NCBI GenBank assembly: GCA_013399305.1
Contig: VXAI01000015.1
Coordinates: 8,162,813-8,226,812, forward strand
Length of the DNA: 64,000 nucleotides
Origin: Rostratula benghalensis
Taxonomy: Eukaryota; Chordata; Aves; Charadriiformes; Rostratulidae
Reading direction: 5' to 3'
Shown here: positions 1 to 64,000 of the stretch, piece after piece
How positions within the stretch are numbered: the first letter of the stretch is position 1
How the letters are laid out: each line of letters opens with the position of its first letter
Position numbers and translations under genes: made by a program
The notes under the pieces: model-generated
The model's database searches: none
Seen by the model: only the letters and a program-made list of their open reading frames with translations
What the model was told of the DNA's origin: nothing

Positions 1-1528
1 AAGCAACGGGGCTTCAGACCACACGTTGACCCCGAGGAAAACATGAGATGGAGAGCACAAGCCTCTGTGCAGAGCTGCAAGTCAGCAAGGCTGTTACAAG
101 AGCCCGTGGCTGGGATTCCAGTTAAGAGAAGTATGCAGATAAAATGCTTTCTCCACAGAGCTGACCTAGTTCTCTTATCAGTGCAACAGAGCCAACAAGG
201 AGGTATCAATCCACTCAGAGCTGCTACCCCAATTTGCTGAATTCTTCTCTCAAAGGTTACATGCAAGCTTCTCCCAGACCATATTCCTGAGACATATCAC
301 AAGCTTTTCTTTTTTTATTTTTTTTTAAATCTGGTTTTGGGCACTGGCTAAGGATGGTGTTGACAGAGGAAGAGCTCTTTCTTTCCCACCATAGCTTCAG
401 TAATTTCTCACCAAATCACCACCAGGTCTCACCTTTCCCAACTGACCAGCTAAGGCAGAAGCACTTTTTCTTAACGTGACAGTGCTAGCAGCAAACAACA
501 GTATTTTTTTCCCCTACAAAATGCCCAAAATGAAATAAATGGCAGACATAAGGTATTTTTATGTGCACGACAAAGGAGCTCACCAGTAGCCACTAGACCT
601 GAAACTCAGCTAGGGATATGGGACGTAAGCCTGTCCTGTCCTCTTCAGGGATGAGCCAAGCAGAGAGCAGTACCCAGGTGCTGGGAGCCTAAAGCACAGG
701 AAGAGTAACTCACGCAGGGTTTCCCATTCTGCAAAAGTCAAGAAGGGGTTGCAGACATGAAGGAATTTTGATTAACACAGTATTTTATAAGGTAAGAGCT
801 CTTCCTGTTAAACTCCAGTGGCTTTAAGATATTATTGCAAACATTACCCTGCTTGTCCTTGCTTACACTTAATTGGATCATTCCTTAAAAAAAATATGAA
901 AATTTATCAAAAGGAGAAATCTCCAAAGGACTTGGCAAACTGTTTTCTGTTCCTCCTCAATTACAACATGCCACCTTATCCACAGGAAGAAACTATAAAT
1001 ATTACAGATGTTTTAAGGAGATAAACAGTCTTGTAAGTAGAAGGTCCCAGTTCTTCAAGAGTACCGTAGCACTCCAGCCTGGGAGCCACCAGGAAACCAA
1101 GACCTGAAGAAAGCTCTCCGCTCTAAACAAAGTTAGCTGGGACACAAATTCCTCACAACTTAGAAATAAAGCAGAAACAACAGATCAGCACAACCGAGGC
1201 TCACAAATAGACCAGCCAAGTGTGAGTCAGACTGACCAAGCGAGGATGCAGCATTCTCCAGATGGCCCTGCCTGACCACAAATGGTCTGCTGGATGGAGC
1301 ACAACACCCAGACCTGCTGAGAGCCCGCTGAGAAGACAGCACAGCCTTGGGGGACGTGATGAGGGAGGAGAAAGACGGTCAGGCATAATGGCAGCACCTC
1401 TAGGACATGCACTGTAGCCATGCAGCACTGTCATGGTGTCCAGGGTTGTTTCCAGTCCAATAACAGGCCCGTCATGATGGGTCAAAGATGTGGCAGCAGA
1501 TACAGCACAGGCCACTGCAGTCCATCAA

Positions 1529-1773
1529 GTGGGAGAAGAGCAGATTTAGACTGGGTATTAGGAATTGGTTCTTTACTCTGATGGTGGTGGAACACTGCAA
1601 CAGGTTGCCCAGGGAGGTGGTTGAGGCCCCTTCCCTGGAGATATTCAAGAGGAGGCTCGAGGAGACCCTGGGCAACCTGGTCTGGTTGAGGGTGTCCCTG
1701 CTGACTGTGGGGAGGTGGGACTAGAGGACCTTAGAGGCCCCTTCTGACCTGGACCATTCTATGATTCTATGAT
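1529..1773 (+). mobile_element. CR1 LINE 3' fragment
   Basis: It contains the CR1 ORF2 C-terminal signature (HCNRLPREVVEAPSLEIF in translation), then the short 3'UTR and the terminal repeat ATTCTATGATTCTATGAT. It is severely 5'-truncated, as is usual. Confidence 0.92.
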
Positions 1774-4700
1774 CAAGCTGCAACTTTGAATGGAGACACT
1801 CCACTCTAGAAGGCAGTAATAGGCTTTATTAACATATCCTAAGACCTTCATTCAAATGCTAGCTAAATAGAGCCCAATTTAGCAACTTTCACTTCTCAAG
1901 CTACTCAACAGCACCCATCCAAGAGGTGAGGCACTCACGTTGAGCTTTTGACATTCCCAAAATAAAGCCAACAACAGTTAATTGTCAAAGACAATATCCT
2001 CAGCACGCAGAAGGTTCAGACTGGACAATGCAAACGTGGTTCAGATTTTAATGCTGTACAAATAAGCTGCAAAATGAATCTCAATTCTCACAGTTGGAAC
2101 TGGCCTGTATTTCTCCAGATTTCCATTTGCTGTCCTGCCAGCTCTTCTGGCCAAGCAGCCTATAATTCAAAGAGTACCATTGTCATTCTGTCCTGTTTCC
2201 GTAACGTGCAATTTGAAATCAGGGCTGGGGGAGGGAGGAAGGGACTGGAGGAGGCTAAAACTCACATCCAGATAGTTCAATCTGCTAACTTGATTTTAAA
2301 TCCCCATCTTGTGGTACCAATTACAGCCCCTCAAACATCTGTTTTAGCAAAGGGTTCCAAGTTCAAACACATTTCCTCTGTCCTACAGATGTTCTTTGTC
2401 GCTGATCTGTTTCAGGCTGTCCTGTGCTGAGGCAGAGCCATAGCTGGGAGGGCAGCAAACTGGGCGAGCTGGTGTCAAACCAGGAGTGCAACACGGAGCA
2501 CCTTTCTCACCTCTCTAGGCAGGCAAGGAAAAAGAAGAATAATTTGACTTAGAAGAGCGTACTTGGTTCAGTAAGCAGCTTTAATAAACATTCCTGCCGC
2601 ACTATGAAGAAAGATTTCACATGCAAGAAGGAAAAACATCTTCCTACACCCACAGGCTCCTTGTGCCAAGGATGAGGGACATACCTGCTGTCCCCAACAC
2701 CTCTAGCACTCCCACAGCAGCTTTCTGCCGACCTGACAGGGAGAATCACACCCTGATAAGTGCCGGGCAAAGGCTGAATTCTTGGGAAGGGACCTGTGGC
2801 TGGCTGCTCTCAGCTGGAGAACTTGTTTTCAGCAAGAGGCATGAAGAATTACAGCCTGCGCCCGATGACCTTTAAGCTTTACTTACCTGTCAGCTTGACA
2901 GTCCTGTTACTGCACGTGTAACCCACACTTCCAGGCCTGGGAGAGTCCCTGTGGCACTTACAGCAGCTCTGGAGGACACCAGCCAAAACAAGAGGCAGTA
3001 TTACGCCGAGATAAGCCCCAGCTGGCTTTTTATGTGATCTTTCACAGTGCTTAAGAATTCCCCATGTAGACCAGATCAATGATGCAAGCACTACATATAA
3101 AGAACAAAAAGATAACCTTTACCCCCAAAGAAACATCAGGGAGCAAAATGAAGTGCATAGAGATAACATCCATGCACCCAAAGCATGGTGAAACAGGAGG
3201 CCAAAGCAGGGCAGCCCACCTTTAAACCGTAACACCTTAAGGCACAAAGCAGAACTTTAATAAATTGCTGCAGAAAGCAGCAGTGGCCAGGAAAAAAAGA
3301 TGCTGGAAGGCACAACGGCACTCAGCTAAAAGTGTTTTGCGCCTACACTTCATGCTGTGCTAAAGCAGAAATATATATATTGCTGAAAGTACGTCTGGCA
3401 ACTCATTTTTGTCTAAGCTGGCTCAAGCTTTTTTTTCCCTGCCTTGCAAACCAATCTCAGCAGATCCAAAAATGAAAATAAACCTTCAAAAAACGTTCAC
3501 TGAAAACTCCAAAAAATTTAATCCACCTCCTGTTCTGAATGAGAGGGGTTTGTGCCTATTTACTCCAGCAACCAGTATAATTAATGTAAGTACTGCAGTA
3601 AGGAATTAACAGTTGAAAAGGTAAGTGTAAGAGGGGCCATTTAACCACCGGCCCATCCCACTGTGTGTGTTGGTGCAAATATATGAACCACCTTGTAAAT
3701 CAACAAGTACACTTCAAATTATACAGCAGAAGAATTCCCAGCTTCGTACCTGCAAGACCCCGAGCAAAATGCTTAACTTCACATTTCCAATTTGGAGCCA
3801 AGGATGTCATGTCAATCTGATTTCACACAGGTAACTCTAAGAAACAACTGGCCACTGTGTGATGAGAAATGCCAAGTGGAGACCCCGAATCACTTGGGTG
3901 CTCAAGATTTCAGCATGAACTGTCAAACCGTGAGGTTTTTAAGTATTTCAAGTGAAAGGGTGGGAGGGGGAAGGCAATTTCAGGAGGTAATACTAGCACT
4001 GAGCTGAGTCCCTCGCCATGGAGCCTTTGCTGATGACTATCTTCCATATCAAGTGATCATCTGCCCAGCACTGCCAGTTTGCCCGGCTCCCAAGGGACAG
4101 AGTGCTTACTATGGCTTGAGTTTGTTATTGCCTGCTAATCCCTGGTGGTGCTAATTACACCCATTATCAGTTTGTCTGATTGGGCCTGACGCACCTCCAG
4201 TACCCAAATCTGCAGTACCAGTACCGTGGGGTGTCAGGTCCCTATCAGATAGGAAGGGGAGACTGCAAAAGTGTGATGTTTCAGTGCAGCAGGTTTATCC
4301 ATTTCTGCGAGATAAACAATGGATTTTCAAGGACCCCAGAAGACAGTCTCTATGGCAACTATATGCAGAACTACAGGGATGGAGGGGGAGGGAGGGGAAG
4401 TTCCTACATTTCTAAATACTTCAACCAGAGTGATTTGAAGTCCCTTTCCCAGGGCCTACTTATTAGCAGGAATGGCAGGTGAAATGGGTGGCTGAGGTTC
4501 AGACAGGGATGCAAACACGGCCTGGTTTCTGGCACACCGCTCTCCTCGAGTTCGACAAAATCCGCTCGGGCGTATTTGATGAGACCACAGAAATGGTTAC
4601 CTTAAGATTCAGCTACGAAGAACTGCACACAGATTACAGACAAAGATACTATGGCCAGCCAAGATTTGGAGAGCCACATGGAAACCATGGCTAAAAAAGA

Positions 4701-5582
4701 ACATTTTGCCTTAGGCGCAGCTCAGCGATGCTCCAGACGAAAGCCCCAGCGCGCCCGACCGCATCAGGCTCAACCTTAATCACTTTAAGTCAGATCCCAC
4801 CACTGGTTTATTTCCATTGCTTTTTCAAATTAAATTATTAAAAGGGAAAACAAGAAAAAAAAAAAAACTAATTATGATGGATTGAGAGGCCCAGCTCAAC
4901 GTCAAACAGAGTCACCATAACCAATCCAACCGCACGCAGCTCCTCTCACCGAGAGCCAGACCTCAAAAGAGTCATTACATGCCCCCAGCAAAAAGCACAT
5001 TATATAGCAGTTGTTGTTATCACCAACAAAATTGGGATAAGACAAGGTAAATAACGTCAAAGAAGCAAAGTGAGGGTGTTGAAGAAACGCTGTTGTCCTT
5101 TGTCCAATGTGTGACTCCACCTTGGTGTCCAACTCATTCATGAAGAAGAAAAGCGAAGAGGAAAAATGGACAAGGAGCCCATGTTTTCCATTGTCACCTC
5201 TAAATCAAGGAGACCTCGTCTATTGATGGGCTCCACAACAGCACCAGGAGGCCAGCAGCCTTCAAAAGAACAACGTGGGCTGTTCCCCTTAGGAGGCAGT
5301 AGCATTTACATGATTGCCCTGTCAAGCTCCTTGCCGGTTCCTGACCTACAGAGTGGAACTTTAAAGCTTTTATGATACCCCATCACAAAAAGCTCTTCCA
5401 TTTCAGGAGCACTTTGTGACTTTTCACGAAGATGTCTGCTGTAAAGAGATTACATCTGTCTTACTGGCATGAGGAACTGCATGGGAGAGGTGTAAAGTAA
5501 AATTAGCTAATGGAAGAAGAGTGCAACAGCACCCAAAATGTCACCTTCTATCTTATACCTACACTGTTACCTCCATTCACAT

Positions 5583-5675
5583 CCAGCCATTAATTGTGAC
5601 CGGATTTGTACTCACTACACAAACCTCTGTAGGCACATATGCAATTTAATGGATGCTAATACAATTAATGGCTGG
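5583..5675. repeat. 15-bp perfect inverted repeat with TAATT cores
   Basis: The arm ccagccattaattgt (5583-5597) is exactly complementary to acaattaatggctgg (5661-5675), with 63 bases between. Each arm carries an ATTAATT homeodomain-type core, and a third similar site (caatttaatgg) lies between them. Confidence 0.85.
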
Positions 5676-7490
5676 TATATTCCATTAGGAACCTCTCCAG
5701 ACAGTTTGCTCTTCCGAGGAGCAGCAGCACCAGACTGGGCATCAGAGAATCCTCCAGTGCAAAGCCAGAGCTGCCAGGGGGACCTCTCATCAGGCTTTGC
5801 ACTGCTATGCCAAAAAATTGCATGATTCTAGTGTCACCTGGTATTTTATGTGCCTAACGCTATCGTCTAAAAAAGAAACAATTCCTTTTTAGTAGAGTTA
5901 CTCACATGAGGAAAAGCAGAACCAAGCGATCCTGTTAGCAAACAGAAAGAAAAGGCCCAGTAACCGATTCCCACCTATACTGGTGTATTCAACACATCTG
6001 GAACAATCAGCTTTCACCTAAACCTCTTTGCTTCAGCTTTGAGATGGTGTTCATCCCAGCAACGCCACCACCACCTGCATTTGTACATATTGTGACCAAA
6101 AATAATAATAATAAAAAAAAGCAGCACCAGTTCACATCCTGTCTGCCTAAAGCCACCGACAACCTGACTTTTCACATGTGGCTGTAAAGTAAAGCTGCAG
6201 TTTCTAATCAGATTAATTTCAGAGTTAACAACAAGAATATAAGCAGACCAAAAATATTAGGTGGGGGAGGCTACAGGGAAAGAGCTAGAAGATAACACAG
6301 GCATTTTAATTCTTGTTCATATTCATATGCCCTGTAAATGCCTAAACTGGGGCACTTCAAATCCTCAGTGAGTTTCTGTTCTAACACATCCTTAGAGAAG
6401 GACTGAGATTATCACAAAAGCCTCAGTAAAACAAAATCAAAACAAACAAACCCATACTTTTAAAAGTCAAGTGAAAATGTGCCTGTGAGTTTGCCTAAAA
6501 GGACATTCCTAGCCCTGGGAGTGGTGCGCTGATGACCTCACCAAGCTGCAAACTCAGGCCAGGAAGTGTTTTGCTTGTGTCTTCAAATAGGAAGCTGGCA
6601 TCCAAGCTATACTGCTCAGAATTGATAATCAAATTAAAACCAGTCACATAAATTCTCTTCCAATCACCATGCAAGGTTGTGCTTTAACGAGCCATTTTAT
6701 ACAGCCGTCATTAAAGTCTAATATTAATCTTGAACATGATGCATGGAACAGTTACTGAGGGCAGATCTCTCAGTGTCCTTTGCTGCATCACTCAGGAAAG
6801 CTGATATTTTACCCTTCTGTGCATTCCTTCTCATTGCCATTAAACTGAATCTCTGCCTTTCGCTTGGAGTGAATCCCAGAAGTGACAGATGCAATAAGCA
6901 TGAAGATTTAACTTGAAAAAATCCAATGATGTTTGAAAAGGCTGCTCACTCGAAGATAGAGTAATGCCAACAGAGAACATTAAGGGAGACACATAAATGC
7001 TGATTAAAGCAATCTGTATAAAAGGCTACAAGTGACCACTGAAAAATTACTATTGTGAAGCGCTATATTAACACAAACCCAAAGCAAATGCTCCCTGACA
7101 CCACCCCAAGTGGCAGGTTTTATGATGGCTACTGAAAATGCTTAAAAAAAAATACATACACAAAACAAACACGCGTTGACTTTATCGCAAGAGTATTTGA
7201 TCTTCTCCCTTGGTGCACACCGTCTTTAGCAAACAGGAATATTAGCTGCAATAAAACATCTCGTTGAGTGCACAGCCATCTGGTTTTTTTCCCCCCCCTC
7301 CTTGAGCAGAAAAGATGATTCAAGGCTTGTTATTCAAACGAGAATGGAATATACCCTCTTCCTGCCTCACGCCCGAGATACCCGCTGTTCTCTCTTGCCA
7401 CCGCACACTCACCACGTAGGAACACGCTCCTTGCAGGACAGACTGTGCCAGTTCACACCATTTTCCCCACACTCCCAGCAGGCACAGAGC

Positions 7491-7544
7491 ATCCATCCAT
7501 CCATCCATCCATCCATCCATCCATCCATCCATCCCTCCCGCGTG
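7491..7544. repeat. (ATCC)n microsatellite
   Basis: About 13 near-perfect ATCC units. Confidence 0.97.
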
Positions 7545-8239
7545 CGCTTCTAAAGCCGCACGAGGAGAGCGTCAGGTAATTCAGACACAGCCCGGCCTAA
7601 AATCAAACCCGAATGCGTGGCAGCAAAACCGAAAAACCAGCCACAGCCCAGTAGATTCAAAATGTCACTCTTTCACTTGCCTAACCTCCTTGGTCTTGCC
7701 TCTGCTAATCCACAGGCACATCTGCGTGAATAGGCTGAACAGACCCGCTCAAACAAATACACACAGGACTAAAAGCAACACAACACTAATGCATATCACT
7801 TAGCTTTAACAATAAAACTGCATCAATCAGTTGTACTTTTGTTTCCAGTCAGCTTTCAGTCCCCTCTTTTTTTTTTTTTCTTTTAAAAAAAGAAAACACA
7901 ACCAACAAAAACCTGTCTCCTGTGCAGCCACGGCATCACATTGTCTAGACCAGGGGGCTACAGCTGAACCTTTCTCTGGCTGTATGTTGGATGGCTTCCC
8001 ATGTATCAGGAGCAGAGAAGCACGGATAAATACAAACCTTTAAATTCTGGCCTTTGACATATTGCTATTAAAACGATGTGGCTTTTCTGTATAGAAAAAC
8101 AAAGCCCAGGAGCATCTCACGCAACCCAGGACTCAACGCAGCCCCTGAACAGACTCGGAAGGGCCATTAATAGCGTGACATGGACCCGGTCAACACAAGT
8201 GTGAAGAAAAAATAGTAATAAAAATAAACCCTCCGGTCA

Positions 8240-9480
8240 TCTTTTGTCCTCTGCAACGTTACGGGGTGGCAGCGGGGACGCGGCGCTCCGGGGGCGACAC
8301 GCACATGCCGCTGCCATCCAGCTGCTGCTGCATCGCCATGAAAATAAAAGGGAAAAAGGAAAAAAAAAAAAAAAAAGAAGAAGGGAAAAAAAAACCCTAA
8401 GCAACCTGCCGAACAAAAGGAAAAACCCGGCTTTCTCCTCACGGAAGGCGGCCGGGATTGGCAGCCGGCATCAGGTGTGCGGGGCTGCCCGAGCCGCGGC
8501 GGGAGAGCCCGGCCCCGCCTGGGGCATGCCCTGCCGGCAACCTGCGAGCCCCGGCCGGATGCCGGAACCCGCGGCGACCCCGAGGCCGCTCCGCTACCTA
8601 ATAAGGCGGAAAGCGGGGGAGAAACCCCGGGCTGAGCTCGGCACCCAACCGCTGGGGCGGGGAGGGCGCTTCCCCCCGCAGGCCCGGCCACTGACAGCGG
8701 GCCGCCGCCTCAGGAAGGGCTCGGTGGCAGCGGCCCGGCCCCGCGCAGGAAGAGCCCACCCAGCCGACCAGACCCCCCGCCCGCCTTGCCCAGCCCAGCC
8801 CAGCCCTTGCCCAGCGCCCGCCGCCGCCCTCCCGCGGGCACCACCGCCACCGCCTCCCCGCGGCGAGCGGGCCGCCCGCCCTGCTAAGCTGCCACCCGGT
8901 CCCAGCGCCGCCCCGCTCCCCCCGGTTCTCCTCCGCACCGCGATCCCGAGCCGCCTCCCCGCGTCCAGCTCCTCAGCCCGGCGGAGCCTCTCCTCCTCCG
9001 CCGCCGCCGCCACCGCCTCCGCCCGCCCGCCTGACTGACTGACTGACCACCGCGCGGCGGGGGCGGGCGGCGCCGGCCTCAGGCCACGCCCCCTCTGGCC
9101 ACGCCCCCCTCACCGCAGGCCCCTCCCGCCCCGCTCGGCCGGGAGGGCGGGGGGCGGAGGGGTGATTGGCGGCTCGATTAGCCAATGGTGACACGGCGCT
9201 CTGCGCCCCGCCTCGTCGCGCGCTGGCCGGCTTCCTGCCGCCCCTCTGCGCCGCCGCTCCGTGTGGGCCGCGGTGGCCGCCGCGCCTCGGGGGCGGCGGG
9301 GTGAGACCCTCCCCGAGGGAGACTGGAATCTCTGCCCTTCGTGGCCTTGGCGGGGCCGCGACAGCCCGGTTCCCCTCAGCATTCAGCCCCTTGCCGGATC
9401 GTCACCCTCCGCCGCCTCCCTCACAAGCCCAGCCGCCGGTCTGGCCTTCTCCCTCACGGGCCCAGCCGCGGTTCCCTGAG
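8240..9480. promoter_or_regulatory. CpG island promoter, probably CORO1C exon 1 region
   Basis: About 1.2 kb of very CpG-rich DNA with GCC/GCG runs. In its centre are paired CCAAT boxes (ATTGG 9165-9169, CCAAT 9182-9186), GC boxes (9145-9150, 9152-9157) and two CCACGCCCC KLF-type sites near 9084-9107. It probably holds the non-coding first exon of a minus-strand gene. CORO1C is inferred from synteny only; no coronin coding exon is in the window. Confidence 0.6.
9145..9186. promoter_or_regulatory. Core promoter: two GC boxes and two opposed CCAAT boxes
   Basis: GGGCGG at 9145 and 9152, ATTGG at 9165 and CCAAT at 9182 fall within 42 bases. The CCAAT boxes face in opposite directions, so NF-Y could drive transcription either way. 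Confidence 0.5.
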
Positions 9481-12400
9481 GGCACAGCACCTTCCTCCTC
9501 CGCCTGAGCTACCCGGGGTGTCAGCAAAGGTGGGGACGCACTGGAAAAAGAAGAAGGGTGGGCTTGGGGCTCTAACGGCACCAGACCTGCAAATTGCAAA
9601 TGAGTAGGGCGCAGCCCTGCGGATGCAGCTCCCCGTGAGGGCTGGGTCAAGCAGCGCTTGGGTAGAGCCTGCCAGCAGCCAAAAGCAAGGCTGAAGAGAA
9701 CCAACAGCTCTGCAAGAAAAAACAGCCGTGTGGCCGCATTTTGTCACGCTGACTTGCTGGGGCCGGCCAGCAGGGCAGGGACAACAGGAGAGTTTAACCC
9801 CCTGCTAAAAATCACACTTCAGTGAGAAGCACGGGACGGTAACTTGAAGCCGAATATAACCCTCATTGCACTAAAAGTAAAGGGGAGGTTTTGTCTGCTG
9901 TTTTAAGTGAAAGAGACTAACAGTTATTAATACACCACACAATAAACAGTAAGAAGGTGAGTACCTGTGCAGCAAATACCTCCAGGCACACAGAGTAACA
10001 CCACTCTCAAAGACTGCGTGTTTCTGTTCCTCCAGGGAACTTGAAGAGCGGATGAATGATGCTAGATCAGTGCCCACGTTGCACAGTGTTTACCATACAT
10101 GGCCAAAACCAAAAGCTTAAGTCTAACTTCCTTATATGTTTTGGCCAATATTTGTGAACTCGTTTGCATGCGGTTAGGTGCTTAAGGGGCCTAATTTTTC
10201 AGGGGAGAAAAAAAAAACAACCAACCCTGTAGCTCCCCTTGTAATCCTTCAGAATGTGGAGAAATATGTGTGTCGTGATGAGCTCAGCTGAGAACCCTGC
10301 TCTTCTCCCATGAAACCACAACAGGACTGTGAACTGCCCCCTGTTAAGCGGCAGGTGGGTGTCAAAACATGCAGACAACCTCACAGAGATACATTTGTCA
10401 TGGTCTCCCTGGTCTGACTGATAACAGCTGATGGCACCATCAGATGCCGCAGTAGCTACAAACTAAACAAGCAAAGGTTATCCAACATTTGTTAAACTTT
10501 GATACCAGTTTAACCACTGATTCAGCGAGCTCCCTTGCGTGCTGAGCAACACCTTGATAAAAAAACTAAATAATGATACGCCCAAAGATTAGAGTTGCAA
10601 ACCTGCATCCCTGCCCTGCGCTGCCAGCAGCACCAATTACCATGAAATTCATACTTTCCTTCTGAAAGCCAGCCCAGTGCACTTACTCTCCACCCTCCTC
10701 CCTCGAACAATCGCTTTAAAGCTAAAAAAGAAGAAACCAAAAGCAGTTTGGCAGCCCGGGAGCGGAGCTGCAGGTAATCTGGAGTTTAGTGGGTTTAGGT
10801 TGTGATTCATATTTTCCACGTCGGTACGTGACGTGCTGAAGGTCACACCATGAGTCAGTGACACAGCTGAGTGCCGTGGCTGCCAGTCCCACGGCCACTA
10901 ATTTCTTAGGAGCCTCACAGGGTTAAAACTTTATAAAAAACTTAATTCAAACCAACATGTAAAACGGTACTTAAAAATGTCGTGTGTAGGTATAGCTCCT
11001 TGCAGCCCAAAGCAGTGGGCAAGCTCGAGGTGATGCTTCAGGTGATGCTGGGCTGAAAAACAGCAGAGGCAGCAGTACCCAGCGCTACCTGACAGCCTTG
11101 GAAAAGAGACTGAGGAAGGTTTTGGGCGTCCAGCTAAAAAGAGAGGGGTGCACAGAGGACACAAAGCGGAATTTGTCCCGAGAATGGCCACTGAGAGCTT
11201 GTCCTCTCAATGACTGCCACCTGAAGGGCCGGTTCCCATCGTCACTGCAGGGCTGGACACTGCTGCCACACAACTTGCTCAGCACATCCTTGGGAGAGTC
11301 ACTAAGGGATGGACTCAGAAGGAAACAATACCTGTCAAACTTTCTCTAGTGCTTCCTTACAAACGCCTGGATGGAAATACTCCAAAGATCACTCAGGTCC
11401 TGGCCTGGATTAATGAGCCATTTAGAAGGCAAGAGCTCACCGTCCAAGGGGATGAAGGGACGACACAGATTTCGGGCTGAAACCATCAAAGAGAGGAGGA
11501 ACGGCTCTGTGGTCCCGCTGTAAACAGTAATCTTCATCACTCCAGCTGAATAAAATCATTCTAACAAACAGCACTTAAACTGCAGCCAGAGTGATGGCTG
11601 CGGAACAACTTGTCAAAATATGTCACAAATTCTCATGTTTGGAAAGGGAAATATCCTATTATCTTGCAGCCGCGGGGAACCACCAACAAAGTTTGTCCTG
11701 CTTTATCACTACCAACGTGCCTGATTGTTAAACTTTGCAGAAAAGATGCAGAATTTATTCGAGAACACACTCCACTGCTTTCATCCATCCCACCTATGTT
11801 ACCCTCCGCCACCTCGGCGCGCGATGGACTGCAAACGGTCTCTCTTCCCGGCCTTTACACGGGCACAGCCCCGTGTCTGCAGGCTCCACCTCTGAAACTT
11901 GTGTCAGATGCTAAATTTACCTGCCCTGCAAAGAGGCCCCGATTCCTCCCCTGCCCCAAATCACGCTGGTTTCTTCCCACGACGATCTTGACGTGCCTTG
12001 TAAGTAAGGTGTTTGGTATATCCCCCCAGCCCTCGCCGCCAGTGCGGTGTTATTAGGTAGAAAAGGTAAAAATAAATAACTAAGTATATACATAAACACA
12101 CCTGTGGCACCTCTTTCTAACAGAAATTCTGGTGGCTTGGGCCTTCAGCTGATGTTACGTGATTTGGCTTGGAGTCTCTGGATGATCTTAGCCCGGAGGG
12201 CAACCCCAGTCCTTCAGAACCTCAACTAAAGCCGCTTCAGGGAAGAATTTGCCTCAAACATTTCGATTTCCTCAAACCCTCATCGTGAAATATATCCTGA
12301 CTGGAGGAAAAGGGAGGGTTTGGAGAGATGAGCAACTGAAAGCCCTGTTATTTCGCAGCTTCATTTCTAAAGTCACACAAAATATGCCAGACACAACAGT

Positions 12401-15400
12401 TTGTGTTTCGGACCTCGGGTTTGCAGATATCCCGAGTCAGACAACTTTTGAAGGGCATTTGTGTCCACTATTTATCTATTTATTTCTGGAAGCCTTTTGA
12501 TTTATTATTACTACATTATTATTAACCATTATGTTGAAATAACTTCACAGAAAGCACTATCTTCTCCCACCTGAAAGCTGTACGTTTTTATGCTGTTTCA
12601 CCCACGGCTCTCACGATTTTGGTACCCAGGGCCAGATTGAGCAGCACCGAGAAGAGCTGCTCCCGTTGAAATCAGGGGATGTGATCTTACATTTCATTTA
12701 GCATCAACTGGAATGCAGTGAGTAGGCTGTGCAGGGAAATTTGAAGTGGTTGCAGTGGGGAAAAAAAACCCCACCCAAACCATTTTCCGTGCGTGGAATG
12801 GCATTAGATTTATTCTTTCTGCCTTGTTTTCTCAAAGTCTGCTGGGCACATACAGGATGGCGAGGGTAGCTCTATGAAACTGCTTACAAGCCTGGGTTTT
12901 AAGGGACGTTTCAACGCTCATCAAAACGTTGAGCAGCTGCCAAGATGCAATTGTAGGAACAGCCACCACTTGATTACAGCTCATCAATTCTGTCTCTTGG
13001 AGGGGATTACGTGTTCCGCGCCCTGCGCTGATCTGTCCTTCCCCAGACCCAGCAAAGCGTTTGTCTGGAGAGACAGAGTGAGCAAAACCCACTCAGTCTG
13101 GCCTTATTCAATCCTTGGCCAGAAAGGGGAGCTGTAGAATTATGGAATGAAGATAAGGAGAGCAATATGTTCAATAGGATTTTTTTTTTTTTTTTTTAAT
13201 TTTTTTTTTCCCAAATGACAGCCAGGAAGGGAGCGTGGGGGTAAGGAGGAAAAAGGAATATGTGAATTAAAGCCGAGGGTTAGGAGGCAGCACCCTTTGC
13301 TTTTATTCCCATCTCTGCCCCAACTTCCTGGGTGGCATCAAACGGGTCCTGGGGCTGTTTCCTGACCCTGTAAAGTTTGGTTTCAGAGGGCAACCCCCCT
13401 CCCCAAAGGGTAATGAAAACCCACTGGGGTGAGCGAGCGCTTGCACCGACGTGGTGTGTGTGCAGCTTGGCCTGATGGAAAGGCTGGAGATGGAGAAGTA
13501 ATAATAAGTGAGCGTTGGGTCCGGATGGGCTTTAATAATTTATGCTATTGCTATTAATGATTTAAAATACGCTTCATAAAGCACATCTATTCCTGCAGAC
13601 ACACACTCTCCTGCATGTTATTTGCAGAAATACGGATGTCACTCACACCCCTCCTGGCTCCTCTGTAGGAAAGGCACAGAAATACTTGCTGCCCACGCTT
13701 TTTAGAATTAAAGGAAATCTCCAAATTCACTTTGAGCCGGTCTATTTCCTCACCTATTTTTCTCACCCATCATTGTACAGGATTGGGAAATGTATTTTTC
13801 TTCCTTTTTCCCCATTTTTGCTATTAACGGGAGGTGGTCTCAACACCTCATTAAAATGTTGGGACGCCAAATTAAAACGAAGCAATTAGTTGCAACAGAT
13901 GGGATTTTCTTTGTTGCTCTCTCCACTACACCAGCTGATTAACTAGGGGAGAGAGAGAGAGAGAGAGAGAGAGAGGAGGAAGCAGAACACAAAAAATAAA
14001 ATAATGAAAAAAAGCAAGCTGTATTTTATTTACAATATGAATATCCCGGGATTGATGCTTCCTATCATGCTGAACAGCAGGAAAATAAATAAATCAGCCA
14101 GGCAGCAGGTAGTGAGCAGGGGCTTTGAGCAGTGAGATGTGAGGTGAGGTTTGGTGCTGGGACTGCTGTAGTTCTCCGTGTTACACTTAGCACATATCCT
14201 AGTCTGGTCCTCAGCATTCAACCAGTTTTGAATCCTTTTGCCATCTTGTTCTGTTTCTCTCCCTGCTGTCTAGGATCAAGTTGGACCAAAGGTGCTGGAA
14301 AAATCAGAGGTATAAGAAAGGAATCATATAAATGTAAGTGAAGTTTGTTTTCAGCATGAAATCTGGGAAGATACAGGTTTAGAAGCAGATTTAAAAAAAC
14401 TGAAATAGACTATTTCATGGATAGAGCAAAATGAGAAGCTCTTCCTACTCTTCCTTCTTGCAACGTTTTCCCAGTTCAGCACTGGAATAGATGGTCTTGA
14501 CCCTCCCTCCCTATTTATCGTGAAGAACAAGTGGGTAAACATCTGTCAGGAGTGATTTAGCTGTGGCTGGTATGGCCTTAGGGACGGAGCATGATTTCTC
14601 CCAGTCCCCTCTCACCCCCCCCTTCTTCCATCAGATCACCTCCTGCATCCTCCTGCTCCTCCTGCTCCCCTGAAATCATCCCTCCCTCTGATCCAGCTGA
14701 GGGAATCAGCTGTACCCTTTCCTCAGCCACATCTCCCACTTCCAGGAGGAGCCGAGACCCTATTTCTTTACGTGGTGAGACTGATAACGTCTCCTCAGCT
14801 GCTTCCTGAGGGGGGGATAGGAGCTATTTTTCATCACTGCAGGCTTTTTGGTGTCGCTGACACACACAGACAGACACACAATCTCTGTGGCAACGTTCAC
14901 GCTCCGGCTTGACTTTGTGACTTCTGTGAACGAGAGCAATCAGCAGCACAAGGTACCGAGCCCCGTGGGACAATCACACCTATGTTTTGAGTAAACATGC
15001 CGTTCAGTTCAAAGCTAGCATAGATTTCCTGTGCCTCAAAAGATTTATTTTGCCCTTATAAGGAAATGCACAATTGCAGATTGTCAATAAAACAGAAGAT
15101 GTAAGTTAACCAGCCTGGCTCTGGTACGTCCTCGCAGGAGCCCAACTCCCAAACGCTCATTTCTAACCTCTCCCTGTTTCTGCAAAACCGCTGCTTTACC
15201 AGAAAAATCTCAACAAAGTTCATTTATCCACAGTTTTCCAGCAAAAGACTTGGTGAAAGTTGATGTCATCCTCCTGCAAAGCTAAGCCACGGCGCAGGAG
15301 AAAAAGAACCTAAGGGGGGGGCGCGAATGCCTCCTTTTTATGCCACAGCTCAAATAAAATTACATTGGCCCACCCAATCCCTAGAGAGACAGAGGGAAAT

Positions 15401-15805
15401 AATCCCACGTGACGGCGGGAGAAAGCATCATATGGGCACTTCTGCACCGTGTCTACTCATGAAAAGCAGTGTAGGAGCATATAGAAGTGCAGGGGTACTG
15501 GATATAAGACTTTTTGTGCGCAGGAGAGACTTAAAAAGCAAACCTCTTTCTCACGAAACAGTTTCACTGGGAGAAGTACCCTCGCCAAGCGAACAGACGA
15601 CGCGAATCAACACCTGATTTTTCATCCTGACTCGTTAGGACCCCGGACGCGTCTCCCCGGTGCATCCCCTCTCCTGCTCGGCGATGACAAGGCAGGTAAT
15701 TTCTCAAAAGCCTGGCACCCAACCTCCCCTCGGCACCCAGCCCTGGGTGGCAGCGCGCTCCGGGTCCCCCCTGGTCCCCTGCCAGGCAGAGCCCTCACTC
15801 CTCAC
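9481..15805. other. Non-coding stretch between the CpG island and the large exon
   Basis: No convincing gene on either strand. There are T-rich tracts (13181-13210), a GA microsatellite and otherwise unremarkable intronic or intergenic sequence. Exons of the large-exon transcript could be hidden here but I could not identify any. Confidence 0.45.
13947..13976. repeat. (GA)n microsatellite
   Basis: A run of about 15 GA dinucleotides. Confidence 0.95.
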
Positions 15806-17390
15806 CTTTTCTGGCAACGCTGGGCGGTGGCGTCGCTGCCTTCCCCTCCGCCGCCTTGGGCTTTTCAAAGGTTTTCTTGGCGTCGGCAACTTTAAGCACA
15901 TTCTCATCCTCCTGACTCTTCCTCCCCTTCCGCTCCGGCTCCTCTGAGCCCCCTCCTCCTGTAGTCCTGCCTCCAGTGAGCTGCTCCGTGCAGGCAGCTG
16001 CCCACTGCTCCTTGGCAGGCTTGGCTGCATCGCTGAGGGGCTCCAGCAGCGCCTCGGTCATCGCCACCGTCTTGCTCATGCTCAAAGCCAGGCTCTCCTT
16101 GCTGTGGGACCTGACAGGAGGGGCCGGTGGAGTTTTTTTCTGGCTGTATGAATCGAGTATCCCTACATCTGCTTCACCCCCGAGCTGTTCCCTGGTCTCA
16201 AGGAGCTGGCTGCTGCTCTGTCTCGGAAGCTTTTCAATGCTTTTAGCCACCGAGGCATAACTTGCAGCCGCAGAGACCATTCTCTCCAGGCTTTTTGCTA
16301 CCTGCTTGTCTGGCTCAGCCTTCCTGGCCAGATCCTCCTCGCCGGTCTGCCCGTTCTGGCAAAGGTCCGGGGTGCTGTCAGGCTGGGGGGCGAAGCTCAC
16401 CGCCTGCCTGAAGCTCTCAGCTGCTTTGCTGCTTTCTCTGGGGATGTAGGGAAGAGATGCTGCCTCCTGTTTGCTTTGCAAAAGGTAATCCATGAGCATG
16501 GCGTTTCGCTCGAAGCTGTCCGACCTGATGGGGACACTCGGCTTGTTTCTCTCCAAGGGAGAGTTCAGGGTCAGTTTATTCATTTGCCTGTTCTCTGCAC
16601 TGCTTTCGGAGTCCGAACGGCTTATCTGCCTCCTCAGGACTCCTTGGAAAGCATTGAGCCTGTTTAGGCTAGGGCTTGCCACCTTCCCGTCCCCTGGGTA
16701 GCCCTCCTGAACCACAGGTACCTTGTGCTCTGTCGTTTCCCATTCCTCCTCGGGTTCTGCTTCTGCCTCTTCCATCAGGCGCCGGTACTCGCTCTCCTCC
16801 AGCCTGTAAACCACCGGCTTCACCGTCCTGCCCCTGCCCGCTCGCCCGTGCCCAAACTCCATCTCGTACACCTTCGGAGGGGCTTCTCCCTCCTCCCCTC
16901 TCCTGCACCCTTTGGACACGGGGTGCTCTTCCCAGCAGGGCTCCCCTTCCAGCCCCCACGGCCCCCTCTGCCCGCTGCTCCTCATCTGGCACCTCTTGGC
17001 AGGGGCTTGAGTGTCGCTCCCCGGGTCGGGAATGTCCCCGCTCTCCAGCCCGTGCCCCAGGCCCTCCTGGCCGAGCTGCAGCGGAGTATAATCCTCGCAC
17101 CTCCCCGCAGAGGCTCCCCGGGAAGTCACGCAGTCTCTCCCCCCCTCCTGACTTGTGTCATCCTGTAAATATCCACAGCACTGCCAGGTGGAGGCTTCCA
17201 TGGCGGGGAGCTCAGCCACTGTAATTCCTGGTCCAAACGCTTTGGAACTGGCCAGCCAAGATTTCTTCCCACCTTGGGTCTCGGCAAGGCTTTCAGCACC
17301 GCCTTCTCCTTCCTCCGCTACTGGGAGAGACGGAGGCAGCTTGGAAGCCTCCGTGCCTGGGTCATGTGAATCGGCATTTTTTAGCCTCAT
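15806..17390 (-). CDS. Large unrecognised coding exon upstream of the CORO1C-type promoter (partial gene)
   Basis: A minus-strand frame open for over 580 codons ends in the donor AAAG|GTGAGG at 15806/15805; the frame otherwise stops four codons later (GTGAGGAGTGA). I chose the ATG at 17390 (GCCATGAGG, good Kozak), giving at least 528 residues; an ATG at 17552 or an internal exon entering through TTTTTTCCAG at 17528 are alternatives. The product is Ser/Glu/Pro-rich and probably disordered: an acidic helix (RLEESEYRRLMEEAEAEPEE), a basic Ser block (LRRQISRSDSESSAENRQ), IRSDSFERNAMLMDYLLQSK, LPYIPRESS, and a Pro-rich TPPAPPVRSHSK. I recognise no domain and do not assign a function. The next exons must lie to the left on the minus strand; from mammalian gene order as I recall it (CORO1C beside the SSH1 3' end, same strand) it may be an alternative 5' exon of CORO1C giving a long N-terminal extension. 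Confidence 0.6.
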
Positions 17391-17606
17391 GGCCAGCAGA
17401 GATGAAAATGCACGTTGGCCTGATGGGGACCATCCTCTGCGGCCGGGCAGGAGGCTCCCTCCCAGCACAGCAGCTGTCGAAGCTGACGCTACGCCGGTCC
17501 CTACCCAAACATATCCCACCTGAACAACTGGAAAAAACACCCACCCCACCACCCCCCCAGCTTCTAATTTCCTGGTTCACAGCACTTCACAGGCAGGACT
17601 TGCTAC

Positions 17607-18045
17607 CCCAGCTGCATCTTTCTTCAGGGGCTCTCCTCTTTTCCCCAACCTCCCATGGCAATAACTCCCCACGGTCCCGTGCAGCCACCCTCCCTGGCTC
17701 CCCTGCGATCTGGTCGCTTCCAGAGTGATTTACTGCCAGGTCACCCGCTGCGGCTCCTCTGGGCAGGGTCACCTCCGTCACCTCCTCCGTGGGTTTCAAG
17801 GAGAGCTTGGAAACCCCCATCCCTGCCCCTGGCTCTCTTCCCTGCCCCCCCCCCTGCCCTGCGCCCGGCGGAGACACAGCCTCTCCCCGCAGCGCTCCAG
17901 CCTTGGAAGCGGCGCCCAGCCTTGGTCTCCACGTCCCAGTGCTTCGGGGAGAGAAGCCTCCGGCACCCAGCAGGCGGGGAAGAGAGGGAATCAACTGGGA
18001 TGATCTGCGGGAATCAGTTACCGCTAAAAGAATTTGCTGTGACAT
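17607..18045 (-). CDS. Possible upstream coding exon for the 15.8-17.5 kb gene
   Basis: This is a second open minus-strand frame, with a Gly/Arg-rich start and a more protein-like KLSLKPTEEVTEVTLP segment, ending shortly before the large exon. A weak donor GG|GTAGCA at 17607/17606 (phase 1) could join the acceptor at 17528 (phase 1) across a 79-nt intron and extend the large frame. The ATG at 18045 has a poor Kozak context. It could equally be chance openness in GC-rich DNA. Confidence 0.2.
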
Positions 18046-20800
18046 TCAAAAAAACCTCCCCGGGACAAACACAGAAGCCCCACCAGCAGCTTCGGAAACA
18101 AGTTTCCCTCAGGAAACTCCAAAACGTAACTTAGGAAAAAATCCCCATTAATGCTCTGGGTGTTTCTCTAAACAACCCTCCGAGCAGAACGGTCCTCCCT
18201 TTGGATAATCCTCCTGCCAAGCGGGGCTCCTGTAAAACTCTCGGGAAGGAGGGGGAGCAGGAGAAGCCGCAGGGCTCTAATCCCTTTACACGCAGCCGGG
18301 ATGCCTGGCATTGCAGCTCCCACCCCGGCAGCTCTTCCCCAACGCTTTGCCTTTTATGGTGCAGGAGGTGCCGGCTGCCCGAGCCCGATCCGGGGAGGCT
18401 TCCCGAGGTGGGACACGGGAAAGCACCTAAATGGTCCCTGAAGTCACACGGGCACAACCTGCGCAGGCCCCTCCGGGGCTGAGCCGGGTGCTGTTTCCCT
18501 CTGGGGGCTGAGTTACCCCAGTGTCAGCCCCAAAGAGTTTGCCAACAGCCCCCGGCCCCAGGCTGAAGGCGTCTCACAGATGCTCTGTGGGGCTGGAAAA
18601 TCCTCATCCAGAGCCCCCGGGGACCCTGGCAGCTCTCTGAGTGCGGCTGACGCACTCGGGCTGCGAGGGTGACACCTGGACTACAGCCTGTCACGATGCC
18701 ACCACCTCATCCCCGGCTGCAGGAGCCGGCTCTGGAGGCCACTGCCGGCCACCACCATGGGGAAGGAGGGAGGGATGACAGTTATCCCAGCCCTTATCAG
18801 CCCGGGGAGCCAGCCAGGGATGCTTTTTTTTTTTTTTTTTTTTTATCAATGCACATTGCAGAGCTGCTCTGCAGCGAGACAAAACACCATTTGTTACCAC
18901 TGGAAGTTTTAAATCCCTGCTGAGGCTGCCCAAAACAAACACAACCGCTTCCCAGCCGGGCCGGGGCGGGCTCCGGAGCTGTGTCGGGAGCAGAGGATGC
19001 TCCCTGCTGACACCGGTGGCGGGGATCTCACAGCACCGAGCCCACCCGGTGGCGAAAACAAGGCAGGAAGATTTGCTGGCTTTAGCGGGAGTGACAAATT
19101 TTAAAGGCAGGTCACCTCTCGCTGGGATAAACTTGAGACTCGGGCACGCTTGACGTTGGCACAAAGACCTGATCAATAAAGAGTTTGGGGCTCTTCCTCT
19201 TCAGCCAAGCCCTTCGGTTCCCCCATGCCACAGCCAGAAACATTCTAGGGCTCTCAAAACCCATCACGACTTGGATGTATAACCTTGATTATTTATTTTT
19301 TTTTTTTTTCTGGCTTGCCCTGGGTGGGGATGGCAGAGCCCAGGGCTGGTGTGGAGGCTGCGGAGCTGGGTTCTCCTGCGAGCTGCTTGTTGAAGGCTCA
19401 GGAAAGTCCCACACGGGAGCAACGCGGCTTCTGCATCCTCTGCATAAAAGGAAATGGCAGCGACATCGCCTCTGCCCCATCCTTCAACCGGGAGATGAAG
19501 AGACTTTTAGGGAATACGCAACGCCCAGGGCGAGGGCTGTGGCTGGAGCAAACCCCACGGGCTCCAGCATCACCCGGCTCCCCGGGCTGAGGCGGCAGAG
19601 ACGCTGCTCTCAGTACTGAGCTACACCCGTTTGCGTTGGTGCGAGCGCACGGGGAGGACCTCCCACCACAGGTTCTCCAAGCAGCAGCCCCTTGGCAATG
19701 GCTGGATGGAGTGGGACCCCCACTGCCACCTCCTGCAGCCCCGCATCCCCCTCCTCCTCCATCTGTCGCAGCAACCAGCTCGTCTCACATCAGCACTGCC
19801 AGCTCTTGGCTTCTGCCTAGAAAAATATTGACTCTTCTGCCTCTCTAGAGGCCAGCGTGGTTGTCCAGCCACCACCCAGCGTCAACAGACATGGAGACAT
19901 CATCCCCAAACCAGCCTCCCTCACCTGCCAAACCTTCTCTTTTCCCCCAGTAACATCATGACAACATCTGCCCAGCACCCCTGTGGGCACCTGCCCCCAC
20001 CCAGCATGAAACTGGGAAGCGCTGGCAGGAAACCATCCTCCCTGCCCCATCAGGGGCAAAGTAAGGGGTCGAGAAGGTCCTTGAGAAAATCTGCTCCTTC
20101 CTGATTGCTGCTCAGAACTGCTTGTGGGCTCCTCCACCGGGCCACCAAGGCAAGGACCTCGTGTCTTCCCACCGCTCTGGGTCCCAACTTGAGGGGCACC
20201 CAGCGCCAGGCTGCCCCCACCATCATCTGCTCCAGGCTTGGGCGTCTCCTTTCACCAGCCAGGCTATAAATAAACCCTTCGATGGCCGCCGCAGAGAACT
20301 CGTGTTGTTGCTCCAGATGTTGCCTGGCTTTGCCATAGCAACGTCACAACAGGATGTAACATTCGGCCATAACAAGAACCGCTCGGCAAAGAACCGACTT
20401 TCAATCATAAACAAGAACAAAAAAAAAAATAAAAAAAAGAAAAAAGACACAAAAACTCACCAGCGGCCCCAGGGCACCCTCTGGCCATTTCCCAGTCCCG
20501 TCTCCTGGTGCCTCTCCAACGTGCCACCTCTTAGATGCAACCCTTGAGATGCAAAGAGCTGCGGTGGGGAGATCTCCGTCTCTGGGAAGCCGAGATGAGG
20601 AGGAAGCATCTTCTTGTCAATCGGCCAACAGCAAGCATCTGACCCCAAAACGGCACTGGCTTAAGGGAGAGGCTCTGACCTCAACAGCACACCAGGGCGA
20701 GAAAGGGGGTGTCTCCCCAAACCAGAGCTCTGGAGAGTTGGAGCCTCTGGGGCTCCCAGCTCAGCGCTGGAGAGAGTTAACCCCAGGGTGTAAGAGCTGA

Positions 20801-20851
20801 ACACACACACACACACACACACTCACACACACACACACACACACACTCACT
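20801..20851. repeat. (AC)n microsatellite
   Basis: AC dinucleotides interrupted by CTC triplets. Confidence 0.96.
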
Positions 20852-21078
20852 CACGCTGTTGCCCTTCGAGTGCCATCCCGTAAGCACAACTGGGCAGCCC
20901 TTGGAAGGCCTTGACACCAAGCCAAGGTGGGACAGCTCAGACGGGGTCTCTGCCCTCCACCAGGGGAGCATCAGGTGCTGGTCCCAGCTCCCGATGCCAC
21001 AGCTCCCACAATGGGTACCTGCCTGTGCCACGACAGATTCTGCTCCCACATCAGGGGCCAGGGGGAAGAGCCACATTT

Positions 21079-21196
21079 CCACCAGAAATGGTCTCAGGTG
21101 AGAGGAGGAGACCCAAACCCTCACAAACCCATCCCTTTGCACCAGAGATGGTCTCAGGGGAGAGGAGAAGACCCAAACCCCCCACAAACTCATCCC
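21079..21196. repeat. Tandem duplication, about 62-bp unit, two copies
   Basis: The block caccagaaatggtctcagg...acccaaacc...cacaaac.catccc at about 21079-21139 recurs at about 21140-21196 with a few substitutions. Confidence 0.85.
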
Positions 21197-22651
21197 AGGG
21201 AGCCCAGATCTCTCTCCTCCATCATTTCCAGATTATTTTCCCAGCTGGGGAACCGCTGCCCACACATGAGCACCTGCAAAGCTCCAAGCACAGCCCAGAA
21301 AGGTGCCGGTGACACTCGGTGACATCAGCCAGCACGTGCCACAGGTGGCTGCAGGGTGACACTCGGCTGCCAGCTGAAAGGAAGATGCTCCCCAGCCCCG
21401 TGGCTCTCTCACAGGGCGTTGCTTCACCCTCATCAATCCCCAGCCCCGGCTGAGGCTGTGGTAGGACTCACGTCCATGGATTCACCCCCGAGGAGTTTGT
21501 GGCACAAGGAGATGGCAAATGAACGCCCTGGAGCCAGGGGCAAGCGCCCGGTCCCTGCCCTGGGTCCCGCTGGTGGGACCCGGCCGAGGGTTGTGGCTCC
21601 TCGGTGCCGGGGCAGGCAGGCAATCGGGCTTTTGTCACACTTGCCTGATGGGTGACAGACACCGAGGCAAACCAACTCTCCCCCCCCCCCCCAAAAAAAA
21701 AAAAAAAAACAAACCCCAAAACACTAAAAAGCAAACATTTCTGGTGGGGGTTAACGACTCTTTGAGGCAATTAGCAAAGCGTGCCAAAGCTGGAGAGCAT
21801 CCCCAGCCTCTGCTTTGCTGCTCTGCCAAGGTAAACACTGACAAGTTCCTCCCTGAAGCGGGTTCTGAGAGAGAGAACGATCCCAGGCAGTAACGGGAGC
21901 CCTCGGCCGGCGCGCGAGACAGGCGCTCGCTCTTTGCCTTTAAAGGCAAAATTTGGCGAAAGCCCGGGAAAGGGCTGGTCCCACCTCGGGTGGATGGTGG
22001 GGAGGCAGCAGGAGCTGCTCAGGGTGGGAGAAATCCCGGGATTTCACTCCTCTCGGGTTTTTTCACACGGGGTTTTGCTCTCGGGAAGGGGCTGCAGCGC
22101 CCGGGCTGTGGGAAGCACCGAGCCCCCTCCCCGAAAGGGGCTCAGCCTGGCGCAGGCACCGCTGTCCACCGCTCGGGACGCCAGGAGCTTCTCCTTCAAC
22201 CCAGCCCGGAGTCTCTGAAAAGAGGTGAGAGGGGAGAATTAACAGATTTCAGTTCTCCTCCTCAGTAGATTTTCTATTTTGTTCCCTTTGGTTTTGGTTG
22301 TGTTTTTTTTTTCCCCCTCAAAAACGGCTGGGTGTGATTCTGCTGAGACACGTCCAGCGCTGCAAGGACACAACCCAGAGGGACAAAAAGCATCCTCTGA
22401 GGTGGCCTTCAGCAGGGGGATCCCCCTCCCCAAAAAAACAACCAGGGGGAGAGCAGCCAGGACGGACGGGAAGAGAGAAGGCGGGGCCGGGGCTGGCGGT
22501 GGCTCCGGTGGTACCTGTCCCTCACCCTCCTCTTCTCTCCACCCCCGCGGGACCTGTTCCCCCCCACGGCCAGGGCCCATCCTTCCCCACCTCCAAAATA
22601 ACACGCAGCAAAGCTCATGTGCAAAAGGAAAACCAAAACAAAACCAAAAAG

Positions 22652-22657
22652 TTTATT
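22652..22657 (-). terminator. Candidate distal poly(A) signal, SSH1
   Basis: On the minus strand AATAAA is followed within 25 nt by TTTTTGGTTTTGTTTTGG, a textbook GU-rich downstream element, and preceded by U-rich tracts. It is the best-formed cleavage site in the region. Confidence 0.5.
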
Positions 22658-23653
22658 TTTCTCACCAGAAGCACGTAAAATATACAGTACTTTTTTTTTT
22701 CTTTTTTTTACAAACAAAAGTAATAATTAAAAAAAAAAAGTGCATTATGCATCCCCTACCGTGAACGTACAGTACAAAAGATCCGGCGTATTTCAATATA
22801 AAACCAGAATTAAGAAATACCATGAAATAACAGGAACACCGTTATCACAGAGTACAGCGACACACGGGAACAGCTTACACATCACTCGCCCCGACCCTCC
22901 CTTTCCGCGGCCACAGTCCGACCAGGACGGTCCCCAAGCTCCCCCGGGGGGACAAGCGGGAGATGGCAGCAGGGAGGGGGACGAGAGGGACAGGACGGAG
23001 CCAGCCCGGGCTGGGGAATAAGGTGCCAGTTTCGTGCATTTTGGGTTTTCTGGCAGAAGGGTTCGGAGGGTTCGGATTCGCACCGGGGAAAATCCACCGA
23101 GAAAATCGGGGCGCTGGGTGGCGGTGGGGACGTGTCCCCAGACAACCCCCTTCCCCGGCCACGTTTCTGCAATGCATAGAGATTTGGGGGCACCGGGAGC
23201 TGCCGCCGGTGCCCCGTGGTTGTTACCGTGCACGGGGCAGGAGGGAAGTGGTTACAGCGGGGGCCGGGAGGTGGAGATGCAGAAGTAGCAACGGTTCTTC
23301 TTCGGCCGGAAAAACACCAAAAGCACCCACCACAAAAAAAAAAATAAAAATAAAAATAAAAAATATCGCAAAAGAACCCCCCAAACATACAGCAAACAGC
23401 GGAGTTTAACAGCTCAGCATAAATACAGGGTGTTTGTAAACTACTGTTAAGGCACTCGGTTGTAAAAAGAACAATTGCGACACGCGGGGGAAGGGCAAAC
23501 ACGGCTACCTCTTCTCATCTAAGGATCACCAGCGTCACGGGTTTGGCCTCAAAACCCCTGGAAATGGCACCCTGGTGCTTCTGGAGCACCTTGGCTTCCA
23601 GACCGGACCCGTCCCCGTCCCCGTTCCCCCCTCCCCAAAGAGCCGGGGCTGGG

Positions 23654-23990
23654 NNNNNNNNNNNNNNNNNNNNNNNNNNNNNNNNNNNNNNNNNNNNNNN
23701 NNNNNNNNNNNNNNNNNNNNNNNNNNNNNNNNNNNNNNNNNNNNNNNNNNNNNNNNNNNNNNNNNNNNNNNNNNNNNNNNNNNNNNNNNNNNNNNNNNNN
23801 NNNNNNNNNNNNNNNNNNNNNNNNNNNNNNNNNNNNNNNNNNNNNNNNNNNNNNNNNNNNNNNNNNNNNNNNNNNNNNNNNNNNNNNNNNNNNNNNNNNN
23901 NNNNNNNNNNNNNNNNNNNNNNNNNNNNNNNNNNNNNNNNNNNNNNNNNNNNNNNNNNNNNNNNNNNNNNNNNNNNNNNNNNNNNNNNNN
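23654..23990. other. Assembly gap (337 N)
   Basis: Unresolved bases flanked by C-rich and G-rich sequence, within the presumed SSH1 3'UTR. Confidence 0.99.
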
Positions 23991-24112
23991 GCTCCCAAGG
24001 GGCATCCAAAGAGCCCCAGGGCCCTCCCCCTGTGCCCCCGACTTCTGCCCCCTTTCATAAGGCAGAACCCGGGTACAAACGAGGGCGGTAAAGATGATAC
24101 AAGTACAGGGAA

Positions 24113-24118
24113 TTTATT
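24113..24118 (-). terminator. Candidate internal poly(A) signal, SSH1
   Basis: AATAAA on the minus strand, followed by a CTTGTATCATC stretch suitable for cleavage. It would give a 3'UTR of about 2.4 kb. Confidence 0.35.
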
Positions 24119-26271
24119 GCTGACCCGGCCCCGCGCTGCGCTGGCAGCGGGTGGAGGGTATTTCTGTCCTACCCCTGAACGCGACCCGGAGTTTCCTCAG
24201 CCCTAAAATGCACAAAAAACCCCCCCAAAACAAAACAAAAGCTTGTGCACGTTTTCCAGGGTCCCCTCACGCAGTAGCTCCTGCTTTAAACCCGCCTTCA
24301 TGGGTGAAATGGGAAGCGTGGTTTAAGCTAAAAGCCCCACATCACGTTTAAAACTCTTTAATGAGGGACAGTGCCTCACTGATTGCCTGTCCCTGCCATC
24401 CCTCCCACTGGCAATACAAAAAAAAAAAAATGTCTTCTGCTCAAGGGAAAAAGGTAAACTCTGGGCGTTTCGAGCAGTAAAACACATCTCTCCCTTTCCC
24501 AAGACTCTGGATTTTTGATTAAACACAGGCTCTGAGAACGCCCTGCTCCCCCCTGCCGCAAGGAGGGGGATTTTTAAGAACGGTTTTCGATGGAGATCTT
24601 AAAACGTGGGAGAGCTCACACTCACAACCCGGCTGCTGAATGAGCAAATCCAGCCGTTTGCCATCACTGACCCCCCGAGGGGTCTGTTTTGACCCCCAAG
24701 ATCCGTTTTGCCCCCCAAGCCTGCTTCAGAATACCACCCCGAAGGCACAAGCAGCCAGCACGGTTTCAGATGGGACTCGGAGAGCCCCCAAGGTTTGCAG
24801 CGTGTCCCCTGCGCGCTTCTCAAGCCCTTCCCCTCCTGACGTGGCCGGCACACCTCAACTCCTCACCCGGCCGCCCAAAATATTCTAAGAAAACCTGCAT
24901 TTCCAAGAGCTGCGCTCCCAGCATCACCCACAGCAGGGCAGCAGCAGGAGGAGGAGCGCTGGTGACGCTGCTCTGCGATCTGTCCCCAAGAGCCAGCCTC
25001 CGGCGTGGGGAGGGATGTGTTTCCTTGGCCCCAGTGGCTGCAGGGCAGGGGGCACCCACGGGTGCCTCGCCACGGCCAGCCCCCGGTGTCCTCCCTCTGC
25101 AGGTCATGCCTTCCTCCGAAAGGAGATCTCACCCACACCTTCATCATCCCCCCCCCTCTGGAGTGTTTCTGTTTTGACTGCTCGCCCCAGAAGGATGTGC
25201 TCTCCCTCAAGAGCAGGATTTACGCCTCTGTCACCCCTGCAAGAGCTGGGACACGTACACCCGGGCTCCCTGCTCTGGGGCCACCCAGCCTCCTGCCACC
25301 CATCATAAATAACCCCTTGGACTTTGCCAGCAGTTCCCCGCGCTGCCAGCAAACCCAGGGACGTCTCTACCGAACCCAAGAGCAATAACCAGAACAGACA
25401 CAGGTTCACCTACTGGGATTTCAAACCTTTGGGACGTCAGAGCTGTCCCCTCACTGGCCCCGTGTGCCACCAAGAGCCCGAGGAAAGGTCCCCAACACAG
25501 GATCCACGACACCGACACAGCATTACACGAAGCTTCACTGGGGTCCACGGTCACTGACTGGCACCAGGACGTCACAAACCACCACAACAGCACAAAAAAC
25601 CCCCCAGACCACCCAACGAACACACGCCGCCTCTCAGCCTGTGACAGTGACACAGCCTGGGTGAAAGCCACAGGAGGTGACGACAGTTCCACCCGGTCAG
25701 GCAGCGAGGACGACGGACAAACACCAGCAAGGTCACGGAGTCACCACGAAACACAGCTCACTACTCCTTCACGTCACAGCGGGGTCACTCGGGGAGGGAA
25801 AGCCTCCATCTCCAAAATCCTCCAAGGCCTTTCCAGGTAACATTAAGGGAACACCTTCAAACAAGGGTAAGTGATGTGGGAAAAGCCTTTTTTTTTTTTT
25901 TTTTTTTTTTAAAGAAACCCAACCAAAGAAAACACCCCAACAAAACAACAAACCGAGACTAAAAGTCAGCAAGAACAGAGGTAGTGTTCATGTTGCCATT
26001 TGAAGGATTTTCCCACAAGTGCCCTCTTTCAACCAGAGACTTGCGTTTGTTCTGCAAAAGGAAAAGTCATGGCTAATTATTCTGCTGAGTCCTTGAAAGA
26101 GAGTATTTCAGCATTTTATATAGATAGATAAACAGATCCAAGTATCTATCTATATACACACACACACAAAACCCCACGTTATTATACTTGGCAAACAGTA
26201 CTAGGAACAGCATCCTGCAGGACAACAGGCAATTCACACACAAAGTCCTCTTCTAAGCCATGCAAACACGT

Positions 26272-26277
26272 TTTATT
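26272..26277 (-). terminator. Candidate proximal poly(A) signal, SSH1
   Basis: AATAAA on the minus strand, about 255 nt after the SSH1 stop. It would give a short 3'UTR isoform. The downstream GU-rich element is weak. Confidence 0.35.
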
Positions 26278-26530
26278 TTCCCTTCTGCCATTCATCGTGG
26301 CCCATCACGGCTCCCTGCTCCCCATCGGGGAGCAAACGAGGAGGGGAAGACGAGGTGGCAGCAGGTGAGCTACCCCAAGGCAGATGATCAAACTGCATCG
26401 GTGCAATGAATAAATGCCATAAAAAAAAAAGAAAACCCAACAAAAAAACCAAAAAACCCCCCCCAACCAACCAAAAAAAAAAACAAACCCAAAACCCACC
26501 CAAATCTGCACCCTCTCCTCACAGAAGGCA

Positions 26531-27808
26531 TCAACTTTTGCCAATCCAAAGAGTGTTCTTCAAGTTCCCGAGCGCGGGCTTCGCTGCCAGTTTGGAGGCC
26601 AGGTCTGCACTCCTCAGCGCGGGCTGGGGCTCGCGGAGCGCGGAAGACTCGCTTGGAACGGCCTCCTTAGAGCCCGTTAGAGTCGAGGCATCCACGTCGC
26701 TCACTAAGTCCTCGGAGGACAAGTTAAGGCACCCCAGCTTGGCCAGAGAATTGGACCTTTTCAGGCGAGAAGACACGGTCAACCCGGCCAGCCTGAGCCG
26801 GGTCTCGATTTCCTGAGTGCGTTGTTTCACCAGGCCGGGTTTGCCCCGCACGCTGTGGATGCTGTCGCTGCTGGAGCTGCGCGTCAGGTTGGAGCTGCGG
26901 GAGGAGGAAGGGGTGTAGCAGATGGTCTTCAGAAAGTCCTTGGTGAAGCTGCTGGTGTGCTCCAACCGACACACAAGAGGCGCGGAGGTTTTCTGAGAGA
27001 TCCCCTCCAAGACGCATTTCGCCTCTGACTTCTCCAGGTGGTTTTCTTCTCCGGGGACCAGCGGCGCGGGGCCCAGAAGAGGTGCCAGGTTGCGGTGTGA
27101 AAGCAGCTCCGCGCTTTCCTCCACGATGCTGGAGTCGACCCTGCCCAGGGGGCTCTCTCTGAGCAGCGAGGAGGCCTCCGAGGGCAGGCTCTTCAACCGC
27201 TCCAGCTCTTTGGTGTGTTTCCTGACCAAGCCCGCTTTCTGCAGCTGAATGAGAGACTCCTGATGCTGCATCAAGTAACTGTTGGCGCTCGGCTTTTCCA
27301 AGTCTTTGCTGAACAAGTACTTCAGATCCTTGGTGGGTTTCCCATCTTTTCTGGCCAGAGACTCCTCTTTTACCAGTTCTGCATTCAGGAGGCTCTTGTC
27401 ACAGTGCGAGTTCCTCCTGGGCAGCAGAGTTTTGACCGGGGTTTTTGGTGCCTCTCTCCCTTTCTCCAAAAGGTGTTGATCAAGAGATTTGCAAGTGCCA
27501 GCCTCCAAAGCACCGGTCCCTGCCGACAGAGGAAGGGGAGCCTCCACGTTTTTAGTCCTGATTCCCTCCTCTGAGTGTGCCTTGCTGGGCAGGTGGTCCA
27601 CCAGGTTGGAATTGATGTGGGAGAGGAGGGCCGGCTGCGTGCAGATGGTGGTGGTGCTGCTGCTGCTGCGACGCGCGGTGCCGGGATTCAGCTTCTCACA
27701 CTGCTCCCCGAAGGAGTCGGGAGACAAACCAGCTGAGGAATACATGCAGTCAGCACAGGACTGGTAGGAAGGCTTGACTTTGCTGAGGATCCCAAACACG
27801 GCATCGTG
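26531..27808 (-). CDS. SSH1: SSH1 coding exon 15 (tail and stop)
   Basis: This 1,278-nt terminal coding exon starts [20 protein letters not shown], has [12 protein letters not shown] Ser-rich stretches and a conserved block [20 protein letters not shown], and ends [11 protein letters not shown]. It carries the RSSSSDS and RSNSLAK 14-3-3-type phosphosites used to inhibit and relocalise SSH1, and the adjacent helix [16 protein letters not shown] long Ser run comes from a short trinucleotide repeat. The acceptor is CTCTTGCAG. Confidence 0.97.
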   Translation of the reverse strand, partial: HDAVFGILSKVKPSYQSCADCMYSSAGLSPDSFGEQCEKLNPGTARRSSSSTTTICTQPALLSHINSNLVDHLPSKAHSEEGIRTKNVEAPLPLSAGTGALEAGTCKSLDQHLLEKGREAPKTPVKTLLPRRNSHCDKSLLNAELVKEESLARKDGKPTKDLKYLFSKDLEKPSANSYLMQHQESLIQLQKAGLVRKHTKELERLKSLPSEASSLLRESPLGRVDSSIVEESAELLSHRNLAPLLGPAPLVPGEENHLEKSEAKCVLEGISQKTSAPLVCRLEHTSSFTKDFLKTICYTPSSSRSSNLTRSSSSDSIHSVRGKPGLVKQRTQEIETRLRLAGLTVSSRLKRSNSLAKLGCLNLSSEDLVSDVDASTLTGSKEAVPSESSALREPQPALRSADLASKLAAKPALGNLKNTLWIGKS

Positions 27809-30800
27809 CTGCAAGAGAAGAAAAGAGGGACAGGTAAACGCCCGCAGAACGGGACATCAGCCATCAGCAGAGCCAGGCACAGAGACCACGGCCAAGCAGA
27901 TTTGAAACAAAGCCCATTTCCACTTCTCTTAAGGCCCTGTGGCAGGAACAAGAGCCAGGCACTTTCTCAGCAGACAGTGTCTTGGATGGAAGAGTACCTA
28001 CCCTTTCAAACGATGGTCATGCAAGCAAGTTGCCCAAAGCGGTTTACAGGGCACTCGCGTGCGTGCGCTCTCTCTCTCTGGCATCTAAATCCATAGCTTG
28101 GGCCAAGCAAAGCCATGTTGAGAAGCACTTCGACAAGGAAGAAGCTCATCATGGAATGAAAGGCTTTATCCAAGTCAAATGAAACTGTGCTATGAAGATG
28201 AGAAGAGCAGTTTCACTTGCAGTAGAGTCAGCCATGCTAATCACCTAACACAGCAACTCCATACGCACCTCAAAATCCTCTGGGCAACTCCTTTTGCTGT
28301 TGTTGTTGTTCAAGTTCTCTCTGTTAAGCCTGCTCTCCTCCTTGTGCATGGACAAACGCCTCTTCCACTTCTCCACTGGATTCTCCTCCCTGACACCGTC
28401 CTCCCCTGGCTCCCCGGGGCCCAGCACTACCCTCCCCTTCTGGGGGCTGAAGTCCAGTTTCTTCTTCACCTCCTTCTCGGTGAAACCGCTCGGCTCCGCC
28501 GGCGGCTCCGCTGCCTCCAGGGCTTTCGCCGGCTCCGCCAGCCTCCCCTCCGGAGGTTGTCCCCCCGGCGAGGCAGCGCGCTTCCCGAGCCCGTCCCGCT
28601 CCGGCTGCTCCACGTGGAAAAAGCCCTCCCTCTCACCGGGGATCTTGTTCTCCAGCAGCACGTCCGAGAGGCGATGGAAGCAGTAATTGAAGCCCGACAC
28701 CTCCGCGCCGGCGCGGTTGTCCAGGTAGGCCGACTGTGAAGGCGTGTCCAGGTCGGCCAGGCGGTTCTCCAGGTCGATGTCCAAGCTCTCCAGTAAGAAG
28801 TCGCCCGACCCCGTGGTGCCGTCTGTGTTCTGGGGTAGGTTGCTCTCAGCCTGCTGCTTCCACAGCTTATTGTGGCGTTGTTTGCTGGGGGGAAAGGACA
28901 AAGACAGGGGTGACCACCCTTCAACTCTAGGATGCCCAGTTCCAGGGGCGTTTGTCCCTCTCTATAACCTGGAGCTGAAAGGCTGAAGGGTGGGCCCAGC
29001 CTGGCTGTTCCACTTGGGCAAAACCATCTCTAGCATCAGGATTTTATCCCTCCTGCCTGTCCTCCCTGGAGTCTCTTGGCCCAGCAGGCTCTCAGACCCA
29101 CGATGAGAAGAGTCCCTCAGGGCAGAGGGGCACAGAGCCCTCTGTCAGAGCCAAACAGCCTGAACCAACATCTCTGCACATCCCACAGCATGGTTCCTGC
29201 TCAACCAGAGTGAAAGATTTCCCTCCTCTTCCCCCAGCAGAGCGTGCAGAAACCCTTATTAGATACAACAGCCCTTGCAATGACAAAGACTTGTGACTGG
29301 CATGGTCACCCAGAACTGTGAGTGACTTGCCTCCAACACTGCTCAGCTCAGTTCTGCCTCATAAAACAAGAACAATGTTTTGCTGAAGAGAACTTGGCCG
29401 CTGAGAGACAGGAACATGCTTCCCGAATGCAGAGAAACCCTCACGGAATCAACCCAGAGCAGATCTCCCTAGAAGATGGCTTATTTCCATCCAGGGAGGC
29501 CTAGCACAGGAAAGGTTTGGAGAAACAGAATTAGCCCAGCCCTTCTGAAGACCCTTCAGCCTTCATCACCTGCACACTCTGCCAGCGTCTTTGAGCAAGG
29601 CATTGGCAGAAGAAGAAGAACCTATTGTTGGGTTGGGTTTTTTTTTTTTTCTTTTTTTTTTCCCCCCCCATTCCTCCTGTGGCCTTACCTGGCATCTAAA
29701 ATGCCTTCGTATTCCAAAAGCTGCCTCATGAAGCCTGCGTTCGGCCTCGCGATGCTGCGCTTCTGTTTCACGTAATTGTAAGCCTTTTCCAGGGACCAGC
29801 CAAACTCCTTCATGGCGTACGCGATAACCGTGGATGCCGAGCGGCTCACACCCATCTTGCAGTGCACCAGGCACTTGGAGTGATTCTTCCTGCAGGAGGA
29901 CAAAGAGGAAAACACACCTCGTCGGTCTGGATGATGGATAACGGTTTTAAACTGAAAAAGGGGAGATAAGGTGAGATTCTCAGGAAGAATTTCTTTGGGG
30001 TGAGGGTGGTGAGAGCCTGACCCAGGTTGCCCGGAGAAGCTGTGGCTGCCTCATCCCTGGAGGGGTTCAAGGCCAGGTTGGAGGGGGCTTGGAGCAACCT
30101 GGGCTGGTGGGAGGTGTCCCTGGCCCAGGGCAGGGGGTGGCACTGGGTGGGCTTTAAGGTCCCTTCCCACCCAAACCATTCTATGATTCTATGGTGAAGG
30201 TATCGTTACCATTTCACACGCTGGAGGGACTGCACTTTGTCCTCCTGACCACCCCAACACCACAGCTCAGGAGGTGACAAACTCTTTGGATTAAAGGGGG
30301 GCATGAGAAGAATCTCTCTCCAGAAAGGCTGGGAGTTGGAAAAGGGCAGCCTCAATCACGGTGCCATTTCAGAGACCACCATGAAGCCTCCCTCCTGCCT
30401 GCCCGAGCCCTTGGATACTGGGACAGGTGGGAACAACCCGAGCCCAGCAGAGTTTGACGGGCTCTTGTCACCGTCCCCTGTCCGCAGAGACAGCTGGAAC
30501 CAATCCAGCACCAACACGTGCTGGAGCATTTCCAGAGCTTCTTGAGAAGAGGAACTATCCTCGTTTCCTTTTGGAAGCAAAACAAAATACTACTACTACT
30601 GAAAATTTAAAAAAAAAATAATAAAATAAAAAAAAAAATCACAGGCCAGAAACAGGTTCATGTCAGTACAGGAAGAGACAAGGTACAGGGAAGCTCCAGG
30701 GACACAGACAACTCCTGGAAAAAGCCCTGTGGCCTCCTTCCGTGGTGGTGTGGGTTGAGGGAGGCCCCAGCTCCACGCTGGATGGGACACGTAGGGCACA

Positions 30801-33800
30801 GCACACCAAGTGCTGCTCTCACCCCAAGCCCCATCTCTCCCAGCCCACTCACTTGGCCTTGTTTATGAAGTGATAGGCCTCGTTCCAGTGCGCCAGCAGG
30901 TCTGTGGTCTCCTCGTCGTACACTCGGATATTGTGATACGCGAACAAACCGGGGAAAAAGTTATCAATTTCCCTGGTCACGTTCAAAATGTAGTCGATGC
31001 TGTGGAAAACACAAAGGAGAAGTTGAACAGCCGTGGTCAAAAAGTGCTGGGAACAGACCCTGGGAGTCACGATTTTCAACTGCAGGCTTTAGCTGCAAAA
31101 CCTTCTTTTTTTCCTTCCTTCTGACCAAAAAAAACTGAGAGTCATGTGGTATCTCTCGATTCCTGCCAAATATTACAGCAGGGTTTCCAATGTTCCCGGG
31201 GAGAACGAATGCCCATATTGATTTAGCACCTCCTATCATGCAGGCACCTCAAGGACACGGGGTATTTCTTTCAGAATTTGTCCAGCTTTGATTTTTAGGC
31301 ACCAAATACCAAGATGCCTTCCCCATAGATCCAAAGTATGAACGCCCTGCTCCATTTACTTGTTCAAAGAGGTTCAGACGTCTGTTCCCAAGGACTCCAA
31401 ATTAAACATTTTCCATCATGCTGTTGAGCAATCTTTTTCAGTTTCTCACATCAGGGTTGGTGCATGCCTTGGGCAAGCAGCAAATATTTACATGCAAAAT
31501 TCTTCCTCGGCCCCGAAAGCATGGAAAGTGACTCGGGCCAAGCAGCGGCGCGGTGATGAGAGCGTGGTGAGAGACAGCCCTGCAGCTGCCTGTCTGGGCA
31601 GGTGAGGTGGAGATTGCTCATCCCCAGGAGGTTCTGCTCCATTTAAATAGAGTTTTGGGGGGGTTTTTTTGGTTTGGTTTTTTTTTTTTTTTCTCCTGTC
31701 ATATTTGCTCTTCTACAGCCCTCAGGAATTCACACCTGACACAACACTACGGATGGCTGTTTCACACTCAGCTGCTTACACACTGTGGGGGTTCAGAGGT
31801 CTCAATGTTCTTCACAAACTAATTTTTTTTTTAAACTTTTTTTTTTTTTTATTTCCACTCTATGTGTGACTGATAGAAATGAGGTAGGAAAAACTTCTGG
31901 ACCAAAGTCTTAACAGTAAGTTACCCACATGGCTGAGAATGGGCCCAAACTCATCCCTACAGGCTACAAACACCCTATGTCATCCCAAGAGACCCCAAAT
32001 TGTAAAGGCAAACAACTGGAGGTTCCAGAGTCTAAGACTTGAAAGGTGCAGTACTCACCCTGAGCCCTGCAGCTCCTCCAGGTTGGAGGCATTCCACTCA
32101 GACCCCTGCAAGAGCCACAAAACACATATTTCAAAGGAGCCCAAGACCCTCCCTCTTTCCTCAAGTTCTACAACCTCCCAGTCTTGCAGCAATGTTGGCA
32201 ATAACCTCTGGAACAGCAACAGGGCACCACTGCAGCCAGCACAGAGATGTCCTGTCCTGAACAGGCAGGGACCTCCTGGAGGAAAGGACAAGGGTATGGC
32301 ATCCACAGCTATGAAGTTAGTTCTAGGCCAGCGTGGGACAGAGCACATCCCAAATCACTGCCCCTGGCCACTCTGGATTTCTAACCACAGAGATAAACAG
32401 TGCAGGGAAAGAAAATGATTCTTTGTGTCACAACTGGAATCACAGGTACACAAGAAAGCAAATCCTGGAAGTCATGGGGGTGGTTACACCTTGATTTCTC
32501 CCCATACCTGAAAAATGGAAAGCTAGAAAGGGTTTAAAAAACCAGGCTTTGCGCTCAAACATGAGCACTTTCTCTGATGCTCTCCAGAAAAAAAAAAAAA
32601 AAAAAGAAAAAAACCAAAACCCCTTCAAGCATAGCTGGGCACAAATGCCCAGTTATTCATCTCGAGCAAGTCTTTGTTCCAGATGGCAGTGCCTGGTTTT
32701 GCTTGGAGTACCATCTAGTGGCAAGAGACCAGACAGAAAGATCAGCACCGTTCCTTGCTTGTGCGCTTTGCTGGCCCAGCACATCAGCACCTTAGTTCTG
32801 AGCACGTCTGCAGAACTTCAGAGCCTCAACCAAGACTCAAAAGAGCAAACGGGTGTCACACCAGGGGAGCAGCATCCACAGCTGAACCCTCATCTTCATT
32901 GCTTGAAATAGAAAATGAAGGTGCACAGAAAGAGTTTCAGTTATGCCACGGTATGTGCTGAAACAGGACCAACCTGCCAGGACAGAATCATTGCATCAAG
33001 CACCAGGAACAAGGATGTAGGTAGAAAAAAAAAATGTTTTCTCTACCACAGCCTCTTCCAAGCACTATGGGACCCGGAGAAAAGTCCTCACCAGGTGGGG
33101 AGAGGGGGCTGTAGCTCTCGCTCACACCGCACTGAGTCAGCCTTGACACAGCATCCAGCTTCCCCTCAGCCCCACGACTGAGCAAGATCACCCCCACACT
33201 GAGCCTCCTGCTGTTCTGGAACTCCCAACCTTGGCAGCTTACCAGATACAAGTGATCAAAAATCAGAGATGGTTTGTCCATCTGACCCAGGATAAGCAGC
33301 ATTTCATTGTCTATAAATTCCTTGAATTCCTTCAAGTTGCAATTCATGTGCTTCTCCAGCTCATTTCGTATCTGCAGAGCAGAAAACAAAGGATGCCACC
33401 TAGAATCAGGTCTGGTCAGTGGGAATGGTTGTTGGCAACTCCTCTGCACAACACTTCTTTTGTACCTCATTAAAAACAGCGTGAGGCATTCGACCTTTAA
33501 GAGACAAGGAATCTCACTATGGGGCATCTCTCCCAGTATCCTAGACTCCCAGATTTAAGATCTGTAACTAAAGCTTCAGACAACTGAGTACCACAAACGT
33601 GGCTTAGGGTACCTGCTTCTTAAAAACAATTCAAGAGTTTACAAAACCCCAGGATTCAAGCTAACAAACAAACATGAAACCCACTAGAAGCAAGGAGTAA
33701 AGGCAGCAGTGACAGTGAAGAGGGATTTCCAGTGCTCTCCCAATTGCCAGGGCACAGTCCTCCCACTGCCCCTCCGTTTCAGGAAGGTGCAAGGCAAGGA

Positions 33801-36800
33801 AAGCAGCACAACTTTGTGTAACCCACCATGGCAAACGGTTGCAGTGAAGAAATCAAAGCATCTTGACTGCACCAAGGGTTGAGAACACATAGAGAGAGGA
33901 GTCCCCTCAGCTTGTGGCTACAACCTGCTGTTACACCAGGGTGTATCTGAAGCCTCCAGTGCTAAGCTCGAGGAAAGAAAGCCCCACACATGAACAGCCT
34001 CCTTTGAAAAACAACACCCCAACCTGAAAAGAACTATTTCCATTTGCTCTGCAGCTGGATGTATTTACACCAGCCTATGAGATGGATCCAAACTAGCTTT
34101 AGCCTTGACTTGTGATTTTCTATCCATAAACTCACTAGCAAAAGGTCATCTGCAAGGCCCCTCTTGACATGGGTTCAGGGAAAAAAGAAAATAAAACCTT
34201 AAAATGAAGCCAAGGAGGAGAAAGGAGGGCGTAGACTTTGCTCTGCACTGTCCACGAGCTAGTGAAGATCAGGTCACTCATCTAAAACAATGGTACCTTT
34301 TTGAGCACTGCTTGTGCAAGTTTTGAGCAAGTCACAGGATTCTCTGAGGAGCAAGTGGCTGCAAATTCATCGCTTGGACATTCCTACGTGTGCTACAACC
34401 AACAGTAAAATTCAGGCATCACCTCTGATGCCTCTCTGTTGGTGGAAAAACAGGCCTTTTGCATTAGAAAGCCACATGCTTGTTACCAAAGTCTTGAAAA
34501 ATGCACTCTGATGTTGCTATTACCCTTCATTTCCCTGCTGGAGAAAGAGAGGAGCAGCAAAGGTGACGAGTGGAGCCTTTATGGAAGGGTTGGAAACACA
34601 TCCCCCAGCAGCCAGTGACACCCAGTCAGACGCTGGCTCTGGAAATGAGCCCAGCAGGAAGAAGGCAGATTGGGAGGGATCTTTGTATTTACCTCCTTAG
34701 AAGTCACATTTTCCAGGTCTTTGCTCATCATGATGCTCCGGAGTTTGGCTTTAATGAGCCGTTCTGTTCGTTCCCTTTCAGTTGGCCTGCAAAGGAAAAG
34801 GAGAGGAGGTCTCCAAGCTGGCAGTAACCACAGGGGGCACACGTGGCAGTAACCACAGAGCAGCAGCCGGTAAAGACTTCTACTACGCGCGATTTTTAGG
34901 AGAAAAACGGAAGAAAGAAATAACCAAGAGAAAGGAAATGAGCCACTGGGGGGAAGAAAAGGGAGAAGGGGAGATTTGCCTCGTGAAACAACCCAATTTT
35001 TTCCCCCGAATAAAATTCAGAACTGACTTGTCGACAAAGAGGGCTGGAGAGTCCGGGCGGGTGGACTCCAGGTCCTGCATGGCGTTCCACTCGTTGATGC
35101 AGCTCTGGTCAGAGCTGATGCAGCTTTCATAGTACGTGGCCCAGACCAAGGCCATCCCACCTGGGAAGTAGTTGTACCTCCTGGCGACTTCGCAGGCTTT
35201 ATGGAGGATCTGTAAAGCAGACCTGCAAGCGCAGAGAACCAATTCATACAGGGGCCAGCAGGAGGAATAGGCAGAGCAGAAAACTCTTTTGAGGTTTTCA
35301 CAGAGGAGAAAAAAAAAAGAAAAAAAAAAAGAGATTTTTCAGCACTCTTTGCTGCAGTTTGCTTTCTGAGAGCCGCAGATTTATTGCATCAGAGTTCAGA
35401 GAGGACAAAAACTGCACCTCGGAGGCCTTCTCAAGAGCCAAGCCAAGGCAGAGGCTGAAATCTCCTCCTGATTAACAGGCAAGCACAAGGCACAAGTCAC
35501 TCTGGGTTCTAATCATTAGCTAACTTGTAAAGCCAGACCAAAGAAAAATAAAGAACATGGACAATTTTCAAACCACCTTCAGCAAGGAGTCAAATGCATA
35601 TTTACCAGCATTCTTGGCCCCTGACATGCTCCAGGGACAAGGCCCAGATTGGGTCATTTGTTTTTCCAAATTCTAGCATTACTTTTTCCTTCCTTCTCTC
35701 CTCCTTCCCTCATTTCCCCCCCCCCCTTCTCTTTTTTTAAAGGCTCTACTCCGAAGATGTCATTGTACTCCATACATTAACCACTTCTAAAGCTGCCAAC
35801 AGGAGGGGCTGGGTTAAAAACTGACAGGAGCAAGAGTTTAATTTGTTTACGTACCAAATCATCCCTAGCAGGACATCCTTCTCCACATCTTTATCTTTTC
35901 CCTATCAGATGTCACAAGGACAGGGATCTCTGGAGGCTCCAGCAGGAGCCAGCAAACTGCCCAGGCCAAGAGGGCTGCATTTGTTCTGTGCAGGGCTGGG
36001 TAGCAGCCTCTTCAAGGAGGAATTTGCTGGCACCAGCAGCTGCTGATTCAGCCACCTCTGCTTCAGTGTTTTGGAATCCCTGCGCTTGGGAGGGGCGACA
36101 GGAGCTGAAAGGTGAACAGGCACCCAGGGGAGGGGGGGATGGAGGAGGGACATGGAAAGTTTCTGCAGGGCAGGAACCCCAGCCTGGCCCCAGTAGTGAG
36201 GAAGAACTCAGGGAATGCCATCAGATTGGCAACAGGTCCCCAGACTCCTCCTTCAGTCAGTTAGAAAAATAGGGAGAAAGTGGAAAGATTGGGTTTGCAG
36301 CCTGATGAATTCAGGTTGGTCTTTTGTATTTAGGACATGGACCCGTTGGAGTGAATCCAGAGAAGGCCACCAAGATGATCCAAGGGCTGGAGCCCCTCTG
36401 CTGTGAGGACAGGCTGAGAGAGCTTGGAGTGTTCAGCCTGGAGGAGAAAAAACTCTGGGGAGGCCTTAGAGCCCCTTCCAGTACTTAAAGGGGGCCTAGA
36501 GAAAAGCTGGGGAGGGAATGCAGGGTGTATAGTGATAGGATGAGGGGTAATGGTTTTAAACTGAAAGAGGGGAGATTTCCATTAGATATCAGCAAGAAAT
36601 TCTTTGCTGTGAGGGTGGTGAGAGCCTGGCCCAGGTTGCCCAGAGAAGCTGTGGCTGCCCCATCCCTGGAGGGGTTCAAGGCCAGGCTTTGAGCAACCCA
36701 GTCTGATGGGAGGTGTCTCTACCCACGGCAGGGGGGGGACAACTGGGTGGGCCTTAAGGTCCCTTTGAACCCAAACCATTCCATGATTTAATTCCTTGCA

Positions 36801-39800
36801 CTAGTGCCATTTCCCTTACATTGAAGGGCACTTACTGCTCTGAAGAGAAGCAGAAGGTCCTGTTTTCCAGTGTTCTCACAGTCCCTTTATAGCACCTGCT
36901 CCCACAGGGAAGCAGCATCTCTGCTGCCACTCACTAAATACCCATCAGGGAGAATGCAAAAATGCAGTTTACTTGCTTTTAATTTATGCACAGAAACAGC
37001 AGTCTCATTCTCAATAAAGCTAATTAACACACATACCACATGGCTTGCACCGACACTGGCTTGAAGATGTGCATCCTCCCTGCAGTGCTCACGCTGAAGC
37101 CACTAAAGGAGAGAGGAAAAAACACCCAAAATTCAGTCAGAAACTGCTTTTCTCTGCATCATGAGCTGCACTCTACAAGGAGGTACTGCAAGGCAGCTAT
37201 AGGGGCACTCACAGTCAAACAGAATCAAGGATGAGACCTTAGATCACTGATTTTCCATCATCCTCCCAAACAAGAAAGGCAAGCAGACACCCTTCCCGGA
37301 GTAAGCTGCCAGGAACAGGAGCTCCACCCCTGGAGTGGGATTCCAGCAACATTCACTGGGTACCACAGGTTCCACCAGGCAGTTTGAGGGCAGCAAGACA
37401 GAAACTCACTGTCTGAGTACAGGGAGTGCAGCCACGAATCCAAAAATTGGAACTTCATTTGCAAGGTGACAGAGAGTATCTCCCAGAGCTGCCTGCAGTA
37501 GGGAAAGGACGTTCACATTTATCCTTTTAATGTGGTTTCTTACCCATCACCATCAAGATGGATTTTAGTGTCGCTCCACAGGCGAAGAACCATTCCTATA
37601 GTGCAGCTTTTACTGGAAGAGAGATGGTTATACAGGATGTTAAATATAGGCCACGACCCAGTCATGCCAATACCCTAAATTATTAACAGTCTTTAATTTT
37701 TTAACACCTTCAGGCCTTGCTCTAGTAATTCCTAGTAATACCTTAGGCCATTAAATGTGTAACACACGAGGTGACTGGCAGCTGAAGGCTCTGATATCAG
37801 CATGGTGGTTGCTCCACGGGGCTGGAGGAACAGCACAGAAGCAAGACTTAAAAATCACCTGCTCTTCTCTCTCCTCCTCCAGAGCCTGCCAGAAAACACT
37901 GCAGTGTTTGCCCCATCATCTTTCCTGCTTTCTCACCCTCAGGGGCTTAGGGCAAGGCAGGTCCCTAGCAGGGGATAAAAGCAGATCCCAGTGATCTGGC
38001 TGCAGAGATCACTAAAGCACAGCAGAAAGAAGCCTTGGGAGGTGGTGGAGCACCCAGCCCTTCCAAAGGGGACCCATGGGGCCTTTCAAAGGACTGTGTG
38101 TTCAGTTTTCACTTCATCACTCCAGCTGGTAGGAAAGACAAGAAGGATTTTTTTTATTTTTATTTTTTTAAATGAGTTTACCTAACCCAAAAGAACACTT
38201 TCATTTCAGAGATGCAATCTGGCAAGAAAATCATATTATAATGAGAGCCGGTAACTTTCAAGTAGCAAATAATTAAGCTACTGAGATATTAAAGTTTTAA
38301 AGGAAATTGGGACGCACACAGCAACAGAGAGCAAAGAACTCAGGTTTGGTTTTGTTCTTTTCCTTTCTTTTTTTAGCTTTCAGTAGCTTTCTAGAGCAAA
38401 TCAAAGTATTTGACAGGCCAGTCTGAACGCACATATGGACAACGTGCACTTCAGAGCTTTGCACAAAAAAAAAAAAAAAGGTTTTTATTAAACACATTTA
38501 AAAGGAATAAAACCCACAAAAGCGCCTGACTAGTCAAACTGTCAGCAGTCAGAACACTTACAGCTCAGCAGTGACATTTCAGCCCCAACACAGAGCCACA
38601 CAGTCCCTCAATAACCTCAAGCTAATGCCAACTGACTTCTTCATGCATGAGACTTACCCTTAATTGACAAAAACTTTGGCTTTTGGGGAGCCAGTAACTG
38701 AAACGGCAGCTGATCTTACAGTTGGGATGGATTTCTCATAACTTTCCCATCTTCCCTCTTGTCTCACATCAACAGCCACCAGGAGCAAATTATGGCAGGG
38801 CTGTTTCAGATTTGAAGATGACACAGCAAACATTCAGTGCTGTTGCACACCAAGTGTGCCAGGAGGAAATTAGAATTTCCTCCATAACACTATGGGCAGT
38901 CACTTCCTATTAGGAAGGTATGGAGTTTCACTACAGGTCTCACCTCAGCTCAAAAGCTCCCCACTTCTACTTAAAAATAACTGAAATACCCACTAAGGTT
39001 TTCCAAAAAGAGAAGAAAAGTCACTCTGGCTGTACCAGCACAACCTGGCAGCCTGTTAAACCATGGGAGAACACAAACAACGGCCTGGAAGCTCTGACTT
39101 GGAACTCCAGCTCTGCCAAACCAGCCCTGTCTCTCCAAGCCAAGAGCTTTTCTGCCTTGGTTTGCTCACCTACAACTGCAGTAACGTTGAGAGGGTCCAC
39201 AATAACAAAATATTTTATTTGCCTTTCAAAACAGTATGTGCTCTTACCAGTTAAGACAAAAGAAACAGCTCATTACTGGCACGTTTGTTTGTTGGTTTTG
39301 GAGGTACTTTAACAGTATTGCTTTTCAATGTTATTTGGCAGCTAAGCTACTCCCCCTCCACCCCAAAAACCAGCTCCATTGCATCATACCATCAGCAGAC
39401 TTGAAGTCTGGTGGCTAGAATAAATTCCAGTTTTGCAAATGTACCTTCAAGAGCATTTTGTAGTGAGCAGACAGCAAACTACCACAGATGAGGTAGATGC
39501 CACAGCCTGACAGGTGGATTACACATGAACGCTTTGCCCACAACTGCCCAGAGATTCCAAGGAGACTGACAGCTTTCTGGAACAACATCAACAAAAAAAG
39601 CACCCTCTCACCCTCATAACCTCACCACATGTCCTCTCTCTGGCTAGAATTTGCACATAGGTGAAAACTAACTGCCTGGGGACGGTTTGGTGTTGGGCTT
39701 TCCAGAGAAGCCAGCCTGCCCGATTTCCAAGCCCCACCTGGGCTCAAGCCATACCTTTCCTTGCTGGAGAAATCCACACCCAGCAGAATATTCTCCTCGG

Positions 39801-42800
39801 TGTCCTCTCGTCCGCTGCTGTAGACAACCACCATGTACCGCACTCGGTCTGTCCACACGCTTTCCAAACGCACAGCCTAGAAAAAAAGGATCATCAGGCT
39901 CTTCAAACCAGCTTTTGAATAATTATTACTTCCATTGCTGCCAAATTTTAACTTTTTTTTTTTTTTTTTGTAAGGTGTAATTGTGCCCAAGAGCTTTATT
40001 CAGCTGCAGTATGAAATACAACAGGGGTCCAGCAAGGCTAGTTGCCAATTTGACTTGGCATCAGGGAGGGGAGAAGATTAGCCTGGATTATCTGCCCCAG
40101 TGCAGGGAGATACTACAAAATGTAGCCTAAAGTTTTGTTTTAAAGAGGTTCAACTACAAAGTGGTAAACGTTGGTCAGGTATTGAACTGATAGCAGAGGC
40201 AGGCTCAGAGGACTCTTCCAATCTCAGGCCTTCACTTCAAGGGGAAAACTGACACGGACTTTTCTGCAGGGACTTTCCCAGCCTCTGCAGATTTCTTGAA
40301 AAGAAAGGCCAGCCCCATTTGGATGCAGTTTCAAGACTGACTTATCTGGTTGAACATCAGCAAACTCCTGTCTCTTTCCCTGCATTAGTAGTTGGAATGA
40401 CTGGAAAATTAAACTTAACAAAACAAATACATTTCAGACAGATCAGTTTCCTGACCCAACTCATTACCTGGATGTAAGGACCAGGGCAGAAGAAGCAGAT
40501 GGGAAAACACAGCAGGGCTGGGAGCCAGCACAGAGTTAGGCTGACTCAGGAAGCTAGGATTTGCCATTTTCATGAACCTCTAACAGGTCTCTTTCAAACA
40601 TCTGTGATGGAAAGGAGATCATGAAAAGGCATCTTTTCTTACCAGTTTGATCCTATCCTCACAGCGAAGGAGGTTGATCATCACCTGGAGGTGCTGGGGC
40701 AAATCACCTGCAGGGAGAGCAAGAAAACATCAGAAAGGGTCTCTCACTTGCTGCACTAAGAATCATCAGAGTCTTGACCTGTTTCTAAGAGTCTTGGATG
40801 TTTCCAAGTCATAAAATACCGCTTAAGGAAGGCTAATTATCTTCTCTGTCTGAGAGAATACTAACAGAAGTGAGCCTCCTGTTATCTGGCTGTGTGAGAA
40901 CTCGACCTTACTGTATTTGGAAGCAACCAAATACATTGAGACCACCTGTGACTGGCTCAGAGGACAATACTTTTCCTGTCACAGCATCTTAGAGAAGACA
41001 GAAAGATGTGGGCACTGAGGACAGGGGAGGAAGAGGCAGGAGGAAAAACTGATTAAAAAAAACAACAACAAAAAAACACAAAAAGGAAAAAGGAGAAAAA
41101 AAAACCCCTAAACCCCCTTTGTTTTGTGACACACACATAACATCAAGGGACCAGCCCCACTGGCCTTATGGAGGGTATATCTGAACAGGAGAAACTTCTG
41201 AGGAGAAAGGGCTGCAGGAGTGGCCTGGTTTGGGTGAGGGATCCCTTCTATCTAAGACAAAGCACTGCTCCTGCACCCAGTCCCTCAGGCTCTGGAGCAG
41301 CGGGTACATTTCTGTCTGGTGACAGCAAGCAAAAGGAAAAAGGAATCTACAAGAAAACAAAACAAGTTCACATCTAATAACTTGGTAATGCACTCATAAC
41401 TTGCCATACAAGATAAAATTCCTTCCGTAGGATGTTTGCTGGGTATATGAAATTGCTGACAATTCAAGAAACCCAAAGCCACGCTTGGCATTCAAACACC
41501 CTCTTTGTGCTTGGAGTGTTTACTAAGCAGCAGACACACAGTACCACACTGTGCCTTTTCCCACATGCTCCTGCACTCAAAATGCCCCCATGATCTTATT
41601 TCTTCTTTCCCAGTAATCACTTATTCCAAAACTGTCAAAGCCAGAAGGCATAAAATCACTTGGTAAGTAGAACCCAAGTAGAAGCTTTCCTGAAGCCCCT
41701 ATCTGCTTAGCAACCCTTACATATGTCCAACATACAACTCCCTACTATTTCTTCCCACCAGTCTGGCACACTGGAGGGGACTGGGGGAGGAAGGACAGTC
41801 TGTTCTTAAACCATGAGAAACTCTTACAGGCCAGACTGTGATGAGTTAACCCAAAAAGGGCATTTTCCTGAAACCAGGAAAGGGCATATAAGGAGCTAAG
41901 AAATGCAGGACTATCCAGAGACCCAAATCTTGTTAAAACACTCCTCACTTTTAGTGGCAGCATCAAACCAACCCACCAAAAGGTAATTTCAAAAGCAAAC
42001 TACAAGTCCCAAGCTTCAGATTCCTGGAGGCTGGGAGAGCTCTCAGAGGAACGTCCCTGCCACACTGAACCAGGGCTTTGACAGTGACAGAAGAGGTGCT
42101 AGAGCCCTGTGCCTCAGCCCATCCAATTTTCCTCCCCACAGGCCAAAGGGGAAGGCAGTGATGAAATCACTGCAGAGAAACAAGTGACATTTCTTCACCT
42201 GTGGCTGTGGAAAACAGGGATACACATTCAGTACAGCAGGCTTTCCTGGCTAAAGAATCATAGAATGGTCCAAGCCGTAAGGGACCTCTAGGGTCATCCA
42301 GTCTGACCTCACCCAACCAGACCAGGCTGCCCAGGGCCTCCTCGAGCCTCCCCTTGAGTATCTCCAGGGAAGGGGCCTCAAACATCTCCCTGGGCAACCT
42401 GTTCCAGTGCTCCACCACCCTCAGAGTAAAGAACTTATTCCTGATATCCAGTCTAAAGCTGCTCTTCTCCAGCTTGAAGCCATTGTCCCTCGTCCTGTTA
42501 CTGCAGCCCTTTGTAAAGAGACTCTCCCCAGCCTTCCTGTACCCCCCTGGTCTCACTGAAGGTCTCACTGAAGCCTCCTCTTCTGCAGGCTGAACAACCC
42601 AGCTCCCTCAGCCTGTCCTCATGGCAAAGGTGCTCCAGCCCCCTGATCATTTTCGTGGCCCTCCTCTGGACCTGCTTCCATCAGGTCCACGTCCTTCCCA
42701 TGTTGAATGCCATGATGTCTGCAGAGAATGAACTTCTACTTCAGTCTCAACGACACAGGTTTAAACAAAGACTCAATAAACATACGCTCCCATTCCAATC

Positions 42801-45800
42801 AGGAGTGCTGAAAACCTGGTTTTGCTCAGCAGGTTGCACAAGACCCACTGTGACAATCAGAGAAGTCATCCATCCNNNNNNNNNNNNNNNNNNNNNNNNN
42901 CACGTGTGGTATTACCCTGTCCCCATGGACAGGCTGAGCAGCAAAGCAAGAGGGAAAAGGGATTTCAATAGGTGATTTAATCCACTACCTGCATGTTTGT
43001 GAGGATGCTGGAGACTTCGCTGGCCCTGGGAGCTGTCTCCTTGTTGTAAGAAAAGGGCTGCGCCTTTCACCATGAAAAAGCTCTCGCTCAGGCTGGAAAA
43101 CAAACGACAGAGAAAGTCAACTGAAAGGAAATAGCAGCAAAAATGTGTGCTCAGGCCTGCGTGCCCAGGGAAGGAAGGGCTTCTCACTAAAACAGAGTAG
43201 GATTTTGCCATGAGAAGCTGTTCCCAAAATTCGATCCTGACACTTGCACAGGATCACTCCAGGATTTATGACTTGGCCATTGCGGGAGATACTTCCAGCC
43301 ATCATGGGCTGGAAAATGACTTTATCATTTGATTATCCAATTCTGCAACTCAAAACCAGCAGAGGCAAAGACTTTTTTTACAGGCTTAGACCTGTAAAAT
43401 TACTTCAGATCAGGTTCTGAGCAAATCAGTTCCTACTAATGTCAGTTCCTGAGATTTCTTTGGAATGCAAAAACAGGAACACGCAACGAGAAACTGTCTG
43501 TGGATTTAAAGAGGAAGGGAGGACAGATGAAACCTGCACATCACAAGAGAAAGGAAACTGCCCTGAAACCTCAGGGGAAAAAGCAACCCACACAATAGCA
43601 ACGATTTTGCTTTGCTCTGGTGAGATACAGCCGTCCTGGAAAATGCTACCGATGCGAAGGCAGGTCTCTGTCCGTGCAAACACATTCAATATTCCCACAA
43701 ATGACACACAGGGCCCCAGAACTTAAGTAAAGAGAAGGCTGAACCAAAGCAGTGGTTACAGTAAAGCACCAGCACCAGCCTAATCACAGAGAACCGTAAT
43801 GCACTCGCGAGCGTTTCAGAAATAGATCTGGCCCTAAGTGGCCAAGTCAGAATTTCCCACAAGGCTGAAAATCAACATCTACCAAGCTACCTTTTAGTTC
43901 CCGCAGTAACTGCTTACACTGCATTTCTTACACCCCTCAAAACATCACCAGAGACATTCCTTGTTACAAAGCCCAATTTTCTGCTGCTCTACACTTCCAA
44001 ACATAGATCATCATTAATTACTGTCTGCTATCTACTAAATATAAATGCTCCATTACAAGGCTGTGCTACATGGGAGTTACTCATGCTCCAGAGAACGATC
44101 CCACAGGAGTTACTATTCCCAGTGCTCATCTATTCTGTACTTCATCTGGGGTCTTTGCCTTTGGGCAGAAGTGAGCACTAATGCTCCATCCTACCACAGT
44201 ATTTTTGCAAAGGCAGCCATAAACTGCACATCTTTCCAGCTTCTGGTGCAAGTTCAGCTTTTCCCTTCCCTGAGAACACAACCAAGGTTTCCAGGCAAAG
44301 CTCCCTCATTTTTCAACTGGATCTTCAAGGTGCAAAATTCCCAGAAAAAAAAAGCTGGATCAGGTTTAAATTTGAGCTTTCAGCTGCTTTTTAAAAAGTG
44401 AACTAAAATATTTGCCTAAGTTCCAGGCTCCGCAGGTCACACATCAGATCCACAAAACACCAGCAGGATGACAGCACCCCAATTAAAACAAACTTCTCTC
44501 CATTTTTGCTCCGGTGGTATTCCAGCACTCACCACTCAACTCCAGTAACAAGCTGGGTCTGAAGGTAGCCGTGCAGAGTTCCCTTGTGATCCCAACCACG
44601 GGCTCTGCTCTGCCTGGCACACGCTGCAAAGGGGATTTTGCTTCATTCTATAAGCAAGCCAGGAAGAGCCTTGTTTCCTTCTTGCACCAGATCTCACAGG
44701 AAAGCGTTAAAAAAAAGGCCAGAAGTTACACAAAAGCAGTGACACGGACAGAAGGTATAGGATATTCTGCTAAATACCAGCTTCAGGCACTCACATCTGT
44801 TTTTTCAGCAAGAGGAAGGGAATGGGTAGATAATGCACAAGGAGATAACTCACAGTATTCACGTCCCAAGAATTTTGGGAAAGGGAAAAACTGTCCCAAA
44901 GGATATTCTTTTATCCCTAATAAAGTACTGATTGGGGTTTCTACAGCAGAAAAAGCCTTGGAAGTGACAGAGCTCCTTCCCAAAAGCGTTGGAAACTCCT
45001 GTTCTGATGGCTCATCTCACCTGAGATTCTCCTCTTTTACAGTCAGGAAATATTTTGCAATAAAGCCCAATATTCCCAGCTGCAGGCAAATGAGAAAGCG
45101 GTGCTGCAGCAGCAGAAAGTGACTGCAGGAAAAGGACAAAACTCACACCGCAAAATTTTTGTCACCGTGTATTTGTCCCCACGGAAATGAACCAGAAAGA
45201 ACCTGTTGAGAGCAAGATTTCTTTTTTTGATTTAAATGTTTGTTCCCTAACCTGCACACCAAGCTCACAAAGCACAGCTTGGCAGCAGTCAGACTGCCTG
45301 GCCCTCCCCATGCTCCCCGATTTCCAGGGGAGCTCCCGTTCCCATACCGCCAGCGCGGGGCCGCACCCAGGTACCGCATCCAAGCACCTCTCTGCAAAAA
45401 GCTCCAGTTTTACAGCATCCTCAAACTGTGACGTTACCCAGCACCCTCCCTTATCTCTGCTCCAGGAACACTCCGTGCTCTCGGTCACTTCACACAACCA
45501 CCAGCAAAATAAAAGGGAGAAAAAGGCAGGGCATGATATTCCAACCCAGACTGAAAAACCCTTTTAAATCCTGTCGTTTCAGCAACCAACTAAAACTCCA
45601 AGCTTTTTTTTTTTTTTTGTTAAATCTCCTAAAGAACAGAAAAATCCTATCATTACAGAACATCCCCAACTTTTGACCCTCAGCAGCAGTGATAAATGCC
45701 CCAGTAAGCAGCATTTGTTAGCAGCATAAAAACGAGTGGCTTATACATACTAATTTGGACTGGTTTTCTTTGAACAGCAGAAGCATTGTGCTGGCCCAAG

Positions 45801-48800
45801 AGTCAGACAGAAGTCAGTAAATTCAAAAAGATTCATAACTAGCTGTAAAACTCACATCCTTTTGCTTCTAAAGCCATAAAAAAAAAAAAAAGAAAAGAAA
45901 AAGAAAAGAAGGCAAAGAAAAGGTTGACCATATATTCTGTGCGGAGCAGAGGAATCGCGTCTGTTGATGCTACCCAGGAACTGGATGACTTTTACAGAAC
46001 ACTGTGTCTTCCACTGATATCCTGGCTTGAAAAAGCACTTGTCCTAACATATCCTGATGAAAGAGGGCCATTCAAGAGGGGGAAAATAAAAAAAATCCAA
46101 ACCAGCTGAGGCTCGTCTAATCATTTCCCTCCTCCAGACTTGTTTGTTTGTTTGCTTCCTCCCGCATGCTCCGAAGGCAACGCAGCGCCCAGCAGCAAAG
46201 CAGCCCTTTGCTGTACAGAGTCCATGTTCCCTGGGACAGGAGGAGATAAAAAGCATCCTATCCACTAAGGCCTGTTTGTTTCTTTACAATTAAAAGCCTG
46301 CAACTCCACCACTGTCATAGAGATGTGTCAGGGGCTGTCAAATTAAAATACTTCTTCACTTACTGTACAGCTACTGCGGTTTGAGTTCGCTTTTTTTTTT
46401 TCCCCCCTGAGTGACTCGTGAGTTACCAAGCTCCTGCTGAACAAGAAGGTCTTTCAGGTGGCTTGGTATTTATTTGTTAGCAACTGGCTATAATCACATC
46501 CACTGAAGACTTGTTTCTTACAGACCCCTGAATAATTCCTTCTCTAGGCGTAAACCATAACCACACGCCCACGTTTCACCAGTACCACCAGCCCAGCCAC
46601 GGGGAGAAGCATCTTTCTGTTCAATTTTCACCCAGCCCGACTGGCACAGACACCAAAAACCACCCATTCCCCAGACGCCCTTCCAGGAATCCTGAGCAGC
46701 ACAGCTATTTTACAGGAGTCACTTCAGGCTCTCAAATAAACACAGAGCCCATGAGTTGTGTCCCAGCTCCAGGACCCTGGTGCTCCAGTAGAGCTGCAGA
46801 CCAGTTCTCCTTCCACTCCATAACCTCAGCTTACCAAATCGATACCATTAACCCCCTAAGGGAGGGTAAAAACCTCCCTGGGAAGTGCCAAGAGTGTCAA
46901 CAGGAGGGTACAGCAGGGGATGGCACCCAGGGAGAGGGTGTTTAATGGCCACAGCCACAGCAGAGAGTGGGCTCCAGTGTCTCTGCCTTCACTGTCCCTC
47001 ACTCCATCCGCTGGCTCCACGCTGCTCAACTTGAAAAGGAAATATTTCTTCCCCTTTGGGAAAGCTCCAGAAGAGTGTGGCTGCAACACACATCAATTGC
47101 ATTTCAAGTTGCTTAAGAGCACAATAGGCAGTGCCTTTTCATCATTACAAAATGCCACCCCCACCCCTCCCCACCAGGCCCACAAATGCCAATAAGTAAT
47201 CTCTTAAAAAATACTGGGTTTTGGATGGACAGACAGAGCTGGGAGGTGGCTGCCAGTTGCAGAAGACTTTTCCCCAAGCAGCTTGCTTTGCCGTGGTGGC
47301 TCAGGCTGTGGTGTGTCCCAGGAAGAATCCTTGTATGCCTCAGGTACTCAAGTTCCCTATTTTAATGGGAAATCTCACATAAGATATAATCATCCTGCAG
47401 GATACAGGAAAACACTTCTGTTAATATATTTTATAGCTACAGAATCATAGAATCATTCAGGTTGGAAAAGACCCTTGGGATCACCCAGTCCAACCATCAG
47501 CCCTACTTTACAAAGTTCTCCCCTGCACCACATCCCCCAACACCACATCTCAACTGCTCTGAAACACATCAGGGCTGGGGACTCAACCCCCTCCCTGGGC
47601 AGCCCATTCCAGGCTCTGACCACTTGTTCTGGGAAAAACTCTTTCCTAATGTCCAGCCTAAACCTACCCTGGTGCAGCTTGAAGCCACTCCCTCTCCTTC
47701 TATCCCTAATTCCCTGTGAGAAGAGACCAGCACCAACCTCTCTACAATGTCCTTTTTCAAGGAGTTGCAGAGAGCGATGAGGTCTCCCCTCAGCCTCCTC
47801 TTCCTCCAACTCAACACTCCCAGCTCCTTCCATCGCTCTCCATGAGATTTATTCTCCAGGCCCTTCCCCAGCTCCATTGCCCTCCTCTGCCCTCACTCCA
47901 GCCCCTCCAGATCTCTCTGGTGTTGAAGTGCCCAGAACTGGACAGCAGACTCAAGGGGTGGCCTCACCAGTGCTGAGTCCTGGGGGACAATCACCTCCCT
48001 GCTTCTGCTGGGCACACCGTTGCTAACACAAGCCAGGATGCCTAATACAGAACTCATCTCAAAATAAATATCCATCATCCAGGAATTAGGAGAGAGGAAA
48101 GCACTTTGCTGGGAAGGCACAGCCAAGCCTGAGGTTGATTCAGCAGTCTCTCACTAGTCAAAGAATTAAAAATTAGTTTCTAGCTAAAAGAGGCAGAACA
48201 CAGAAAGACCAGAATTTGCATCTGGCCGGGTCACCCTGCTGCTCCCCAGAGCTGCTGCAGGATCACTGGGTGCACGGGACGCCCGAGGAGCCAGGTTTAT
48301 CTCCACACCTGCAACCACCCGTGGTACTTCTGAGGCCACAACAACAAACCTGTTACCTTTGTGTCAGCTGCGGATCACAGCCGAGAGTGCAAGTACCGTT
48401 CAGATCCGCTCACTCACAGCTCTGCTTTTAGAGCAGACTTCAGTGCTGAGCTCACCCAGTGAACACTCAGGCACTGGATGTCCTCAGCAGCAGCCCAGCA
48501 CCCACCAGAGGACCGAGGCACGTGCACCTGATGGGTACCACTGCTTGCTTCAGCCAACGTGTGGAGCTCACCTCTGCCTGACTGTTACACTGAAGTCATA
48601 TCCTCTCCCAAAGGGATAATATTCCAGGTATCTTCTCCCACCTAAAGCTTTCTCTCTGTCTATTTGACCTTTCATCTTGAGCAGCTCCCACGCCGTTGGC
48701 CTCTTGTGTCCTTCTGCAGCTCAGGCACAGAGCTCCACGTCCCAGCAAAGCTCCGCAACGAAGCCTCGTCCAGGCACAGGGCCACCACCGTGCTCTCCAG

Positions 48801-51800
48801 ACCCTAAATCTCTGTCAAATTAAGTTTTTTAATTTCCCCCCTCGTCGATGGAGCAAAACGCACGCGTGGTGCGAGGGCAGAAAAGGTCATCTGTCCCTCA
48901 GGGCTGAGCTGGAGCACTCAGGGGACAGGGGTGGCCTCTGGGCTCATCTGAGAGCAGACTGGAGCGTTGGGGCAGGAACACCCCCTCACCCCAGCATCCA
49001 TCAACGCTTGTCCTGCCTCTCCTACCCACTGTGGACATGCCTCCCCGCGGGCCCAGAGGAGCTGCCCTCCTGCAACCAGGTCCGTGGTTTCTAGGGGGAA
49101 CAACCAACACAGAAAGCAACGGTTGCTTCTCTCAAAATGGCCTGAAAATGGTACTGCCTCCTGGCTCCTTGAGTTTTACGGCATCTTCTGCTCCCAACGT
49201 TTCCAAACTGATAAGGTGAGGAAAAAACAGGCCTCCCAAGTGCCACGAAATTAAACACACTTCCCTTTTGCACAGCCCCTTTGATAAGGAGGAAGACAAC
49301 TGATTTTTATTTTTTCCCCCCCTTCATTTTCTCCTCAGTCTGGGAAAAGCCCAGCCATCTCGAGACAATTCAGCAAGAACACGAAAGGGTGCAGCCCTGA
49401 ACAGGGACCTCTCCAGGGCACGTTCCCACCGCGGTGTCACAGCTTGGGGACTGAGCTCGTCCCTTCCGATGGTCCCCCAGCCCAGCCAGGCCCTGAACGT
49501 GCCCGAGGGTGGATTTTAGGAGCAGCCAGCCAGAGGGCCATCGTGCAGTCACACCCAAACAGCGAGATAAACTGAACTGGAAACCGGCACATCAAAGAGA
49601 AAGGAAGATGTGGGGAGAGACAGAGCAGGAAGACGAGGCGGCAGCTGCACGGCCCCAGCTTCCCAAGTCCAGCCAACAATTAAAAGCCCGCTGGCTGCTT
49701 GCTTTGGCTTGATAGTAGGGACATCAGATAACACTTCCTGAGCAAGAAAGGGGCCTTCAGAAGGGGTCTGAGCAACACAAAACAGCGCCAGGGAAAAATG
49801 AACTTCAAAGCTGCTCGCTCACAGGCTACTGCGCAACCTGAGGAACAGAAGTGGGAGCCTTGAACAGCAACAGCGGGTCATTTCTCATGCTTTTTAAAAA
49901 AAATGTCACCGGTGTGTTTCCAAGTGGCCTTTGCTCTGTGTCACACACCAGTCACACACAGCCCAGTGCTATGGGAAGATGAAATGAAATATAAAGGAAT
50001 CACCTTTACAAATATAGCTGAGGGTACGGCCATGACCATCCCTGCTGAGCTCCACCCGGGGCAGCCTGCCGTGCAGAGGTACAAGCAGAGGCCAGCAAAG
50101 ACCCAGTTTCAACACCAGCAATGCTGGTTTAAAATCAAATACTATGGTATAGACTCACAGACTTTGTGATATGCTGATAAACTGACCTGTGATTCCTGCA
50201 GGTGCCCACCACACCTGCTGAAGTTGGTGAGAGCTGCCAGCATGGCTTGGGTTGCAGTGCACTACCTCTGCTGAGACGGCATCTCCAGAGGAGGCAACTC
50301 TCTTCAGGAGAAGGAATTAAATGTCTGCCTTTGGAAATACTATTTTATTACAACAAGCTTTGATGGGCTACAAAAAGTCATCGCTTCTCAGAGGCCCTGA
50401 GCTGAAGGTCACCCCAAGAAGAAACCTAGAACGTAAGCTGTGAGCCACAGCAAGGTCTGACGTTGCTTCAGACACGGGGAGAACATCTCCCCTTCCTCAG
50501 GTGTAGCCAGGGCACTGTCACTCAGCAGCAAAAAGTTGCTTGCAAGGGGGGGTCAGGCAGCAGCCTCTGCTAAAGGCCAGGGGGGGGATGTCTTGTAATG
50601 CTTCCCCGCAGGGAAAAACATCTCCCCATCTACTCAAAAGGGGAGTGAGAGGGTTGGTCAGGCAGGAAGAGCCGGCAGGGTTTCACTCTCGTGTTTTCAG
50701 CAGCGCAGCAACAGAAGGGGAGTCTGAGCCTGTATTGTCTGGGTGAAAGGCGTGGGCCACATCCACAGCACAAGAATGCTAAGAAGGGCTTGAGACACTG
50801 CGAGCCATTCACGGCCCCAGATACAAGCACTCCTCGAGCACAAAGAGGAAAGGGAAAAAAAAAATAAAAAATGAAATCAATCATGAAGCCCACAAAAGCT
50901 AATTTCCTAACATAAATAGACTGCTGATGATGTGCCTCCAGCCTGCTCCTGAGCACCGGGGCGAGGATGCATCGGGCAGCGATGGCCTCAGCTCCCCGTG
51001 GAGCTGAACTGGGACAGTGGTGAGTTCCCCACGGCAGAGCACGACACCCAGGAGCAGCTCAGATAAACCACCCATTTCCAAAGGGCAGGGAGAAGGAAGC
51101 AAACAAATCAGCAGGATCATCCCCTGTTCCAGCAGGGCTTGTGCAGAATAAGTTAGCACAACAGCTCCCAAATGGCCACGAAAGAGAAAATTCTAGGAAT
51201 CCCGAGTACTTGGATGATGAAAAGCCAAATAAAATAAAAGATTGTTTCACAAGGAAACAGAAATCCTTTTTGCTCATCCCATTAGTCGCAGAGTTCAAAA
51301 AGGCAGGAGGCTGATCACAGCATCACCCAGCCATGTGATGTGCTTGGAACCAACGGGTTGAATGGCAACGAGCATTTCCGAGATTCCCACCGAAACATGA
51401 TGGCATCTTTGTGACAGCCACTGTCCCGGGGGCCAGATCACCTCCAAACCCCAGCCTGCACAACCACCCATTCAAGAGGGCAAGGACATAGAGGTGCATC
51501 CAGAAGTCCCAGTATTAGCAACTCCACCCTTTCACAGCCCAGTGCACCCTCTGCCATGCAGCATCCCGCTGGTCTGAGGGAACCCAGCTTCTCCCAAAAC
51601 ACCGGCTCCCTTCTCCCCGCGCACCAAAAACCCCCAAAGACACCCTGTGTTTTAAGAAATCAGCTTGGGGAATGCTGTCGTTGCCCTGTTATTGCCACAG
51701 CTCTTCTGTGACTGCAGGCAGGGAGGGGACAGACCACAATCCTGAGAGTGCCAGGGAGGTGGCCCAGCACCCGTGGTCCGTGCTTTAGGAGAGGTGGGAC

Positions 51801-54800
51801 GATGTGGGCCCCCAGGCTCCTGCCGTGGAGGGCACATCAGAGGCAGAGCCTCCTGCCTGGGCTGATCCCGCTCCCGTCCTCCTCCCCAGCCGAGCTGTGG
51901 GGCACGTGGGCCGATTCCTCCCGCATTCCTCCCGTCAACTCGTCGGTTTAATCCTTTAAACTATTTCATTAAGTCACCCCACTTCACCCACTCAGCGATG
52001 CCTCCCCGAGACAGGCCAGAGAAACAAGTGGAAGCTCTCCAGCAGCGCCACGGGGAATGAAAAGGAAGGTGAATAATGGTTTCAAGGATGAAGAAAGTGG
52101 CTTCCAACAGGCGGGCGCGAAGGTCAGCCAGGACACAGACAACGGCACAGGAAGTACAACCGAGCAGCCTACAGGCACAGCAGTGGCACAGCAACCCGAA
52201 AAAGAGCTGAGCTGTTGGGTTTCAGAATCACTCCAAAAAAGGCAGCGGAGCCCAGGGAGGACTTGACACGCTGGTAAAGGCGTAAAAATAAAATAAAACA
52301 AATCTGGACAGATCACACGGGGTGAAAGCAGAGCGAGGGAAGTTCTAGCTCAACCCGGACACCCCCTCTAGTGTTTAGTTCAGCAGCCTGGCTTCCCAGC
52401 TCCCCAAAGGGCATGCAGCCAGCCCCCCATGGGGACAAGGTGCACCCCAGAAATTAGGAGACCACCAGTCAAGGGCAGAGCTACCCAAAGACAGAAAAGC
52501 GTGGGTGAAAACCTCAACACCATCCTTCTTTTTCCCCTCTGCTCCAAACCCAGCTTTTCCAAGCAGAATTGGTGTTAGAGAGAAGCTAGCATCTGTAGTC
52601 CAAGAAGTTTTGCAGGGCTGGGGGGGGAGATGCCCACATGCAGACACGCTGAGAGCAGCCCCCAGGCAGCGGTCCCAGCAGGGATGGGAGTGTTGGAGAC
52701 AACTGTTTGGATGGCAGACAGGGCAAACAAGCAACCTGGCAGCTCCCTGGAAAATCTGAAAGGGACATTTTGTCCCATTCCCTTCACTTCTGGATGCCTT
52801 GGCCCCCAGTGCTAAACCCCAGAGGTTTTTAAGCCCAGCGGCACCTGGCCACAGATCACTCAGAAGCTGCCTCCACAAGGGATTCCTCCAGCAAGGATTC
52901 CTTCAAGAAACACAGGTGTGGTTCTGGCAGGTTTGTCAGTTTGGCAAGTCCCTCAGCACGAAGTCTTTGTGCTGGCAAGATGAGCATCAGGCACAGAGTC
53001 TGGGTCCTACAACAGATACTACCTCAGTCTTGGGACTTTGGGGAGAGTCTGGTGCCATGGGGCAACACCTTGGCTGACAGATGCTGGCTGCTCCACAGAC
53101 ATGGCTTCCATTCCTGCCCCTGTCCCAGCAAGGGGGCAGGGAAATCTACCTACTCCTGTGGCAGAAGATAAAAAAATCTTTGCACTGCCTGCAAGAGGAA
53201 GACGTCTATGCACACCAGCAGCTCCAACAAACCCATTAACCACTGCCAGTTCTATGGAGAGCTGACCTGCACAAGCTCAACACCGTTGACTAAAATTTTC
53301 AGAGAAGGCAGGCAAGCTACCCAGAGAAGAGTTTTTCCCATCCTAGATAAATCTAAACAACCAACAGATGCAGTTAATGCATTTGAGGGTGTCATTTTTG
53401 GCTTATTTTGCTTTCTGGGTTTTTTTGGTGGAGCAGTAAAATGATTTTGCATCAGGGATTCAAACACCGCAGAGGGATGCGTAACCGTTTGGGAAATAAA
53501 AAACTCAATGCTTTCTTCATTACAAGTAAAGCCATGCCTATAAAGGTGTTCTGTCCATTTCACGGTCTCCAAAAACAACTCAAGAGCACTTGTCAGGCAG
53601 ACCACAGCTCTGATTTGTATGAGAAATCCCTGACTCACAGATCTTGGCAACTGATTATCAAAGATTAAGGTATTTAGAAATCAAGAGGCATTTGGAACCA
53701 AAATATTTTTCTGACCTGGCTCTTTAACACCTAAATAAACAGTAACCACACTGGCCTTTTTCAGAGAGAAAAAAAAATAAAAAATTCCCCCCCCAAACAT
53801 CCAGTACAAAGCCAGTACCTTTGATAATAGGGGCAGATACATTCCAAAAAGGGTCTGATCACCACATCTTCAAACTGGCAGGTCTCCTGCTGTTGCTCTA
53901 CCTACAGCCAAGTGAACTCCGCGCATTGCTCAACTTCAAGTCAGCAACAGTTTCCTGGAAAGGCCAGATCTTAAATAAATGTCAAATAAGTGCTCGGCTC
54001 CATGGTCTTTGAACGCCCCCACACAACCCACCACAAAATCTAAAGGCCTAATTATATCTCCATTGGCTTCCACGGCCACACCTCCGGGCCAGAAAGTTAC
54101 CGAGGGTCACGAGCCTGGGACTTTGCCTCCCCATTGTACGGAGCACGCCAAGGCAGGATGCTGCAGCCTTGCCAGGATGTGATTCAGCGTCCTGTTTTGA
54201 ACAGTTAATAAAGTCAGCAACTTCTGCCCCAACATCTCCCACCACATAACCGGGAGACTGCAGCGAGCAGGACTTGTCAAGTACGTAACGAGCCGCATCT
54301 CCCCAAAGCTGCAGGTAGAAGCCATTCACTCAACCCTGCCCCCGGTTAATAAATCCCTAAACAACTTAAAAGTCAAGGTGTTAATAATTTTGGTGCATTA
54401 AAATACAATATACCATCAATTATAACGTAGAAACACCCCCAGCTGCAGGGGGCTCTCAGTGTGGCACAGGAGAGCTGTGCAGAGCAAACACACGGCTGCA
54501 CGGAGAAGAGCCTGAATGATGGACTGGAGCTGCAGTCACTCTTCCAGTTTCCCTACTGGAGAGGCCAGCTGTAGTGCCAGCAAGGTTAAAATCAGTGATT
54601 TTAACCAAGCAGCCTCCTTACAACAAGTCCCTGGTGTGTGCCAGCCAGGCTGATGCCCGGTGATGACTTTGTCTCCTGCTGATCACCGAGCCACAAAGGG
54701 AGCTTCCATCAACCTGAGGGCTCCACCTAATTCCTGCAGCAAAGGCAAAACCAAGTCAAACCAATGCCCAGTGTAATTCCAGTACCTTCAAAGGGAAAAT

Positions 54801-57800
54801 TACTTTGTTAAACTATAACAAAAATAAAAAGCAGTAGCTAAAGGAACTGTAGAGCTGGTTATCAAACCAGTGTGGAAGAGCATGTTCCTGACCAGGTAAT
54901 CATGCAAAAAATGGTGAGTCAGGGAGATGGAAAAGAAGGGGAATGTGGTGCCTTCTACCCATCACGAAGAACCACAGGTTCCTCAGAGCTAAGTAGCCCT
55001 ATGACTCTGACAGCTGAAAGGTTTTAATGCTGAATGAAACCAAACAGATCTAACAGTTTCCTCTGAGGGTTTCAGAGGATGAACCAATCGTCATCTGCCA
55101 GGCTGCAGATGGGAGAAGGGGGCTTGGGAGCACAAAGCAGCTTGGTGAGGTACACAGGAAGGTATCAGCAAAGAGAAGAAGATCCCCAGTTTCCTCTTCC
55201 TCTACCACTTCTCTGTTCAGCAGGACACTGGGTGCTCCAGGCAGTGCTCTCAGAGCAGGGTCTCCACTTCACCCTGCAGGATGGAGGGGCAGCAGAGCAG
55301 TGTGCGCCACTGAAAGACCCCGCAAATACAAACAACCCCAACCCTGAAAAACCTCAGCCTCCCACAGCTGCCCTTGCCAGCTCTTAAAACCGGGTTTAGT
55401 GGTGTCAAACAAGAACAGTTCTCTCCATAAGGATCTTCAGGCTCGATCAGAGGCAGGAGACAACTAATTCCCAGGGGCTTCTGCAGCAGCTGAACCTCCA
55501 TCTCCACTCCAGAAGGTGCCCAAAACCACCCACCCAGCCCCGTTTCTGACCGCATTCGGATTGCGATTGGGAAGCCAGTAATGGCAAAGATTATAGAACA
55601 ACTGGCTACACAAACACACTTGTGTTTGTAATTAAAACCAGCTATTCATTATCTTGGTGCATTCCCCAGTCGCAGCTGAGAAAGAGTCAACACTCACAAC
55701 ACGACTGTGTAAAAAGTCTCCTCCGATTTGGTGCTGGAGCCAACCACCAGCGAGCGATGAAAGTCAATCGGGGCACACCAAAAAAAACCCAACAGTGTAG
55801 GAAAAACTGCACATAGGCTGTTCTCCCAGAACAGTCTGCTCAGTCTCCCCCGCACTCAACAGCATCTTCTCTGAGGTTACTCAGTGATAAGGTGGCCGGC
55901 ACCATGTACCAAGGGCTCGTGTTCAATTCAGCAGCCCCTGATCTTGTAGAACTTAAAGCTGTGCTTTACTCTAAGCCAACAGGTCCCATGGACTTGATGA
56001 AACTGCGCCAGCATTTTTATTAAGAGTTGGGTGAGTCGTCACACGGACTCCTGTGGGTACACCGCATCACTGGGGGAAAATAAAAAAATCCAAAACAAAC
56101 CCAAAGGATCAAGCCACAACATCCCATGGCTGAGTGGCATTTGGGAAGGAAGGTTTCAGCAGACACAGGTATCAGAGGGAATCAGACATGGAAAATTTTG
56201 TCTGCACCAGCCACCCCAAACCCGACCAGGCTGTTAGATCTGAGGCTTTGCTCTTACTTTTTTATTTCTGCTGTGAATCTCTACCCACTGGGGAGCAAAA
56301 AAGACTCCTGGCTGTCTGCTGGAAGCAGCAGGGATGTCACCTTATCAAGGCTTCTACAAAATTTTTGGGAAGTCATAGAAAAAGGCTTTTAAGCACATTC
56401 ATGGCTCAGAAAAGGCAGACAACAGTATCTTTGAAAGAAAAGCTGAACCTAGAACACATCTGCTCAGTCTGTTTTAGGATAGAAGCTGTTTCACGGAGAA
56501 AATAAAGAAAGAGCATTTCAGAATGACAGAAACCATGAGGAAGGTCTGCTGCTCTTAGCTGAGAGAGCAGCAAGACATGTGGCTGGTCATAAAGTCACAA
56601 ACCAGACCCATTCCTCAACAAAAACAACTCAGATAACTCATACAACCAGATCCAACTATGCAGTCTCGAATGAAAATTTTGCATTTTTTTTTTTTAAATT
56701 AATCTGAAATAATCTGTTCAGCAAGTGGATGAGCAATTTATGTCACAAATACGTAATGGCACATTCATCCCCTATCAATGAAACACAGTTTGAGCTGGCA
56801 GCAAGATGGGGTCTTGTTTCCAACAACCCTTCCTTTTTCAAGCCATCAGAACCTGGGAGGTCTGCAAAGTCAGCTGCTGGACTGCCGACCCCTGCACTCA
56901 GGGCACGTGTGACAAAGCACAGCTGTCACCTAAGCCTCCACCAAGGCTAGACCAGGCTTTAAAGATTCACAAAAACCATCACAGCCAGTTCCTGTGATTT
57001 TTATTTTTTATTTTTTCCCAAAGGCGACCTGAACTCTGCAGTTGGAGAAGCAGCACAATGAAGTTGAACAATTCTGCCACCCCATGGGCACTGGGTAAAG
57101 TCTCAGGGAAAGGATCTGGAGCAGCTGGTGGCAGGAAGGGGACAGAATCTACCCACCTCCCTGTGACAGGGGCTTCATTTGTCACTTACGCCGTGTCCAT
57201 GCCAGGGCCACACATTTCCTTCAGTCCTCGGCGGTGTTTTCCTCTGATGCTCTGCACAAGAACCATCCTATTCTTGAAGTCTATCCAGGGATTTAATTTG
57301 CAGATTTTTATCCTGAAAACCGCATATGTAAGTGCAGCCCTGAGGAGATGCCAGAGGAAGCTCTTGGGATCTAAAGTCAGCGCTGCAGCGTTTTCCAGTG
57401 GTCAGTAGAAAAGCTCAATCTCCCCACGATTTATCTGTATGGCATCACTGAGTTCATTTGCAATGAAGAGGGATAAGGCTGTATTTCCTCTTGCAGCACA
57501 AGAACCACATACACAAAAGAAGGGGCTATCATAAGTGTTTGTGATTAGTGTTTGATTTCATAGCGGGGAAAAAGCCCAAGAGTTAAGAGGCATTGCTATG
57601 TGTGACTTCAGCAGGTTCCTGCTTGAGCCTCAAGTTGTACAATAAACCCACAACCAAGCTGGGAGCAGAACCAGGAATCCTGAATTTTCCTTTAACTGAT
57701 ACATAATGCCTTCTCCAAAAAAAACCAAGCTGACATTGCAGGCTGCTATTAAACGTCTCTACACAAGAGACCACCCAGCATCCCAACGTACACTTCTGAG

Positions 57801-60800
57801 CCACAAGTACACGAGCAGGACACCTACTGAATGCCAGTCCCCCCAGTTGGGCTGTAGCCATGACAAATCACCCCCAGGACACAGAAATGGCAAGTCCTGA
57901 CACTTTCCTACTCTGTAAAGGAGCAACTTTTCTGCTGACTTCACTTGCAGGGTGAAGATGGTCTATACCCCAATATCCACTTGCTGCTCCCAAAATCACA
58001 AGGGTAACCAGATTTCAAAGCAACTCCACTTTGTCCTAGTCTCAGTCCATCGCACTGAAACAAAAAACCCACTGCCACCAGCGTCTCAGTTTTAAAATGG
58101 GGTGGAAACAACAAGATCAATCTCCAAGTAGCACCAAGAGTGGCTTTGCTTTTACCTGAAACCAGGATAATTAAAGTAGGAAGTAGTAACAAGGAGAGGT
58201 GACCAAACCTGCTGAGCTACTGTTGTGTTTTTACACTTTCTTGGATTGCAGTTTACAGGTTTGGAGGGTAAGAGCTGTCTGTAACAGCTGGGTTTGGAGG
58301 AAACAATCCACATTAATTACTCAGAGCCCCCATTAGGCCAGGGTCCCACCAAACTACAGTTATCGTTACCACCTTTGATGTCTGCACACCAGCAGAAAGA
58401 GAAGACTTCCTCTTCTCCAGCAGGATCTCCCAGCCCTTCCTCCCACCCCCCCTGTCTCACATAAAAAAAAGCAGTTTTACACAACCCCAATATCAAAGGA
58501 GTCAAATTCCTGCTGGTTAAAACCCAGGAAGGAGCAGAGCTCTCCCCTACCCACCCTTGGAGCATCCTCCTCCCCCTTTCCACCCCAGAGCCCCAGCCTC
58601 GGAGAGCAGCAGCAGAGACAGAGATGCTGTGATAACAGCAAAGTGCTGCGGCCCGAGCCGATGAGCAATTTTCTTGTTTCTTCCCACCAGGAAAAAAAGC
58701 CCACAAAACCTCTTTTATGCTTTCAGTTCATGAAACGCTCATCTCAAAACTAAACTGATAAGGGGGAGAGCATGCCCAGTGTTTACCTCTCCACAGGCCA
58801 CGCAATCACACACGCTCAAAGCTGAAGTCCTGTGTGGGATCAGGACTCAGATACAGGGCAGAATTAACAACAGTGGAAATGAAGTTTAGAGCCAAACAGT
58901 TCTGCTTACCTCACATTTAATTTACGTTCTTCATCACTGCCAGCCTCCAGCTGAGGGGAGAAAAGAAAGATACCAAGAAAGTTACAGGCTGTTTGTTTCC
59001 ATATTACCATCTTACAAAAATCCCCACATTTTTTAAAGCCGCCCCTGCACTGACAGGTTTTGGGTGGTTGTTTTCCACGGGGTTTTTCTTTCCAGTGCCA
59101 GGGATAAGTGAGACTCTCTGGTCATATCTGCCACCAGCTCCCAGTGCTGGGTGACAAAGGGGCTCACGGGGATTTTAAAGCTATTAGGTCCTAATCCTGC
59201 AAGCTGGTCCTGGAGCGCAGATCGGTTTGCAGATCGCCACTCCTGACGTCACCAGGAGCGTACACACATCGCTCCCACCGAGCCCACGGGTCAGGCCACA
59301 ACCTCTCCCCAAAGGCTGTGAACGAGGAGCTGGGCACAAATTAATGCTGTAATTCAAGGCTGTGCAGCGATAGCACAAGTGCCCTCCAGAGGATACAGCC
59401 CAAACTGCCCAGCTGGGACTGGTGCAGCCTCCAGCGTCCGAACCCCAAACTGGCACCGATGAGCAGCTCCACTGCACGCACCAGCAGGGATCCTCTGCCA
59501 TCTCCGAGTTGCCACCTGGCCAACAAAGCCACCTCCAGGCCAACAAAGCCACCTCCACCTGGATGCTGGCAGAAGATGGGTCCCGAGACCAGGAGGGTGC
59601 CCCACCTGACTGCCCAGTCATCAACAAAGCCAATGTCTGCTGCCTTCCCATTAAGCACACTGCTTTGATGGAGGGTGTGCATTAAACAGCTGCTTTTTCA
59701 AACAAAGTCCCCCCTGGAAGCAAATGCAGCTCCTCAGGTGACATCACTGGCCCTTACATTTTATTTACTCTCCTTAAAAAAGAAGTGTGCTATCTTATTC
59801 AAGCCTACATTCTGAGAGAACCAGTTTCACACTGTCGAACTCTCCAGCCACCCCTTTCAACTTCACTACTAGCTTCTGGAAAAAAATCCCATATTAAAGA
59901 AAAACAGAGTTGGGGGTAATTGCATACCAGAGCTGAACGAAGAAAAAAAAATCAAACAAAAAAACCCAAGAGGTCCAAAGATAATTCTCCTCCTTTGGTC
60001 CTGCACAAGTATACAGAAGAAAAAAGGCCAAGAGCATCCCCTCAGAGGGTGATGTTGCACTGGGGAGGTGTTTTAGACCTACAAAGCAAAGCAGGGACCT
60101 CAGAGATCGCCCTGCAATAGAAAAAACCTTTGAACTTGCAAAGCACCGGATGCTAGAGCTGGGGGGACACCAGTCCTTCAGAAATCGTGCTCCATCAGTG
60201 CTAACGCTCAGGGAACATTTTATTATTTAGCATCCACACGAAATAATTTCCAGGTGGTTTTGCAGAAGTGAAAAATAGAAGTGAAGAGTTTTGTGTGAAA
60301 TGTTCAAGCTCGAAGTGCACGTAGGAGCTAGGCTGTTCCTCACCTCTCCGAGCTAAGACTCGGGAGGCTCGAGCGCACGGGATCTGCTCCCCTTCACAAT
60401 CTGCAAGAACCAAGTAATTGCCAGGAAAAAAAAAACAACAAAACCAACCCAAATGTAACCACAGGAGCCAGATATTAGAAATATAGCCATTTGGAGGAAG
60501 AGAGATACACAAAGCCTGTCCAAAAGGACTGCAGCTGATGGTAAAAAACATACCATCCCTATTTTTAGTCTGTTTACACAGTGCAGTTGCAGTGCAGAGC
60601 CAGCCCAGCCAGGGCAGTAGGCAGAGCTCTGGGAACATCCTGAGCCCTGGGAAGGTCTGGCAGGTTTTTGGCCTTTGTAAGGTCACCCTCCTGTTTGTTT
60701 GGGTCTGTCATGTATCAATGAGGAGGGGAAAAACTTTTTTTTTTTTTTTAAACAAATGTGACTGTCTAGGCATGATGGTCGGCAGCCAAGGCTCAGCAGC

Positions 60801-61912
60801 AGAGCCAGCCTCTGAATCTGCTGCAGACTCGTCTTCTGCAGAAGCTGATTTGCAAAGCTGACCCTCCCTATATTTTCTACAAAAAACCCCCCTGCAGTAA
60901 CACCAAAACAAGGCAGAAGCACCCAATGAGTATCATGTAAAACATTCAAGCTTGCAGTGCGTGTAGGACCTGGGCTGTTCCTCACCTCTCTGAGTTAAGA
61001 CTCAGGGAGCTGCTCTGTTTACCATCTGCAAGAACAAAGTAATGCCAGGATTAAAAAAAACACCACCACCAAATGCTGTTTCTGCCTGGTTTTGGACAGA
61101 GCATCCCTTCGAGCTGCCAGGTTTTATGGTGCACCACGCATGGGATGCTGTGGACCTGGCAGCTGCTCACCAGCACCGTGGATCCCACCACGGCATGGAC
61201 ACCAGCACGGGGGCCAGATCTCCACCAGCCACGTCCTCGTCCCTCCCCAGGGACCCTGCAGAGGGGTCCTTCAGTCCTGGTCCTGCTGGGCTGAAGGACC
61301 TGGCATGGAGGTGGTGTGGAAGGGAGATGGCAGTGGAGCTAAAAAGTGCCTGGAAGTTTGTGTGTATGAACTACTCTCTCCTCCTAAGAATTTCCAGCAC
61401 CCTACGCTAACACAGCAGCAGACCTCTCACAGGCAGCAGCATCCATTTTATAAATTCCTTTAGGCTCATGAGTTAAGAGAGGCTGCAGCAGCATACTCAA
61501 AATTAGCAAGGACATTTGGTCACCATTTTCCATTAAAAAAATTCTTCTAATAGTTAGTCACATAGGCTAAACACCCCAAGGAGCCCCGATTTTCCTTGCA
61601 AGATAGACCATAAAAGATCAGGGAGCACGCTGTCATTTTTTGGTGGGACTTTATTTTGAAATTAACTTTGGAAAAGCAACAGGCTGAATTTGGAAAAGGA
61701 TGGTTTAAAGTTCCGTGGTATTTCATGCCAGAAGGGACCATTCAAACAGAATGGGAGCTGATGCCTGCCTCTGGGAGCCACCAAAGTACACATGAGCCAT
61801 GGATACCATGGATGCTGGCAGCAGAAGTGCCCTGCTACACACAATGCCAGGCGTTAAGTTTTGGGTCAGCATTTTCGAGGGGGAAAGAGAGAATCGTGCA
61901 ATAACCCCACAG

Positions 61913-61962
<50 letters not shown>

Positions 61963-63992
61963 CAACACAGCACTCCTACACAATACAATGTCTAACAGAG
62001 CTGGGTATAACAAGGTGAGAGGCAAAACATTTTGACTGCTCTCCAACCGTATCAGTTAAATCCAGTCCAATTCCACTGTCTGCAAGAGAGTTACAGCTCG
62101 TTTACATCTGGGTAGATCAGGTGGCCGCTAGGTCTCATTTATGACTCTGTCTAAACCCAACAAAACTCCTTCTGAAAAATCCTTGGAAAAGCACAAGTCC
62201 TGTCTCCGTGTTTCTCAACGCTCGGTCCAAACACTGGGTCCCTGCAGCCTCGGGAGCCCAAACCACACGACACAGATCCAGGGCAAAACAGTCAGCAAAA
62301 GGAAGGGATGAATCACATCTTCAGCAAGGGCCAAGCAAAGTGAACCCCCGTGGCCCCTGCAGGAGAAGGAGAACCTGGGAGCCTTGTGGCATTGTCCCTC
62401 TCCTGCCTCCCCCCTGTTGGGACTGGCTAATCAGGGGAGTCACAGGGACCTGCCAGGTGACAAATAGGATTGTTTACCTGGTGGCAGCAGAGACAGAGTG
62501 AAGCCAAGGGCTGCGGGCATCAAAGGAAAGAAGTGGGGAGGAGAGGGATGCACAGGGAGAACGTGCAGGGAAACACCAGGCCAGTCTTTAGGGGGTCACA
62601 AAAGAGATGGGTTAGGAGGAAAAATGGAATGCACTGGGAAGAAGAAAAAGAAATTGGAGGGTGCAGCTGTGTTTGGATAGTGTGTGGGAGCTGTGGTGAG
62701 GGAAGACAGAAGACCAAGGCCACACAGAAGCAGGAGATGGGGTTTCTGGGGTATAAGAGTAAACAAGAGAGCGTGCAAGAGAGCTGGGACACAGGGGGTG
62801 CCTGTCCTGACAGGGCAGGGATGCACAGAGCAGAGCATTAAGCGATTTGTCCCCAATCTGGGAGCTGCAGAGCTGGAAGGGGAGGGCAGCAGCACGGTGC
62901 TGCAGCAAGGAGTGGCAGCGGAGGACAACATGGCACGGGGACATCACACAGGTACCAAGTGGGACAGGAGCAGCTCCGGCAGCTGGGAACTGACCACAGT
63001 GCCTCAGGAAAGGGCTGGCGTGAGCAATCCATGGGGCAGAAGCTGCACCAGGCGTAGGGAAAGGCAGCACAGGCTGCAGAGGGGGAAGGCAGGGGGTAAA
63101 GCAGAGCAAACCTGGGGCAGGAGGTGGTGGTGGTGGCTCCAGGATGACAGGGAGGGAGCAGTGATGGGCCAGCAAGCACAGCAGTTCCATGGAGACAGGC
63201 CCAGAACGCTGCCCAGGGATTTACCCGGTGGAGAAGAGCGAAGTGGGCTGCCTGCCCCGGGGGTTTACTAGCCCAAGGTAACGCTGGGCAAGGGCTGAGG
63301 TGGGGGGACAGCAACGGAGGAAACAGGACTGCATGGGGGGCGAGGAGGTGATGGCCGTCATGCAGTGGGGCAGAGCAGGGAGAGAGCTGGATGGTCTCCC
63401 CACGTCTAAAATACCTCACCGGGCCTGACTCAGCCTGGCAGCATCATGGGGCTGGCAGGGCTGGGCAACACCGGGGGACTGTGATGGGCTGGGGCCAGGA
63501 CGGCTGTGAGGGAACGAAGGCAGGGGGCAAGTGGCTGTGGAGGTGCAAGGAGGCTGTGGGGCCGGGGACGGTGAGGGGCTGTGGCCTGTGAGGGCATGAA
63601 GCCGGGAGCTGAGGGATATGGGGGGGAGGGAGAGAGGGGAGGGTGAAGGGCCTGGGGCCGTGAGGGGATGGGGCCAGGGGCCCTGAGGGGATGGGGCCCT
63701 GAGGGGACGGAGCCCTGAGGGGACGGAGCCCTGAGGGGACGGGGCCCTGAGGGGACGGGGCCCTGAGGGGACGGGGCCCTGAGGGGACGGGGCCCTGAGG
63801 CGCTGCGGGCCGCGGCAGCCACGGCCGATGCGCGGGGCCCAGCCGAGGCGCTGAGGGGCCGTGTCCCGCCCCGCTCCCCCCGCACCGCCGGGGCCTGCTC
63901 TGCCCCCGCGGCCCGGCCAGGCTCACCTCGCTGGTGCTGGCCGAGGAGGCGGCGCTGGGGGTCGGCGAGCGCTGCAGCGTGACCAGCGCCAT
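26531..63992 (-). CDS. SSH1: SSH1, protein phosphatase Slingshot homolog 1 (full 15-exon CDS span)
   Basis: The gene encodes the dual-specificity phosphatase that dephosphorylates and so activates cofilin/ADF, acting on F-actin in the cytoplasm, lamellipodia and cleavage furrow. Joining the 15 exons listed below gives 3,240 nt, or 1,079 residues plus stop; the human protein is close to 1,049. Approximate layout: short Ser-rich N-terminus (1-40), SSH N-terminal domain (40-245), DEK-C-like segment (250-305), DSP catalytic domain (308-450), long disordered tail (450-1079). The P-loop HCKMGVSRS places the nucleophile at Cys392 and the phosphate-binding Arg at 398; Asp361 in VYDEETTD is the likely general acid. 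The tail keeps RSSSSDS (Ser967) and RSNSLAK (Ser1008), matching the human 14-3-3 sites Ser937 and Ser978 at the same distance from the C-terminus. The tail rules out SSH2 and SSH3. All junctions are GT-AG with consistent phase, and nothing is broken. Confidence 0.97.
27809..28268 (-). other. SSH1 intron 14
   Basis: A short intron with a small CT-rich patch near 28068-28080; nothing else seen. Confidence 0.9.
28269..28884 (-). CDS. SSH1: SSH1 coding exon 14 (tail, first part)
   Basis: It begins [12 protein letters not shown], the conserved end of the catalytic module. It continues as a GC-rich, Glu/Pro-rich disordered tail with [17 protein letters not shown], and ends [14 protein letters not shown]. 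The acceptor is CCCCCCAG and the donor GAG|GTGCGT; the exon adds 616 nt. The Asn run comes from a short AAC repeat. Confidence 0.95.
28885..29688 (-). other. SSH1 intron 13
   Basis: Single-copy intronic sequence with a long T/C-rich tract at 29638-29670 next to the exon 13 donor; nothing else seen. Confidence 0.9.
29689..29889 (-). CDS. SSH1: SSH1 coding exon 13 (phosphatase catalytic P-loop)
   Basis: It contains the signature [20 protein letters not shown], so Cys392 is the nucleophile and the HCx5R loop is intact, followed by helices ending YEGILDA. The acceptor is TCCTCCTGCAG and the donor CCAG|GTAAGG. A CR1 fragment begins about 40 nt upstream of the acceptor on the transcript. Confidence 0.98.
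29890..30852 (-). other. SSH1 intron 12
   Basis: Contains the antisense CR1 at 29927-30194 and an A-rich tract at 30605-30640; otherwise featureless. Confidence 0.9.
29927..30194 (+). mobile_element. CR1 LINE 3' fragment in SSH1 intron 12
   Basis: It shows the CR1 3' consensus (ggttgcccggagaagctgtg, ccctggaggggttcaaggcc, aaggtcccttcccaccc) and ends ATTCTATGATTCTATGG. It is antisense to SSH1 and close to the exon 13 acceptor. Confidence 0.92.
30853..30999 (-). CDS. SSH1: SSH1 coding exon 12 (phosphatase general-acid region)
   Basis: It encodes [20 protein letters not shown], then the segment with [13 protein letters not shown] and [12 protein letters not shown]. Asp361 in VYDEE is the probable catalytic general acid of the DSP fold. 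The acceptor is TTTCCACAG and the donor GCCAA|GTGAGT. Confidence 0.97.
31000..32058 (-). other. SSH1 intron 11
   Basis: Two long T-rich runs (31650-31695, 31822-31852); no gene or mobile element recognised. Confidence 0.9.
32059..32105 (-). CDS. SSH1: SSH1 coding exon 11 (47 nt)
   Basis: It encodes [15 protein letters not shown] plus a split Gly, the first conserved strand and helix of the slingshot phosphatase domain. The acceptor is CTCTTGCAG and the donor GG|GTGAGT. Confidence 0.95.
32106..33242 (-). other. SSH1 intron 10
   Basis: An A-rich tract at 32588-32612; no gene or mobile element recognised. Confidence 0.9.
33243..33371 (-). CDS. SSH1: SSH1 coding exon 10
   Basis: It encodes [20 protein letters not shown] through [15 protein letters not shown]. 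This completes the DEK-C-like segment and enters the phosphatase domain. The acceptor is GCTCTGCAG and the donor CTG|GTAAGC; 43 codons, phase 0 at both ends. Confidence 0.96.
33372..34692 (-). other. SSH1 intron 9
   Basis: Single-copy intronic sequence; nothing recognised. Confidence 0.9.
34693..34786 (-). CDS. SSH1: SSH1 coding exon 9
   Basis: It encodes [20 protein letters not shown] through DLENVTSKE, the start of the DEK-C-like helical segment before the catalytic domain. The acceptor is CCTTTGCAG and the donor GAG|GTAAAT, phase 0. Confidence 0.95.
35028..35222 (-). CDS. SSH1: SSH1 coding exon 8
   Basis: It encodes [18 protein letters not shown] through [12 protein letters not shown] and DSPALFVD. 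The acceptor is CGCTTGCAG. The donor is GACAA|GTCAGT, with C at +3, weaker than the other donors; it is the only junction that restores K-PTER with exon 9. Confidence 0.94.
35223..37036 (-). other. SSH1 intron 7
   Basis: Contains the CR1 at 36333-36789, an A-rich tract at 35310-35332 and a pyrimidine-rich block at 35686-35740; otherwise nothing. Confidence 0.9.
36333..36789 (+). mobile_element. CR1 LINE 3' fragment in SSH1 intron 7
   Basis: About 455 bp of CR1 3' sequence (gaggacaggctgagagagctt, tggaggggttcaaggccagg), ending in a decayed terminal motif ATTCCATGATTT. It is antisense to SSH1. Confidence 0.92.
37037..37102 (-). CDS. SSH1: SSH1 coding exon 7
   Basis: It encodes [20 protein letters not shown] then AM, with the Trp codon split across the junction. 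The acceptor is CTCCTTTAG and the donor TG|GTATGT. This is the C-terminal part of the PH-like fold of the SSH N-terminal domain. Confidence 0.95.
37103..37543 (-). other. SSH1 intron 6
   Basis: A short intron; nothing recognised. Confidence 0.9.
37544..37612 (-). CDS. SSH1: SSH1 coding exon 6
   Basis: It encodes [20 protein letters not shown] then DGD, near-identical to vertebrate SSH proteins. The acceptor is CTCTTCCAG and the donor GG|GTAAGA. The exon is 69 nt and was found by homology and phase. Confidence 0.95.
37613..39754 (-). other. SSH1 intron 5
   Basis: Single-copy sequence with a short A run at 38466-38479; no further exon or repeat recognised. Confidence 0.9.
39755..39876 (-). 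CDS. SSH1: SSH1 coding exon 5
   Basis: It encodes [19 protein letters not shown] through [10 protein letters not shown], the core of the SSH N-terminal domain. The acceptor is TTTTTCTAG and the donor AAAG|GTATGG. It ends with two bases of a split Ser codon. Confidence 0.96.
39877..40642 (-). other. SSH1 intron 4
   Basis: A T run at 39952-39969; nothing else recognised. Confidence 0.9.
40643..40707 (-). CDS. SSH1: SSH1 coding exon 4
   Basis: It encodes [20 protein letters not shown] and KL, part of the SSH N-terminal domain. The acceptor is CTCCCTGCAG and the donor CTG|GTAAGA. The 65 nt plus one carried base complete 22 codons and leave phase 0. Confidence 0.95.
42254..42708 (-). mobile_element. 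CR1 LINE 3' fragment in SSH1 intron 3
   Basis: Begins AATCATAGAATGG, the complement of the CR1 terminus. The minus-strand translation contains [19 protein letters not shown], the CR1 ORF2 C-terminus. It is in the same orientation as SSH1. Confidence 0.93.
42876..42900. other. Assembly gap (25 N)
   Basis: A short run of N in SSH1 intron 3, 88 bases outside exon 3 and about 170 bases from a CR1 fragment. Confidence 0.99.
42989..43092 (-). CDS. SSH1: SSH1 coding exon 3
   Basis: It encodes [18 protein letters not shown] and the following Gln/His-rich stretch ending HPHKHA. This is the start of the SSH N-terminal domain. The acceptor is TTTTCCAG and the donor GCAG|GTAGTG; the Gly codon is split across the next junction. 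Confidence 0.96.
43093..58909 (-). other. SSH1 intron 2 (about 15.8 kb)
   Basis: The longest intron. Apart from the CR1 at 47440-48045 and short A- or T-runs (45604, 45880, 56682) it is single-copy sequence. The scattered ORFs of 60-200 codons show no protein-like motif on either strand. A long first or second intron is the usual place for enhancers, but no specific element can be named. Confidence 0.85.
47440..48045 (-). mobile_element. CR1 LINE 3' fragment in SSH1 intron 2
   Basis: Begins AGAATCATAGAATCATTCAGG, the CR1 terminus in reverse. About 600 bp of ORF2 C-terminal and 3'UTR sequence follow ([15 protein letters not shown] in translation). It comes from a different CR1 subfamily than the 42 kb copy. 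Confidence 0.92.
58910..58950 (-). CDS. SSH1: SSH1 coding exon 2 (41-nt small exon)
   Basis: The reading is [13 protein letters not shown] plus a split Ser codon, closely matching the same position in human SSH1. The acceptor is CCCCTCAG and the donor GAG|GTAAG. At 41 nt it is too short for an ORF scan; it was found by looking for the missing acidic segment between exons 1 and 3. Confidence 0.93.
60297..60456 (-). repeat. Exon-like duplicated unit, copy A
   Basis: Diverged copy of the unit at 60937-61076. On the minus strand it holds TTGGTTCTTGCAG, a 57-nt segment (60344-60400), then GAGAG|GTGAGGAAC. Entered in SSH1 phase 0 the segment has an in-frame TAG. Confidence 0.7.
60937..61076 (-). 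repeat. Exon-like duplicated unit, copy B
   Basis: On the minus strand it holds TTTGTTCTTGCAG, a 40-nt segment (60986-61025), then GAGAG|GTGAGGAAC. It aligns to copy A over about 140 bp with a roughly 17-bp internal deletion, and also has an in-frame stop in SSH1 phase 0. Confidence 0.7.
61913..61961 (+). repeat. 49-base A homopolymer
   Basis: An uninterrupted A run; length may be inexact in the assembly. The hexamer gcaaca follows it (61962-61967) and also occurs at 61676-61681. Confidence 0.9.
63685..63796. repeat. 16-bp minisatellite, seven units
   Basis: Seven head-to-tail units of gaggggacggggccct with only T/C and A/G variants, preceded by an irregular copy. It lies 130 bp downstream of the SSH1 exon 1 donor on the transcript. 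Confidence 0.95.
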
Positions 63993-64000
63993 GGCGGTGG
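63800..64000 (-). promoter_or_regulatory. SSH1: CpG-rich 5' end of SSH1 (partial)
   Basis: High-CpG sequence surrounds exon 1 and continues to the window edge, so this is the downstream flank of the SSH1 CpG island promoter. The transcription start is outside the window. Confidence 0.6.
63927..63992 (-). CDS. SSH1: SSH1 coding exon 1 (residues 1-22)
   Basis: It begins [16 protein letters not shown], the shared N-terminus of SSH1 and SSH2. The ATG sits in a strong Kozak context (CCACCGCCATGG). The donor GAG|GTGAGC leaves phase 0. The exon lies in a CpG-rich block that runs off the window edge, so the promoter and most of the 5'UTR are outside. Confidence 0.95.

What the first reader, a model, noticed from the sequence alone, without database searches (positions are those of the whole stretch)
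15806..17527. Isolated >520-codon coding exon between SSH1 and the CORO1C-type promoter
Seen: a minus-strand frame open for 585 codons, ending in a strong donor (AAAG|GTGAGG) just before its stop, with non-random composition (acidic helix, basic Ser blocks, Pro-rich SH3-type segment). If the acceptor TTTTTTCCAG at 17528 is used, the exon is 1,722 nt, divisible by 3, phase 1 at both ends, so it could be included or skipped without a frame change. Established: mammals have CORO1C next to the SSH1 3' end, and an N-terminally extended muscle isoform of human coronin-1C has been described (from memory). Inference: this is a very large alternative 5' exon of CORO1C that adds a disordered actin-regulatory extension, or a gene lost in mammals.
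Basis: partly seen in the sequence, partly recalled or inferred. Interest (0 to 1): 0.75.

Follow-up and report, generated by a model that had tools for sequence, protein, structure and literature searches.

The report
Bird-reptile extra front exon of coronin-1C
Birds and reptiles carry a large extra coding exon in front of the actin-regulating gene coronin-1C, and in birds it seems to make two proteins: coronin with a 465-residue added front part, and that front part on its own.

Summary
The open frame is real and protein-coding. It is the first coding exon of a long form of coronin-1C (CORO1C), found in birds, turtles, alligator and a lizard. All 43 homologues map to it; the longest (964 aa) run from it straight into coronin.

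Corrections: coding starts at ATG 17201 (GCCATGG), not at an acceptor at 17528, so the coding part is 465 codons plus one base (17201-15806). It is probably not the human muscle isoform's exon: a coronin phylogeny says the human N-terminal elongations seem restricted to modern primates (PMC3203266, section 10), and three protein searches listed no named mammal.

New point: 11 bird homologues have, instead of coronin, a 25-aa (one 22-aa) tail that maps to a second exon in the window (14294-14218) with acceptor, stop and AATAAA at 14030. One donor thus appears to feed a coronin fusion or a coronin-free protein.

Databases already annotate the exon as coronin-1C isoforms or uncharacterized loci; six paper searches listed no paper on it. 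RNA, dN/dS, the window's own exon 2 and function were not tested.

The parts
15806..17201 (-). Coding part of the first coding exon of long CORO1C: 465 codons plus 1 nt, ATG in the context GCCATGG at 17201, donor AAAAG|GTGAGG after 15806, phase 1
   Evidence: tblastn of 43 of 43 homologues; alignment; splice contexts
17202..17576 (-). Upstream in-frame open stretch: probably 5'UTR or promoter-proximal, not coding; contains the unsupported acceptor TTTTTTCCAG before 17527
   Evidence: frame change relative to Calidris P0002 and codon-position GC; 23 of 43 homologues begin exactly at 17201
14218..14294 (-). Alternative last exon: codes the tail APLVQLDPRQQGEKQNKMAKGFKTG (first codon completed by the donor exon's last base) and a TGA stop; acceptor CTGATTTTTCCAG
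   Evidence: 11 of 43 homologues carry the tail and map it here; sequence
14025..14030 (-). AATAAA poly(A) signal, 188 nt past the tail's stop, followed by a T-rich stretch
16527..16661 (-). Most conserved inner island (codons 181-225, around RQISRSDSESS...NKLTLNSP)
   Evidence: turtle identity 0.60-0.79 and lizard 0.40-0.93 in its three 15-codon blocks, against 0.44 and 0.30 over the whole extension
15852..15896 (-). Conserved juxta-coronin island LKVADAKKTFEKPKA (codons 436-450)
   Evidence: the pattern [LV][KR]VA[DE].KK.FE is present in 22 of 22 aligned rows, window included
16110..16130 (-). Proline-rich class II SH3-type ligand PPAPPVR (pattern PxxPxR/K; codons 358-364)
   Evidence: at the aligned place in all 14 bird homologues aligned plus the window; not at this place in 5 of 5 turtles, the lizard or the partial alligator row
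8001..9500 (.). CpG island, probable canonical CORO1C promoter (inference, not tested)
   Evidence: GC up to 0.79, CpG observed/expected 0.83-0.92
26531..27856 (-). Probable last coding exon of the upstream Slingshot (SSH) gene (inferred from its place; no Pfam match of its own)
   Evidence: open frame; Pfam none; a DSPc exon further right, 29688-30050: PF00782 E=6e-25, closest solved chain Slingshot homolog 2

Best explanation
An upstream alternative first coding exon of CORO1C in sauropsids (birds and reptiles). A transcript starting upstream of 17201 is translated from the ATG at 17201. The donor at 15806 then has two fates. If spliced to CORO1C exon 2 (left of the window), the reading frame runs through the usual start Met into the whole coronin, giving a protein of about 940 aa whose normally free N-terminal motif MRRVVRQSKFRHVFG becomes internal. 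If spliced to 14294 and cleaved after AATAAA at 14030, it gives a coronin-free protein of about 490 aa. The extension is probably an unstructured scaffold with short binding sites (serine-rich and basic phosphorylation-like block, bird-specific SH3-type ligand, conserved segment next to coronin). Most likely it brings partners to coronin-1C-controlled actin, and the coronin-free form competes for those partners. Shown: coding exon and its ends, both kinds of product in homologues, both splice sites in the window. Inferred: promoter, tissue, disorder, partners, competition, and the joining to exon 2 in this very species.
For: 43 homologues at E<=1e-3, all from birds, turtles, a lizard or unnamed contigs, and 43 of 43 map to this frame. 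25 of 50 proteins examined (window query included) contain MRRVVRQSK, and in 24 of these 25 the extension joins it directly as K[D/E]TM; the window exon ends in the matching phase, AAAAG|GTGAGG. Eight unnamed contig ORFs (P0007, P0010, P0012, P0018, P0020, P0023, P0030, P0035) read K-G-E at the exon end, what an unspliced AAA|GGT|GAG donor would give. Mean identity to the window: 0.74 for 14 birds, 0.44 for 5 turtles, 0.30 for the lizard. 11 of 43 homologues carry the tail that maps to the exon at 14294-14218; tail identity was 16 to 24 of 25 in the ten with a full-length tail. The gene to the right is a Slingshot. A chicken RefSeq record NP_001264797.1 (P0044; that NP_ means curated is recalled) holds about the last 104 residues of the extension fused to coronin.
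Against: No RNA data could be read, so isoform use rests on other people's gene models, many of them automatic and able to copy each other; the duck model P0028 is labelled LOW QUALITY PROTEIN and the quail model P0042 has an extra stretch at the junction. CORO1C exon 2 lies outside the window and the own genome could not be searched. No bird DNA was available for dN/dS (searches confirmed none), and proteins alone cannot show frame breaks. 13 of 43 homologues start further downstream and 7 upstream of 17201, so the true start may vary. Neither structure model informs on disorder: the second failed even on the coronin propeller. The mechanism of the extension has no direct support. The tail is seen in birds only.
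Confidence: 0.88

Rival explanations
1. A separate small gene (two exons, 17201-15806 and 14294-14218) between SSH1 and CORO1C; the fusion to coronin is occasional read-through splicing.
For: The coronin-free form is complete in the window with its own stop and AATAAA. Several annotations list it as an uncharacterized protein of 437-492 aa (P0003, P0005, P0008, P0014, P0015, P0019, P0022, P0031). The tail is well conserved: 23 of 25 in Apteryx, against 70% for its extension.
Against: The named turtle, alligator and lizard homologues found (9 proteins) are all coronin fusions and none carries the tail (the lizard model's coronin part is incomplete). The island next to the coronin junction is among the most conserved parts. 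24 of 25 fusions have the same protein-level junction.
Confidence: 0.15
2. As first proposed: an internal exon of 1722 nt with an acceptor at 17528, included or skipped without a frame change.
For: The acceptor-like sequence and the arithmetic are right. 7 of 43 homologues do start upstream of 17201.
Against: 23 of 43 homologues, turtles included, begin at 17201. About 21 upstream residues are read in another frame in Calidris. The stretch before the acceptor is G-rich with only a six-T run.
Confidence: 0.06
3. The same exon as the human CRN2i2/i3 N-terminal exon of coronin-1C (muscle isoforms; names recalled), grown longer in sauropsids.
For: Same gene, same kind of change (longer N-terminus from an additional upstream exon; PMC3203266 section 10).
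Against: That paper says the human forms seem restricted to modern primates. No named mammal among hits to the juxta-coronin part at E<=1 or E<=10. The human exon sequence itself was not available here.
Confidence: 0.04
4. A chance open frame or a decayed gene.
For: No Pfam domain in the window's frame.
Against: 0 of 300 shuffles reach the length; islands kept in birds, turtles, alligator and lizard.
Confidence: 0.01

Closest known systems
Coronin-1C isoform X1 / isoform 1 of birds and turtles in NCBI (e.g. P0009 Balearica, P0033 Chrysemys, P0044 chicken NP_001264797.1)
   Same: The orthologous exon, already in gene models, fused to coronin-1C.
   Different: The chicken record starts late (580 aa).
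Uncharacterized avian proteins / coronin-1C isoform X2 (P0003, P0005, P0006, P0008)
   Same: The same exon spliced to the 25-aa tail exon.
   Different: Annotated as separate genes or as a coronin although no coronin domain is listed for them.
Human CRN2i2/CRN2i3 (isoform names recalled)
   Same: N-terminal elongation of coronin-1C from an additional upstream exon (PMC3203266 section 10).
   Different: Reported to seem restricted to modern primates; short (about 50 aa, recalled); not found by the protein searches and not compared directly.
Canonical short coronins (class 1)
   Same: The fused product contains the whole coronin-1C.
   Different: [quoted passage not shown] here 465 codons precede it.

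Membership tests
CORO1C transcript (long isoform) | Exon joins in frame to the coronin-1C coding sequence | tested here: inconclusive
   Met in homologues (24 of 25 fused proteins) and compatible with the phase-1 donor in the window; the window's own exon 2 lies outside it and the own genome was unreachable
CORO1C transcript (long isoform) | Lies downstream of a Slingshot gene (SSH1) on the same strand | tested here: met
   Slingshot-type DSPc exon at 29688-30050(-). SSH1 rather than SSH2/3 is inferred from the neighbourhood; the closest solved chain is Slingshot homolog 2
CORO1C transcript (long isoform) | Transcribed and spliced | not testable with these tools
   No RNA-seq; chicken NP_001264797.1 is a database record of a related form
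Coronin-free avian isoform | Tail exon with acceptor, in-phase stop and poly(A) signal | tested here: met
   (sequence only; use not shown)
Human CRN2i2/i3 exon | Sequence homology to the mammalian exon | tested here: inconclusive
   No named mammal; the literature says seemingly primate-only; human exon not compared directly
Any Pfam domain family | Pfam match in the extension | tested here: not met
   0 families at E<=10 for the window exon; 1 weak hit (E=9.2) in 1 of the other 5 proteins given
SH3-ligand bearing proteins | PxxP motif with a basic flank, conserved | tested here: met
   All 14 birds aligned plus the window; not at this place in 5 turtles, the lizard or the partial alligator row. 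Binding not tested
Intrinsically disordered region | No stable fold | tested here: inconclusive
   Charge-hydropathy on the disordered side but close to the line (0.400 vs 0.422, formula recalled). AlphaFold2 pLDDT 41, but the same method with a shallow alignment also failed on the coronin propeller

The most novel reading that the evidence does not exclude
A sauropsid-specific two-way exon: one promoter upstream of CORO1C makes either a giant-fronted coronin-1C or, through an alternative last exon found in birds, the front part alone, so that the balance of splicing against early polyadenylation sets whether partners of the extension are tethered to coronin-controlled actin or held away from it. 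It would be a lineage-specific layer of actin regulation absent from mammals.
Probability: 0.4. Interest if true: 0.65.

Novelty: new variant of a known kind. Interest (0 to 1): 0.5.

Why it matters
Coronin-1C is studied mostly in mammalian cells (recalled), where the long form was not found here. If birds and reptiles make a coronin with a front part as long as coronin itself, and birds also make that part alone, then the actin regulator of a large part of the amniotes has a layer for which I found no description, and models that treat chicken and mammalian coronin-1C as equivalent need a check. It also gives an annotation fix: several 'uncharacterized' avian proteins look like CORO1C first-exon products. 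Finding which tissues use the exon would make this directly testable in chicken or quail cells.

Tried and rejected
Rejected: chance frame; a known domain (Pfam; PDB by sequence, where the only profile hit was E=0.77 to an LPA receptor fusion chain, judged chance); a duplicate of the neighbouring Slingshot tail (best 16.9 bits, E=1.6). From recall I considered likeness to the paralemmin and AKAP2/MISP families because of VYRLEE; Pfam shows none at E<=10 in the window exon.

Led nowhere: bird DNA for dN/dS in viral contigs (4 pattern matches, none confirmed) and genome contigs (40 matches, none confirmed); the second AlphaFold2 job (mean pLDDT 33.6, propeller not confidently recovered, so nothing about docking or disorder can be taken from it); no fold search was run because both models are poor; a bacterial promoter/terminator scan that does not apply to a bird gene. 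Six paper searches listed no paper on a long sauropsid coronin-1C; their lists were capped (for example 40 of 166 papers, 15 of 383). Seen only: listings of those searches, passages and section 10 of PMC3203266, and passages of PMC4601492.

Full report
What is there. The window's minus strand has a stop-free frame from 17576 to 15798 (593 codons). Dinucleotide shuffles of the local 3 kb never reach that length (0 of 300, maximum 395). The frame ends in a good donor, AAAAG|GTGAGG after base 15806. GC by codon position over the coding part (0.61/0.50/0.71) is like that of the probable Slingshot last exon in the same window (0.54/0.47/0.74).

What it is. A protein search found 43 homologues at E<=1e-3 among the 7994 candidates scored (a capped set), all from birds, turtles, one lizard or unnamed contigs; 43 of 43 map to this frame. 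Many are already named coronin-1C. Of 50 proteins examined (P0001-P0050, the window query included), 25 contain the coronin-1C start MRRVVRQSK, and in 24 of these the extension runs into it as K-D(or E)-TM; the exception is the quail model P0042. The longest is a sea turtle protein of 964 aa (P0032); Balearica P0009 has 942 aa. P0009's coronin part has no match in the window at E<=1e-3, so the coronin-coding exons should lie to the left of it. The gene to the right is a Slingshot phosphatase: a DSPc exon at 29688-30050 matches PF00782 at 6e-25 and its closest solved chain is Slingshot homolog 2. SSH1 is inferred from the neighbourhood.

Where coding starts. 23 of 43 homologues, turtles included, begin exactly at ATG 17201 (GCCATGG); 7 begin 6 to 63 codons upstream and 13 further downstream. 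In Calidris, P0002 continues upstream, but about 21 of its 64 upstream residues correspond to a different frame of the window (by eye), so that stretch is not held in frame. The acceptor at 17528 exists but has no support. The coding part is 17201-15806: 465 codons plus one base. Eight unnamed contig ORFs read K-G-E past the exon end, as an unspliced AAA-GGT-GAG donor would, which suggests that the donor is conserved.

A second product. 11 of 43 homologues have no coronin domain but a short tail that maps to 14295-14221 (nine of them) or to the slightly wider 14322-14224 (P0019, P0022). In the window this is a proper last exon: acceptor CTGATTTTTCCAG, first base 14294, AAAG|CA in phase with the 15806 donor, TGA at 14220-14218, AATAAA at 14030 and a T-rich stretch after it. 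Tail identity was 16-24 of 25 in the ten homologues with a full-length tail, among them 23 of 25 for Apteryx, whose extension is only 70% identical; the parrot Lathamus has a tail of 22 residues. All 11 are birds; none of the nine turtle, alligator and lizard proteins found carries it. Databases list these as coronin-1C isoform X1/X2 or uncharacterized proteins.

Conservation. Over 465 residues, mean identity to the window is 0.74 for 14 birds, 0.44 for 5 turtles and 0.30 for one lizard, gaps counted as mismatches. The partial Alligator row was left out of these means, partial duck and pigeon rows were kept, and only 21 chosen homologues were in the alignment. Islands stand out: codons 121-135 (ending in VYRLE), 181-225 (RQISRSDSESS...NKLTLNSP), 436-450 (LKVADAKKTFEK). 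The last motif is in 22 of 22 rows and lies near the coronin junction. A class II SH3-type ligand PPAPPVR is present at the aligned place in all 14 birds and the window, but not in 5 turtles, the lizard or the partial alligator row. The grouse Tympanuchus (363 residues) and the parrot Lathamus (415) have shorter extensions with internal gaps; the duck and pigeon models start late, and the duck model is labelled LOW QUALITY PROTEIN. Since only proteins were available, frame breaks in single species could be hidden.

Reach. The juxta-coronin part of chicken (E<=1) and of alligator (E<=10) finds only birds, turtles and alligator besides unnamed contigs: no named mammal, amphibian or fish. The search needs shared five-residue words and lengths of 0.55-1.75 times the query, so absence elsewhere is likely, not proven. 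The human N-terminal elongations of coronin-1C come from an additional upstream exon and 'seem to be restricted to modern primates' (PMC3203266, section 10), so they look like an independent event rather than the same exon. The human exon sequence was not compared directly.

Fold. No Pfam match to the window exon and no convincing relative in the PDB. AlphaFold2 gives mean pLDDT 41, but the fused protein with a similarly shallow alignment gave 33.6 and did not confidently recover even the coronin propeller, so neither model is evidence of disorder. Composition lies on the disordered side of the charge-hydropathy line, close to it (0.400 against 0.422).

How it may work. In the fusion the basic N-terminal coronin motif, which in coronin-1B holds a regulatory phosphorylation site (passage of PMC3203266), is no longer at the free end. 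The extension would add short binding sites for kinases, adaptors or SH3 proteins. The coronin-free form, sharing those sites but lacking coronin's actin and Arp2/3 contacts, would compete. All of this paragraph beyond the cited passage is inference.

Verdict. A real, conserved long form of a known actin regulator, with a second, coronin-free product in birds. It is annotated in public gene models but I found no paper on it (searches, capped lists). Expression, selection at DNA level and function remain untested here.

Noticed in passing
window 8001-9500: Strong CpG island (GC up to 0.79), probably the canonical CORO1C promoter, downstream of the long exon on the gene's strand.
   Followed up: no
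window 16280 (codon 308, Met): Gene models of Leptosomus, Aegotheles and the turtle Pangshura (P0037, P0047, P0048) start at this internal Met (MVSA), and the chicken record P0044 starts still later; there may be an internal promoter within the exon.
   Followed up: partly
window 29688-30050 and 26531-27856, minus strand: Slingshot phosphatase exon and the probable last coding exon of the same gene; that stop lies about 9.3 kb upstream of the long CORO1C exon's ATG.
   Followed up: partly
P0050, Alligator: Record named coronin-1B isoform A carries the coronin-1C-type extension and a coronin part like the coronin-1C homologues; probably misnamed coronin-1C.
   Followed up: partly
window 17201-15806: Among the aligned named homologues the extension is closest to Larus and Calidris (both 88%), so the window may come from a shorebird relative.
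   Followed up: no
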